DNA of 64,000 nucleotides from Malania oleifera (lineage: Eukaryota; Streptophyta; Magnoliopsida; Santalales; Ximeniaceae): contig NC_080422.1 of NCBI RefSeq assembly GCF_029873635.1, positions 10,943,764 to 11,007,763 of the forward strand, written 5' to 3'. The position numbers and the translations under genes are program-made. Positions 1 through 64,000 of this stretch are shown here, piece by piece. The number at the start of each line of letters is the position of its first letter. Within the stretch, counting starts at the first letter, position 1. The notes under the pieces were generated by a model. The model was not told the DNA's origin. It worked only from the letters and a program-made list of their open reading frames with translations, and did not search any database.

Positions 1-2395
1 TTCTACTTGAGTTTGTGGAATGTCATAGTGCATAGGAAATCTGAGATGAACTGGAAAAGAAATATGGAGAAACCCAGGAAAAAGGAGATTGCCACTCTAG
101 AAGCTCCAAGATTAGATGATTTGGTAGTGGCGAATCACGAGCTAGTAATTAACGAGAAGGTATATGATTCACCTCCTGTTTCAGTTTGTTATGCAGCTGA
201 TGATTCTTATGTTGATTGCTGCAAAATATCATGTGGAGAATCATCTGTTAATCTTTGTGAAAATATTGCTGTTGTGGCATACAATGATTCATGCTAAAAT
301 TATTGTGTTAATTCATTTGATGAATCATTTGATATTCCTTGTGTTAATCGTGTTGACAAAGCATGCAATGATTCATGTAATAATTATGACATATCTTATG
401 ATGAATCATGTGCCGAATTGATAAATCAAAGCATGCCTTTGTATGAAAAGCTAGATAAAACTTTGTTGAAAATGAATAAATTCCTAGCAAAGTTATCTAA
501 GCAGAAATCCATTTTGAAAAATGAAAACAAAAGCATGGCAAAGTAATTAAGAAAAATAAAAGATTTTTATGCCATCTTAGAAAAGAGAAATATTAAGAAA
601 ATATTGAAAATTATTTGCTTAGAAGAAGAAATGGATGATTATTACGTTCTTTATTTTAAGTGTAGAAAAATAGGGCATATAAAACTAGAGTGTCCAGAGT
701 GGGAGAAGGGGAAAGCAAAAACTCAAGAGGGCTCATCAAAATCTACTAATGTAGTGGAAGAAGGAGACTCAAGGAGTAATGACTATGAGATGCTTTCTGT
801 TTCATCAAGTTCCAAACGCCTCATGAATTCTTGGATCCTAAACTCAGGATGTTCTTTTCACATGATGCCCAACAAAGCCTGGTTCACCTATTACACATTG
901 GTGAGTTCTGATTCCGTTCTGATGGGAAACAATGTTGTATACAAAGTTATTGGAATTGGAGATATCAAAATCAAGATATATGATGGTGTGGTAAGGACTT
1001 TATGTGGTGTAAGACATGTACCTGATCTATGGAAGAATGTGATATCATTGGGTACTTTGGACTATTATGAGTATAATTACAAGTCTGAAGGTGGGACCAT
1101 GAATATGTATGAAGACGTCTTGATGGTGATGAAGGGGCAGAGGATAGCAGGGAATCTCTATGCACTGCTGAGTAACACAGTTGTAAGTGGGGCTGCAGTT
1201 GAGAGATATGAGTTAGAGAATACCATTTTTTGTAAACCAACCAGACACAAAACAGAGGGTATTCTTAACTGCATTATTTTAGATGTTTGGGGACCGGTGA
1301 GGGTAGCATCACGGGTTGGACATGGGTACTTCGTGAAGTTATCACGAAAGGTATGGGGGTATCTCTTGCGGCACAAGTTGGAGATGTTTTCCAGCTCTAA
1401 CTTGTGGCTGAGGTGGAGTACCAGAGTAGGTGAGAGTTCCTTAGGTCAGAAATTGGAGTTGAGTACGCTGTGTTCAACAAGTTTTGTGAGCATGACATGG
1501 TGTATGTAAGGCTTGCAAGGAACTTATTGGTAAAGTTAGCGAATATGATGGGTTTCTCAATTAATCGATCGCCAAAAGTATCACTAGATGGGAGAGTCGC
1601 ATGAGAGGCTTGGATAGGTTATGCGGTAGACTTTTCTGGTTTAAGAGAGTTTGGAGGTCTAGCCTTGTACGTTTCTAGTGAGGTGGGATCTAGGCTTGGT
1701 GCGATGTATAGACGGTACATTTTTCTAGGGTATCAGAAAGATGGGTTCAAGCTGGGTGATCTAATGGAAAATAGGATGGCGATTGGTGGAGACATGATTT
1801 TAGGCATTAAAGCCATAAGACAGTGTACTCAAGTAGATAAAGAGAAAAAGATGCCAATAAGTTGTAGCAGTAATGAGCATGTTGCGCAGGCCGAGTTGGA
1901 GACTTAGGGCAGAAGTGCAAGGAGTTCTAACTTAGGAGACTTCCAGTATCACAGTATAAACAGTAGCAGAAATGAGATTGTGATACAGGTGGAGTTACAA
2001 ACTCGAGGCAGAGATGACATTGGTCATAATGCAGGGAGTTCAAGCTCGGGAGACCAATAAAATCACAATGGACCCAGGTGCAATATCAGACCACCACCCA
2101 GGTATAAAGATCCGATGTCTTATGCATTCATTACTACTAGGAAGGATCCTACTACCTTTCAAGAGGCAGTGTACAGCCAAGAGAAGGGTAGGTGAATAGG
2201 TGTCATGGTGTAGGAGATGAAGTTACTATATAAGAATCAGATGTGGGGGTTGGTAGAGCTCCTAAAAGTGGAGAGGGAGATAGGATGTAAGTGGGCAATT
2301 ATTCTATTGTTTTATATGAGTGACATGCATATTGCTAGTAAGGTTCTGGCTGAGGTATATCTATCTGAGACTCTATTGAGAAAGGAAGTTGATGT
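1..2395 (+). mobile_element. Ty1/copia fossil, internal region (gag to start of RT)
   Basis: Recognisable copia parts occur in order: a gag region rich in Asn/Asp-Asp/Glu-Ser-Cys repeats (about 1-540), a zinc-knuckle-like patch (CRKIGHIKLEC, about 660-695), a protease-like patch (SWILNSGCSFHM, about 829-865), the integrase region (about 1250-1910, including the MYRRYIFLGYQKDGFKL stretch typical of the integrase C-terminus) and the beginning of reverse transcriptase (about 2217-2395, with the GCKW motif). The element is broken in many places and its 5' LTR lies outside the window. It stops exactly at the CACTA terminus at 2396. The RNase H tail at 7607-7770 may be its other side, but the intervening RT and RNase H are absent, so that link is inferred. 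Confidence 0.8.
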
Positions 2396-2419
2396 CACTA
2401 CAAAAAAACCTAGTTTTTA

Positions 2420-2790
2420 GTAACAAAAGTATTAGTGACAGTTTGAGTTTCGTCACTAAAAGTATAGTATTGGTTATAGTTTGTGCAAACCATCACTAAT
2501 AGTGTATAATCGTCACTAATAATGCATTGTTGACTAGGCAGAAGGTCAATAATATTAGTGACGATTCTCAGAAACCGTCATTAATAGTCTATTATTAGTA
2601 ACAGTTCTTATAAACTGTCACTAATAGTCTCGTATTAATAACGGTTTATAGCACCGTTAGTAATAGTGCATTTATTGACTGAGAAAAAATTCAACAATAT
2701 TAGTAATGATTTTCAAGAACCATTACTAATAGCCTATTATTAGTGACAGTTTTATTGAACTGTCACTAATAGTCTATTATTAGTAAATCA
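2420..2790. repeat. CACTA left subterminal hairpin array
   Basis: About seven diverged copies of a short palindrome, each reading roughly attagtgacggtt-loop-aaccgtcactaat, separated by tracts such as aatgcattgttgac. Such subterminal repeats are the binding sites of the TNPA-type protein in known CACTA elements. The same hairpin caps each XS unit inside the element. Confidence 0.75.
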
Positions 2791-3460
2791 CAGTATAAAG
2801 TGTTGCATGAACACATTCGAGGGGAAAAAATATACAATAAATCAAAACACATAAATAATAAAACACAATAAAATGTACATGAACACTTGAATCGGAAAAA
2901 TAAAGAGGAATAAAAAGCTTGCAGAATATGTGATTACAGGGCAACAACTAGCATTGGTCAAGTGAACAAATTTAAGTAGCGTGCAAAATCAACAAAAAGC
3001 ACCATATCAACATCAGAGACACCTTCTGGAACCAGAAACAATCACAGTTTCAGAGAGAGAGAGACCAGATGGGCATTTGAGCTTGAGAGCAAGCTTCTGG
3101 AGATGAAGAACCCATGGGTTGAGGAAGCAAGCGTAGCTAGGAAAATCCACCATGGGGGTGAGGTTGAGATTTGGGAGGAAGAGGGAGAAGTACTCGACTA
3201 TAACCTACGTCTCATAGAATATATACCTATATCGTCAGCTTTAAAAAATCCCAAAAATTGAAAACACATCATGGCACAACCGCACAGCCTTGGAAATGCA
3301 TTTTGCGTTTTTGGGAAACGATATGATATTTTCGATGATATGATATTTTGATATTGTGTGGTCAAACTATTTTATGCATAACCCCTTTATTTTCTTTATT
3401 TATTTTTTTGTTACTTTTAATTTTTGTTTCTTACATTTAATAATTTGGTTGTATAAATAT

Positions 3461-4078
3461 GTCTGACCATGAACTAGGATTGTTCTTAACATAGTAGACG
3501 AAAAAGATGGAAGAACTATTATTGATAGTGAATATTGGTTGAAAATATTCTCTAAATTTAAACATCTTGAAGTTTATACATTTTCGAATGACCATGTACA
3601 GACCAGGGGAGCTGCATGTGGTGAAGTTCTATAACCACTGGACTAGTTTTTCAAATACTATAAAGTTTGAGAGATCTTCTAAAGTTGCTCATCACAATAA
3701 AAAGGAATGGCGTGCACAAAAAAGAAACAGCATGCTTTGTTCAAATATCTATGCATGGGTGGGTTGCTCAAGAAAATGATTACAATTCAGCAGGGCTAGT
3801 AGGCAAGGAGGCTATCTTCATAGTAGTGGACAAATAAGAAGAGTTGCTGATATTGTCTAGTAAGCAAAAACCGGATAAAAATAATGTTGTGGCTAACCTA
3901 GCTAGTGTGCAATTGACACCACATACAAATGAGAATCTGGATGAGTTGAAAATAAAATACAACGAGAAGAGCATGTCTTTATGTAGAATGCTTGAAGAGA
4001 AAGACCATCAGTAATAGTCTTATACTAGTTAGTGATGATTCTCATAAATCGTTACTAATAATGCATTTTTTGATGTGG
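3461..4078 (+). pseudogene. Captured XS-domain gene fragment, unit 1 (IDN2/FDM family)
   Basis: The first, 5'-truncated unit. It starts inside the XS domain (about 3470-3700, with FERSSKVAHHNKKEW near its end) and continues through the conserved segment that follows the domain (HGWVAHEDDYNSAGLVG-like, about 3750-3800) to the start of the coiled coil (NENLDELKIKYNEKSMSL, about 3930-3980). In FDM/IDN2 proteins the order XS domain, then WVAREDDYNS-like motif, then KYNET-like coiled coil is the same. The unit is broken by stops and frameshifts and ends in a CACTA-type hairpin at about 4013-4075. Confidence 0.7.
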
Positions 4079-4129
4079 AGAAAGGTAAAGACTATTAGTG
4101 ACAGTTTTTCTAATTACTTGGATAGTGTG

Positions 4130-4920
4130 CTTCAAATGCAATGGCCAAAAATCATTTGCAAAGACTGATTCACAAAGACCTTTAATGGAGTAACGAAAAT
4201 AACCCTCAAGTGCAATGAGCGAATGTAAACATAAAAATGACCTTGCCTTGGCAAAATATCTGGAAACTGACTTAGTTGATGAGTCAGACCAAACACCTCA
4301 CCCTGTTGAACCAACACCCATCTCTCAAACTCCAGAGCAGAATGATATATATGTCTGGCCATGGACTGAAATTGTTCTTAACATAGTGGATGAAAAAGAT
4401 GGAAGTGTTGTCATTGACGGTGAATATTGGTTGAAAAGATTCTCTAAATTTAAATCTCTTGAAGTTCATACGTTTTCGAATGACCGTGTACAAATTAGGG
4501 GAGCTGTGGTGAAGTTCTGCAATGATTGGACTGATTGTTTAAATGCAATAGAGTTTGAGAGATCTTTTGAAGTTGTTCATCATGTACAAGAAAAAGGAAT
4601 GATATGCACAAAAAATAAATAGCACGCTTTGTTAAAATATCTATGCATGCATGGGTAGGTTGCTCGTAAAGATGATTACAATTCAGTAGGGCCAGTAGGC
4701 TAAGAGGGTATTGTCGTAGCAGTGGACAGATAAAAACAGTTACTAATATTGTCCAGTAAGCAACTTGACACCACAAATGAGAACTTGGATGAGTTGAAGA
4801 TAAAATACAATGAGAAGAGCATGTTCTTAAGTAGAATGCTTGAACAGAAAGATCGTCATTAATAGTCTTATATTAGCTAGTGACAGTTCTTATAAACCGT
4901 CACTCATAATGCATTTGTTG
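4130..4920 (+). pseudogene. Captured XS-domain gene fragment, unit 2 (best preserved)
   Basis: An open frame from ATG 4215 to 4622 (135 aa) covers the segment before the XS domain (LALAKYLETDL, matching the ALAKYLE-DL motif just upstream of XS in plant IDN2/FDM proteins) and most of the XS domain itself: DIYVWPWTEIVLNI, then VVKFCNDWTDCLNAIEFERSFEVVHH. XS domains of SGS3 and IDN2 bind double-stranded RNA with 5' overhangs. After a break the reading continues through WVGCS..DDYNS and the KYNEKSM coiled-coil start (about 4640-4855). It ends with the hairpin repeat at 4861-4920. The fragment lacks the zf-XS N-terminus and the XH domain. Whether this ORF is transcribed cannot be seen; it has no own promoter that I recognise. 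Confidence 0.75.
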
Positions 4921-5700
4921 ACAAGGATAAGGTCAAGAATGATTCACAAAAACTTCTAATGGAGCAACAAAAATGGCCATCAAGTGCTATTAGCGAACAC
5001 AAACACAAAAATGAACTTGTCTGGGCAAAATACCTATAAACTGACCAAGCTGGTGAGTCGGGCCAAACACCTTGCCCTGCTGAACCAGCACCCATCTCTC
5101 AAAATCCAAAGCGGAATGATATATATGTCTTGCCATGGACTAAGATTGTTCTTAACATAGTGGATGGAAAAGATGGAAGAGCTGTCATTGATAGTGAATA
5201 TTGGTTAAAAGATTCTCTAAATTTAAACCTCTTGAAGTTCAAACCTTTTTGAATGACCGTGTACAGATCAATGGAGCAGTGGTGAATTTCTGCAATGATT
5301 GGACTGATTTTTTAAATGCAATAGAGTTTGAGAGATATTTTGAAAATGTTCATCACTTATAGAAAAAAAAAAAAGGAATGGGATGCATGAAAAAAAAAAC
5401 AACACCCTTTATTCAAATATCTATGCATGCATGGGTGGGTTGCTCATGAAGATGATTACAATTCAACTGGGCTAATAGGCTAAGAGGCTATCTACATAGC
5501 AGTGTACAGATAAAAATAGTTGCTGATATTGTACAGTAAGCAACTTGATACCACAAATGAGAATTTGGATGAGTTGAAGATAAAATACAATGAGAAGAGC
5601 ATGTCCTTAAGCAGAATGCTTGAAAAGAAAGACCGTCTCTAATAGTCTTATATTAGCTAGTAATGGTTCTCATAAACCATCACTAATAATGCATTTGTTG
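4921..5700 (+). pseudogene. Captured XS-domain gene fragment, unit 3
   Basis: Repeats unit 2 at a spacing of 780 bp between equivalent hairpin positions (4861 and 5641). It contains the pre-XS segment (about 4940-5090), the XS domain (about 5120-5350, with FCNDWTDFLNAIEFER), the HAWVAHEDDYNSTG-like motif (about 5420-5480) and the KYNEKSMSL coiled-coil start (about 5580-5625). It is interrupted by frameshifts and stops and by expanded A tracts at about 5360-5400. It ends with a hairpin whose arms GGTTCTCATAAACC lie at about 5663-5690. Confidence 0.7.
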
Positions 5701-6350
5701 ATATGGGGAAAGGTCAAGAGTCATTCACAAAAACTTATAATGGAGCAACTAAAATGACTATCAAGTGCAATTAGTGAACACAAACATAAAAATGACCTTG
5801 CCTTGGAAAAATACCTGGGAATTGACCTAGCTGATGAGTCGGGCCAAAAATCTTGCACTGTTGAACCAATATCCATCTCTCAAACTCCATAACAAAATGA
5901 TCTATATGTCTGACCATGGATTGGGATTGTTTTTAACATAGTAGACGAAAAAGATGGAAAAGCTATGGAGCCGTGGTGAAGTTCTGCAATGATCGGACTC
6001 ATTTTTAAATGCAATTGATCGAGTTTGAGAGATCAATCTTCTAAAGATGCTCATCATAGTAAAAAGGAATGAGATGCACGAAAGAAACAACTTGGTTCAA
6101 ATATCTATGCATGAGTGGTTTGCTTGTGAAGATATTGTTCATAAAGCAAAACAAGATAGAAAATAATGTTTTGGCTAACCTAGCCAGTCTGCCTGACACC
6201 ACAAATGAGAATCTAGATGAGTTGAAGATAAAATACAATGAGAAGAGCGTGTCCTTAAGTAGAATGATTGAAAAGAAAGAACCTCACTAATAGTCTTATA
6301 TTAGGTTCTGATGGTTCTCATAAACCATTATTAACAATGCATTTGTTGAT
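5701..6350 (+). pseudogene. Captured XS-domain gene fragment, unit 4 (internally deleted)
   Basis: The last unit is about 130 bp shorter than unit 3 (648 bp between hairpins). The deletion removes the middle of the XS domain near 5960. The pre-XS LALEKYLGIDLADESG-like segment (about 5790-5840), the end of XS and the KYNEKSVSLSRM coiled-coil start (about 6230-6270) remain. It is capped by the same hairpin at about 6289-6345. Confidence 0.65.
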
Positions 6351-6777
6351 GGGGAAAAAGCTCAAGAGATTACCAAGTACAAAGGCCTCGTCTCTACGCA
6401 GTCTCACTCAAAAGAAATTAACCTCTTGACCTTTAAATGTCGATTAAAGATCCCCAAAGGGGTGCCCTTCATGGTGGTATGATTCGAGCAAATATAGAAG
6501 ATTTGTCTCAATTCAATTGTTAAACACTTGAATCAATTTAGTAGATGCGCACACTTCCACTTGCATTTTCGCAAAATTTGAATAGAATTAATCATCATTC
6601 AAAGTAGATATATGCAACTTTTAAGAGCAGAGAATTGTTGTTCCATGAATACCCCCACCTCTCTCTCTCTCTCTCTCTCCCTCTCTCTAGTTTTTTGGTA
6701 ATAGATAATTACACAAATGCATTCACCCAAATGCACAAAATATGACAAATATAAATATGAAAAATTTAGGTACAATA

Positions 6778-6975
6778 TTAGTAACGGTTTAGAGAAATCG
6801 TCACTAATAGTCCATTATTAGTGATGGTTTAGAGGTCTCGTCACTAATAGTCCATTATTAGTAAAAATTTAGAGGAACTGTCACTAATATTACATTATTA
6901 ATGATGGTTTAGAGAAACCATCACTAATAGACTAATACGTTACTTTTAGTGACGGTTTGAAACTGTCTCTAATAC
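6778..6975. repeat. CACTA right subterminal hairpin array
   Basis: Five or so palindromes of the type attagtgatggtttagagaaaccatcactaatag. The outermost part is a reverse-complement match to positions 2420-2465 at the left end, which orients this as the right end of the same element. Confidence 0.7.
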
Positions 6976-7010
6976 TCTAAAATGTCAAAACCTTAACCCT
7001 GCGTAGATCT

Positions 7011-7606
7011 CCCGCAATTTTTTCCCCATTCATTCTCTCCTCTTCCCTCCTCCTCCTTACATGCCATTCTTCCCTACTCCCACCACACCACCATTCTTCC
7101 CTCTTTTCTTCTTGCCGCCATCTTTGGATTTTCCCACCGCCACCGCTGCTGCGGTCTTTAGCTCCTCCCACTGCTGCCATCACCACTAAGCGAACCTCCT
7201 TCCATGTGCTTCTTCTTCTGCAAATCCTAGGTGTACCTGAGCTGATGTAGTGTGTGTGTGTGTGTGTTCTCATCCATTGTTGTCTATTCTGCTGTGTTAT
7301 TGTCTTGTAAGAACTAAAATTTGTAGCAAGTTAATTATAATTTGTTGGTTTGGAATGTAATTGTTTGAAAAAGAATGAATATATTTGTTTGGGAGATTGG
7401 GATCAAATTTTTAGTTGTGTTTTGGGAAGCATTGATTGCTGTATTTGATGGGTGTCTCATTGAAACCTTGAACTATTTTGATTATGATTTTGATTTCAAA
7501 TGTAAGTATTATTACCCTATATTTGGAAGGATGAACTTTGAATCTTTATTTTAGATTTGAGTGGATTTAGCAAATTTTAATATAATTTTATGTTACATTT
7601 TTTTAG
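7011..7606. other. Unassigned segment between CACTA and copia tail; UTR-like and intron-like
   Basis: 7011-7300 is C/T-rich and resembles a plant 5' UTR, with a (TG)n tract at about 7249-7266. 7307-7606 begins GTAAGA, is T-rich and ends in TTTTTTTAG, as an intron would. No protein I recognise is encoded. It could be a gene fragment carried by a transposon or filler DNA. Confidence 0.3.
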
Positions 7607-7782
7607 GTGGGTGTTCAGCTAGGTGGAGTTCTTGTTACCATAGACAAGTTCAAGCATTGCTTGGATTTGGTTTACATCTCTAGGTGTTAGATAGGAGCCG
7701 ATCCCAATCTACTGGCTCGAATGGAGCAATGGGGTTATGCTTTTAAGTTTCCTAAGTGGTGCATATTTGCCAAGGTGCAGAT
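7607..7782 (+). mobile_element. Ty1/copia fossil: C-terminus of RNase H and polypurine tract
   Basis: The + strand reads DKFKHCLDLVYISRC, like the end of copia RNase H, then about 110 bp including FKFPKWCIFAKVQIV. It ends in an AAGGTGCAGAT purine tract directly before the LTR at 7783. Possibly the 3' side of the element at 1-2395. Confidence 0.65.
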
Positions 7783-8386
7783 TGTTGGGGATGTGACTCA
7801 TATTTGAGTGGGACGCATGCACCAGGGAAAGCATTGGGAAGCGAGTAACAAGAGAGAGGTTTGTAGGATGGTAGGTTTAAGGGCAAATCGTCGACGGTTT
7901 GGGTGTAACCATCGACAATTACAGGCAGTGCTACAGAGAAATCTTCTCGGCTTCAAACCTTCGATGGTTTAGCCTAAACCGTCGATGATTACCCTTGCGA
8001 TCGTCATAGATTTTCGAATCGGAGATCAGTATATTGGGAGTTTTTGAAGGATTTTCCTCTAGGGAATCGCTACATGAGTGTTTTAGATATAGTATAATTC
8101 TTCTGTACACATAATATTAGTATTTAATCATTGTTATGTAACCCTAATTTGATAAGCTTGGTGGAAACTTTGTTGAGATAGTGAAAAATAGCTGCTACTC
8201 ATGTGGATGTAGGCAAATTGCCAAACCATGTAAATTCTTGTGTCTTTGACTGTTGCTTTTGTTTATTCTCACTGTTGAGTGATTGCTTATTTAGTTAGTT
8301 CATCATCGAGTGCTTGCCTTGGTTGTTCCACTGATTGTTTCGTGAGTTTGTGTGAGGTTTTTAGCTGCGCACACTCGACATCAACA
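7783..8386 (+). repeat. Ty1/copia LTR (TG...CA), followed by primer-binding site
   Basis: The LTR runs from TGTTGGGG to ACATCAACA, 604 bp. A polypurine tract lies directly before it. After it, at 8389-8400, comes TGGTATCAGAGC, the primer-binding site complementary to initiator tRNA-Met. It carries palindromic TCGTCGACGG-type repeats at about 7885-7990. Having a polypurine tract on one side and a primer-binding site on the other means it served as both 3' and 5' LTR. Confidence 0.7.
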
Positions 8387-8404
8387 ATTGGTATCAGAGC
8401 ACCA

Positions 8405-11400
8405 AACCATGAAGACGTCCTCCCAAATTCGATCACATAGAAATGCATTATTAATGTCCAGTTGTCAAAGAGACCAATTTTTCTAAATAGCAATGGAGAG
8501 GACATCTGAAATAGTCACTAGCTTCACAACAGGGTTAAACGTCTCATTATAATCAAAACCATGCCATTGATGAAAACCTTGGGCCACCAACCTTGCTTTA
8601 TAGCAAGAAATACTACCATCAGGATTCTGTTTGATTTGAAAAATCCATTTGCATCCAACGGTTTTGATGGTTGAGCTTGGTGGAACAAGCTCCCATGTGC
8701 CATGTTTAACCAAAGCAGTGAACTCCTCTGTTATAACATGCCCCCACTTGGGATCCTTCAAGGCCTGAGACACACATGTGGGCTCTATAGGTTGAGGAAG
8801 AGGATGTTTTGTGGCTAGGTAAAGCTATTTGGGTTTATGAATATTTTTGATAGACTGGGTTGTCATGATATGGGTACAGATGGGCTGAGTTGGAGCTACA
8901 GGCCGATGTGGTGGGTGGAGTTATTTCTGCTGGTCGAGATTGTGCAAGGGGAGAAGATGACTAGGAAAATGGAGTCAGAGATGTAGGAGCATTGTCCATC
9001 ACAGTGGCAGGAGAGGAGGGTATCAGTCCAATGAAAGGCACCGTTGGTATGGCAAGATCTTGTGTGCTAGCACCTGAAGTTGATAGAGAGGGCACATTGA
9101 CATGGACAGAGTAAGAAAAAGGGAAAATACACTCATCAAATATCATATGTTGAGACAAGTAGATGCGAGATGTATCAAAGTCCATACACTTATAGGCACT
9201 TTGTAAGCTTGAGTAACCTAGGAAGAGACAAGGCGTTGATTTCAATTGTAGTTTACTTGTGGTATAAGCTTTTAGCCATGGGTAACACTAACAACCAACA
9301 ATTTATAACTTCTTGTAATCGAGTAGGTGACCAAATAAACACTCGAATGGACTTTTATTTTTTAAAATAGTAATGGACATACAATTAATTAAATAAATCG
9401 CGGCCTGAAACGCATAAGACCAATAAGTTGGAGAAAGACTCGCTTGACTCAATAGAGTTAGGGATGTCTCAACAATGTGATGATGTTGACATTCACTTGA
9501 ACCATTGTGTGGAGGTGTATGAGGAGCGGTGGTTAGCCAACTAATGGAATTTGAATATTGTTGAAGAGTATGATATCCCCCCCCCCCCCAAAATTATTAG
9601 AGTATAAGTGCTTGGTTTGAAAACCAATTTTTTTTTTAATTAGCCATTTTAACTGACAGAAAATGGAGTGAACATCACTTTTCAACGAATTGGAAATAGC
9701 CAACAATACTTAGTAAAATGATCGAAAAATAATGCATAAAAATGAATCCCATCAATGGGAGTGGAAGATGTAGGCCCCCTAATATCTATATAGATATATT
9801 TAAGAGGATGAGTACTAATAAGAGAAGTGGAAGAAAAAGAAAATTTATGACTTTTATTGCACTGACAAGCAGTACAAAAAGATGTTAAAGAGGTACGAGA
9901 CACTACAATTGAAAGAGAAAATCGACGAATAATGAAATCAACAATTTTATTCGATAGATGCCCAAGTTATCTATGCCAAGTGTCAGATGTTGTTCGTTCA
10001 ACAACGAATGCTAAAATTGAAGACTTGGTAGCAGAAGAAGCCATTAGCATTGGATAGACACCATCTTGACATTTACCACAAAGAAGAGTCATCCAGTGCT
10101 CCAATCCTTCACAAGAAAATGAAATGGGTGAAACTCGAGATAAACATTATTGGAACGAGTGAAATTATGAATAAAGATCAAGTTCTTGTGAATATTAGGA
10201 ACACAAAGAGTATTGGTTAATGTAAAGAGCTTTGAGGAAGAGGGCAGAGTCATAGTGCCAACATATATAACTCGCAAATTTGAGCCATCGCCTATGACGA
10301 CCTAATACGTGCCATTATACTCTGAGTGAATAAATAAATTAGCAAGATTAGAGGTAATATTGTGGGAAGCAGCTGAATCCACAAGGCACTTCTTGTTGTT
10401 AGATCTGCTAGTAGTGGCACAATTTACACACTTCTCTCCAAAACTGAGCGACAAGTCTTGGCTGAGTGTCCCACTTTGTCACATAGTTGGCAAACAATTT
10501 GGGGCTTACCTGACTGCTCTGTGCGATCATAGTGACTAGAGTTGGTGCTATTTTGACCAGAGGAACTGGTGCTAGAGTGTCGGTTTTGGTTGGATTTGGA
10601 AGCGGTAGTGCGGCGCTGAGTGGTATTTACAATAGCAACTAGGGCAGAGTTCGAAGCTTCAATACGTTTCAAGCAGCTTTCGTGGCCAACCAACATGTCA
10701 TGAAGCTCTTCAAACGTAAAAGAAGTCTCACGTGCCTAAATATATAGGTGTTGTAATATGATAGAATTCAGGACCGAGGCCGTTGAGGACATAAATAGTG
10801 AAGTCAACCACTAATATGGGAGAGTCAATCACCGCAAGTTCATCAATAAGAACCTTGATGGCGTGGAGATACTCCAAGATTGGGCAGGACTCTAGCCGAA
10901 TGAGAGTCAACTCCTTCTTAAGCTGCATAACACGAGTACGTGAATGATTGACATACAATCGTTGCAACTTAGACCATGCATTATGAGCAGTGGATGAAGT
11001 TGCAATGAGTGGCATCCTTGGTTCGAAGATAGATGCAAGGATGGCGTGAAAGATCTGCTTATCTTGCCTGAACCAATGCCAGAAGGGCAGATTGGGGACA
11101 TCTGTAGAAGACGATCTGGAAAAGGAGGTGCTGCTGGGAGCGTCAATGATAGACCAACAATGGTATCGTCATGATAGCCCTAGAGATCGTAGCCAATAAG
11201 CAAGGACGTTAGTTGGGCGTGCCATGAAGGAAAGTTGGAAAGGGTCAGATTCAAAGGAAGCTAGGAGCCGACATTGATGGCAACAAGATGAGTGTCACCA
11301 TTGCCAGTAAGCTCAGAATTATTGACAATCATAGACCTAGGGGATGCGGCCATGAGGAAAAAAGAAAAGAAAAGAAAAACTCGTCAGAAGAACGTGCTCT

Positions 11401-11616
11401 AGATACCATATAGAAATTGCGGAAGTGACTTTCATTAATATGAAGATGTGCGATATATAAGGATTGTACAGAGTATTGCGAATACAAAAATACTCAAATA
11501 ACGTAACAAGAAGATCCTACGTTATCGGATAATAGATTTACAAAAGATAAAATACAATTAATCTGGTCAAGGAAATCAAGATGGTTACAATTACATGATT
11601 TCCTTTATATATAACA
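8405..11616 (-). mobile_element. Truncated Ty1/copia fossil
   Basis: In minus orientation the parts run from high to low coordinate: 5' LTR (11418-11616), gag (about 11350-10728), zinc knuckle CQLCDKVGHSAKTC (about 10500), integrase (about 9903-8961, with TFCTACQ..KSHK and FLGYSS patches) and reverse transcriptase (about 8773-8405, with GCKWIFQIKQNPDGS and KARLVAQGF). It ends inside RT at the junction with the plus-strand copia primer-binding region; the rest of RT, RNase H and the 3' LTR are gone. The element is broken in many places. Confidence 0.85.
11418..11616 (-). repeat. 5' LTR of the truncated copia (-)
   Basis: On the minus strand it runs from TGTTATATATAAAG to CACTTCCGCA, 199 bp, followed by a tRNA-Met-type primer-binding sequence (TGGTATCTAGAGC, about 11397-11409). 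The LTR relic at about 19110-19290 resembles it. Confidence 0.6.
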
Positions 11617-11762
11617 ATTTCTACATGGAATTTAAAAGTCATTTTTGAAATTTTATTGATTTTGAAAGTGAATTGACTTTAAAAGCCACCTAGATAGAAT
11701 AACTAGCCTTGAATAAAACATCTAAGGTGTTCCCGCCATGTTATTATAGATTTGACAATACA

Positions 11763-13873
11763 TGTAATGCCTTGAACCCTAAAATATACAAATCCAAAAG
11801 TCTATACCCTCTCTCTAAAAAAAACGCTACAACAATCCCAAACTCTCTAAGCTCGATCACGCGAAGGTCTTGAAAAAGATAAAATTCAACTATTGAGTGA
11901 GACACATCTCAGTAAGGATGGAATACATTAAATCAGTGTGTGGCTATAATGAGATTTGTGTACAACATATATATTCGTCATTTTCAAATGAAACCAAAAT
12001 TATGAAATCATTTTTTGTTCCTGATCAAACACATGCAAGGTATTTTACCAACGAGAGTTCCTAAGGATTGGGGTGATTACCCACTCATACAAGTAGCACC
12101 CCTCTGCTTTGATACCTTAAGCAACCTACGGTCACAACTAAAGCATATCAGGGCACTTACCTTACTTAATAAGCTCTCAGGTGGATGATTTATCTCGTAT
12201 TTACAATATTCACACAAATTTTTAATAGCGAATGCTCTCGAGAATAAGGAAATTTACCAGCCTATACAAGTAGCTTCCTTTTGCCTTAATCCGTTATGTA
12301 GCCCACAACTACATCTAATACCTATTAGGACACTCGCCTTTCTCAGCAAGCCCTCGAACAGAGAGTTTAGCTCGCCCCTAATACATATAATAATACTGTA
12401 TTTAATACTGATAATACTTTATTACATTACTCTGTATGCTGTTATCTTTGTATTATTCATCTTTTCATGTTCTCTACTTTCACATTTCTCTATTTTTATA
12501 TCATTCTCGTATGCTGTTCTTATATCTGTTGTTCTCATATCTGTTGTTCTCATATTATCACTGGCTAAATTAACAATTATGCGTTTAGAACTCTCTATAC
12601 CGATGGAGAAATCACTGTCATGCTTCAACCCCATGACAAGTTGTGTGGCCTGTAGGCCGGATTTAACCTTGGTCGGCCCTGCAGAGTTAAATCAACCACA
12701 TTCTATAGTCTGTAGGTCCAATTAGTTGTTCCCATACTGGTCTAGACTTTAGGGGGACCCTACCTTTCCCAGCACAATCGACCATCCTGTTTCCACACTC
12801 TCTTTAAGACGTGTGGGTGCACTAGCGCTACCAAAAACACCCACAACAGTACTATGCCTATTTTGGTCCACCGGAGTTCTCAAATCATATATTGTAATTT
12901 AACATTCTCAAACACATGCAGAATAAATCATATCACATTTCAATTCTTAATAAATATCAAGTATTTCCTACATCTCATATATATATCATAGTTTAATACA
13001 GAAACTTCATTTTACTCATGCCACACAATTTAACAACATATTTCATACATTTAATGTAAAATAAGTCAACCCACATTCATCATTAATATACTGAAAATAT
13101 ACATTTAATTTCTTACACAATTATCTAGAAAATCTGTCGTTTTAACTTTCCATTTTCGCAAATAATATCGAGTAGCACAACCCTAGGTTCATAAATTTAC
13201 AATTCAAAAGGTCAGCTTTTCAGAACTCACGTGAAAATCATATACATATACACAAAAAATTTCCATTTTTCACCGATTAATTCCTCAAAAATCCTAGTTT
13301 AATATATTCCTTTTACCTGATTTCCTAAACTACGCCGACAGGGACCCCAAAATGATGTTTGCGGCGCTCACCCGAACCTTGATTCAATAACCCTAATTTA
13401 ATCAAATCAACCCTAAATAAAATATTATCTTAACATTTCTTAAGCCCATAAATTTCAAATAACAATTAAACTCCCGAAAATAACTAATTTTCTTAATTTC
13501 CTAAATCCTACTCTCGCTTTGAAGTGGTACTTAGGACCCTTAAATTAAAAATTTGCTTTGACAAAAATGACGACGATCGAGACTAAGACCTAGTGATGGT
13601 GTTCGATTGTCAATTTAGCTAAACATTTAAGGAGAAATTAAAGAAAAAAAATGAGTTTGCCTTTCCCCAGGAGTGGTGCCTACGTCGCTCTTACAACAAA
13701 TCCACTCCGGTAAGAATGTCGATTGCAGAGGTAGGAACCCAACGATATCTTTTGTTTTCTGATCGGCCGAATATTTATCGAGAAGATGAGGAGAGAGAGG
13801 AGGAGGGACGGAGAGTGAGAGAGAGACGAAGGAGAGATTGCTCTCAGGACTTTGAACTTTCCTGGAATCTTAA

Positions 13874-13913
<40 letters not shown>

Positions 13914-13972
13914 TTATATAATTTAGTTAATAATAATTATTATTTAATTAATTATTTTTTTGGGTTACTACA
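11763..13972 (-). mobile_element. Solo-LTR-like element D (2210 bp), TSD ATACA
   Basis: It begins TGTAATGCC at 11763 and ends CTACA at 13972, flanked on both sides by the 5-bp direct repeat ATACA (11758-11762 and 13973-13977). The TG...CA ends and 5-bp duplication are those of an LTR retrotransposon insertion. No coding region is present, so it is best read as a solo LTR, probably gypsy-type. It shares ends and internal motifs (for example the ctcagtaaggat/tgtgtggc segment near 11905-11950) with elements A, B and C. A (TA)n tract lies at 13879-13910. Confidence 0.65.
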
Positions 13973-13977
13973 ATACA

Positions 13978-15004
13978 TATCAGATTGGATAATTTATGGT
14001 AAATTAAACAAATAATTGGATAAGAAAATTACAATTCATATAAATTGATTTAATTAACTTGTGATTTGGTTTAGATAGTTCATAACAAAGGATTTAGTCA
14101 TTTTTAAAAATAATTTTTTTTCCTATTCAATTGGTTATTGGTTTTAGAACAAAATAATTGAAATTGTGTTTGATTTATAATACAGTCAATTGTAAAACAT
14201 TTATTAACTAATTGCAAAACTAAAAACTTTCTAATAATTAAATTGTTTCATAATGGTTATTCTCGCAAGCAAATCCGTGGGCATAAAAGTATTTGAAAAG
14301 TCCAAATATATATATCAAGACTTAAAATAACTAATCATCGTAATATATAAAATATATATATATATATATATATCAATACTTAAAATAACTAATCATCATA
14401 ATATAAATAGAGACATACTAAAACATAATTCTCAAAAATTGACAAAAGCTTATAATTCAAACATATTTGTTTACTTAATTTAAACATGAAAGGATAAATA
14501 TTTTAAACTAACTATTAAATAAATTTAATAATAAATCTTTCTCAATAACTTTTAACTATTACTAAAAAATTGTTGTAATCAATTGTAATACTTTAATTAA
14601 TTGTATCATAATGCGTGCCATAAACTTATTAAAATAGATTAGATGGAGAATGGGAGAATCCCAACACTTGTCATATTGAAAATCCATCATAAGCTTGATA
14701 AAAAAGATTAGATTAAATAATCCATAATAGATTTAGTGGGTAATTATTAGATGAGCAAATTATAATTTATGTTTGATATGTTTAACTTGTAGGTTCGGAC
14801 ATTTAAAAGAGCAAAAAGCATTTTAGGTTATTGGGTGACTCGTGCACTCAGTGAGTTGATAAAAACTCACCAAAAAAAAAAATGGGTGAAGCGTTGAAAT
14901 CAGCCAAACTCAAGTTGATCCACATCATCAAGCTGTATGAGCTTAGATATTCTTGAACCTGATGAGCTATTCCCAGGACACCCACTCACGTACCATTCTT
15001 TGCT
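13978..15004. other. A+T-rich intergenic sequence upstream of RPS10
   Basis: No gene seen. A short segment (tatatcaagacttaaaataactaatcat) at about 14312-14340 recurs at about 14370-14398, a local duplication around a (TA)n tract. Confidence 0.5.
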
Positions 15005-15125
15005 TTTGTTAAGCCCATTGATCAGGCCCAAAAAACTCCGTAAATGAGTTTGATCTTAGGCCCAAAAGTAGGCCCAAAACCGAAGCCATGCTATAAAACA
15101 CACTACCTCCGCTCTAGGGTTTTGG
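15005..15125 (+). promoter_or_regulatory. RPS10 promoter: site II boxes, TATA box and telo-box
   Basis: Four GGCCCA/AGCCCA site II elements stand at 15011-15017, 15024-15030, 15058-15064 and 15070-15076. A TATA box (CTATAAAA) lies at 15091-15098 and a telo-box (TAGGGTTTT) at 15115-15123. Site II plus telo-box is the established signature of plant ribosomal protein promoters, where TCP and telo-box binding factors couple transcription to growth. The telo-box sits about where the transcript should begin. Confidence 0.8.
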
Positions 15126-15211
15126 TTTATTGCAACGAGCGAGAAGGGAGCAAACGACCACCAGAGCGCCCGTCGCCGCCGCCGCGTCGTCATCATCGCC
15201 CTGTCGCCACC

Positions 15212-15221
15212 ATGGTCTCTT

Positions 15222-15261
<40 letters not shown>

Positions 15262-18247
15262 TCAAACGAGTCTTTGAATTTTTTTTTTTTTTTAGTTGCT
15301 GTTATTCATACTCACCTCTTCCATTTTGGTCTTTCAGATTATTCCGGAGAAGAACCGCAGAGAGATCTCCAAGTACCTTTTCAAAGGTATCTCTTTCTCC
15401 CCAATCCTCTCTCTCTCTCTGGATTTTTTGATTGGTAATTTTGATCCATTTGGGCATTACACTCTTTTCAGAGGGAGTTTGCTATGCGAAGAAGGACTAC
15501 AATCTCGCTGAACACCCAGAAATTCATGTGCCTAACCTGCATGTGATCAAGTTGATGCAGAGCTTCAAGTCTAAGGAATATGTGCGCGAGACCTTTGCTT
15601 GGATGCACTACTACTGGTTCCTCACCAATGACGGTATCGAGTTCCTCCGTACCTACCTCAATCTCCCTTCCGAGATCGTTCCTGCCACTTTGATGAAGTC
15701 CGCCAAGCCCCCTGGTCGCCCCGTGGGTGGTCCCCCAGGCCCCCGGTAATCGTTTTTGGTTATTATTTTGACTTCTTGCATTGGGATTATCTAATTGGAT
15801 AAATTACTAATTGAAGCATCGCTCCATTGTACTTCGATTGTGTTTGGAATGCTGAATCGATTCAATCGTTAATATTTGTATTTTCTTTTGGAAAATGGGA
15901 ATCAGTGGCCCTCCTCGCTTTGATGGAGATCGACCGAGGTTTGGTGACCGGGACGGGTACCGTGGCGGTCCACGAGGAGCTCCGGGTGAGTTCGGCGACA
16001 AAGGTGGAGCTCCTGCAGACTACCAGCCTTCTTTTAGGGTAATTTAGCTGCTTCATGTTGGCATGTTATGATTTTGCTCAGTAGCTTGAGATAGAACCTA
16101 ATTGGGTTGTTTGATTGCAGTTTGCATTTTTTGTTCAATGTGATGCCTATAACTTTACATATCCTAACCCAGGACAGTACTATTGACTTCTATTACTCTG
16201 CATCATCAATTCTTCATAGTTGCAGTTTAGGCTCAAGTAACTAAGGGGATTTTTGGTATTACTATAAAAAAAATTGTGAAAGCAAAAATCAGAAACGAAA
16301 CTGAAAACTACGAACAGAGCAAAAACTAAAAATTAAAAACCAGCATTCTATTTTATCAATATTCATAAAAAGTGAAAGAATTTATAAAACTTAAACAAAT
16401 GCTCAGTTTTGTTCATGAATCGAAGAACACTAAAAAATATGATTAGAATAATAAAAATTAAAATATTATAATACAAATAAAATTATTGCAATTATTTATC
16501 TTCTTTATATATTTCAAAATTCACTTTAGAAGATCGATTGTAATTGTACAAGACAATTAAAATATAGTAAAAAAAATTATTTTGTAATTTTTTTATTTTT
16601 TAATTATTTTTAATTTTTTTTGGACATTGTTATTTTTAATTATATTTTAAATTTATGTTATCATGTTATTGTAATTTAGTTAAACCCAGTGTGTATAAAA
16701 TTAGTGACTTAATCCAAAAAATTAATTATGGTTATTAAATAATCTGTCAACAGTTGCTAAAGCTATTTTTTCCGTAAACAAATAAGTTTTCATAATCTAT
16801 TTCTTCACTATACAGAAACAATACTGAGCATGCCTCAATATTTTTTATGCTAATATGCACTAATCATGAACACATTTTTTGTACAATGAATAATTCTATT
16901 ATATTTAAATTATCTTTACTCTCTGTAAACATAAAAAAATTTCTGCATTTTAAGTTAAGTGCAAAACAACAACAATTCGTTAAAACTCCAACAGGTGGGA
17001 TCAGCTATGTGAATCTGCCTCCTTGTTTTTAGAATCACCACCTAGTTTAAATATGTAACCTCAGAAAAATGTTTCTTTTTAAAATTTGGCTGGTAATTCT
17101 GGACTAATTTGGGGTTTATAATTTAGCCAGAGTCCATAATTTTATGTTCCCAAAACCATAGCCCTGTTGGATTTTATTAGCTAATCAGTTAATGTGAAAA
17201 TGACATTCTTTGGAAAATGGCACCTATGTTATGTTTTACTGTGAGAGATATGCTGAATGTTGGCCGTTATAGACTGAATTCCTGTTACACAATAAGAGGC
17301 TGATAGTAATTAAACAAAGGAAATAAATTATTATCTATGGATAAAGATAAAAATGTTTGATATTGGCCTTTCCCTTTTCTAGACTGAAGTTCTGTTATAC
17401 CAACAGGGACAGATGGTAATTAAACCTCTTCTTAGCAAGTTTATTGGGTATTAGTTGAGGCTAACAATACTTTTCAACATTCTGAAATTTTTTGTGCCTT
17501 ATGTTTGTGATATGTGTGCAAAATTATGCTCAGCTTTATGAGAATTTGGATTTTTTTTTCAAATCATCTTCTCACTGTCATTTCAATTCTGCTGTATATG
17601 TACTGGGTGGCGCTGTGCTGTAGTATAAATAACAATCAATAGTATCCTTTTGAGTGCACATCAATCTTTAGTAGCATAATCCTTTGTTACCCTGGATAGT
17701 AAGGCTTTATAGTACATTGTCACATTCTGTTCTTTAAGCGCATTGAATGAATAGAATTTCATTCTTTACTAAATGAAGTAGTGAGCAAGGATTTAATAGC
17801 TCGTAAGTTAGAGGAAAATGTTTTTGATCAGATGAATTGTCATAAAAGAATTCATGTAACTGACCCCTCTCTTAGCGGGACTTGAGGCTTGTTGATATTA
17901 TTTTTGTTATTGAATGAATAGCGTGTAAACATACCTTTTTGTGGGTGAGTTTGTCTTTCGTAATTTTTATGCTTGATCTACTGTATCAGAGATTGAAACC
18001 TAAAAAGTTCAGGTCAGAATAACAGATTGATATGGTTTAAATCTCGAAGTTGAACATATGCGTTTACTGAATGAGATTTCCTTTTTTCTTTTGCTTGGAT
18101 ACTGGTTATTCCACAGATATCTGTAATTTCTATTAAGGGTATATTCACTAATTCACTTTGCTACCAAATCTTCAGGGTTCAAGGCCTGGCTTTGGTCGTG
18201 GAAGTGGCAGTTATGGTGCTGGTCCAACCAGCTCAAATCTTCCTTGA
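15212..18247 (+). CDS. RPS10: 40S ribosomal protein S10 (eS10), 5 coding exons
   Basis: Exons: 15212-15214 (the ATG alone), 15338-15386, 15472-15745, 15906-16038, 18176-18247, all with GT-AG introns; 531 nt, 176 aa. The protein starts [17 protein letters not shown] and carries the S10/plectin domain in about residues 3-95 ([18 protein letters not shown], then [12 protein letters not shown]). The R/G-rich tail (residues about 100-176; [14 protein letters not shown], then RPGFGRGSG) is typical of plant eS10. Length matches the family (about 177-180 aa). It sits in the small ribosomal subunit near the mRNA entry channel. Intron 1 splits the gene immediately after the start codon and holds a (TC)n(CA)n tract (15222-15260). 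Intron 4 is 2.1 kb and contains an A+T-rich insertion-like stretch (about 16250-16740). All splice joins keep the frame, so the gene looks intact. Confidence 0.95.
16250..16740. repeat. A+T-rich repeat-like insertion in RPS10 intron 4
   Basis: The composition changes abruptly to A/T homopolymer-rich sequence (starting with aaaaaaaattgtgaaagcaaaaatcagaaacg). On the opposite strand it resembles the repeats at 19478-19640 and 28750-28900. Family not identified; a decayed MITE-like element is possible. Confidence 0.35.
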
Positions 18248-18980
18248 GAGATTTGTTTTGTTTTACCATCTTAGTTTTGGCAGTTTAGATCCCAATCCGA
18301 GCAGGATGATGATGCTCCGATAGCTCAGGATTCTCCTGATTGTGCTTCCTGCTGGATTCATGTTTAATTTTGTATTCTTCCTTTCGTTTGGGGTGAGATG
18401 GGTTTTGAGGGCGTGTTCACCTTTTACCAACTTTGGTTGTATCCAACACACAATTACGTAATTTTTCATCTGGTCTTCTCTTTTTTATATACCTTCTTAT
18501 TTCTCTGTTGCATTATGAATCCTTAGGGGCAGGCCATATTTTTTGGGCATTGCTAATATTTTTTTCTTTTACATTCTCTAGCCACTCTCAAGTTTCATCC
18601 ATACTTGTACATTTTTTAGATCGCTCAAGTTAACCAAATGCAAGCTGAGGTGACTTTAAAATCCATACCAATATGCATTTTATGTGATGAATTTTACTTT
18701 GTTTCAATGTTATTCAATATTCAATCTCCTATTATTGGCATAATGCTCCAGTTAGTCTCAAGTTCTTCTCATTCATTATAGTATTTCAGTTATTGTCTTT
18801 TTCCTAATTCCTTTATACTATGGTTAGGGATAGGATTATTGATGAATTTTCTTGTCCTTCAATGCTACAATGGATATTTGCCTATTTGGAATGGTGAGTA
18901 GGATCCCATAGGTTTTTGATGAATTAAAAATGTCTAGCATTATAGATTTGGAACGGTCCATGAAGTTAATCTTATTGTGT
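18248..18980. other. RPS10 3' UTR and downstream intergenic sequence
   Basis: T-rich sequence typical of a plant 3' UTR continues to about 18480. Beyond that I see no gene or clear repeat. Confidence 0.5.
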
Positions 18981-18984
18981 TATT

Positions 18985-19432
18985 ATAAAGGAAATTGTGT
19001 AGTTTTTTAGCAAATCGTCGGTGGTTTTTATATACCCTTTGATGGTTGCTTCGATGATTTTAGACAGAATGTTTATCAGGAGAAGACCGTTGACGCACTT
19101 TCATTGACGTAGAGATGTTTTATATATAGGACTTGTACAAACTATAGTTGTTACAAATTCAAAAGTATTTAAATACTAAATCAAGAAGATCTTAGATTAT
19201 CAAATATAAACAAATATTCAAATAATATAACTGAAGAATCACAAATGTTCGTAGATTATTAGATATTAGCCAATTTTTAACTATTAGGATTTTTGGCGAT
19301 TCAACAACAGGCATGTTCAACGATGGTATTCTCCTAATAAACATTCTGTCTGAAATTGTTGAAAGATATATAGAAATTGTTGATGGTTGGTTGAAAAATA
19401 GCACAATTTCCTTTGCAATTATTACGTTATCG
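18985..19432. repeat. Inverted repeat (about 110-bp arms) enclosing a copia LTR relic
   Basis: The left arm (about 18985-19085; aaaggaaattgtg..., ...agacagaatgtttatcaggagaa) is matched in reverse complement by the right arm (about 19325-19418). The middle (about 19110-19290) resembles the copia LTR at 11418-11616, including the tcaagaagatctta motif. It is either a foldback/MITE-like element or a head-to-head LTR pair; no target duplication is clear. Confidence 0.5.
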
Positions 19433-19477
19433 AATTCTTTCATTTCTTTTGAGTGACCATTTCATACTTCACCGTGC

Positions 19478-19640
19478 AAAATGGTTTCGTTTTCGCCTTT
19501 TGTTTTTAATTTTTTAAGTAAATAAAAGTTCAACTCCTTGTTTTAACTCTTGCAAAACAATAAAAAACTTTTATAACTTACAAAATATTTATAATTATTT
19601 GAAAATGTTTAAATAAATGATAAAAGTCATTCACCTTGCT
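19478..19640 (+). repeat. Dispersed repeat, copy 1 (pair with 28750-28900)
   Basis: Shares a direct-orientation match with about 28750-28900, starting cgtgcaaaatggtttcgtttt and continuing through tttttaattttttaagtaaa to the tataattatttgaaaa region. Unidentified family. 19640-19979 otherwise shows no gene. Confidence 0.45.
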
Positions 19641-19979
19641 TGAGGTTTGCCACTTCTCTCAAGATTTTTAAAGCTATACTAGCTTATGTCAATTTTCTGT
19701 TAGTATACAAATGGAAGTTGAAAAAATAAATTATATTTTTTTTCAATTATGCCCTCAATCCTTAGGATCTACTAGCTTCCTAGACATAAAGTGGCAGTTT
19801 TTGTTTTTTTTTGCCCTTATTTACATAATGTCTTTATAAAAAAATTTCCTCTATTTTGTATTTAATTATATGATGTCAATATGGTATAATTTTCCTGAGA
19901 AAATATTTTTTTTTTCTTTTTTGCCCTTTATGACATATTGCAACATTGCTAATTTTGTTTTTGAAAAAAAAATTCTCCC

Positions 19980-20423
19980 TGTTATAAAAGATGCAAATAA
20001 TCAACAAAATAATTTGCCTGAGATCATATTTTTACGTGGTTCAAATATACCTACTACACGGACGAATGGAATCAAACTTCACTATGTTAAAGTAATTATA
20101 TTATGTATCTGACTTTATACAAATATCTCACTTTCTTACCTTATACAAAATATCTCACTTTTCTTTTCTCTTCTGCTTCTCCTCTTTCTGTCTAAGTTTA
20201 CTTTCTTCTTAGTCTGATTCTTTTTTGATTTTACGAACACCTCTCTCCTTATTAGCACTTCCTTTTATAGCTGTAGAAGGAGCATGTGAAAATTATATTT
20301 ATTTTGTTTTTTCTTCATTATTCAAAAAGCATGGAAGATATGGATGCTTTGAGGGAGTAAGAATAATGGGAGTAGTTGGAGGCATTTATGGAGATGGTGA
20401 CATCCACCGTTTATTTTACAACA
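19980..20423 (-). repeat. 3' LTR of the full-length copia
   Basis: TGTTATAAAAG...TTTTACAACA on the + strand, 444 bp. It pairs with 27651-28099. Confidence 0.85.
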
Positions 20424-23400
20424 CTCCTTCCATGTCACCCATATAATAACTTATTTTGTTAAAATCTTTAAGATGTCTCATTCCGATAAGATGAGTCAAT
20501 TTTTTGAATGTTGTAGTAGGCAAAGTTTTGGTGAACAAATCTGCTAGATTATTACTTGATGAGATCTATTGTACATATATATCATCATTCTTTTGGAATT
20601 CATGTGAATAGAAGAATTTTGAAGAGATATGTTTTGTTCTGTCACTCTTTATGTATCCTCCTCACAGCTGTGCTATACATGCGGTGTTGTTTTCATGCAA
20701 AACTGTTGGAATATCCTTAATTGGTTGAAGATCACAATTTTCTTGGATATGAGAAATCATTGATTTGAGCCACACACATTCTCTACTAGTTTTATGGATA
20801 ACTAGTATTTTAGAATGATTGGAGGATATTACTGTAATTGTCTGCTTTACTGATTTCCAAGATATAGTAGTTTTTTCATAAAAAAATACATACACAATTT
20901 GAGATTTAGCATTGTGAGGATCAGATAGATATCCGGCATCTACATATTCTACTAGTTGAGATTTGGAATCAAACGAGTAAAATATACCTCTCAAATAGCG
21001 TAAAATGTATTTAATTTCATTCTAATGTAGTCGAGTGGAAATAGAGCTATATCTTACTAATAGATTCACAGAAAATGTAATGTCAGGTCTTGTACAATTG
21101 GCTAGATACATCAAAGAGCCAATAACACTTAAATATGGTACTTTAAAACCAAGTAATTCCTCCCCCTCATCATGAGGTCGAAATGGATATTTCTTAACAT
21201 CAAGTGATCGCACCATTATTAGAGATTCCAAATGATGAACTTTATCCATATAGAATTGCCTCCATACCTTTTTGGTATATCTAGATTAATGAATAAGAAT
21301 TCCGTCATTTACATGTTTAATTTGTAGGCCAAGACAATATTTTGTCTTTCCTAAATCTTTCATTTCAAATTATGTCATTAAATAATTAGCAGCTTTAGTG
21401 AACTTTTCAGGAGTTTCAACTAAATTCAAATCATCAACATAAACAACAATTATAGCAAATCCAGATTCTAATCTTTTAATAAAAACGCATGGACAAATTA
21501 GATTGTTTATGAATCCTTCTTTCATAAGATACTTACTTAATCGATTGTACCACATGCGTCTAGATTGCTTTAATCCATATAAGGAATGTTGAAGTTTGAC
21601 TGAATATAAATTTCTAGGTTTTGCTTTAGGCAATTCAAATCCTTCAGGAATTTTCATATAAATTTCACTATCCAACGATCCATATAGGTATGCTGTTATT
21701 ACGTCCATAAGACGCATACTCAGTCGTTCAGCGACTGTTAGCCCAATTAGGAATCTGAAAGTGATTTCATCCATTATTGGAAGATATGTCTCCCCATAAT
21801 CAATTATGGGATTCTGTGAAAAACCTTGTGCCACAAGCCTTACTTTATATCGAGTAATTTCATTATTTTTAATTTTCTTGCGCATTAATACTCATTTGTA
21901 TCCAACAGGTTGGACATCTTCTGGTTCCTGGACTACAGGTCCAAAAACTTCTCTTTTTAATAAAGAGTTTATTTCAGTTGTGATAGCCTCTTTCTATTTT
22001 GGCCAATCACTTCTATATCAACATTCATTAACAGATTTAAGTTCACGACCCTCATTACTTATGGTAATGTCAGTAGCTATTGTATATGCAAATGTGTTTT
22101 GACAACAACTTTATTTCTTTCCCACATTTCTCCTGTGTAATGTATTGAAATCTTATTATTATTTCCAAGTACTTGTCCCTTTTTAAGGGATATCTCTTTA
22201 GAAGTTTTCTCTTCAAGAGATTCCTCTTCAGGAGGAGATTTCTCTTTAGTATATTCTATAATAGGAATTTTATTTTTAGGAGAAATGAGTTTGTCAATGT
22301 CGATTGGATTATTCATCTCTGTAACCTCTTCTGGAGTGTTTACAAATTTCAATTTTCTCCTTCTGTGAGTTTTATCTTTTGCACCAACAGGTCTTCCACG
22401 TTTAACTTGCGGCTTAGATTTATTAGCCAACTGTTGTCCTTCAGGATGATCAATACGTGCTAGAATATTTGTAGCAGGTATATGAGATTTTAGTATTACC
22501 TTGGTATCTGCAAAAGAACCTGATAATTGATTTGTAATCCCTTGCAAATTTATAATCTTTTGAACTTCAAGTTCACTTTGAATTGTGCGGGAATCTAAAT
22601 GAAATAAACTCATGATATTTTATGTGATTTAATGTTGTGTTTCAGGCACTGATTTTACTCCCCCTAATGTAGGGTATACTGTCTCATCAAAATGACAATC
22701 TTGAAATTGTGCTTTAAACAAATCACTCGTTAAAGATTCAAGATATTTAATAATAGAAGAAGAATCATTCAAGACATCTAATAATAGAAGAAGAATCAAA
22801 ACCAACATAAATACCAAACTTAGGTTGAGGACCCATTTTAGTTCTTTGAGGAGGGGCAATCAAAATATATACAACACAACCAAAAGTTCTTAAATAAGAA
22901 ATATCAGGTTGTTGCCCAGAAACTAATTGCATGGGTGAAAGATTATTGTAAGCAGTTGGATTTATACAGACTAAACATGCAACATGAAGAATAGCATGTC
23001 CCTAAACAGATAGAGACAATTTAGTTCTCATAATCATAAGTCTAGTAATGAGTTGAAGCCTCTTAATAAAAGATTCAGTTAAACCATTTTGTGTATGTGT
23101 ATGGGTATAAGCAACAGGATATTCAATATGTATTCCAAGTGACATACAATAGTTATAAAATATTTAGGATGTAAATTCACCAGCATTATCCAAACGAATT
23201 GTTTTAATTGGATAATAGAGAAAATGAGCTCGTAATCTAATTAGCTAAGATAAAAGTCTAGCAAAAGCAATATTATGAGTAGAAAGCAAGGAAACATGTG
23301 AGCATCTTGTAGATGCATCAATTAAAACCATGAAATATCTAAATGGTCCAAATGGTGGATGTATTGGTCCGCATATATCACTATGAATTCTTTATAAGAA

Positions 23401-24526
23401 AATAGGTGATTCAAGACTTACTTTTGAAATAGACGGTTTGACAATTAATTTCCCTTAAGAGCAGACAGTACACATGAAATCACTTGACAAAAAAAATCTT
23501 TCGGTACTTTAGCAGATGACCATGTGAATTCTCAATAATTTTTCGTATCATTACATCTTCCGGATGTCCAAGACGAACATGGCAAAGTGTAAATAACTTT
23601 GGGTTATTGCACTTTTGGTGTAAGACATTATATGATTCTACTACTTTAATCTTTGTATAATATAGTCCAGAAGATAGAGTTGACATTTTTTCTAAAATTT
23701 GTTTCTTTCTAGAAACAATAGAAGAATTATAAAGAAATTTTTTATTGCCTTCATTTGTAATTTCAATATGATATCCATTGAGTCTTAAATCTTTAAAACT
23801 TAATAGATTTCTTCTAGATTTACTGAAATATAAAACTTCATTGATTTGTAATAAAGTACTATTAGGCAACTTTATATTAGCTCTTTCGGAGCCTTCAATT
23901 AAATTTGTATACCCAGATATTGTATTAACATTCGTCGAAGATATATTCAAATGATGGAAATATTTTCTATCTCGAAGAATTGTGTATTGTAGCATTGTCA
24001 GCTAAACAAACTTCTTTCATAGACATCTTAAACTCGTTCAAAGCTTTTTAGGACAATCTACAATACATGTTTTAAAAACTCATTATTATAATTGATCATA
24101 GCAACAATGAATTTAAAACCAAATATAATATATTGCTCACTTTAAACTATTACATCATTATTTTCATCTTGATTTATAGGAAAATCAGTAACATCAAGAT
24201 ATAAAGAGTTGAAAGGTCCAATATCAAGGTCCATTGGAACAACAATTTTTTTTTTTTCCATTTCTCTACTATTTTCCTTTATAGAAACTTGGTATAGATC
24301 TACCAAGTGTCTAGGCGTATGATTGGTACACGACCAATGACCGTTTCCTCCGCATCTGTAACATCTAGTTTCATGATGCCTGGGTTGCTGATTCTGATCA
24401 TTAACCCGCTTCTGGGGGCCATCCCTCTTCTGGGGGTCATCCCTTTTCTAGGAGATTGTTACCTCATGTCGATGCTAGTGATTATTTCGACCATGACTAC
24501 GACCATACCCACGACTATACCAACAA

Positions 24527-26790
24527 TGTAGAGACCCAGAAAATAATAGCAATTAAATAATAGAGGGAAAGAGGGATAAATGAGAGAAAAAGGAAAATTC
24601 AAAAAGGAACCAAAGTCAGGGTTCGTCGACGAACGCCCTTGTATGTTTCATGGACGAGCCTCAATGTCTCATCGACGAAAAGATATCGAGAGGGGAAAAT
24701 TTCAGACCTTTGGTTTGTTGACGAACTCATTAGCTTCGTCGACGAACTCCCTTCATAAATTCTTCAACGAGTCTATGTGTTTCGTCGATGAAGCCACGTG
24801 GATAGCTGCCAATATATAGCCGAAAATTACATTTCAACGAGGAAATCAATTCCTCTCTCTACATTTCGGTTTCTCCAACTTCTCTCTACGATTTCGGCTT
24901 CGTTTCTCCCCATTTCGTCGATCAGAAGATACCAGGTTGATCCTGGGGAGATTGCCTACAACTTAACCGGAGTATAATTTTGGTTTGAAAAGTTCAGGCA
25001 CCATCCCAAAATTAGGGTAAGTGGGTTATTTTAGGGTTATATAGTTAGTAGGTTTTTCTGAACCGAGATCTTGTGTTAGATGAAAATATACTAAAGTTGA
25101 GTTGATTAAACTAGGGTATTGCGATTTCGGGGTTTGAGATTTCAAACACCATAGGCATGAGTTAAGGATCCCAGCGGGTGTTTTCTCAAGAACTCAGGTA
25201 ACATTGATAAATAATTAGTAGTTTAGAATTTTATGGATAAAAGAAATATGTGAGTGTGGGGAAAATGCGAGTATAGTTATTATTCTGAGTTTGGTTGATT
25301 GAATTAGGAAATGTACATTATTTTAGGATTTTGAGTTTGGTACGTTGTGAGCATGAGGATAGAATTGGAGTCAGGCCTCCCAGTTAGTTAGGTAAGGGAA
25401 ATATGTTATGCTAGTTAAATTAGAAATTTTTACCAATAAAGTGTAGTATATATTTATGGGTTTCCAGAGTAAAAAATTATACAGTTTTACAAATTATAGT
25501 TAATTAGTTTTATTTATTTGTGTGACATGATAAATATTATTGTAGTATAGAATTCTACACAGTTTTTACAGAATTACGATTATATAGTTTTACATAATTA
25601 TGATACCCATATTATATAGTTTTATTTACACAGCTATGACTATTCAGTGTTTTACAGAACTATGATTTACACAATTTATTCAGATATTACAGTTTATACA
25701 GATATATAATTTTCATAGTATCATGATATACAGATTACAGAACCATGATATACAGATATTACAGCTCATACAGATCAGTTTATTACAACATTATGGTTAA
25801 CCCAGTTTTACAAAATCATGGTTATTACAGTTGAATAGAATCATGGTAAACCAATAAGATATATAACAGTATTATATAGTATCAGACCCTAATGGATCAA
25901 ATCAGATTACAGAGCACAGTACTGTAACTATTACAGTATAGAGTGCAACCACATATCTTAGATAGTGTGTGGATTTTATGAGTAGTCGATCGTGCCTTGG
26001 GAGAGATTGCAGGCTCCCCGATAGTTCGGGTTGAGGCGGCCAATCTAACGACAAAGGTTTCAGTTGACCTATCTTGATAGGGCAACCAGTGTTAAATCCT
26101 GTCTATGGGCCGCACAACCCTGTCATGAGGGGTCAAATCATGACATATAGTTATCCATCAAGGGAAGTTTTCACAGTTATATATATATATATAGATTTAC
26201 AGAAAACAACAGATATACTTATAGATACTAAAAGTATGATTCAATAGAAAGTTTAGAAATAGTTGTATTTTAAGCCACATAGGTGTGAGTTATATTGTAT
26301 TTTATTTTTCTGGTTTTCTTGGTTTTAGTTAATTGAAAGTATATTGTTTATGTAAACTCATTTGCCACAAACTGGTAATAGCATATTTCTTCTTACTGAG
26401 AGTTGTCTCATCCCAGTAATTTAAACATTTTAGGAGATCTAGTTAGACGAGCAGATCAGGCTCGGAGGTAGAGGGGATCTTGTACTGCCCTATCTGTAGG
26501 GTAAGTGAGTGTTGGGAGACGTATTTTTGTGTAGATTCTAGATGATCTAGTGGAGAATATTGGAGAGATGTGTATATATATGTTTTGGGAAAATACTGAA
26601 TTCTGGTATTGTAATTATGGTTAAATGATTTCATGTTTTCTGTTGCATAGGTATGTTATCTTATAAACAAGAATTCCTTGGTGCCCACTTTGGAGCCGAG
26701 ATGTTATAATAGATTTTCAGAGTAGTATGATTTTACAATATTTATATTTTTTTTTATAAAAAAAATGGTATGAAATTTTGGGTTGTTATA
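24527..26790 (+). mobile_element. Solo-LTR-like element A (2264 bp), nested in the copia
   Basis: Starts TGTAGAGACCCAG at 24527 and ends GGGTTGTTATA at 26790. It is flanked by AACAA (24522-24526) and AACGA (26791-26795), a 4-of-5 target duplication. It shares its 5' part with elements B and C: TCGTCGACGAA-type palindromes (about 24620-24795), a TATA-like CAATATATAGCC (about 24809-24820), and the tctatgggccgcacaaccctgtcatg block (about 26101-26128). Noncoding; read as a solo LTR of a probable gypsy family. It interrupts the copia gag. Confidence 0.65.
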
Positions 26791-27555
26791 AACGACCTCG
26801 TCCTCGGCCACGAGTTGTATTCATATTCACTTCAGGGAATGAGGTTGAACCAATTGGACGAGATTGGTGATTTCTCACCAAAAGCTTGTTATTTTGTTCA
26901 GTGACAAGAAGACAAGAGATATAAGTTCAGAAAATTTAGTAAATTTCCTCTTGCTATATTGCTGCTGTAGGAGCACATTAGTGAGATGGAAAGTAATGAA
27001 AGTTTTTCTAACATGCCTTCATCAGTAATATTTTCTTCACATAATTTTAACTTCGAGCTAATTTTATGTAGAGATGAGTTATATTCGTTGACTGTTTTAA
27101 AATCTTACAACCTTAGGTGCAACCATTCATATCGAGTTTTTGGTAAAATCACTGTTTTTTGGTGGTCAAATCTATCCTTTAAATTATTCCATAGGATAAG
27201 TGAGTCTTTAATAGTGAAGTATTCCATTTTTAACTCTTCCTCTAAATGATGTTGGATAAATATCATGACTTTTGCGTAATCCTGCAGAGATGCGGTATTT
27301 CTATCTAAAATAGCATTCCCCAAGTTCATTGCATTTAAATGGATTTCTATATCAAGAATACATGATAGATAGTATGTTAAGGGGAACAAACTCAACTTCG
27401 CTTAGATTCGACATCTGAATAAATTAACAGTAATAAAGCGATTTAGAAAAGTGAAATATACAAAGTGAAATAATATAGAGATAATAATATAATATTACTT
27501 AAATATGTTTCTTTAGAAATATTATTTTATTTTTCCGAATTTGTACTCTTAAGGT

Positions 27556-27593
<38 letters not shown>

Positions 27594-27650
27594 AGTTGAT
27601 TAGAAAATTAAATAAACATGTCAGTAGGTTAGAGTCTCGTGCTGATAACG

Positions 27651-28099
27651 TGTTATAAAAAATGCAAATAATCAATGGTAAATAAATGGAGACGAGACCA
27701 GATTTTTACATGGTTCATATATACCTACTCCACGGGCGGATGAGATCAAACTCCACTATGTTAAAGGAATTACAACATGTATCTGACTTTGCACAAATAT
27801 CTTACTTCCTTATCTTGTACAAAATATCTCACTTTTCTTTTCTCTTTTGCTTCTCCTCCTTTTGTCTGAGTTTACTTTCTTCTCAGTCTGATTCTCTTTT
27901 GATTTCTGCGCACACCCGTCTCCTCATCAGCGCTTCCTTTTATAGCCGTAGAAGGAGCATGTGAGAATTATATTTATTTTGTCTTTTCTTCATTATTCAA
28001 CGAGCATGGAAGATACAGATGCTTTGAGGGAGCAAGAGTGATGGGAGTGGTTGGAGGCATTTATTGGGGATGGCGACATTCACAATTTACTTCACAACA
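27651..28099 (-). repeat. 5' LTR of the full-length copia
   Basis: TGTTATAAAAAATG...TTCACAACA on the + strand, 449 bp. It pairs with 19980-20423. A (TA)n tract lies just inside the element at 27559-27591. Confidence 0.85.
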
Positions 28100-28104
28100 C
28101 TCCC

Positions 28105-29017
28105 TTTTTATCCTTATTAAGCTTATTTTATGTTGTCTACCTTCAAAAGAGACATCTTTATTCAGTTTTGCTCTATATCAAATTGAAACAAAAATAATGA
28201 ATCTTTAGTTCTCATTGCTTCAATAGCTACGACTCCCATCAAATTTCCTACAATTTTACTTATGATTAGAACAAAATATTTTAAGTATATTTCAAATAGT
28301 AGATAAAAAAGATAAGCAACTTGTAGGTTGAGGATTGATGACATAATTGGAAAAAAAAAAACGTGTAAAAAGCTAGCAGCTTGGGAGGGTTTATGACATA
28401 ATTGGAAAAAAAAATTATTAATTATTCTTTAACTTCCGTATGAATGCCAATAGAAAGTCAACATGAGTATGAGCGATCATAAATTCAAAGTTGACCGTGA
28501 AATTTTAAAAATCTCGACAAGGTTTTTGTGCCTGCTTGGCACATATGAGCCATTGAAGAGACAATGACCCTTGATAGGACTCCCTCCAGAATATTGCTAA
28601 ATTTAACAAAATTCAATACGAATTACAAGAGCTTTATTTTCTGTTTTCTACATCTTCCTCCATCTGTTTCTGTTATAAAGTTCAGCCATGAAGTTTAACT
28701 TATTACGTAGCAATTCAACTCTTCTTTCAATTCTTTGGCGTTTGTTTTGTCGTGCAAAATGGTTTTGTTTTTGGTTTTCTGTTTTTAATTTTTCAAGTAA
28801 AAATAAATTCATCTCCCTGCTTTCTACTATTGGAGAGCTATAAAAATTTTTAGGGAGTTGCAATGTGTTTGTAATTATTTGAAAAATTACAAACAAATAA
28901 AGAAAAATGTTTTCAAGGCCAGAGAGTTCTCAGCCTTGGAAGAGACAATGGCCCTTTATAGGCTTGGGTTTTGAATTTTATTAAATTTAACAAAATTCAA
29001 TACAAATTACAAGGGTT
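28105..29017. other. Intergenic sequence below the PPR gene, with duplicated PPR 3' flank
   Basis: A short block (gacataattggaaaaaaaa) occurs at about 28337 and again at about 28392. The segment 28553-28650 resembles 28935-29040, the 3' end of the PPR gene (gaagagacaatg, then aaatttaacaaaattcaata, then aattacaag). Between them lies repeat copy 2 (28750-28900). No independent gene is seen. Confidence 0.45.
28750..28900 (+). repeat. Dispersed repeat, copy 2 (pair with 19478-19640)
   Basis: Begins cgtgcaaaatggttttgttttt and follows 19478-19640 in direct orientation. Located between the two copies of the PPR 3' flank, so it may mark the insertion or duplication point. Confidence 0.45.
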
Positions 29018-31147
29018 CTACTCTCCATTTCTACAAAGCCAGAGCATCTGATCTGCCCCAATGTGTTTCTGTATTCCATCCACAACTTTGTAAATCATTT
29101 TACTCTCTGGATGTCCTGTATCACCCACCATAAATCTGAACATCTCTCCTCTCACCTCCACACTGCTCCATCCTCCCTCCTTTTGCAGCCCTTCTGATCC
29201 TCTCATTTCTGCTCTCACCTTCGCTGCATCCTTCCATCTCCCCACACGTGCATAAACATTCGCCAGCGTAACTCTCCAAACCTTCCCATCGGGTTCCAAA
29301 ATGGACAGCTTCTCTGCTGCTGTCTCAGCTATTTCCACATTGCCGAATACCCCACAAGCGCCCAGCAATGCACCCCACACTGCTGGTCCTGGGCTTAAAG
29401 GCATCCTCCTTACGAAGGCTTCTGCTTCTTCAAGCCTCCCTGATCTTCCCAAAAGATCCACCACACAACCAAAATGTTCCATTCTCGGCTCAACACTGTA
29501 AACTCTCTCCATGCAGCTGAATATTTCAAGACCTTCATCTACCAATCCTGCATGAGCACAGGCAGAAAGAACGCTAACGAATGATATAGCATTTGGTTGG
29601 CACATACCCACCTTGTTCAATTCAGTGAAAGTGCACAGAGCTGATACTCCATCTCCATTGATTCCAAATGCTGCAATCATCGAATTCCACGAACCCAGAT
29701 CCTTTTCAGGAATTTCCTTAAAAACATTTTCTGCCAAATCAATCCTGCCCAACTTCCCGTACATGTCTATTAGAGCATTTTGAATGAAAATATCATCAAC
29801 CAAGCCTGCCCTGGTTGTATATCCATGAATTACTAATCCCATTTGCATGGATGCCAAGTTTGAACTAGCTTGAATTGATGATAACATGGTAACGTGATCA
29901 GGAAAAATCATGTCACTTTCACCTTTTGAATGGATCTCACTAAGAAGCTTTAATGCTTCGTAAGATCGTTCATTCTTGACAAGGTTTGTGATCATGGTAT
30001 TCCAAGAAACTATATCTGGACTGCTCATTGCTCTAAAAAGTTGATATGCAGAATCATCCCGTAGGTTTTCTCCATACATGTTGATGAGAGAGTTTTCGAT
30101 GATTGTACAAGGAAAAAATCCATGTTTGAACAGGTAGCCATGAATCTGTTCTCCCAGTTCCAAAAGACCAGAGTCGCCACACCCTTGAAGAAGATTGGCC
30201 ATGGTCTCTGGACTAAGATACTTGCCTTCACCAGTAAAACCAAACTCACAAAAGATTTTTACACCTTCAAGACAGCACCTATTCACAGAATACATCTCAA
30301 CTAGAGAATTCGCTACAAGAGCATCGTTAAACAATTCTAATTTCATAATGAAGCCATGAATACACTGGAATAGACGCCATTCATTAATCAAGGAGCATGC
30401 ATGCAAGACGCTAAGAATCGTTATCTTGTTCGGTATTATCCCATCTTCTTGCATCTGGAAGAAGAAAGTAAGAGCCTCCCACGTTAATCCATTGATTACA
30501 CAACCTGAAATAACTGAAGTCCAAGAGACCACATCTCTGCAACTTGATTTTTTTATAAGTCTCACTGCAGCTGCCAAGGACCTGGATTTTGAGTAAGCAT
30601 CTAGTAAAGAATTATGCAAGAATTGATCAGTGATGAACCCGTACTTTACTGCATATCCATGGATAACCTGAGCCATATTTGGATCACCTCTCTGTGCACA
30701 AGCTTGGAGAAGCACTGAGAGTGTGTGCTCATTAGGATGAACACTCTCTAACATGTGCCAAAAAATTGATACTGCTTCAGTAACTGCCCCAATCTGGCAG
30801 AAACCAGATATCATTGAGGTCCAAGACACAATGGTTCTCTCAGGCATTTGCTCAAACAACTGTGCAGCATCTTCAATTTGCCCGCATTTTGAGTACATGT
30901 GCAAAAGAGAATTACTAACGAAAGCATTGCTTTGGAGCCCGGATTTCATTACATTGGCGTGAATGCAGGAACCCGATTTCAAGTTTCTTTCTGCAGTACA
31001 TGAACTCAACAAGCGCACTGTAGATATAGAATTGGAAAATAGTTCTTCTCGAGGCAAAGAGGTGGGCAGCTGGGGAACATCCTTACCAGACTCGACCAAC
31101 AGGGATTGCTGAGAAAGGATTTGGAAATTAGCACAAAGGATTGACAT
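29018..31147 (-). CDS. PLS-class pentatricopeptide repeat protein with E/E+ domain
   Basis: A single-exon ORF of 709 aa, as usual for plant PPR genes. About fifteen degenerate PPR units of the P, L and S types run from about residue 50 to 590 (for example FVSNSLLHMYSKCGQIEDA, VSWTSMISGFCQIG, FIQNALIDMYGKLGRIDLA). They are followed by an E motif (VWGALLGACGVFGNVEIAE, about 593-611) and an E+ region (GGWSSVEVRGEMFRF) ending shortly after IYKVVDGIQKHIG. There is no DYW deaminase domain. Family members are nuclear-encoded, enter mitochondria or plastids and bind organellar RNA, often for C-to-U editing with a DYW partner in trans. The N-terminus is Ser/Gln/Leu-rich and lacks acids for about 20 residues, compatible with a transit peptide. 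The exact RNA target cannot be told. No break is seen. Confidence 0.92.
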   Translation of the reverse strand: MSILCANFQILSQQSLLVESGKDVPQLPTSLPREELFSNSISTVRLLSSCTAERNLKSGSCIHANVMKSGLQSNAFVSNSLLHMYSKCGQIEDAAQLFEQMPERTIVSWTSMISGFCQIGAVTEAVSIFWHMLESVHPNEHTLSVLLQACAQRGDPNMAQVIHGYAVKYGFITDQFLHNSLLDAYSKSRSLAAAVRLIKKSSCRDVVSWTSVISGCVINGLTWEALTFFFQMQEDGIIPNKITILSVLHACSLINEWRLFQCIHGFIMKLELFNDALVANSLVEMYSVNRCCLEGVKIFCEFGFTGEGKYLSPETMANLLQGCGDSGLLELGEQIHGYLFKHGFFPCTIIENSLINMYGENLRDDSAYQLFRAMSSPDIVSWNTMITNLVKNERSYEALKLLSEIHSKGESDMIFPDHVTMLSSIQASSNLASMQMGLVIHGYTTRAGLVDDIFIQNALIDMYGKLGRIDLAENVFKEIPEKDLGSWNSMIAAFGINGDGVSALCTFTELNKVGMCQPNAISFVSVLSACAHAGLVDEGLEIFSCMERVYSVEPRMEHFGCVVDLLGRSGRLEEAEAFVRRMPLSPGPAVWGALLGACGVFGNVEIAETAAEKLSILEPDGKVWRVTLANVYARVGRWKDAAKVRAEMRGSEGLQKEGGWSSVEVRGEMFRFMVGDTGHPESKMIYKVVDGIQKHIGADQMLWLCRNGE

Positions 31148-31675
31148 TCATTCAAGAGTCGGAGCTTCAATAATGATGGTTAGATCAATCAAAATTTCAT
31201 GTATGCAGAAATTGTATGAGACTCAGGTCACTGAGCAGTCTTCTTCAGTCACCGCCCAACATAGAGTTCATTCTCCTTAAACGGACATGCCAGCTTTCCC
31301 TCAAGAGGGTAGAGTATATGAGGAGGTTTGGAGCATTACTCAATATTTTCTAGAATATTTTTACTACTGCTGGAATATAATCAAACACCATTTTTCTGCA
31401 TAATTTAGGTTATCCACCAAGACAAAAACAAGTGATACCAGAAAAAGAGTTTTAGCTCATTCTCAAAAACAATTGCATTTGATTATACGAGTGAAATATG
31501 ACAACAAAAGGGTGACATGGTCATTGACCAGAAAATGCCAAGCACCCAATTTACCAACAAGAGACCAAAAAATGGAAAAAGAGAAGGCCTAACAGATAAC
31601 CAAAGTTACGCAGACCCACAAGCCACAATATCCCTTTCCCACCAGAATCTGTTAGACACACAAATTCAACATCTC
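31148..31675. other. Intergenic: PPR 5' flank and HSP90 3' UTR
   Basis: The two genes are on the same strand, HSP90 upstream of PPR. The 528 bp between them must hold the HSP90 3' UTR and the PPR promoter. No further gene or repeat is seen. Confidence 0.5.
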
Positions 31676-34600
31676 TCAGTCCACTTCTTCCATCTTGCTC
31701 TCCTCATTTCCATCCTCCTCCAGCGGAGGCATCTCTGTGTCATCATCATCAGTCCCGTCCTCATCAATGCTAAGACCCAACTTCAGCATCCTGTGAATTC
31801 TGGCTCCAAAAGTGTTGGGGTCATCAAGGCTGAACGCAGAAGTTAAGAGGGCAGTCTCAAAGAGAAGCATCACCAAATCCTTCACTGACTTATCATTCTT
31901 ATCAACCTCGGCCCTCTTCCTGAGCTCCTCCATTATGCCATTGTCTGGGTTGATCTCCATTGTCTTCTTGCTGGACATGTAAGAGCTCATGCTGTTGTCT
32001 CTCAGAGCCTGTGCCTTCATGATTCTCTCCATGTTTGCTGTCCACCCGTACTCACCCGTGACCAAGCAACATGGGGAATCCACAATTCTATCAGAAACCA
32101 CCACTTTCTCCACCTTGTCACCGAGAATGTCCTTGATTGTCTTGCACAAGTTCTCAAAAGACTTCTTCTTTTCCTCCTTTTTCTTCTTCTCTTCCTCACT
32201 CTCATCCTCAAGTTTCAGTCCTTCTTTGGTTGCAGAAACCAGCTTCTTCCCATCATACTCTTTCAATTGCCCAACAGCATACTCATCAATGGCATCCACC
32301 ATAAAGAGTACTTCATGCCCTTTCTTCTTCAATCGCTCTAGGAAGGGCGAATTTTCAACAGCTTTTCTGCTTTCACCGGTTATATAATATATGTCCTTTT
32401 GGCCTTCCTTCATCCTTGTAACATAATCCTTCAAGCTGGTCATCTCCTCACCACTCTTTGAAGAATGGTACCTGAGCAGGTCAGCAATCTTGGCCCTGTT
32501 CTGGCTGTCCTCATGGATGCCCAACTTCAAATTCTTTGAGAAGGCTTCATAGAACTTGTTATAGTCCTCTTTATTCTCCGCAATTTCATTGAACATCTCA
32601 ACGCACTTCTTCACGAGATTCTTCCTTATCACCTTCAGAATCTTGTTCTGCTGCAGCATTTCGCGGGAAATATTAAGGGGTAGATCATCAGAATCCACAA
32701 CACCCTTCACAAATCCAAGGTACTCTGGAATTAGCTCTTCGCAGTTGTCCATGATGAACACTCTCCGGACATAGAGCTTGATGTTGCTCATCTTCTTCCT
32801 TGTGTCAAAGAGATCAAAGGGGGCTCTCTTGGGAACAAAGAGAATGGCCTTGAATTCAAGCTGCCCTTCAACAGAGAAGTGCTTTACTGCGAGATGATCC
32901 TCCCAATCATTGGTCAGGCTCTTGTAGAAAGAGGCATACTCCTCCTTGGTGATCTCCTCTGGCTTTCTCAGCCAAATGGGTTTCTGCTTGTTAATGAGCT
33001 GCCACTCATGAGACACCTCCTTAACCATCTTTTTCTGCTTGGACTCGCTCTCTTTCTCCTCATCCACATCCTCAATGGCACCTTCCTCTTCCTTCTTGGG
33101 TTCCTCATCTTCATCATCACTCAGCTCTTTCTCTGTAGTCTTCTCTATCCAGAGATAAATTGGGTAGCTAATGAACTCAGAGTGCTTCTTCACCAGGTCC
33201 TTCAACCTCCTCTCTTCCAAGTATTCCAACTGCACGGACAAATCCACACCAAGTCAACTACAAAAGTTCAAAACCCGACATTACGCATTAAAGAAAAAAT
33301 TCTAAGCACGGGTACCAATAAACCTTAATTTTGCATTCTATCCCAAGAAAACCATCACAAAAAATTTTCATATTTGATCTATTTGTTAAAATTACTTGTG
33401 ATGAATGAAAATAAACCCATATTCACATTGCACCCTATCAGCAAATCCCCAACAACCTCCCGCTCGAGAATATTGCTTTCTGTTTTCAAAAATATATTTT
33501 TCTGTTTTCCTTTTTATTCTCCTTTTCTGTTAGTTAGTTGCGAGGGAATTTTTCTGGCCTGCTGCCCTGTATATATACAGGCCTGGGATGACTGTTCACG
33601 CATGGAAAAGAATACAATATTATTTTTTGGTTTATCTTCTTCCTTGCTGTAGTTTTCTCTGTTCTTCCTACTTTTCTATCACACCCGTCAACCCACGTTG
33701 CAAATCAATCCAAAACTACAACCTTCACGCACGAAGGACGGAAAATTCAAAACATGGCTTTAGCAGTTTGCACCGATACCCCCACTGCCCCACATCACAT
33801 CAACCCCAAAACCAAATATTACGCGGTAAAGACAAAAAGTTCTGAACACGACTTTCACAATTTTCACCTCTCAACGCAACCCACAGTGCACCTGTCAGCC
33901 GACTCAACCCGCACTACCATAAAATCCAACTTTCTCTCGCAACATAAAAAAAAAACATCAGAATATGGGTCTTGAAATTCTCACCTGATCTTCCTTGAGG
34001 AAGAGCGTGATCTTGGTTCCTCTGCCCAGCTGCTCTCCTCCATCATCCCTGGTAACGGTGAAAGACCCACCAGCCTGCGACTCCCAGACGTACTGTTCGT
34101 CGTCATTGTGCTTTGTCGTCACAACAACTTTCTCAGCCACCAGATAAGCAGAGTAAAACCCCACACCGAACTGACCAATCATGCTCACGTCGGCCCCAGC
34201 CTGCAGTGCCTCCATGAACTCCTTAGTTCCTGACCTCGCAATTGTCCCCAAGTTGTTCACCAAGTCTGGAAATTGAAGAGGCCACAACTCAATTCAATTC
34301 AAATCGATGCAATTACAGAAGTAACAGAGAGAAAGGTTCGTCACAAACAAATCCATACCTGCTTTAGTCATGCCAACGCCACTGTCAATAATAGAGAGGG
34401 TCTTGTTGGCTTTGTCAGGAACAAGCCTGATGAACAGCTCTGGTTGAGCATCCAGCTTGCTCTTGTCCGTTAAGCTCTCGTATCGAATCTTATCCAACGC
34501 CTGCACAGACCCAGTTAAAATCTCAGTCACAAAGCCAAAGCCCAAAAGAAACCCCGAAAATACAACATAACCGAACCAAATAGAATCACAGTATCATTAT

Positions 34601-34764
34601 CAGAGATTCAAAACCACGCTACGTACGTCAGAAGCATTGCTGATGAGCTCGCGGAGGAAGATCTCCTTGTTGCTGTAGAACGTGTTGATGATGAGACTGA
34701 GAAGCTGGTTGATCTCTGCCTGGAATGCGAAGGTCTCCACATCTCCCATCTGCACATCCGCCAT
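31676..34764 (-). CDS. HSP90: Cytosolic heat shock protein 90 (HSP90), 4 exons
   Basis: Exons on the minus strand: 34764-34627, 34500-34359, 34265-33985, 33229-31676; 2115 nt, 704 aa, all GT-AG, frame kept. The N-terminal ATPase domain (about 1-210) has [15 protein letters not shown] and [16 protein letters not shown] charged linker ([22 protein letters not shown]) precedes the middle domain ([29 protein letters not shown]). The C-terminal dimerisation domain ends in MEEVD, the TPR-cochaperone docking motif that marks the cytosolic or nuclear form. There is no signal or transit peptide and no KDEL. It is an ATP-driven chaperone for kinases, receptors and NLR immune proteins, working with HOP, SGT1 and p23. 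The start is fixed by the [18 protein letters not shown]-terminus, standard for plant HSP90. A heat-shock element lies 237 bp upstream of the start codon. The gene looks intact. Confidence 0.97.
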
Positions 34765-34899
34765 TGCTAATGCACGCACAGGAATTCGAAGCGAAGAGAA
34801 TCTAGTGATCGGAAACAGGGAATCCGAAACGAAGAGATTTATTGACCAGATTGAGAATTTAGGAATCTTATTCAGATGAAGGGAGATGGAAATCAGAAG

Positions 34900-34911
34900 G
34901 GCTATTTGTAG
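34900..34911 (-). promoter_or_regulatory. Candidate TATA-like box of HSP90
   Basis: The minus strand reads CTACAAATAGC about 140 bp before the ATG, a weak TATA match at a plausible distance for a transcript start near 34870-34880. Confidence 0.35.
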
Positions 34912-35000
34912 CGAAGAGAGGAAGAGGTTCTAGCGAATTCGAATGTCGTGTAGTTCGCTTCATGGGAAGGATTGCTCAGCCATGGAATGGGCTATCGCGC

Positions 35001-35013
35001 TTCTGGAATTTTC
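35001..35013 (-). promoter_or_regulatory. Heat-shock element upstream of HSP90
   Basis: TTCTGGAATTTTC is a perfect three-unit nTTCnnGAAnnTTC array, the binding site of heat-shock factor trimers. Its place about 237 bp upstream of the HSP90 start codon fits heat-inducible control. Confidence 0.65.
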
Positions 35014-35718
35014 TATGTTCGTTTCTTGTTCTTCTTCTTCTTTTGATTAACCATTAGCGTGGTTTTGGGATCGAGAAGGTTCTTCTGTTCGTTGCTGTCT
35101 CGAATGTTCTTCTCCATGGAAAAAGGTTTGACGTTCACCTTCCTCTGTTTTTCCTGTTTCCCCCCTTTTTTTTTTTTTGGTTTTAAATTTGACCTTTTTA
35201 TGTTGTGGTTAGAATTTATGAAAATCAAAATTAAAAAAAAAAATTAAAAAAAAAAAAAAAAAAAAAACTTAAAATTAAAAATAGTAATATGTTTAGTTAG
35301 TATTTTTGAATAAATGAAACTAGAAACTTGATTAAATAAATGCTCATTTTTTGAATTAAATAATATCTAATTATATAATTAAAATAATAAAAATATAAAA
35401 TAAGTACAACAGCACAGTCGTAAGTCCCATAACGTAAGATTTGGTACGTAATCTTTTATTTTGCTAATTTGGGATAATTTCTTTGAACAATTTGAGTGTT
35501 GTTAAATCCTTACTTAGCATATCATTTCAAATTATTTTAAGTTTACCTAATCCCTTACCGTTACAGTAATGAGTAACTAACTTATTCTTCCTTATTAGTG
35601 TAGTATTTATCCTATTTTATAGGTGTTCAAACAAAGTCAATTGCCCCTCCCTTACTTTATATTCTATAGGTGTTATGTTAAGTTATAACGAATATATTCA
35701 TTAATTAATTTATCTTTT
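35014..35718. other. A+T-rich intergenic sequence between HSP90 and gypsy element
   Basis: Contains a poly-T run (about 35167-35179) and long A runs (about 35230-35268), then A+T-rich DNA. No gene is seen. Confidence 0.5.
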
Positions 35719-35723
35719 AACAT

Positions 35724-36141
35724 TGTTGCGGGATAAAAATGGTTATGACCTACGACGTTGCTCCCCGACTTTCGATGATGACCTGAAAAGGATGAAAACA
35801 AAATAGACTTGGAGGACCCAGGGTGTACTCCGAGCGATCACTCTGATGCCTAAGTAAGGGAACGCTTCGAAGAGGTTGAATGCAACAGTAAAATTAGGTT
35901 AAGAGTGAGTTACCTATGCTTGTTTGCATTACCCTTCTTTATAGTGGCGAGATTGGACCTTCGAGTGATCTATCATTATGACGTAGGGGGCGTGGATCGC
36001 TCTAGAGGTTTAAGGTGCCAGCATGGATCTCTCCCTTCATTATTAGGTTAGAACTAATTGCTCCTCTCAGAATATTTGACTTGGGTAATGATTGCTGGGT
36101 TTTGACTTCCTTTTATAAGTTGATATATTTAGGGCATATCA
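35724..36141 (-). repeat. 3' LTR of the gypsy element
   Basis: TGTTGCGGGATAAAAATGG...AGGGCATATCA on the + strand, 418 bp, pair of 49713-50127. Confidence 0.88.
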
Positions 36142-36484
36142 GTTGTCTCCCCTAATTTCGAATTTTTGAAACTCGTTCTTGAAATTTTGAGTTGGTGTCC
36201 TGTCTCCCTCTCTCTTTTATTTTTTTCTTTTATTATTATTAATTTTTTAGGTCGGCTGGTCTGAGTCGGTTGGATTCCCCCTCGGCTCCGCTGAGCCGAT
36301 TTGCGTGCCAGGTTGCATTTTTCCGAACCAATGCTACAGGGGGATTCAGATGAGTTAGTTTTTCCAAGCCGATGTTAGACTGAGTTGGTTTTGCCGAGCC
36401 GATATCAGAAGGGTTTGACTGAGTTAGTTTTGTTGAGCCGATGCTAACTTTTTGCCAAGCTGTCAAACTGTCTTTGCCGGGCTG

Positions 36485-37190
36485 TCTTTGCTGTGTTGCT
36501 CTTGCCGAGCTGTTCTTTGTGGTATTTCTTGCCGAACTGTTTCTGGCGAGCTGCTCGTCATGGCATTTCTTACCGAACTGTTTTTGTTGAGTTACTCTTC
36601 GTGGCATTTCTTGCCGAACTGTTTCTGCTAAGCTGCTCTTCAGGGCATTTCTTGGCAAGCTGTTTCTGCCGAGTTACTCGTTATGGCATTTCTTGCCAAG
36701 CTGTTTCTGCCGAACTGCTCTTTGTGGCATTTCTTGCCGAACTGTTCCTGCCGAGTTGCTCATTGTGGCATTTCTTGCCGAGCTGTTCCTGCCGAGCTAC
36801 TCGTCGTGACATTTCTTGCCGAGCTACTCTTCACGGCATTTCTTATCTAGCTATTCCTGCCGAGCTGCTCTTTGCGGCATTTCTTGCCGAACTGTTCCTG
36901 TCACGCTGCTCATCGTGGCATTTCTTGCCGAACTTTTTCTGCTGAGCTGCTCGTCGCGGAATTTCTTGCCAAATGTTTCTAACGAGTTGCTCTTCATGGA
37001 ATTTCTTGCTGAGTTGCTCGTCGTGGCATTTCTTGTTGAGCTATTCTTACCGAACTGCTCATCGTGGCATTTCTTACCGAGCTATTTCTGCCGAGCAGCT
37101 CGTCGTGGCATTTCTTGCCGAACCTTTTCTGCCGTGTTGCTCGTCGTGACATTTCTTGCTAAGCTGTTTCTGCCGAACTACTCGTCGGTT
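36485..37190. repeat. Minisatellite, about 42-bp unit, about 16 copies
   Basis: Tandem units of about 42 bp built on GTGGCATTTCTTGCCGA and GCTGTTTCTGCCGAGCTGCTC, with base changes between copies. As 42 is a multiple of three, several frames stay open and give a spurious repetitive ORF (LFLPSCSLWHFLP-like). It lies in the region between pol and the 3' LTR of the gypsy element, where Tat-lineage elements are known to carry tandem repeats. Confidence 0.85.
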
Positions 37191-37580
37191 GGGTCTTCTT
37201 TGCCTAATAAGTTGTACTCATTTGTTAGGCGGTTGCGTGACCTCACGAGTTGTGCTCGTCCGTTGGGCCTTCTTTGCCTAATTAGTTGTGCTCATTTGTT
37301 GGGCAGCTGCGTGACCTCACGAGCTGTGCTTGTCAGTTGGGCCTTCTTTACCTAATGAGCTGTGCTCATTTGTTAGGCGTTCTTCTGGCATCACGAGCGG
37401 TGTTCATCAGTTGGGTCTATTCTTTTTTGCCTAATGAGTTGTGCTTATTTGTTGAGCAATTCCATGGCCTCACGAGCGGTGCTCGTCAGTTGGGTCTATT
37501 CTTCTTTGCCTAAATAGCTGTGCTTGTTTTTTAGGCAACCTTCTGGCCTCGCAAGCTGTGCTTGCCAGTTGGGTTGCTCT
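37190..37580. repeat. Second minisatellite, about 71-80-bp unit, about 5 copies
   Basis: Units begin GTTGGGCCTTCTTTGCCTAAT, with a CACGAG(C/T) block and a TGCTCATTTGTTAGGC block, starting near 37190, 37261, 37337, 37411 and 37491. Adjacent to, but unrelated in sequence to, the 42-bp array. Confidence 0.75.
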
Positions 37581-38029
37581 AATGTGACGTTGGTGTCTAT
37601 TCATTACGTTTGCCGCTCCTGCAAAATTTAAGAGTCTCTTGTTAATTGTGTCATACCTTTGGAGAATCGAGATTCATTGGAATTGTCGCCACATCAGCAT
37701 CTGCACAAGGATTTGATCTTTTTTCCTTGAGACGCACACACGGATTGATGAGTTCCCACCTTCTCGAGATGCTAACTTTTTTGGGGATTCATGTGGGCTT
37801 CTCTATAAAGAATGTGAGCTCGCTTATTTGTTTCTTGTCTCAACCAAGGGGTCCCTTCCCTCTGCTAGGTATGCTCTCCTTTCGCCCTTGTCTTTGTTTC
37901 TTTATTCTGTTTGTGTTTGGTATTGTATGCTTGTTTTTGCTTTGTTCTTCAACGTTCTTGTGAAAATTTTGTCTTGTTGATCCAATTTGTATAGTAGCGC
38001 AAGTTGTTTATCTTGTTTGTCTTGCGCTT

Positions 38030-41000
38030 GATTTTCTCATGGAGTCCTCGGTTCCTTAGGCCAAGCCTCCAATTACTGTGAGGAGTGCACGGTGTGATCT
38101 TTCTCCCTTGGATATGCAAAATGTCTGTCATTTTTTTGCTATCCCTTCTGACATTAACATTAGATTACCTGCCAGCTCTGAGTTCGCTCTCGACCCTGGT
38201 CCCAATGAAATCTATTTATATACTGACTCTCTCGACTTAGGACTTAGGCTACCTTTTAGTCCCTTTTTTTTTTTCTAATGTGTTACGTTTTTGTAACATA
38301 GCACCCTCACAATTGGTTCCCAACTCCTACCTGTTGTTGGTGTCTTTTGCTGTCCTCCTCCTCCTCCAACAAGGTCATCAACCCACAGTGCCTCTCTTTC
38401 AGAGCTGCTTCCAGATGAGGATGCACTCTATAGAAACGGAACTGTACTACTTCAACTCTGTTTCCGACTATAAGCTCTTTACCCTTGGTAGCTCTTCCAT
38501 TCAAAATTGGAAGTCCCGATACTTTTTTGCATCTGGGGAGTTAAACTATCAAGGGCCTCGCATTTGGTCTACTCCTCTTGACGGTGATATTCTTTCCTTC
38601 CTCCTTTACTTATTGTGTATGCATGAGCTATGTGTATGTAACAACCTGAAATTTCATTCCTTTTTCTTTTTCCTTTTCTATATTAATAAATGAGCTCTGA
38701 AACCTTACATGAGCATAACTGACGTCATCATGGCCCGAAGTGGGACCGTGGTGTCCTATACATTTCATATAACACCTAAGCAGCAAAAGTATATACATAT
38801 CCAACATATTCTAAAATATAATATTAGAGTATTATATATCTAGCTGTACCCATACACACATATACATAACACTTTCCAAAAGTCCCAAAATATTGTGGGC
38901 TCCACAGACCAGCCCAAAACTCACCCCAAAAGCTATGCCGACTCAACACCACCTCTACATCTGAGCCGGCCCTGCTCACCTCTTTGGATTACCTGAAATG
39001 TTTAATAATGTTGGGGTGAGACACCTCTTAGTAAGGAGAAACATGTTATCACAAGTGTGTGGCATATGAGTTAGTTGGCAACATATCATTTAATTAATAC
39101 TGTATACAATATATATCAAGAAAAACATTTGTATAATAACACATGCTTATATCATATAGAATATGAAAATTTCTGAGTTATCTATTCAAAAGTACTTCTA
39201 TCTATAATACATAATCTTTGCTTTCTATGTGTACTATACATAACTATATATCTATAAACTTCCCCCTAGATGGCAATATGTCATGACTTACCCCCTCATG
39301 ATTGAGTTGTGCAGCTCGTAGGCGGAGCTAAACACTGGTTGGCCCTCTAGTGCTAGTCTAATTGTATGCATATCTAGATGTCTATAGCATGAAAGGCCCG
39401 CTCCACCTGGTTCAGACGCTAGGGAGCTCACAACTCTACCTGAGGGCACAATCGGTTGTACCATACTCTATTTGAGACGTATGGTTGCACTGTCTATACT
39501 ATAACGCAATGGTACCGTGCTCTGTAAACTGCTGTATTCCATCAAGGTCTGATACTGTAGACTAATATTTCTATATAAATCTAGCTGTTTTACCATGATT
39601 CTGTATTTCTGTTATGACCATGATTCTATATCAACTGTATAGCCATGATACTGTAATAACTGTATATCTGTATATTTTGTAATGCTGTAATTGTAATTCT
39701 GTATTCTGTATGTTATGGCTCTATATTCTGTATAATCTGTATATTTATATATCATGGTTCTATATTCTGTATATCATGGTTCTATAAAATTCTGTATAAT
39801 CATGGTTCTATATTCTATAGATCATGATTCTATAAAATTCTGTATAATCATGGTAATAAAACACTGTATAATCAACTCTGTAAAATACTGTACAATCTTG
39901 TTCTGAAATATACTACGTAAACATAATTTTGTAAAATACTGTATAAGAATGATTCTGTAAAATACTGTATATCATATAAACTGTATTTCTGTATAATTCT
40001 GTTATAATCGTAGCTCTGTATATAAAATTGTATAAGCTATGTTTCATAACTCTGTAGGCTATATAATCATGCTTCTGTAAAACTATATAACATATTGTAT
40101 AATATTCCAATATTTCTCACGCCACACAATTCAATAAAACTCTATAAATATGTTCTAAAAAACTGTATAATTTTCATGCTTCGATCAAATACTATATTAT
40201 AGTGGTAAAATGTCTAATAAGGCTGGCATAACATTTATTCCCTTTACCCAGCTATCTATCTCTAGCTACTATTTAACAATCTTACGCATGCGGCGTTTAT
40301 AATTTTCAACTCCCTGAAATAACACTCATATAATTCCCAGTCACACAATTGAATTTACCATAATAATTATCACATTCATATTTTCTCAACTCCACATATT
40401 TAGCATTTCTAAATTATAATTTACTTGAGTTCCTGAAAATATACCCACTAGGGTCCTCAACCCATATCTGTAGGGTTTCAAAAACATCCTAATCCTGAAA
40501 ACATAATACCCTAGTTTTATTCCATAAAACACTAGTATATTCCCATACAACACAGAATCTAAACTCATATAAGCATGGTAGTACTGAAAATATCCAAATA
40601 ATCAATTTACCCTGGTTTTGGGATGGTGCCCAAGTTGGCCTAACCAACAATCTACTTCAACAAACTTGAAAAGCCTCTTCCCAGGAGTAGCGCGGCGGCT
40701 TTCGATTGTTGAACTGGCGAAAAATGAAGCCGGAATGTTAGAGAGAAGGAGGAGGAGACGAATTCTATAGAGAGAGAGGAATTGTTGCATGAAATCCTCA
40801 CAGAAATGTGATTTTTGGCCTTGTATAGAATACTTGTCCACGTGGCCTCGTTGACGAGCCACGTCATCTCATCGACGAGCCATGTCATCTCGCCGACGAG
40901 TTTTAGACCTTGAAATCAACTCTCTCGGTAAATTCCCATCGACGAGACACGTGTCCACGTCGACGAGCCCAAGAAGGATGCTCGTCGACGAGCGCCAAGA

Positions 41001-42238
41001 AGGATGCTCGTCGACGAGCGCCCTGCATTCGTTGATGAGACCCTGTGAATCCCTTTTGAATTTTTCTTTTTTCTATTTTCTTTTATTATTTAATTACTAT
41101 AATTCTTCGGGTCTCTACAGTGTAAGTGCATGTCGCTTACCTCTTCCTTCTTTTTCATTTAACCCGGCTGCGTCACATATCTTCTCTGCTGTCTCCCTCC
41201 AAGCAGGCTATCCTTAAAGACCTACGAGCTATTGGACAGCAAGGGATTGTCCATCATGAGGAGCTACTCAAGGAGCGCACCCTTGTGCAGTGTGGGCTTA
41301 GCCGCGTTTCCCAAGTCTCGTCCTTGCCTCGATTTCATGGTGTGTATACTTATATTTCTCAGTAGCGATCTGTACCCTTATCCCTCTTTTCTTTTTGTAG
41401 ATATGGACTTCAACAAGTATAAGGCCTTGATGGCCGATGCCAAGAAGCAGAGGTCGAGCAAAAGCAAGAAGAAGAAGAGGGAATTTTAAGGGGATTCTTC
41501 CTAGAGGGAGGAAGCTCCTATAGCCGAGAACAAGCCCCCTCCTGTGGCAAATCCACCTGGCTCGGCTATTTTAAGCAGGGCCATCTTTCACGAGCCAACC
41601 CTTTTCGGTCCTGGGTTGCGTCGGGTGGGGCATATGGAAGACCTAGTGGCAACCCAGTGTTCCCTTCCGAATCACTTGTCTATGACCATACGACATACTA
41701 CGTACCAGGTACCTTTAGGGCCTGTTATCATTATATATATATATATATATATATATTTTGTTGCTTTTAATTCCTGCTAACCTTATGTGGTTTACAAATG
41801 GTGACTATGGTTCTGGTCCAGGAGAAGAAGGTAACTGAGATGTACCGGTAGACCTTGGAAGCCAAGGATAAGTACGTTGCTGCTCAGAATGAACTTCACG
41901 AAGCCCGGGCTGTAGCAGAACTTTGCGAGAGGGCCCTCCGAGAGGAAATAGAGAAGATTCGCAGCAAGGAGATTCCTGCTGCTGCTGCTGATGCCGTTAG
42001 GGCCACGGTATTAGAGTACAAAGATTTCGAATAGTTCATCTTTGACACTGCCAAGACCTACTGTGAAGGCTTTAAAAGGTGCCAGGAGCAGGTCAGGACG
42101 ATGCACCTTGACCTTTCCCTTACTGGTATGTGTTCGTATGGCTACAACAAAGAGAACCCAGTATCAGGGGAGGAGATGGACGAAGAGGACGAGCCTGGGG
42201 AAGAAGATTTTGTAGAAGGAAGCAAAGTTGATGATTGA
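38030..42238 (+). mobile_element. Antisense accessory ORF of the Tat gypsy (putative gypsy-type transposon domain)
   Basis: On the strand opposite pol, 38040-38636 reads like the plant family annotated as putative gypsy-type transposon protein (INIRLPASSEFALDPGPNEI, then APSQLVPNSY). 41400-42238 reads as a Lys- and Glu-rich coiled-coil tail (AELCERALREEIEKIRSKE) ending in an acidic stretch (EEMDEEDEPGEEDFVEG). Antisense ORFs at this place are known in Tat-lineage elements. Element B is inserted in the middle, and the ORF is broken. Confidence 0.7.
38637..41119 (-). mobile_element. Solo-LTR-like element B (2483 bp), TSD GTGTA
   Basis: Starts TGTAACAACCTG at 38637 and ends GGGTCTCTACA at 41119, flanked by perfect GTGTA (38632-38636 and 41120-41124). 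It is the reverse orientation of elements A and C. The GTCGACGAG palindrome cluster is at about 40840-41035 and the ccacagaccagccc to cctgaaatg blocks are at the other side. No coding region; a solo LTR is the simplest reading. Confidence 0.8.
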
Positions 42239-42483
42239 ATAGACCATCTTGTGGTTTTATTGATATTGATACTGTACTTTTGAAATTCTTGTCATACTAC
42301 TTTCAGCGTATGGAATTTCAATTCTGTTGTACAACTTTTTGCACAATGAAATTTCAGGAGTAGTACTTTTTCAACATATCAGAGTTTCATGTGTTTTTTA
42401 TCTCCCTTCCTGCTAAGTCCTCTAAGGTGTATGTCCCCGGCTTGATTTCTAACGCCACTTGGCATGGCCCTCCCAATTCGGCT

Positions 42484-45060
42484 TTAGCTTGTTTGCTCCA
42501 GGCTCTGCTGGGTTGGTTCGCACCTTCCTGAGGACCAGTTCTCTTGGGTGGAATGTTCGCGCTCTAACACGAGTGTTGTAGTACCTGGCCACTTTTGTTG
42601 GTACATGACAATTCTCATATGTGCTTGTTTTTGTCTCTCCTCTAGGAGGTCTAACTTCGCCCTTAATTCTTCGCTGTTGTTCCTTTCATCAAAATGTTGC
42701 CTCCGCTGGGAAGGGATTCTGACCTTAGCTGGAATGATTGCCTCTGCTCCGAAAGTGAGCATGAATGGGGTTTCTCCTGTTGCTGCTCGTCAGGTCGTGT
42801 GGTAAGCCTAGATTATGGATGGGAGCTCTTCCACCCATCTGCCTTGTGAAGTTTCGAGCCGCGTTGCAATATTGTATGGTTCATGTTTTCTGTAGAGCCT
42901 TGAAGAATTATAGTAATTAAATAATAAAAGGAGAGAAAAAGAATTTTAAATAGGGGGTTTCAGTAGGGTCTCGTCGACGAGTGCAAAGTGCTTGTTGACA
43001 AGCAGGCCTCTTGGGCTTGTCGACGGGGACGCATGTCTCGTCGACGAGAAATTACCGAGAGGGCTGTTTTCAGGGCCTGAAACTCGTCAACGAGGGGAAG
43101 GTGTTCGTCGACGAACTCCCTTCATAGACTTGTCGACAAGGCCACGTGGACAAGCACTATATAAAAAGCCAAAAATCGTTTTTCTGCGAGAAAATTGCAT
43201 GCAGGACCGTTTCTCTCTCTAGAATTTCGTCCTCTCCTCCCTCTCTCTAGAATTCTGGCCTTGTTACACGCCGGTTCGACGATCGGAAGCCGCCACATTA
43301 CTCCTGCGAAGATTTTTTACAAATCTGTTGGAGTAATTTGTTGATTAGGCTAATTTGGGCACCATCCGAAAATCTAGGTAAGTTAGTTATTTTAGACTTT
43401 ATAAGTTATTTGGTATTGTTAGACTAGGAAAAATGCTTTAGATAGTATTATACTGAAGTTTGATTGGGAAAATGAAATTTCAGGGTGTTGAACTAAGGAA
43501 CACATAGATGTAAATTTGTAGTATTTTGTGGTCTTCTCAGTAAGTTAGGTAAGGGGATAAATTAAGTTAGTCTTTTCGTGAAATTATTTATTTTTATACA
43601 ATATTTATTTCCAGAAAAATATGTATGATTTAGAACTATGTTTGGGAATACTGCTGTTGAACAGGGAAATTATTTAAGCATGTTTTATATGAAAAAATGA
43701 TTTCAGAATTAATTATGAGTTTATAAGGTTATGTATATTTGTGTGGCATGAGTATAATATTTTCATGAAATTATGCTATATTGAAATATTATGAGTTTTC
43801 CTAGATGAGTATGTTATAGTAGTTTTCTAGAAAACCCTAAAAAAATAGTACAGGAATTATGTTTTATAGATTATGTTAAATAATGCAAGAATTTATGATT
43901 ATTACGTAATGAAATATGCTGGCATAAGCACCGTGATTTTTATGTTATGAATTATACCGGCGTAAACGCCGTGATTTTTACGTTATGAATTATGTTGGCG
44001 TAAATGCCATGATTTTACGTTATGAATTATACCGAAGAAATTGCCGTGATTTTACGTTACGAATTATGTCGGCGCTGATGCCGTGATTATTTAAAAAATC
44101 ATGAAATATGTTTATGTCAGATATTACTCTGAATTACGAAACCACTATATTTTAATATGGAATGTATTATATGTTATCAGAACTCGGATAGTTTAGTTCA
44201 ATTTTATGAAGTACGGTACCGTAGCTATATGTTTATGATTATGAATATGTTAGTGCTACCACACATCTTATGTAGAGTGTGGAGATGGCAGTCGATGTGG
44301 TTTTATGGGACTGCCGTAGTTCCCCTGGTAGACCGGCACAGGTGAAATAGGTCCATCATAATTATAGACTTATGTTTGATTTAGCATGGTCGGCCAGCCA
44401 TTGCTAGGTCCCGCCTATGGGCCGCACAACCCTGTCATGTGGGGGGTAAGACATGACGATAGCTAACTAACTATCTATTTTGGGTAATAAGTTACGTATG
44501 ATATGGTTATATGAGATGATTTCTCAGTACATAAATTTAGTATGATACGCTATGTTATGATAAACCATGTTTTATGCAATATGATACAACTGTTATACCA
44601 GTTATGAATTATGTACTATTTATATGTATACCACGAAAAATACTCATGTTGCCACACACTGATATTAATTTATCTCTTTTACTGAGAGGTGTCTCACCCC
44701 AACATTAAAAACATTTTAGGAAATCTAGGTTGGAGGGCGGATAGAGCCCCGCAGCAGTAGAAGTGGTTTGAGCTGCCCTGTATATAGGGTAAGTGGATGA
44801 GCTAGGGTTAGATGGATTTTTGAGTTGATACCCTAGGAGTACTTTTAGTATTTTGTGGATGACTGTATGTATATATATATGACAGATTCAGTAGAACTCT
44901 GGTATGGTTTCTGGTATTTATGGCATGTATATGATTTTATGTTTCCCATTCCTTAGGTATCAGAGTTTTATGACAGATATATCCTTGGTAGCCATGGGTC
45001 TAGGTTGACCATGACTATGACAGTTTAGCTGGATATTATGAATGTTATTATGTGGAAAAG

Positions 45061-45091
<31 letters not shown>

Positions 45092-45962
45092 AAAATAAGC
45101 AGGTCGTTACATTTTCCACCTGGGCATTGCTCTGTGGATGTGCAGTTGATGGGAATAGGAGTTTTATAAATAGGTCGGCGCAAAATTTCTTGAAGCACTC
45201 GTTGTTGAATTGTCTCCTATGGTCTGTGACTATGGCCCATGGGATTCTGAACCTACAAACAACCAAAGCTCACACGAATTGGGTGATGTTGTGTTATGTT
45301 ATATGAGTCGGGGCTTCTACTTCTATCCACTTGGTAAAATAGTCAATTGCCACCAACAAAAACTTGCTTTGTCCTGTCACTTGAGGCAAGGGTCCCAAGA
45401 CATCCAATCCCCATTGGGCGAAGGGACAAGGACTGGTTAGGGGGGAGAGAAAGCTGGACGGCATGTGTGGTATTCCTGCGCACCACTAAGACCTGTCACA
45501 CCGTTTAACCATTTTAATTGCATCTTTCCTCATTGTGGGCCAGTAGAACCCTTACTGTAGGGCCTTGTGGGCTAAGGCTCTGCTGGCTAGGTGATTTCCG
45601 TATATTCCTTCGTGAATTTCCCTTAACACGTATTCTCCCTCTTTAGTACTTAGACACTGTAGGTATGACAGTGTCAGGGATCGCCTGTACAACTCTTTGT
45701 CTATGAGCGTGTACTTTGCCTCCCTCTTCCTTACCTTTATAGACTGCTTCTTGTCATCTGGTAAGGATCCATAACGAAGGTACTGCATCAAAGGGGTTCT
45801 CCAATCCCCTTCATTAACTTCAACTACCATCAGGCTGACACTGACCTCCTTGTAAGAGGCTTTTCCGACTCGCTCCAAGTAGATTGCATTCTTCCAGTCT
45901 TGCTTTGTAGCTGAGGCTAATCTTGCCAGCGCATCAGCCTTTGCGTTCTCCGTTCGTGGCAC
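42484..45962 (-). mobile_element. Gypsy integrase region, split by element C
   Basis: 45962-45552 covers the segment before the catalytic core (ALARLASATKQDWKN, then the H2C2-type region ending in SRALAHKALQ). 45266-45112 covers part of the core (IPWAIVTDHRRQF, then ADLFIKLLFPSTAHPQSNAQVEN). The C-terminal side resumes below 42891 (LTFGAEAIIPAKV, 42762-42484). Element C separates core and C-terminus. Broken. Confidence 0.8.
42891..45111 (+). mobile_element. Solo-LTR-like element C (2221 bp), TSD TTTTC
   Basis: Starts TGTAGAGCCTTG at 42891 and ends GGTCGTTACA at 45111, flanked by perfect TTTTC (42886-42890 and 45112-45116). Clustered TCGTCGACGAG palindromes at about 42969-43140 precede a TATA box (CTATATAAAAAG, about 43158-43169). 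The ccgcctatgggccgcacaaccctgtcatg block (about 44411-44439) is shared with element A. A run of four to five short units reading gaattatgycggcgtaaatgccgtgatttt lies at about 43910-44090. Inserted in the gypsy integrase. Confidence 0.8.
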
Positions 45963-45969
45963 GCGCTCT

Positions 45970-46289
45970 ATATCAAACTGAGCGAACGCTTTGATGTGTT
46001 ATTGGGCTTTGACTAGATATTTCTTCATTTTCTGATCCTTAGCCTCAAACTCTCCGTTCACCTGTTCTACCACTAATTGGGAATCGCTCACAACATGAAT
46101 TCATGCTACCCCAAGTGCCTCCGCCAAGTGCAGCCCTGCTAGTAGGGTTTCATATTCGGCATCATTGTTGGTCGTCGCAAATTCTAACTTCAGTGCATAT
46201 AATGTCTCCGAACCGTTTGGTGTCGTGAGAATTAGTCTTGCTCCGCTTCTAGCTATATTAGACGACCCGTCCACATGTAATGTCCACAC
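45970..46289 (-). mobile_element. Gypsy second RNase H (Tat-type)
   Basis: LHVDGSSNIARSGARLIL and TNNDAEYETLLAGLHLAEAL are RNase H signatures of the extra domain that defines the Tat lineage. Part of the element 35724-50127; broken. Confidence 0.75.
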
Positions 46290-46436
46290 CTTTGAGTTCT
46301 CTGTTGTTTCGTAGGATTATTCTGCCATGAAGTCAGCCAGTACCTGAGCTTTGATGGCAAGCTTTGGCTGGTATTGTATGTTGAACTCCCCTAGCTCAAT
46401 TGACCACTTCATCATTCTCCCCGAGCTCTCTTGCTG

Positions 46437-47543
46437 CTAGAGGATTTGTCTCAGCGGTAAGTTTGTTAGTAAGATTATCTTGTACACCTGAAAGTATTGT
46501 CTTAACTTTCGAGCTGCACAGATAATGGAGAAGGCTGCTTTTTTCGCTGTGCTATAATTCATGTCAGCTCCGCTTAGCACTTTGCTGGTGTAGTAGATGG
46601 GTTTGTACTGCCTTTCTTCTTCTCTAACCAAAACTGAGCTGACCGCATGTGGAGTTGATGCCACGTATAGGTAGAGGTCTTCTCTTGCTTTCGCCTTTGT
46701 TAGCAATTGGGGGGGGGGGGGGGGGGCCCAAGGTACTGCTTGAGTTGATCGAAGGCCTTACTTTACTCTTCCCCCCATTCAAATCCTCTTTTCTTTTGCA
46801 GCGCCTTGAAGAAAGGTAGACATTTATCTCCCGAATAGGAAACAAACCTGCTGAGGGAAACAAACCTACGTAGTAGTTCGAATGTTTCCTTCAGATCCTT
46901 GCAATGCTCCCCTGCTTTCAAACTTTTCACCAGCATGTCATCTACATACGCCTCCATCGTCTTTCTGAGCTGGTCTTTGAATATCTTGTTTACCAGCCTC
47001 TGATATGTTGCCCCTGCATTCTTCAACCCGAGGGCATCACTTGGTAACAATAGAGTCCTCTTTTTATGATGAATGATGTTTTCTCTTCGTCCCCTTGGTG
47101 CATTGGGATTGGTTATATCCCGAATACGCATCCATAAAACTCAGGAGCTCATGTACAGACGTCGAGTTGACCAGCTAATCGATTCGGGGAAGGAGGAAGC
47201 TATCTTTTGGACACGCCTTGTTCAAGTCCGTGAAATCAATACACATCCGCCATTTTCCATTTGGTTTCTTTACTAGAACCACATTGCTTAGCCATTCCGG
47301 ATAATTGACCTCCTTGACGAATTTAGCCTGCACCAATTTTGTCACTTCCTCATCTATCACCTTGATATGCTCTAATGCGAAGCTCCTCTTCTTTTTCTTT
47401 ACGGGCTTATGGTTGGGGTCCACTTGCAACCTGTGTTCCATGATTGCAGGGTCAATCCCCGACATATCTTCGGCCGACCAGGAAAATACATCCGCAAACT
47501 CATTCAGTAGTTTACTCAGTTCTGTTTTTAAAGGGTCGGACAA
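46437..47543 (-). mobile_element. Gypsy reverse transcriptase and first RNase H
   Basis: Reverse transcriptase motifs read on the minus strand: NGKWRMCIDFTDLNKACPKD, then the YVDDMLVKS catalytic box (about 46930-46960). The RNase H connection domain follows (YLYVASTPHAVSSVLVREE, 46706-46437). A long G run at 46709-46726 lies here. Part of 35724-50127; broken. Confidence 0.85.
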
Positions 47544-47849
47544 GCGACTCCCAATCTGTACACACTTCTCCTAATTACCATTTATGGGTATGCGTGTAAG
47601 GTCATCATCCAGTGTGCTAATTTGAGGGTATTCTCCCCTCATCTCTAAGTCTTCAATGGTCAAGGTTTCCCTTGCTTCACTCTTACCTTTTAACGCCATC
47701 ATGTACCAATTTCAAGCTGCTGCTTGATCTCCTTTGATCATCCCTGTCTCGTGTGGGGTAGGGAATTTCATTTTGAGGTGATAAGTGGACGTTATGGCTC
47801 GGGCTGCATTGAGAGATGGGCGGCCCAGTATGATGTTGTATATTGATGG

Positions 47850-48104
47850 CTGATGAACCACCAGGAAATCCGTCAATTAGGAGATTTGCTATGGGGCCAT
47901 CCCCATTGTCACCGGGAGTGTAATCGTTCCCACGGGATGTACTATGTCTCCTCCAAATCCGACCAATGGGGTGGAGATTGATTTAAGGCATTCCTTACTG
48001 ATCTTCATTCCTTTGAGCACCGACCAGAATATTATGTTGGCTGAGCTCCCGTTGTCTATCAGTACGCGCCTTACTTTGTAGTTGGCCACTAGAAGGGATA
48101 CCAC
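47850..48104 (-). mobile_element. Gypsy protease
   Basis: RRVLIDNGSSANIIFW is a retroviral-type aspartic protease active-site patch. Part of 35724-50127. Confidence 0.7.
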
Positions 48105-48289
48105 TAGGGCGTTATCATGGCGTCTTCCAGCTTTTGTCTTTTTCCGTTTGGCTCCCCTTTCTCCGTTAAGAACACCTACTTGACATACCTCTTTTGAGCG
48201 CCTCCGCCACTGGCGGGTAAGCTAAAGATCACAACAATTTCTCCAATGATTTGTTCCTTTTTATCATCTTCGTTTGGCCTTTTTTGCTC

Positions 48290-49500
48290 ACAAGCTTCCC
48301 CTCAACGATCCCCTTTCTTTACGAACCTTGACAGATGACCTTTTTTTTATCAAGACCTCAATTTCATTTTTCAGTTGAACACACTCCTCGGTATCGTGCC
48401 TGTGATCCCTATGGAACTGACAAAACTTTGACATGTTCCGTTTATATAAGGGTGTTTGCATAGGTTCAGGCCACGAAACATACTCCTTCTTTCTTATATG
48501 CATCAACACATTGGTTCGCGGTGTGTTTAAGGGAGTATGAGTTTGAAACTTACTGGTGTGCTCCATCGCCCTAGAGTTTGGTGTGTAGTTTGTTGTTCTC
48601 CTGTTTCTTCCCAGCTTTGGAAGATTCACCGACCTCTCTGTTACCCTTTTTTTTCAACTCGATTCGATTTCCTCTTGTATTCATCATCTCCTCCAAGTTG
48701 ACATATTTATGTACTCTGGCCATCAGTTCTCCCATATCAGCTTATGTCTTCTTCCCAAAGGAGTACAGGAAATTCCCCGGTTGAAGGGCCGTGGTCAGGG
48801 CTGTCAATGCCACTCCAATGTCCAGATTGCGAATCTCCAGGGTCGCAGTGATGAAGCGGTGTATGAATTTTTTCAACATCTCCCATTCTCCTTGTACCAA
48901 GTTCATTAGATGAGCCGAAGTTTTGACGATTTTTCGGCTGCTGATGAAATGACTGGTAAACTGTCGTTCCATCTCAGAGAAGGAGCTGATCGAGCCAGGC
49001 CGTAGGGTTCGGTACCAATCCCTAGCACTACCTTTAAGGGTGGCTGCAAATGTCCGGCACATAATGGCATCAAGTGCGCCTTGCAATTGCATCAACACCT
49101 TGAAGGTGTCCAGATGATCAACTGGGTTAGTCAAACCCTTGTACCTTTCAAAAGTCGGCATTTTGAACTTGTTGGGCAGCGGGACTTCCATCACTCATTT
49201 GGACAACGGTGGCTCCGAGGATTTTAAAGAGGTTTCCCCGTAAGAGGGGTTGGTTCAACCCTCTTTCATCATTTTCTCTATTTGATCTATCTTTTTTATC
49301 CTCTGCTTTAACTCATTCGATCTTTGCTCGTTTACTCCTACGTTGTTAGCGTCTTCCACCTTCTTAGTGAGGTTAGTTTTTCCCTCACTCTCCTTCGGGT
49401 TCTCTGCTTTCTTAGGTGAGTCGGGGCTAACCTGTTGTTGGCAAGGGACATGTTCTTCCTGACCCTTTTTCTGTAAGAGTAGGTTGAACATATCCTCCAT
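48290..49500 (-). mobile_element. Gypsy gag
   Basis: The retrotransposon gag core is at 49194-48742 (PTFERYKGLTNPVDHLDTF, then AARDWYRTLRPGSISSF-like). The zinc-binding CQFHRDHRHDTEECVQLK patch lies near 48440-48380. Part of 35724-50127; broken. Confidence 0.8.
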
Positions 49501-49712
49501 CTTCTTCTGGGAGGTTTCTATTCTCCTTTGGAAGGTGGAAATTCTTCCCTGGTGACCCTCGAACGATCTTGGGGCGCAGAGTGAACAAATTGGGGTGATT
49601 CTTTACTAGCGGCAGGGATGGAGCTTGAGCCGTGGGTTGTTATTATTCGAGAATAGGAAGTCGGAAGCAAGATGAGCACCTCTCAAAAGTGGATCCAACA
49701 GACGGAGCCAAC

Positions 49713-50127
49713 TGTTGCAGGATAAAAATGGTGATGACTTGCAACATTGCTTTCCGATTTCCGATGACTTAAAAAGGATAAAAACAAAACAAGTTTGGAG
49801 GCTCTGGGGTGTACTCTGGGGGATCACTCCGATGCCTAAGTAAGGGAACGTTTCGAAGAGGTTGAATGCAACAGTAAGACTGGGTTAAGAGTGACTTACC
49901 TATGCTTGTTTGCATTACCCTTCTTTATAGTGGTGAGGTTTGACCCTTGGAGTGATCCATCATTATGACGTGGGGGTGTGGATCGCTCCGGAGGTTTAAG
50001 GCACCAGCGTGGATCTCTCCCTTCATTATTAGGTTATAGTTAATTGCTCCTGCCAGAACATTTGACTTGGGTAATGATTGCTGAGTTTTGACTTCTTTTT
50101 ATAAGCTGATAAATTTAGGGCATATCA
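49713..50127 (-). repeat. 5' LTR of the gypsy element
   Basis: TGTTGCAGGATAAAAATGG...AGGGCATATCA on the + strand, 415 bp, pair of 35724-36141. Confidence 0.88.
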
Positions 50128-50319
50128 AACATTAAAATGATTCTTAGTTCAACTTCTATTCTTTGAATATGTTGTTTTTCAGTTGCTCAATAGCATAGTT
50201 GGTTCTGTAACTATCCTATATATATATATATAAACACTTCTTCATTTGACCCAACCCATTGTAACCTCATTACATCTTTTTTGATTTCTCCTTTAACTTA
50301 CGTAATAGATCGAAATATT

Positions 50320-52190
50320 TTTTTATATTTTTTTAACGAAACCCAGTTTTATTGATAGCTCTCGCTTATGGCGGAGGAGTACCGTGGTTACAAGCAGGAC
50401 ACATGGGATTTACAAATAAACTATAAAAACCATCCTTGGCATCAAAACCAATAATAAAAAATTAGTACCATCATCCAACTAAAACAAACTAAACATGTCT
50501 ATATGGAATCAAAACCAAACAAAAACAAACATAAACAAATTACCTGCAAAATGATGTCAATTACCTGCAAACATAAACCAGAGAAAAATCAAAGATAAAT
50601 CAAATGATGTCAATTAAAGACAAGGGCTTGGAATACTCATCTTATCTATTCAAATAAGACCTCTTGTTTTACTTGGCACCACATCACTTGCAAAATATCT
50701 CCTCGTGTTGCCTCCCTCGCCTTGACCAGCCAAGAAATCTGCCACCTGATTACCTTTTCTAAATTGGTGCTTTATAGAGAACTGAACACCTTGTAACTCC
50801 TCTAATAATTCCCAAAAGTCCCATAAGTACCAAGAGGAACAAATTACAGATGTGAGCCATCCCACCACTAATTTCGAGTCGCTTTCAATACAAATATTGT
50901 GATATCCCAACTCTTTACAGAACCGAACACAACTAGTAAAAGCCCGCAACTCCGCTCCATTGTTAGTACCTGACTCAAATTTTTCAGAGAAAGCAGCCTT
51001 AATATTACCATATGAGTCGTAGATGATACCACCACCACCACAAGAACCCAAATTTCCTCTACAAGAGCCATCAATATTTAGCTTCAACTAACCCACTAGA
51101 GGCTTTTTCCAGAGTACTTTTTGAGGAGTTCTAAATTTCGGCGTTTTTGTTTTCACCTAAAACTCTTCCAATAAATTCTTATCTATAGAGGGCAGAGAAC
51201 CCTTCACGCCTTCTACAATTTTTGCGAGTCAAAACCTCACAGATAACCAAACTGCATTCCCCGACTCATACTTATCTTCCATGCAGGCTTTACACTGTCT
51301 GAGCTATAGTCTCCAAGAAATTATAGTAGGTAACAAACCGAAAATCTTACCTTTTTGGTTTCATTTTTTGGAACATCTAAACCATCTACTAATTTTCACC
51401 CCATGGTTCAGTTTCAAAATTTAGAATTCCCAAGACAGACGTTGCTCTCTTCCATACCATACTTGTGATGGATCTCATACTCAAAACATGATTGAGAGGC
51501 TCCTCTTTTTTATTCATGCAACTGTTGCAACATGAGAACATATCAAATCCCAGTTTCTGAACTCTCTCATCTACAAGAAGACATTTGAACATGACTTTCC
51601 ATATACACAGCAATACTTTCTTAGGAAGTAGTTTATGCTAGACCCACTCCATCCATGGGCACTGCTCCCCTTTAATTCTTATCACCTCCTAAGCCGAGAT
51701 GGTTGAGAATTTTTCATTTATGGAAGGCTTCCAAATAAACACATCAGACCCCGCTTTGTGCTTTATAGACGACAATTCAATCTCATCAGTTTTAGGGACC
51801 CCTACCAATTCTTTCAACATATCGGTATCCCATTTCTCAGACTCCCAACAGTCTTGAATCTTTAACTCAGAATGATGGATCTTGTAAGAACACTCAGCAA
51901 GGGGACCACTGCTCAACCACTTATCAAACCAAAAAAATGTTTTTCCTTCTCTAACCTTCACATAAACGTTCTCATATACCTCTGGAAAAACCTTTAAGAT
52001 TGTCTTCCAAAATTGAGAGCCCGTAGGAGTAGACTTGGTTGAAGCCATGTGACCTGATTTAACATATTTAGCCTTAAAGAAATGGGTCCAAAGATTATCT
52101 AACGTCATAAGTCTCCAAGCAAACTTCATGTGAAAAGATCTTTGAACCATCAAGTTAAAATTTTTCTTTAATATTCTTCCTACCAAGACA
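50320..52190 (-). mobile_element. 5'-truncated LINE (L1-like): linker, zf-RVT and RNase H
   Basis: On the minus strand: a segment after the RT catalytic region (52186-51689; KFAWRLMTLDNLWTHFFKAKY, then FWFDKWLSSGPL), a zf-RVT-like zinc region (51613-51389; CCNSCMNKKEEPLNHVL), then an RNase H domain (51087-50650, 145 aa and open; LNIDGSCRGNLGSCGGGGII, NNGAELRAF, GNQVADFLAGQG). RNase H at the C-terminus is typical of plant L1-type LINEs. Frames change between these pieces and stops occur between 51087 and 51389. The 3' region runs to about 50320 and has T-rich sequence on the + strand (about 50310-50350, attttttaacgaaacccag), corresponding to an A-rich 3' end. The catalytic RT and the first ORF are missing, as expected for 5' truncation. 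Confidence 0.8.
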
Positions 52191-52194
52191 AATT

Positions 52195-52600
52195 ACATTT
52201 CATGTATTCTTTATTATTTCTACTTATCCTAAAACTTTAGATTCTAAAGCTTCTCTCTCTAATTTTAATTAATCTTCTACTTAACCACTAGTTTCATCAA
52301 ATAAGAGAATATCATTTACGAATAGTGTATACAATCTCGTTTTGCATATTGCTAGTAAGTTCATCCATTGCTAAGTCAAAAAGATAAGAGTCCAAAGCAG
52401 ATCCTTCATGTGCACATATTATGGTTGAAAAATTACAAGACTTCTCCACTTGTGGTCCTAATGCTAGTCATTACTCTCATACGTATCTTAATATAAACAT
52501 ACCTACTGCACATTCCCTTTTCTCTAAAACCCCCCAAAACTTTCCTAGATACCTATCATAGACTTTCTCTCAATCAATAAAAACATGTGCAAGCCCCCCT
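52195..52600 (-). mobile_element. LINE reverse transcriptase fragment (RTE/L1-like)
   Basis: The minus strand reads in pieces KAYDRYLGKFWGVLEK, HEGSALDSYLFDLAMDEL and ALESKGLKF-like patches. These match the KAYDRVPREVLWRVLEK, HQGSALSPYLFALVMDELT and LESKGFRLSRTKTEY signature of a LINE RT common in plant genomes. It is diverged, with frameshifts and stops, including in the catalytic box. It differs in type from the adjacent LINE, so it is a separate insertion. Confidence 0.65.
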
Positions 52601-52839
52601 TTTTCTTTCCTATATTTTTTCATTTATGTTCTTAATTTTCATTTTTTTTTTCAAAAAAAGTGAAAAGACTAGCAATAGAAACATAAAGCTAGTAATATAA
52701 ATAAACTTCTTGTCATAATTTATTTCTTTATTGTGAAGTGACAAAATGAAAAATATAAAATGGAAATGAGTTTTTTTTTTTTTTTTTTTAATAAAGGGAT
52801 TTAGAAGCACACCATCAACCAAGAGTGTACACATCTTTC

Positions 52840-53300
52840 TTAGTTGAAATTGAAGTGCAATTCATATATTCGAGTTGAGTCAATAAAATGGATTTTTGAG
52901 CTCGACCTGGGTCGAAAATTTTTAAGATTGAAAATCAATTTAAGCTTTGATCTTGAAATTGTCAATCTCGAGTTTGACTCAACTTAAAGTTCTTTGAACT
53001 CAGACACAGGTTGATTAAATTTGATTTGATTATAAAATAATTTTAAGAATATATAAAAATATATAATATTAAATATATGTATAAAATATACATTATATCA
53101 CTTATAAAATTACAAAACCTCAACTAAGTTTGATTAGGCTCGTGAGTAGTATTAAAAAAACTCAAATTTGAACTGTAAAGTTACTCGAGTAAATTGAGCT
53201 TAGTTAAACTTGAGTAAAATTGAGTTGAGTCAAGTTATTGAACGAGTTGAGTTTGAGTATCTTGCAAATCAGCTTGACTCATCCACACCATAGTCCATAT
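52840..53300. repeat. Degenerate gagttgagtttgagt-type repeat region
   Basis: Contains many imperfect copies of gag(t/c)t(t/c)ga(a/g/c)t on both strands (ctcgagtttgactcaactta, gagttgagtttgagt). Composition is unlike its flanks. Unidentified repeat. Confidence 0.35.
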
Positions 53301-53505
53301 AAATAATAAATTGGCATATGTTATGCTAATTTGTCAAGTAAAACAAGAATTGGTAAGTTGGAATTCAAGTTCACCTTTACATTGGTTCATTAAATTTTTA
53401 GACTGATGTTGAACTTAGCTTAAGTGGTGTTTATTTTATTGGTATGGAATAAGAAATAATTAGCAAAAATAGATCTTCATTGAGTCTAATAATGTTATAT
53501 ATAAA

Positions 53506-53900
53506 AAATGACATCATTTTGGCTTATTGGTTTTATTTATGTATAACTAAAAGGGATGGCATTTAAAGAGTCATTATACAATGTCTAAATTGTATTTCTT
53601 TCATACAAGAGTGTGAATTTAAATTAGGGTCAAATTGAAGATTACATTTTTATATTGTATCTTTATGTAATCAAATTAATGTTGAGGTCATTTAAATCTG
53701 TATTATATTTCAAATATCTAAAATGACATAATTTTGGTTTGTTCCTGATTTTAGTTATAACTAAGAAATGATGGCATTTAAAAATCATTTTACAATGTTT
53801 ATTTATTTTTTTTTGAAAAGAGTTTATGAATTTAAATTAATGTCAAGTTGAAGATGGTATATTCATATTCTATGCTTATGTTAAATCAGAGTAACATCAT
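53506..53900 (+). repeat. Tandem duplication, about 211-bp unit, two copies
   Basis: 53506-53700 (aaatgacatcattttggct..., ...gatggcatttaaa, ...gtgaatttaaattagggtcaa) recurs at 53717-53900 (aaatgacataattttggtt..., ...gatggcatttaaa, ...atgaatttaaattaatgtcaa). Diverged; no coding sense. Confidence 0.65.
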
Positions 53901-55600
53901 CTTATATTTATAGTATGTGCTGTATACTACTTGGAAATGATACTATTTTGTGTTTTTGATACATCGTACACGATGTTGGTTTTTTTTTTTTTTTTGCAAA
54001 AAAAATAGCAATAAGATGAGAAGATGCTTTATTTGTAAAGATTTAAAAAAAAAAAAAAAATCTTGATATTAGATCAATATATTAGTACTTGAGAAATTTA
54101 TTCCAGTAAACTTCCTTTTCTGAAATTATATAAAAATGTATTAAAGCACTCAAAGTGGATATGACATTCTTATGTTTGAAATGAAAAAGGAGTATGACTG
54201 AGAATCCTTTCTATGAACTGTTAAGGATTCCTTTTAAAATTTTTGTTCAAGTTAAAATTTATTCCCCCCCCCCCCCCCTATTTTTTGTCAATTTCGACAG
54301 TGATGGCACGACCATTCCCAAAGAGACGGTTGCCATCCAATCCTAAAGCTCCCAATACAACTCTTTCAACTGAGTCAACACGCAACAATCTAGGATCGGA
54401 GAACCTGTTCTTAACATTTCAGTTAATGTAACATTTTCTATTGATGATAAATCCCACACTGTTATTTGGTCAATAATTTTCTTTGGAGAAATTGAGAGTT
54501 TAGAACTTGGGTGGTGTTTAAATACACTAAGGGAGGGGTTTGAATCTATATGTTAAGTGAATCTATAAGATAAATTATGTATGTCTGTTTTAGGTAAAAT
54601 TATATGCATCAATACTAAATATTGCACCATCCCTGGAGTTGTTAATGCTAGTCCTATTAAGAGTTTAAGAACTTAACTTTCTGTATATGAAGTCATCTTA
54701 CAGTAAATTTCTTTGGACATAGTAAAAACTTGAGAACGCAAGTTTGCATTTCCAATCTAAAATGCCATTCATTTAGACAATTGTTGTTTACTGGGTTGAG
54801 GATCTAATAAGATGTATCAGTTTGGGTGGGCGAGGGAAAATGAACAATTTTAAAAGTTATAGAGCACTAACCTAAGTATTAAAGGAAAATTTAAATTTTT
54901 AGGTTGTTGTGCTCCCGCAATTATTCCTTTTTAAGAATATGAGTATACGAGATTAGAGAAGAAAACTATTTTGTTTTGGTTTGGATTAGTAACAATTCAC
55001 TTGATTACCTGATCCCACTGTTTGATTTTTTCCACTGCCTGTGTTACTTGGAGGATAACTAGGTATATGAATAAATTATTTACTAAATGTGTAAACTCAT
55101 CAATTTCCAACGCATGATATTATTTGATGCGCGTTAGTGGTACACGGCTGAAATTAATTTTATGAATGTACTTACCTAACCAGAAAATGAATTGTAAAAT
55201 TTACAACACTAAAATGGAAAAAAAAAAAAAAATCATCTCTGGATTTTTCAAGTGGTGTAATAAAATTTACTTGATGTATCAACCAACCATACTCTGTCCA
55301 ACATGTTGCATTTAGGCGCATTAGGCAAAATCAAAATTTCATGATTCATTTCAAATCAAGATATGTTTAATGATATTTTCTCAAAGAGTGCTCCCATTGA
55401 GAAGTACTAACACTTGCACACAACAAAGGATGGAGCGGGCACAACAATATAAGGGGTTGTATCTAATATCGACTAACGTTCATTTGTCACTCATAAGTAA
55501 CTTACTTTATGTGACCATGGCCATACTTCCCTTCTATTTTCAAACTCTCTCTTGAACTTCACCATTCTATAGTGATCAATGCTTGGTACACTGGCCGCAT
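53901..55600. other. Intergenic sequence upstream of STE24
   Basis: A+T-rich with homopolymers (T about 53979-53994; A about 54045-54060; C about 54264-54280). A 62-codon ORF at 54243-54431 (containing RPFPKRRLPSNPKAPNT) has no recognised relative. No other gene is seen. Confidence 0.45.
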
Positions 55601-55603
55601 TCT

Positions 55604-55611
55604 CTATAAAA
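55604..55611 (+). promoter_or_regulatory. TATA box of STE24
   Basis: CTATAAAA lies 82 bp before the start codon at 55693, giving an expected 5' UTR of about 50 nt. Confidence 0.55.
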
Positions 55612-55692
55612 GGGATTGTACTAGCTACTGCATGCATAAATCATCTCCTGTCAAAAAAATCTCCTCCCTCTGTTACCAACTTTGAATACACA

Positions 55693-56202
55693 ATGGCTTT
55701 TCCAATGCTTGAGACTGTTGTTGGTATGGACTCACTCCTACATCTTTGTATTTTGGGTTTCATGTTTTTCCTTCTTCCCTTTCATAATGTGTATTATGGT
55801 TCTTTTAAGCTGCTTTTATGCTTGGCATATTTCATGACTTTTGTTTTGTCCTTTTTTTTTTTTTTTTAAAGTTATTGGTTTTCTATGTTCTTTTTTATTT
55901 CTAATCTTCGTGGTTGTTATGTGCTATAAGTTGGAATGGATTTTTCTTTTTTTTTTTGGTGAATGAATCATTTTTTTTTTTTTTTGTAGCCAATGGAATG
56001 GTCAGTCATTCCTGATTGTAAATCACAATTTTCAAAGCTTGTTCTTTGAGAAACTTGGTGATAAATTATTTAAAGGGGAAGAAGCTGTTTTTGAGTTTAA
56101 TTGTTTAAAGATAGTTCATTTGATTCCTTTATAGTGTAAAGTTGCAATTCACTAATATCATTTTTTATGGTAATAATAATGATCTTTTCTCCAATTCTAA
56201 TA

Positions 56203-56233
<31 letters not shown>

Positions 56234-56611
56234 TTAGATTGTTTTTTTTTTCCAATTGCATTTGAACATTCAATTGGGATGGGCAGTCAAAACATTTAAT
56301 CTGTAGCATATAAACATGTTTGCTGTACCATAATTGAAGCAGAGTTTGGAACGGTAGTAGATTGTTTGACTATCTCAGCATTGAAGAAGATTCTTAACCA
56401 GATCTACATTGACCTTCTTAAGGATACTCCCGGCCAAAATAATAATAATAATAATTGTCATTAAGTATATCAAGTATACAAAAAAGACAAAAGTACTTTT
56501 GCGACAATGATGCCATTAATCATCCTAGTCACATGTGCAAAGTGTTAGCCTCTCAAAAGAGTAATTATGGCCCACCTGTTAGGTTGTACAACGTATTGGC
56601 TGGTTGGCTTG

Positions 56612-56655
<44 letters not shown>

Positions 56656-59600
56656 TGGATACTTGATGATTGCAGTTATGTTTCAGCAGTTAACACTTGT
56701 TTTTTGTAGGCTGTATGATCCTCTTGTATCTCTTGGAAACATATCTGGCCCTGCGGCAGCATGCTGCATTAAAATTGCCAATGCTTCCAGTGGTTCTTCA
56801 AGGCATAATACGCCCAGAAAAGTTCAAGAAATCTAGATCTTATATGATCAAACAGAGGTTAGCAAGAACTATACATTAAAAGAAAAGAAAAGAGAAGAAC
56901 ATTTCAATGGAGTTTTTTCCCAGTGAACTATATGCGCTTTGTTTTTCTTGGCCTTCAAGCAATTTCATGTGTGTATTCGATTTGCTTCCTTCAGCTACCT
57001 CCATGTTGTGCGTGAAACTGCAACGGTACTGGTGGACTGCATGATATTGTTGCATAGGATACTACCCTGGTTATGGAAGGTAAGCTTGTGGGTAGCATGC
57101 TGAAGAAATGCTGTTATATTGTTGAATATAGACCTTAATCATTATTTTGTCATGGTTGCAGATGTCTGGAAGCTTTCTGGGATACATTGGCCTGAATGCA
57201 GAGAATGAAATCCTTCATACACTTTCCTTCTTAATGGTTGTCATGATATGGTCTCAGGTGTGGACACTCTTATATCTCACTTGCTTAATTAGTTGTGCAC
57301 AGAATGTGCAGTGTTCTTCTGCCATGAAATCCAAAACTATGTTGTTGGGCAAGGGAGCACCTTATGCAATGTATCATAGGCAAGACAAAAATATAAGTAC
57401 AATTCTTCTTCTACAAAAAAATAATGCTAATAAAAATATGATAAAGTAGACTGGGTTTGGGTACAACAACATTCTATTTAAAGGATGTCTGGGATTCTAA
57501 CCAAATATAAGTCCTTGCCATGTCTCTGATATGAACAAATTTGACCATATTTTGTTTCCATTTGATCATAGGGAAATAGTGGAAACTTGATTCAATGAGG
57601 ATTACATCCCTCAGGCTGAATAGTGAATACCCATCAGGGATATCATGATGGAAGCGTGCCCTAGTTTGGATCACAATTCATTCTATTGACATGCTAAAAA
57701 TGTGTACTTACATGCTTTGTGATGTCATTCATTTAATTTCCAATCTACCACTTATAAAGGTGGCACTTTACTTTGTTTTTTCATCACTAGTAAATAGTTA
57801 GTGTTTTCATGCATTTGTGCAATCATCCAAACCATAGGACTGAGAATTGGTCCAAAATTCCAAATCATTGGATGATATGTAATGTATTTTATTATTTGAG
57901 AATGATCAATCACTGCACTAATATCGGTAACTTCAGTGATTTGTTATAACCTCTTTACATTCTAAGAAATTGACAGTGATAATTTACTTCTGCTTTCTTA
58001 TGCAGATTTTTGAATTGCCATTTTCACTGTACTCAACTTTCATGATTGAGGCTCGCCATGATTACAATGGAGTATGTGTATACTTGCTTGGATTTTTGTG
58101 TTGGCCTCGTATTATAATATAGCTTATTCAATATCTGAACCTCATTCACTGACCATCATCCTTTTCTATATTCTTGTTGACAAGAAAAAACCTTCTGAGA
58201 TTTTCTGTTACCTGACATTGGCAGCAAACATTATCGCAATTTTTTAAGGACTTGTTCATAGGATTAGGCATTTGTAGCTTATTTGGAGCACCTGTTGCTG
58301 CTGCGATCATACTTATAATACAGGTATCTTCATTCACTGCAATAGGTGGAACTGATTGCTCGGCTCTTTATATAGATGCTCAAAGTTACTAATATTTACT
58401 GGCATACTGCAGAGAGGAGGTTGTTGCCTGGTTATCTATTTGTGGGCATTTTCCTTCCTAGCATCTGTTGCACTGACAACTGTGTACCCTCTTCTTATAG
58501 CTCCTCTATTCAACAAGTTCACCCCTGTGAGTACACAAAGTTCCTAAGAAAAAAATTTACAAAAAAAGAAAAAAAAAAAAAAAAAAACTTTTGTTTCATA
58601 TTTTCTGTTTACTGCAATAATTTTTCAAATTAATTAATGGTTCCTTTTCTGTTATTCTCCATGACACCACAAACAGCTCCCTAATGGGGAACTCAGAACA
58701 AAAGTTGAGAATCTTGCCCACTCACTGAATTTTCCTCTAAAGGATATCTTTCTAGCTGATGGATCCAGGAGGTCAACACATAGCAATGTGAGGATGCGAC
58801 TATGTCCTACTATCTTCTCCTTTGTTCTTTAGTTTTTAGTCCTAAAATCATGTAGCATGGGGAGATAGGGCACCAAATTATATAATATGATCTAGTATCT
58901 AATGGCACACATTCTTAAAATTTTCGCATTCAAATTTTCACTAAGACACTGAAAATAGGATGAAGTTGTTCTGAAATTTCAAAGTCAAAAGGAGACCGAA
59001 GAGAAGATTCGTGGTTATACATAATGCAATCTAGGTTCCAAGTTTTGATTTCAAGAATCCTCTTTCTTTCTTTCTTTCTCCTTTTTTTTTTTTTTTTTGG
59101 GGGGGGGGGGGGGGGGTGGGGAATGACTGAAAAGTGCATAAAATATTGAAAATTTGGGCAACATAGGATTTTCAAGTGACAGGGAAATGTTAATAGTGAT
59201 TATCACCAAATTAGAACTAATACCACAATAACTGCTACAGGAATCAATTTTAATAAGTGAAATCTCACATTTTCATTTAAAACAGTAATGTATCACGGAA
59301 CAACAGAAAAAATGGGTGACAAGCATCTTTCCGTACCAATTTGAAAAGCAGGAGGAATAGATTTTTGAAGTTGACACTACCCTTCCACCATGCTTGTATT
59401 CCTGAAAAAGGCTCCCAGCATCTCTTATTTATAAGTTTCCTGCCTTCAAGTTATCAGTCAATATTACTTGTGGTTATAATTCAATTTTCTTGTGCCTGCA
59501 GGCCTATATGTATGGATTTTTCAAAAAGAACATTGTCCTCGATGATACATTGACTAAGCAGGTTTGAGAAACCTAACCAGGAAAAAAAATTATCTAGGTT

Positions 59601-62600
59601 CTTGAAAATGTAGAGGAACAGAAGCCATGTGTTCTGTCTTTTTTATGGATTTTCTTGTTTATATATTTTTTTCTTTCTTTTTGGTTTTTCACTTCATAAC
59701 ACTGTTTCTGTGTTTGTGTTCTTCACTATTTGGATAGCACATATTTATAAATTTAACTTCATAACAAATGCATTAGTTGGCCTCAACATTTGTCCTTTGT
59801 TTTGCAAGTTTAGTTGGCCATTAAGCAGTGTTTCATATTATAGGCTTGTTTCAACTCAGTTTAGTTATTTATAAGCCTATTAAACCATCATCAAGAAGCT
59901 TCTTCAATGCTTACCATTTTTTAACAGAACTGCTGCCTTTTTTTAGGATAATGTTTTGGCTACCTGTTGTTCTCAGTGGGATATTATCTTTCCTCACGAC
60001 ATTTCAAAAATTGTGTTGGATATTTCCATTCTAACGTTCATTTCCAAATCTCTTGAAAATGTTAATTAGCACTTAGCAGCATATTCAATTTTTTTTGGGG
60101 ATTTATTTGATGTGAGCTGCTTAATGAAGTTAGTTATATTCTTCAGTGCAAAGACACAGGAGAAGTTGTTGCCATTATTGCCCATGAAATGGGACATTGG
60201 AAACTCCATCACACAATTTATGCATTTTTCCGATTGCAAGTAAGTTATGAGGGTTCTCTCTACTTCTATAATTTATCATGTTTACTGAGATGCTTTAACT
60301 AGTGGAGTTGAATAAAATAAAAGCAATGCCATCTTGATTAATTTTAGTTATATAAATGCAAACAGGTCCTTGCACTCTTGCAATTTGGAGTTTTTGACCT
60401 TGTGAGGAAGTCAAGTTATATGTTTCAAACTTTTGGCTTTGACACACAACCCATAATTATTGGGTTCTTCATTTTTCAGGTACATTTTCAACTTTTGGTT
60501 AATGCAAAAAATAAATAATGTCTTCTTTATAAAAATATATGTGCCAGTTTCTAACATGAACCACAAGATGATGGTGGGATACTCTATTTCTTCTCTAAGC
60601 ATAATAATAGTGACAGTCTGCCGAGAAATCAAATAATAAATATATTCACATAGAGTTACTTCCATATTAAATCTAAATAAGGTTTTGTCTCTCTGGTTTT
60701 GGTTTTAATAACCATTGTCTCCTAACATTCACATCAATATTTCTCACAGGCCTCAGCATAGTTATTAGAATCTTACGATTCATGACATGACTCGATTCAT
60801 ACAATTCGTATCAATTCCACTCCAAATCAATTTGAATCTTACTAGTGAATCTAAAATCAAATGAATCATTGCCAAATCTATCGATTCACCTTGTGAATCT
60901 TCGAATCGATCTGCTTGATTCACATGATTCTAAACCTATCACATCCTGACAAACCCAACTAGTTTGAAAACCCCAAAGCAACATTTCTTTTTTTTTTTAT
61001 CGCTTTTACTTTCACTTGATTACCTCTTCATTTCTTATTTACATCAGTTTTGTGCTTAAGAAAAGGAAACAAATAGAAATTTGGGTCCTATGTTGCCTTA
61101 ACAAAGCCATTCTTTGCTATAGGAGCATAGTGCTCTACCATTAAGAAGTAAGGGTGGAACACCCGCCGGCTAAGGTGTACTCATGTTTAGTTGTGTTATT
61201 AAGATTTAAAAATTGATTCTTTTACTAATTTGTTCAATTATCGTGACTTTTTAGGTTAATTATTTTTTTCTTTTTATCCAAGAAAGAATATGCATGAAAT
61301 TTTACTTTTTTTTATTGTTGATAAACACCAAAAGTTCAAATTTTTATTATTTTTTCTTGATTCCTTCCCTTAAACAGCGTAAAGCTCACTATTTTATTAA
61401 TATTTGCGACTCATTCTCTTACTTTTCATTTGTTTACGGACAACACACATGAAATATGATTTTTTTTTATTATCAAAATTTAAATGTATTTTATTATTTT
61501 GCTTTTTGTTTGTATATTAATATATGCATGCCATTTAGAACTGATTTTGGAAAATTTACCGAATCTTACAATTCAATTCTCGATTCTTGATTCCCAAAAT
61601 TGGAATCTTGATTCATGGTTTGAATCTCGATAGGACAACTATGGGCCTCATAACTCAAAACTATATATTAATTCCATTGTTTTTAAAAAATTTCTGCTCT
61701 TCATGATACCAAAACAGCTCATTTAGATATTTTTTGATAGCTTTTCTTTTGATTACAAGTTTATAGGAGTTGTAAGGTGTGCCTCGAATTTCTTAATATA
61801 TGGTTTCATAGGGTTTTTGTGTGGAGAAAATTTTCGGCCCTCCCTACCCTTGAGGTTATTATTCACTGAAACCTTTGTCAAATGATTATGGGTCATGCTA
61901 TATGCTTTGAACATGCAATCCAATATATCTACTATAATTGATGTTCTTGGGATACAACTGAGAGTTGTGCATTGGATTGGATGTGCTTTTCCTTATTTTG
62001 GTGACCTTAATTGTAATTGTTAATTTTCCTGGATATGAAGTACTATTATTGCTCAATTGGGGACATTTTTCAACTGCAAGTCACTCCAAAGTGCCAAATC
62101 AAGTTTCGGCTAGCTTTTGTCAGTTTCTTTCATTTAGGTTGTCTCTAGGAGTACGGATTCTAGGCCTTGGGATTTGGATTTGTATGTATTTGGACAAAAT
62201 ACAATTTCATATTGCATTTTTCACACAAATCCAAATCAAAGATTTGAATTTCAAGCACCTAGACATTTGGTTAAGAAGAAAATTTGTTTGTCAAAACATC
62301 CCCAAAATTGATTTTTAGTTCAAGCATCACTTCCCACTTAATCTATTGCAATGTAGCAAATAAGTACATAAAATCACCATACTCTAAATATGTCCCAAAC
62401 AGGCCATTAGTTATCATAAATTTTCATAACCTCCCTCACTTTTCTTCTCTTGAATAACCAACATTTTGTTAACTCACTAGTTTTTTAGCATAAGACTTTC
62501 ATACAAGTAGGATGTATGTATTAACTTGTCTAAGTGACTATGCCCTTTGTGTAGCATGTGGTAATGCCTGCCCAACGCCTACTCAGCTTCGGTATGAATC

Positions 62601-63090
62601 TCTTAAGCAGATATTCAGAATTTGAGGTAACAACTGTTCTTCTATTGCAGGGTACACATGTTATGGCTTTTTCTATCTATTTGTTATCTTCCATACTCAT
62701 GTTTCATGTTTTTGTTAGCTCAGGCTGATGCTTTTGCTAAGAACCTTGGCCATGGGACTGCTCTTCGAGCAGCTCTTGTGAATCTTCAGGTGATTATATC
62801 TGTGCCAGTAAACTAATATTGGATGGACTTGTTGAGGAATGTGGGATGCCAATCAAATAGTCTTAATTGATCTGTCATCCTCCATGGCCATGAAGTCTTG
62901 GAACATTTATTTTAGCGCATGATTTTCTTTTTCTTTTCCTGTTCATCACTGAATAGAGCTCAATGAATTTCAGGAGCAAAACTTGTCAGCAGTGAACACA
63001 GATCCATGGTACTCAGCTTATCATTATCCTCATCCCCCACTGGCTGAAAGACTAGCAGCACTCAATGAGATGGATAAGAAGTTGGCATGA
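55693..63090 (+). CDS. STE24: CAAX prenyl protease 1 homolog (Ste24/FACE1), 14 exons
   Basis: Exons: 55693-55723, 56710-56857, 56995-57079, 57162-57257, 58006-58071, 58225-58323, 58413-58526, 58677-58787, 59502-59561, 60147-60239, 60366-60479, 62555-62626, 62724-62789, 62974-63090; 1272 nt, 423 aa, close to Arabidopsis STE24 (424 aa). All introns are GT-AG and the frame holds throughout. The protein is a multi-pass ER-membrane zinc metalloprotease that clips the -AAX residues from farnesylated CAAX proteins after prenylation. Seen: ETYLALRQHAALKLP near the N-terminus, LPFSLYSTFMIEARH, APLFNKFTP, HSNAYMYGFFKK, the zinc motif HEMGHW (residues 283-288, exon 10; Met where many plants have Leu) and EFEADAFA (about 361-368), which supplies the third zinc ligand. 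The C-terminus is YHYPHPPLAERL. Intron 11 (60480-62554) holds repeat-like DNA. The gene looks intact. Confidence 0.95.
56614..56652 (+). repeat. (CT)n microsatellite in STE24 intron 1
   Basis: A pure CT run of about 38 bp, 58 bp before the exon 2 acceptor; it may add to the polypyrimidine signal. Confidence 0.9.
59082..59116 (+). repeat. Poly-T/poly-G tract in STE24 intron 8
   Basis: About 17 T followed by about 18 G, an unusual junction of homopolymers; its length is liable to sequencing error. Confidence 0.8.
60745..61650. repeat. Repeat-like insertion in STE24 intron 11
   Basis: The stretch is rich in gaatc/gattc words. Its two ends (gaatcttacgattcatgac at about 60769 and the reverse-related gattcatggtttgaatctcgat at about 61610) are partly inverted with respect to each other. 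It looks like a decayed MITE-type element; ends and family uncertain. Confidence 0.4.
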
Positions 63091-63184
63091 AAGAAATGTG
63101 GGACTGGTTTAATTATCTTAGAGGCTACTCCACAGATTCAAAGGGTGTTGCACACCACAGTACCATCTTTTCTCGTTGATGCCC

Positions 63185-63250
63185 CACAGATAGGCTCAGT
63201 TGGCACAATGGTAAAGTTTCGTGCTTTCAAAGGTCCGAGTCTTGAGAGCA
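63185..63250 (+). repeat. Possible tRNA-derived SINE head
   Basis: TAGGCTCAGTTGG (63191-63203) resembles a pol III A box and GGTCCGAGTCTT (63232-63243) a B box, at tRNA-like spacing. No cloverleaf or 3' tail was found, and it overlaps the expected 3' UTR of STE24. Confidence 0.3.
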
Positions 63251-64000
63251 GCTGATTTGAGCAAAACTATAAAATTTGGAATTAGTTGTAAATCATCTTC
63301 AGACTTGCTTATCAGAGTTGTTTCTAGATAATGGCCTCTACACCAAAGGCTTGGGGATGATAAATATTTTGACTCAAAATTAAATGTATTTGCTAATAAA
63401 ATAATTGTTAATGTACTAGAGTTCTTTGTGGCCAAAATATTTATGTCTTGACTGGTTTCATTGCTTGAACTTGAAGTGTTCCAGATTCTGAATGTTATGC
63501 ATAATGTACACAAATCAACATTCTAGAAAATTTAACATTTTTTAGCCTTCACAGGGCTGGGTTTAAACTTATTCTTCTAATTCATAGAAGCAGCTCAAAG
63601 CCTCTTATTACCTGATCTACTTGGACTTCTCGGGCCTGCAATTAAAAGCACTAATGCTATTAAACATGGTTCCAAATGATTCCATTACCATTAGTAAACT
63701 CATTTCTTTCTTTGACTTGTTCCTAAAAATATGATTTTCATACACTAATCTGAGATCCATTATTGGTCAAAATTTGTGGTTGCATTGTGTATCACACAAT
63801 ATTTAACTTGAGAAACATATACTATTTAATAGAGGTCGTCTTTTTTTTTTCTTTCTAAATGGTAATTGTCAATGGCCATTTTTGACCAAATAGTAAAAAA
63901 CCTGGTCCCAAAACACCAAACCAAGAATCGGGGCAGCTAAAACTTGATAAAACTAGAGCAAAAGAAACGAGAGGAAAATAAAGATCAAAGAATGAATTGT
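63251..64000. other. Downstream flank of STE24
   Basis: No gene, RNA or clear repeat is seen to the end of the window. Confidence 0.45.

Follow-up and report, generated by a model that had tools for sequence, protein, structure and literature searches.

A tandem array of FDM/IDN2-like exon pieces in the 5′ part of a CACTA element of Malania oleifera

The locus: a CACTA 5′ end followed by four XS units

The window, i.e. the whole 64-kb stretch of DNA that was analysed, corresponds to C6:10943764-11007763 (C6 being the contig that holds it) in a genome of 1.49 Gb. The features of the element, with unit positions aligned to the host gene L037 described below, are the following:

2396..2411, + strand: 5′ terminus of a CACTA element, starting CACTACAAAAAAACC..., the sole exact match to the 13-base terminus pattern in the window
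2396..2786, + strand: 5′ terminal region with subterminal repeats of ~40 bp (AGTGACGGTT...AACCGTCACT), from repeat searches and a match across loci
2798..3456, + strand: element-internal module of ~660 bp, with matches of about 77-87% at other loci
3457..4005, + strand: XS unit 1, host 1506-2028, 5′ truncated; 83.2% over 549 columns; PF03468 E 1.6e-8 (stop-free piece)
4006..4234, + strand: linker of 229 bp with subterminal-repeat sequence, from the linker alignment
4235..4852, + strand: XS unit 2, host 1392-2027; 80.7% over 659 columns; PF03468 E 1.1e-17
4853..5008, + strand: linker of 156 bp, the short form, in which about 75 bp are missing, from the linker alignment
5009..5633, + strand: XS unit 3, host 1392-2028; 78.7% over 667 columns; PF03468 E 2.5e-4 (stop-free piece)
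5634..5789, + strand: linker of 156 bp, short form, from the linker alignment
5790..6280, + strand: XS unit 4, host 1392-1561, 1659-1812 and 1879-2027, with two internal gaps; 86%, 81% and 88%
6281..6368, + strand: start of a further linker past unit 4, up to the end of the 175-nt repeat family
6776..6930, + strand: second block of 40-bp subterminal repeats, between the array and the downstream leader, from repeat searches
6960..7388, + strand: CT-rich leader-like region, collinear with a related locus (L034) in which transposase sequence comes further downstream

The CACTACAAAAAAA at 2396 is the sole exact occurrence of the terminus pattern on both strands of the 64 kb; another 12 matches have 2 mismatches each, giving a total of 13 against a mean of 6 in shuffled sequence. 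None of the minus-strand matches (the nearest at 15285) was judged convincing as a 3′ end of the element, and a stricter fuzzy search of the window's first 14 kb revealed no 3′ terminus. As is characteristic of CACTA elements, short subterminal repeats occur in both orientations, the 40-bp repeats at 2553-2646 and 6776-6930 having inverted matches. The module at 2798-3456 is common to related elements, where it lies upstream of the array, and some of its matches have no XS hits among those listed; it may be another captured fragment, and its portion 2980-3258 gave no Pfam match.

Four tandem units of one 637-bp stretch, made up of an XS domain and the start of a coiled coil, occupy positions 3457-6280. 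The direct repeats of the array fall into a 276-nt family of three copies, two of them at 84% and 76% to the reference, and a 175-nt family of four copies, three of them at 83-88%, which ends at 6368. The preliminary description, made from the letters alone, had recognised four repeats of the same XS-protein segment with the XS domain preceding the coiled-coil start; the direct repeats and host alignments agree with this, the order of motifs can be read directly in the frames, and the Pfam search that it proposed returned PF03468 in units 1 and 2. The score of unit 3 lies below Pfam's cut-off, and the stop-free 3′ piece of unit 4 scanned against Pfam gave no XS match. All four units carry stops or frameshifts in their reading frames, and what they hold of the FDM/IDN2 domain set is an interrupted XS domain and coiled-coil start.

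Downstream of the array, window 5967-7388 aligns with positions 6046-7571 of a related locus (C8B, L034) at 79.7% identity. The two transposase ORFs of another relative (L032) had no match anywhere in the 64 kb. Since there is neither a convincing 3′ end nor a transposase match, the window copy is taken to be a 5′ piece only, lying beside copia debris: a minus-strand gag piece (10731-11168) and an RT piece (8486-8824) are found past the element, and a copia Pol piece (547-1506) upstream of it. The CACTA context originally proposed for the array therefore holds as regards the 5′ terminus and the subterminal repeats, but the window contains only part of such an element. The window also includes a host gene for ribosomal protein S10e (15150-18250, limits set by eye; one exon matches S10_plectin, E 2.9e-35), tandem repeats with periods of 41 and 74 bp (36503-37573) and about five copies of a 38-bp tandem repeat (43896-44088).

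The units derive from one exon of an intact FDM/IDN2-like gene

The donor is one exon of an FDM/IDN2-like gene that is present intact elsewhere in this genome (L037/L066; L037 is at C6:32814758, + strand). This exon encodes zf-XS (4.5e-22) and XS (1.4e-36) domains, and the downstream exons in L066 carry XH (1.9e-20 and 1.7e-34); the exons in between encode a coiled coil, judged by eye only, so that zf-XS, XS, coiled coil and XH occur in the order found in the FDM/IDN2 family. The protein matches the solved chain 4e8u_A (title T8P19.180) with an E value of 2.6e-26, a chain that we take to be Arabidopsis IDN2. Window unit 2 and L037 share 75.6% protein identity over 131 residues. RNA-directed DNA methylation is the pathway in which IDN2/FDM proteins function (PMC3342958, PMC3935573). 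The FDM/IDN2-type origin suggested at the outset is thus supported by a located, intact parent.

A genome search with PF03468, in which the best 150 of 696 candidates were scored, gave 150 matches above the cut-off; 30 of the 150 lack an internal stop, six of these being host genes and most of the others partial. Among these matches L037 is the intact gene nearest to the units. A second FDM-like gene (L039) was rejected as the donor, being just 41.7% identical to unit 2 in amino acids. SGS3 was rejected as well: neither of two genes that read as SGS3-like (L043 and L044) matched the XS query taken from unit 2 (E 1e-3) or the DNA of the element (E 0.01).

The borders of the captured segment are sharp. 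Among 136 non-redundant hits (a set that includes the host itself and L039), 47 start at host position 1392 and 67 end at 2025-2028. Host 1392-2028 yielded 1330 first-look candidates in the genome, the best 40 of which gave 51 matches when scored; the host flanks 1100-1391 and 2032-2460 have one genomic match each, the host itself. Since the same borders recur across many loci, the family was most likely founded by a single capture, to judge from these alignments. As the segment lies within one exon, capture from DNA and capture from cDNA would look alike. An extension of the capture upstream into zf-XS was considered and rejected: the linker frame vaguely resembles a C-x2-C finger, it has no Pfam match, and linker DNA (8 linkers averaged) is no closer to the host's upstream 117 bases than shuffled sequence is. 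Capture and tandem amplification of a gene fragment, as first described, are thus attested by a host fragment inside the element with its intact parent elsewhere, by sharp borders with single-copy flanks and by units that alternate with linkers. At three places (C4:36051289-36053324, C8:47255224-47256381 and C7:62655994-62657615) there are arrays whose units have secondary, narrower borders, from about 1444 to about 1996 of the host, which perhaps reflect a second round of tandem duplication.

XS hits fall into 135 clusters of 20 kb, a lower bound drawn from the best-scored matches, in which some further host genes may be counted, for instance the open partial matches at C3:11427515, C10:19914176 and C2:42089578. 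The genome searches scored the best 40 of 1168, 150 of 696, 40 of 1330 and 40 of 2859 candidates; because only part of the candidates was scored, the copy numbers given are minimum figures, and a candidate does not count as a confirmed copy.

Arrays and CACTA ends occur together at related loci

The 5′ element region of the window (2396-3450) was used as a genome query, the best 40 of 2859 candidates being scored, and the best 46 of 158 matches to it defined 37 places. At 16 of these, the window included, an XS hit among the matches listed lies within 6 kb of the 5′ element end, the nearest hit being downstream in the direction of the element at 15 of the 16; the frequency expected by chance is about 0.0016 per place. 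The other 21 of the 37 ends have no XS hit within 6 kb among the matches listed. The XS list used here comprised 144 of the 150 profile matches (six host genes having been removed), together with 40 of 151 matches (one position per place) and the new ones (12) of a further 51.

Four related loci were followed: C8A (L031, L032, L067), C8B (L034, L068), C11 (L033, L069) and C12 (L035), with a downstream reach of about 12 kb in C11 and about 4 kb only in C12. The 5′ terminal region of the window is also present in L033 (1995-2271), L034 (2403-2679) and L035. A CACTA terminus resembling that of the window lies at L033:1623, and the aligned ends of L034 and L035 no longer start with CACTA, so an intact CACTA start was seen in two of the five loci searched (the window and C11). 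Fuzzy searches over 25, 18, 18 and 10 kb of the four related loci found no 3′ terminus, and in the loci searched no array-bearing element showed a 3′ end or a target-site duplication.

The array of C8A has eight full units and a partial ninth, and downstream of it, on the same strand, L032 contains a Transposase_21 match (E 8.6e-51). C8B (L068) has a collinear transposase copy, stop-bearing, likewise downstream and on the same strand. Transposase was not found in the stretches of C11 (about 12 kb) and C12 (about 4 kb) that were covered, so the order array, then transposase, was seen at two of the four related loci. The lack of a transposase that marks Pack-type elements holds for the window fragment, while two relatives carry transposase sequence. 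This transposase family is very large (2315 and 2422 candidates in two genome searches), and only 4 of the best 150 and 1 of the best 40 matches have an XS hit among those listed at a distance of up to 25 kb, each count including the query's own locus. With so few of the best transposase matches near XS hits, the array-bearing elements look like a minority subfamily.

Blocks of subterminal repeats flank the units, which occupy the 5′ part of the element. The further genomic copies that the preliminary description proposed to look for are present, and of the two observations that would have spoken against it, a lack of XS hits or an array outside CACTA sequence at a normal host locus, neither was made.

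Arrays moved as arrays and also grew in place

The linkers are about 230 or about 156 bp long, the short form lacking the same ~75 bp at several loci. In the 43 linkers extracted (of 47 listed), the core of the subterminal repeats, allowing up to 2 substitutions, was present in all 43, compared with 14 of 43 after shuffling. The whole array of C8B could be aligned unbroken with that of C11 (3049 columns, 84.7%), and window 3402-5508 with C8B (2113 columns, 84.1%), from which it follows that arrays moved as arrays.

A tree was built from 58 units, namely those hits at the retrieved loci that span 480 bp or more of the host segment; shorter hits, window unit 4 among them, were left out. Window unit 1 grouped with the first long units of C10 and C8B (91 and 90), and window unit 3 with the second long units of C11 and C8B (99 and 96); the first unit of C11 fell outside the unit 1 group. 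Seven C8A units formed a clade of their own (support 100), so local amplification also occurred. The internal branches are short, many of them weakly supported, and the host lies inside the radiation, which suggests that capture and burst were close in time.

A methylation footprint over the whole element

When the units were compared with their column majority, C>T changes amounted to 228/777 at CG (0.293), 737/2953 at CHG (0.250) and 789/10298 at CHH sites (0.077), against 387/20429 (0.019) for A/T transitions. The linkers gave 173/581 at CG, 69/334 at CHG and 239/2635 at CHH, with 87/5360 A/T transitions. Since the linkers show the same C>T footprint as the XS part, the methylation that this pattern records is element-wide.

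Small RNAs and the host gene

Identity between the units and their parent raises the possibility that the arrays act through small RNAs, transcribed methylated units or an inverted copy feeding siRNAs that hit the parental FDM gene. If so, silencing the transposon would cost the host part of its silencing machinery. Exact 21-mers from the 58 units cover 567 of the 637 host bases, each of the 58 sharing at least one; for the three window units tested the numbers shared are 28, 51 and 46. In a review (PMC13317346), captured sequences are described as siRNA reservoirs and camouflage. A locus outside the window, L070 (C8:37391601-37393300), bears opposed XS copies, the arms being at 80% over 327 and 73% over 331 columns; the folding of its RNA (50-950) has a z of -14.7, none of 20 shuffles being as good. 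The exact 21-mers that L070 and the host have in common number 50 for one strand and 6 for the other. Raw material for siRNAs thus exists, and the identity at this level would make matching to the host gene possible.

Several results argue against an effect on the host. The window array is a direct repeat, and the RNA of its unit 2 plus linker gives no sign of hairpin formation (z +0.75, with 15 of 20 shuffles folding as well). L070 is the sole inverted pair noticed; the 136-hit set, of which it is not a member, contains no other. The footprint being the same in linkers as in units speaks for methylation of the element as a whole. In the host segment, the observed/expected ratios of CG (0.34, against 0.11-0.75 in the gene's other exon pieces) and CHG (1.15, against 0.92-1.55) show no depletion, in a comparison of low power with pieces chosen by eye; trans-methylation of the host exon was rejected on these grounds, with the same low power. 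Transitions between the majority sequence of the transposon and that of the host are skewed towards C>T on the host side, with a polarity that is unreliable when set via L039 (third-position divergence 0.45). Taken together, these data make an action of the arrays through small RNAs unlikely. A historical variant, in which siRNAs directed at the multiplied FDM pieces, with inverted copies like L070 contributing, lowered host FDM, so that strong silencing of the element undermined the pathway itself and let the burst happen, appears somewhat less likely still.

Decay of the coding sequence

The preliminary description had also raised the idea that a truncated XS protein might compete with the host's. 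In this scheme the truncated product of the element would be a rival of FDM/IDN2 for double-stranded RNA or for partners, in the manner of VANC, the anti-silencing factor of VANDAL elements. The column majority has no stop and its pN/pS against the host is 0.19, which indicates that the founder was open, and at C7:62657200, outside the intact host genes, there is a near-complete XS match without an internal stop (profile 2-106, in a 135-aa frame). This last unit nevertheless fails the open-frame test across the whole segment. Every one of the 58 units carries a stop, a frameshifting deletion or both (only deletions entered the frameshift count), and just one lacks a stop; an in-frame fusion protein across units is rejected for the same reason, stops or frameshifts affecting all 58. 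From the majority to the units, pN/pS is 0.85, slightly below 1, and in pairs of units divergence is about equal at the three codon positions, slightly lower at the third. The low ratio between majority and host is what would be expected if only the host branch were under constraint. The units would hence have drifted near-neutrally, which makes a present protein role unlikely, and the competing protein of the preliminary description is very improbable.

That the array is a satellite or a decayed cluster of host genes into which CACTA sequence was later inserted is equally improbable: tandem arrays with a common period and the many element ends lacking a nearby XS hit might suggest it, but element-type sequence is present in every linker extracted (five were compared directly with the 5′ end), the 5′ end region adjoins arrays at many loci, and the neighbouring parts of the host exon are single copy.

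A proposed history of the array

We consider it highly probable that a CACTA element captured an FDM/IDN2-like exon piece, amplified it and spread it, that the copies were methylated and decayed, and that the array in the window is a dead passenger fragment. The element would have captured, most likely once, the 637-bp internal piece of the exon, which would have landed among the 5′ subterminal repeats, on the upstream side of the transposase gene. The flanking repeats could then have undergone misaligned exchange or gap repair that copied the gene piece and linker as a unit, giving rise to arrays; subterminal repeats on both sides of the piece would account for the two having been duplicated together. 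The units and linkers are observed, and the recombination step that made the tandem copies we infer from them. Transposition would subsequently have spread arrays of several units, some of which lengthened in place, the host would have methylated the elements, and the copies would have decayed almost neutrally. One such element would have left the window array behind as a dead 5′ fragment, a passenger that has no protein function at present.

Significance and comparison with known systems

Models of transposon-host conflict predict that elements should be either protected or exposed, via shared siRNAs, by the pieces of important genes that they have captured. Here the family of the captured gene acts in a DNA methylation pathway, the piece is amplified, the parent is known and intact, and there is one hairpin candidate, which makes the shared-siRNA idea directly testable in a single plant. 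The copies tested, broken and scarred by methylation as they are, amount to a natural experiment on the effect that captured silencing genes may have on silencing. Mu killer is a system of the inverted-duplication type, and the inverted XS pair at L070 resembles it in that it could give rise to a long hairpin RNA. The VANDAL anti-silencing elements and KIU-carrying Vandals, as presented in PMC13317346, are a transposon family tied to interference with silencing; those elements encode a protein, whereas none of the 58 units tested here is open.

Gene-capturing CACTA elements are comparable as well. Gene-fragment capture is described for Tgm-Express of soybean (PMC1947982), for the gene-fragment-bearing Pack-CACTA elements (PMC13317346) and for Chenopodium CACTA elements, in which captured fragments (AP2, Neprosin) occupy the 5′ region ahead of ORF 1 (PMC8978399); all have a piece of host exon inside a CACTA element, and the Chenopodium position corresponds to that seen here upstream of the transposase. 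The CACTA satellite arrays of Chenopodium quinoa, in the section of PMC8978399 that deals with them, are also tandem arrays inside an element, but they consist of a 171-bp satellite monomer on the 3′ side, while here coding sequence is repeated on the 5′ side. The present case differs from the gene-capturing systems in that the donor is, by family, a gene of RNA-directed DNA methylation, in that the piece is tandemly amplified together with subterminal repeats in over a hundred clusters, and in that two related loci also carry transposase sequence. Full-text searches of open-licence PubMed Central showed, among the papers listed, no report of an XS-domain gene captured by a CACTA element. Capture of gene fragments by CACTA elements is known; a donor from a silencing family, a spread over some 135 clusters of 20 kb in one genome among the matches listed, and tandem amplification with subterminal repeats are unusual.
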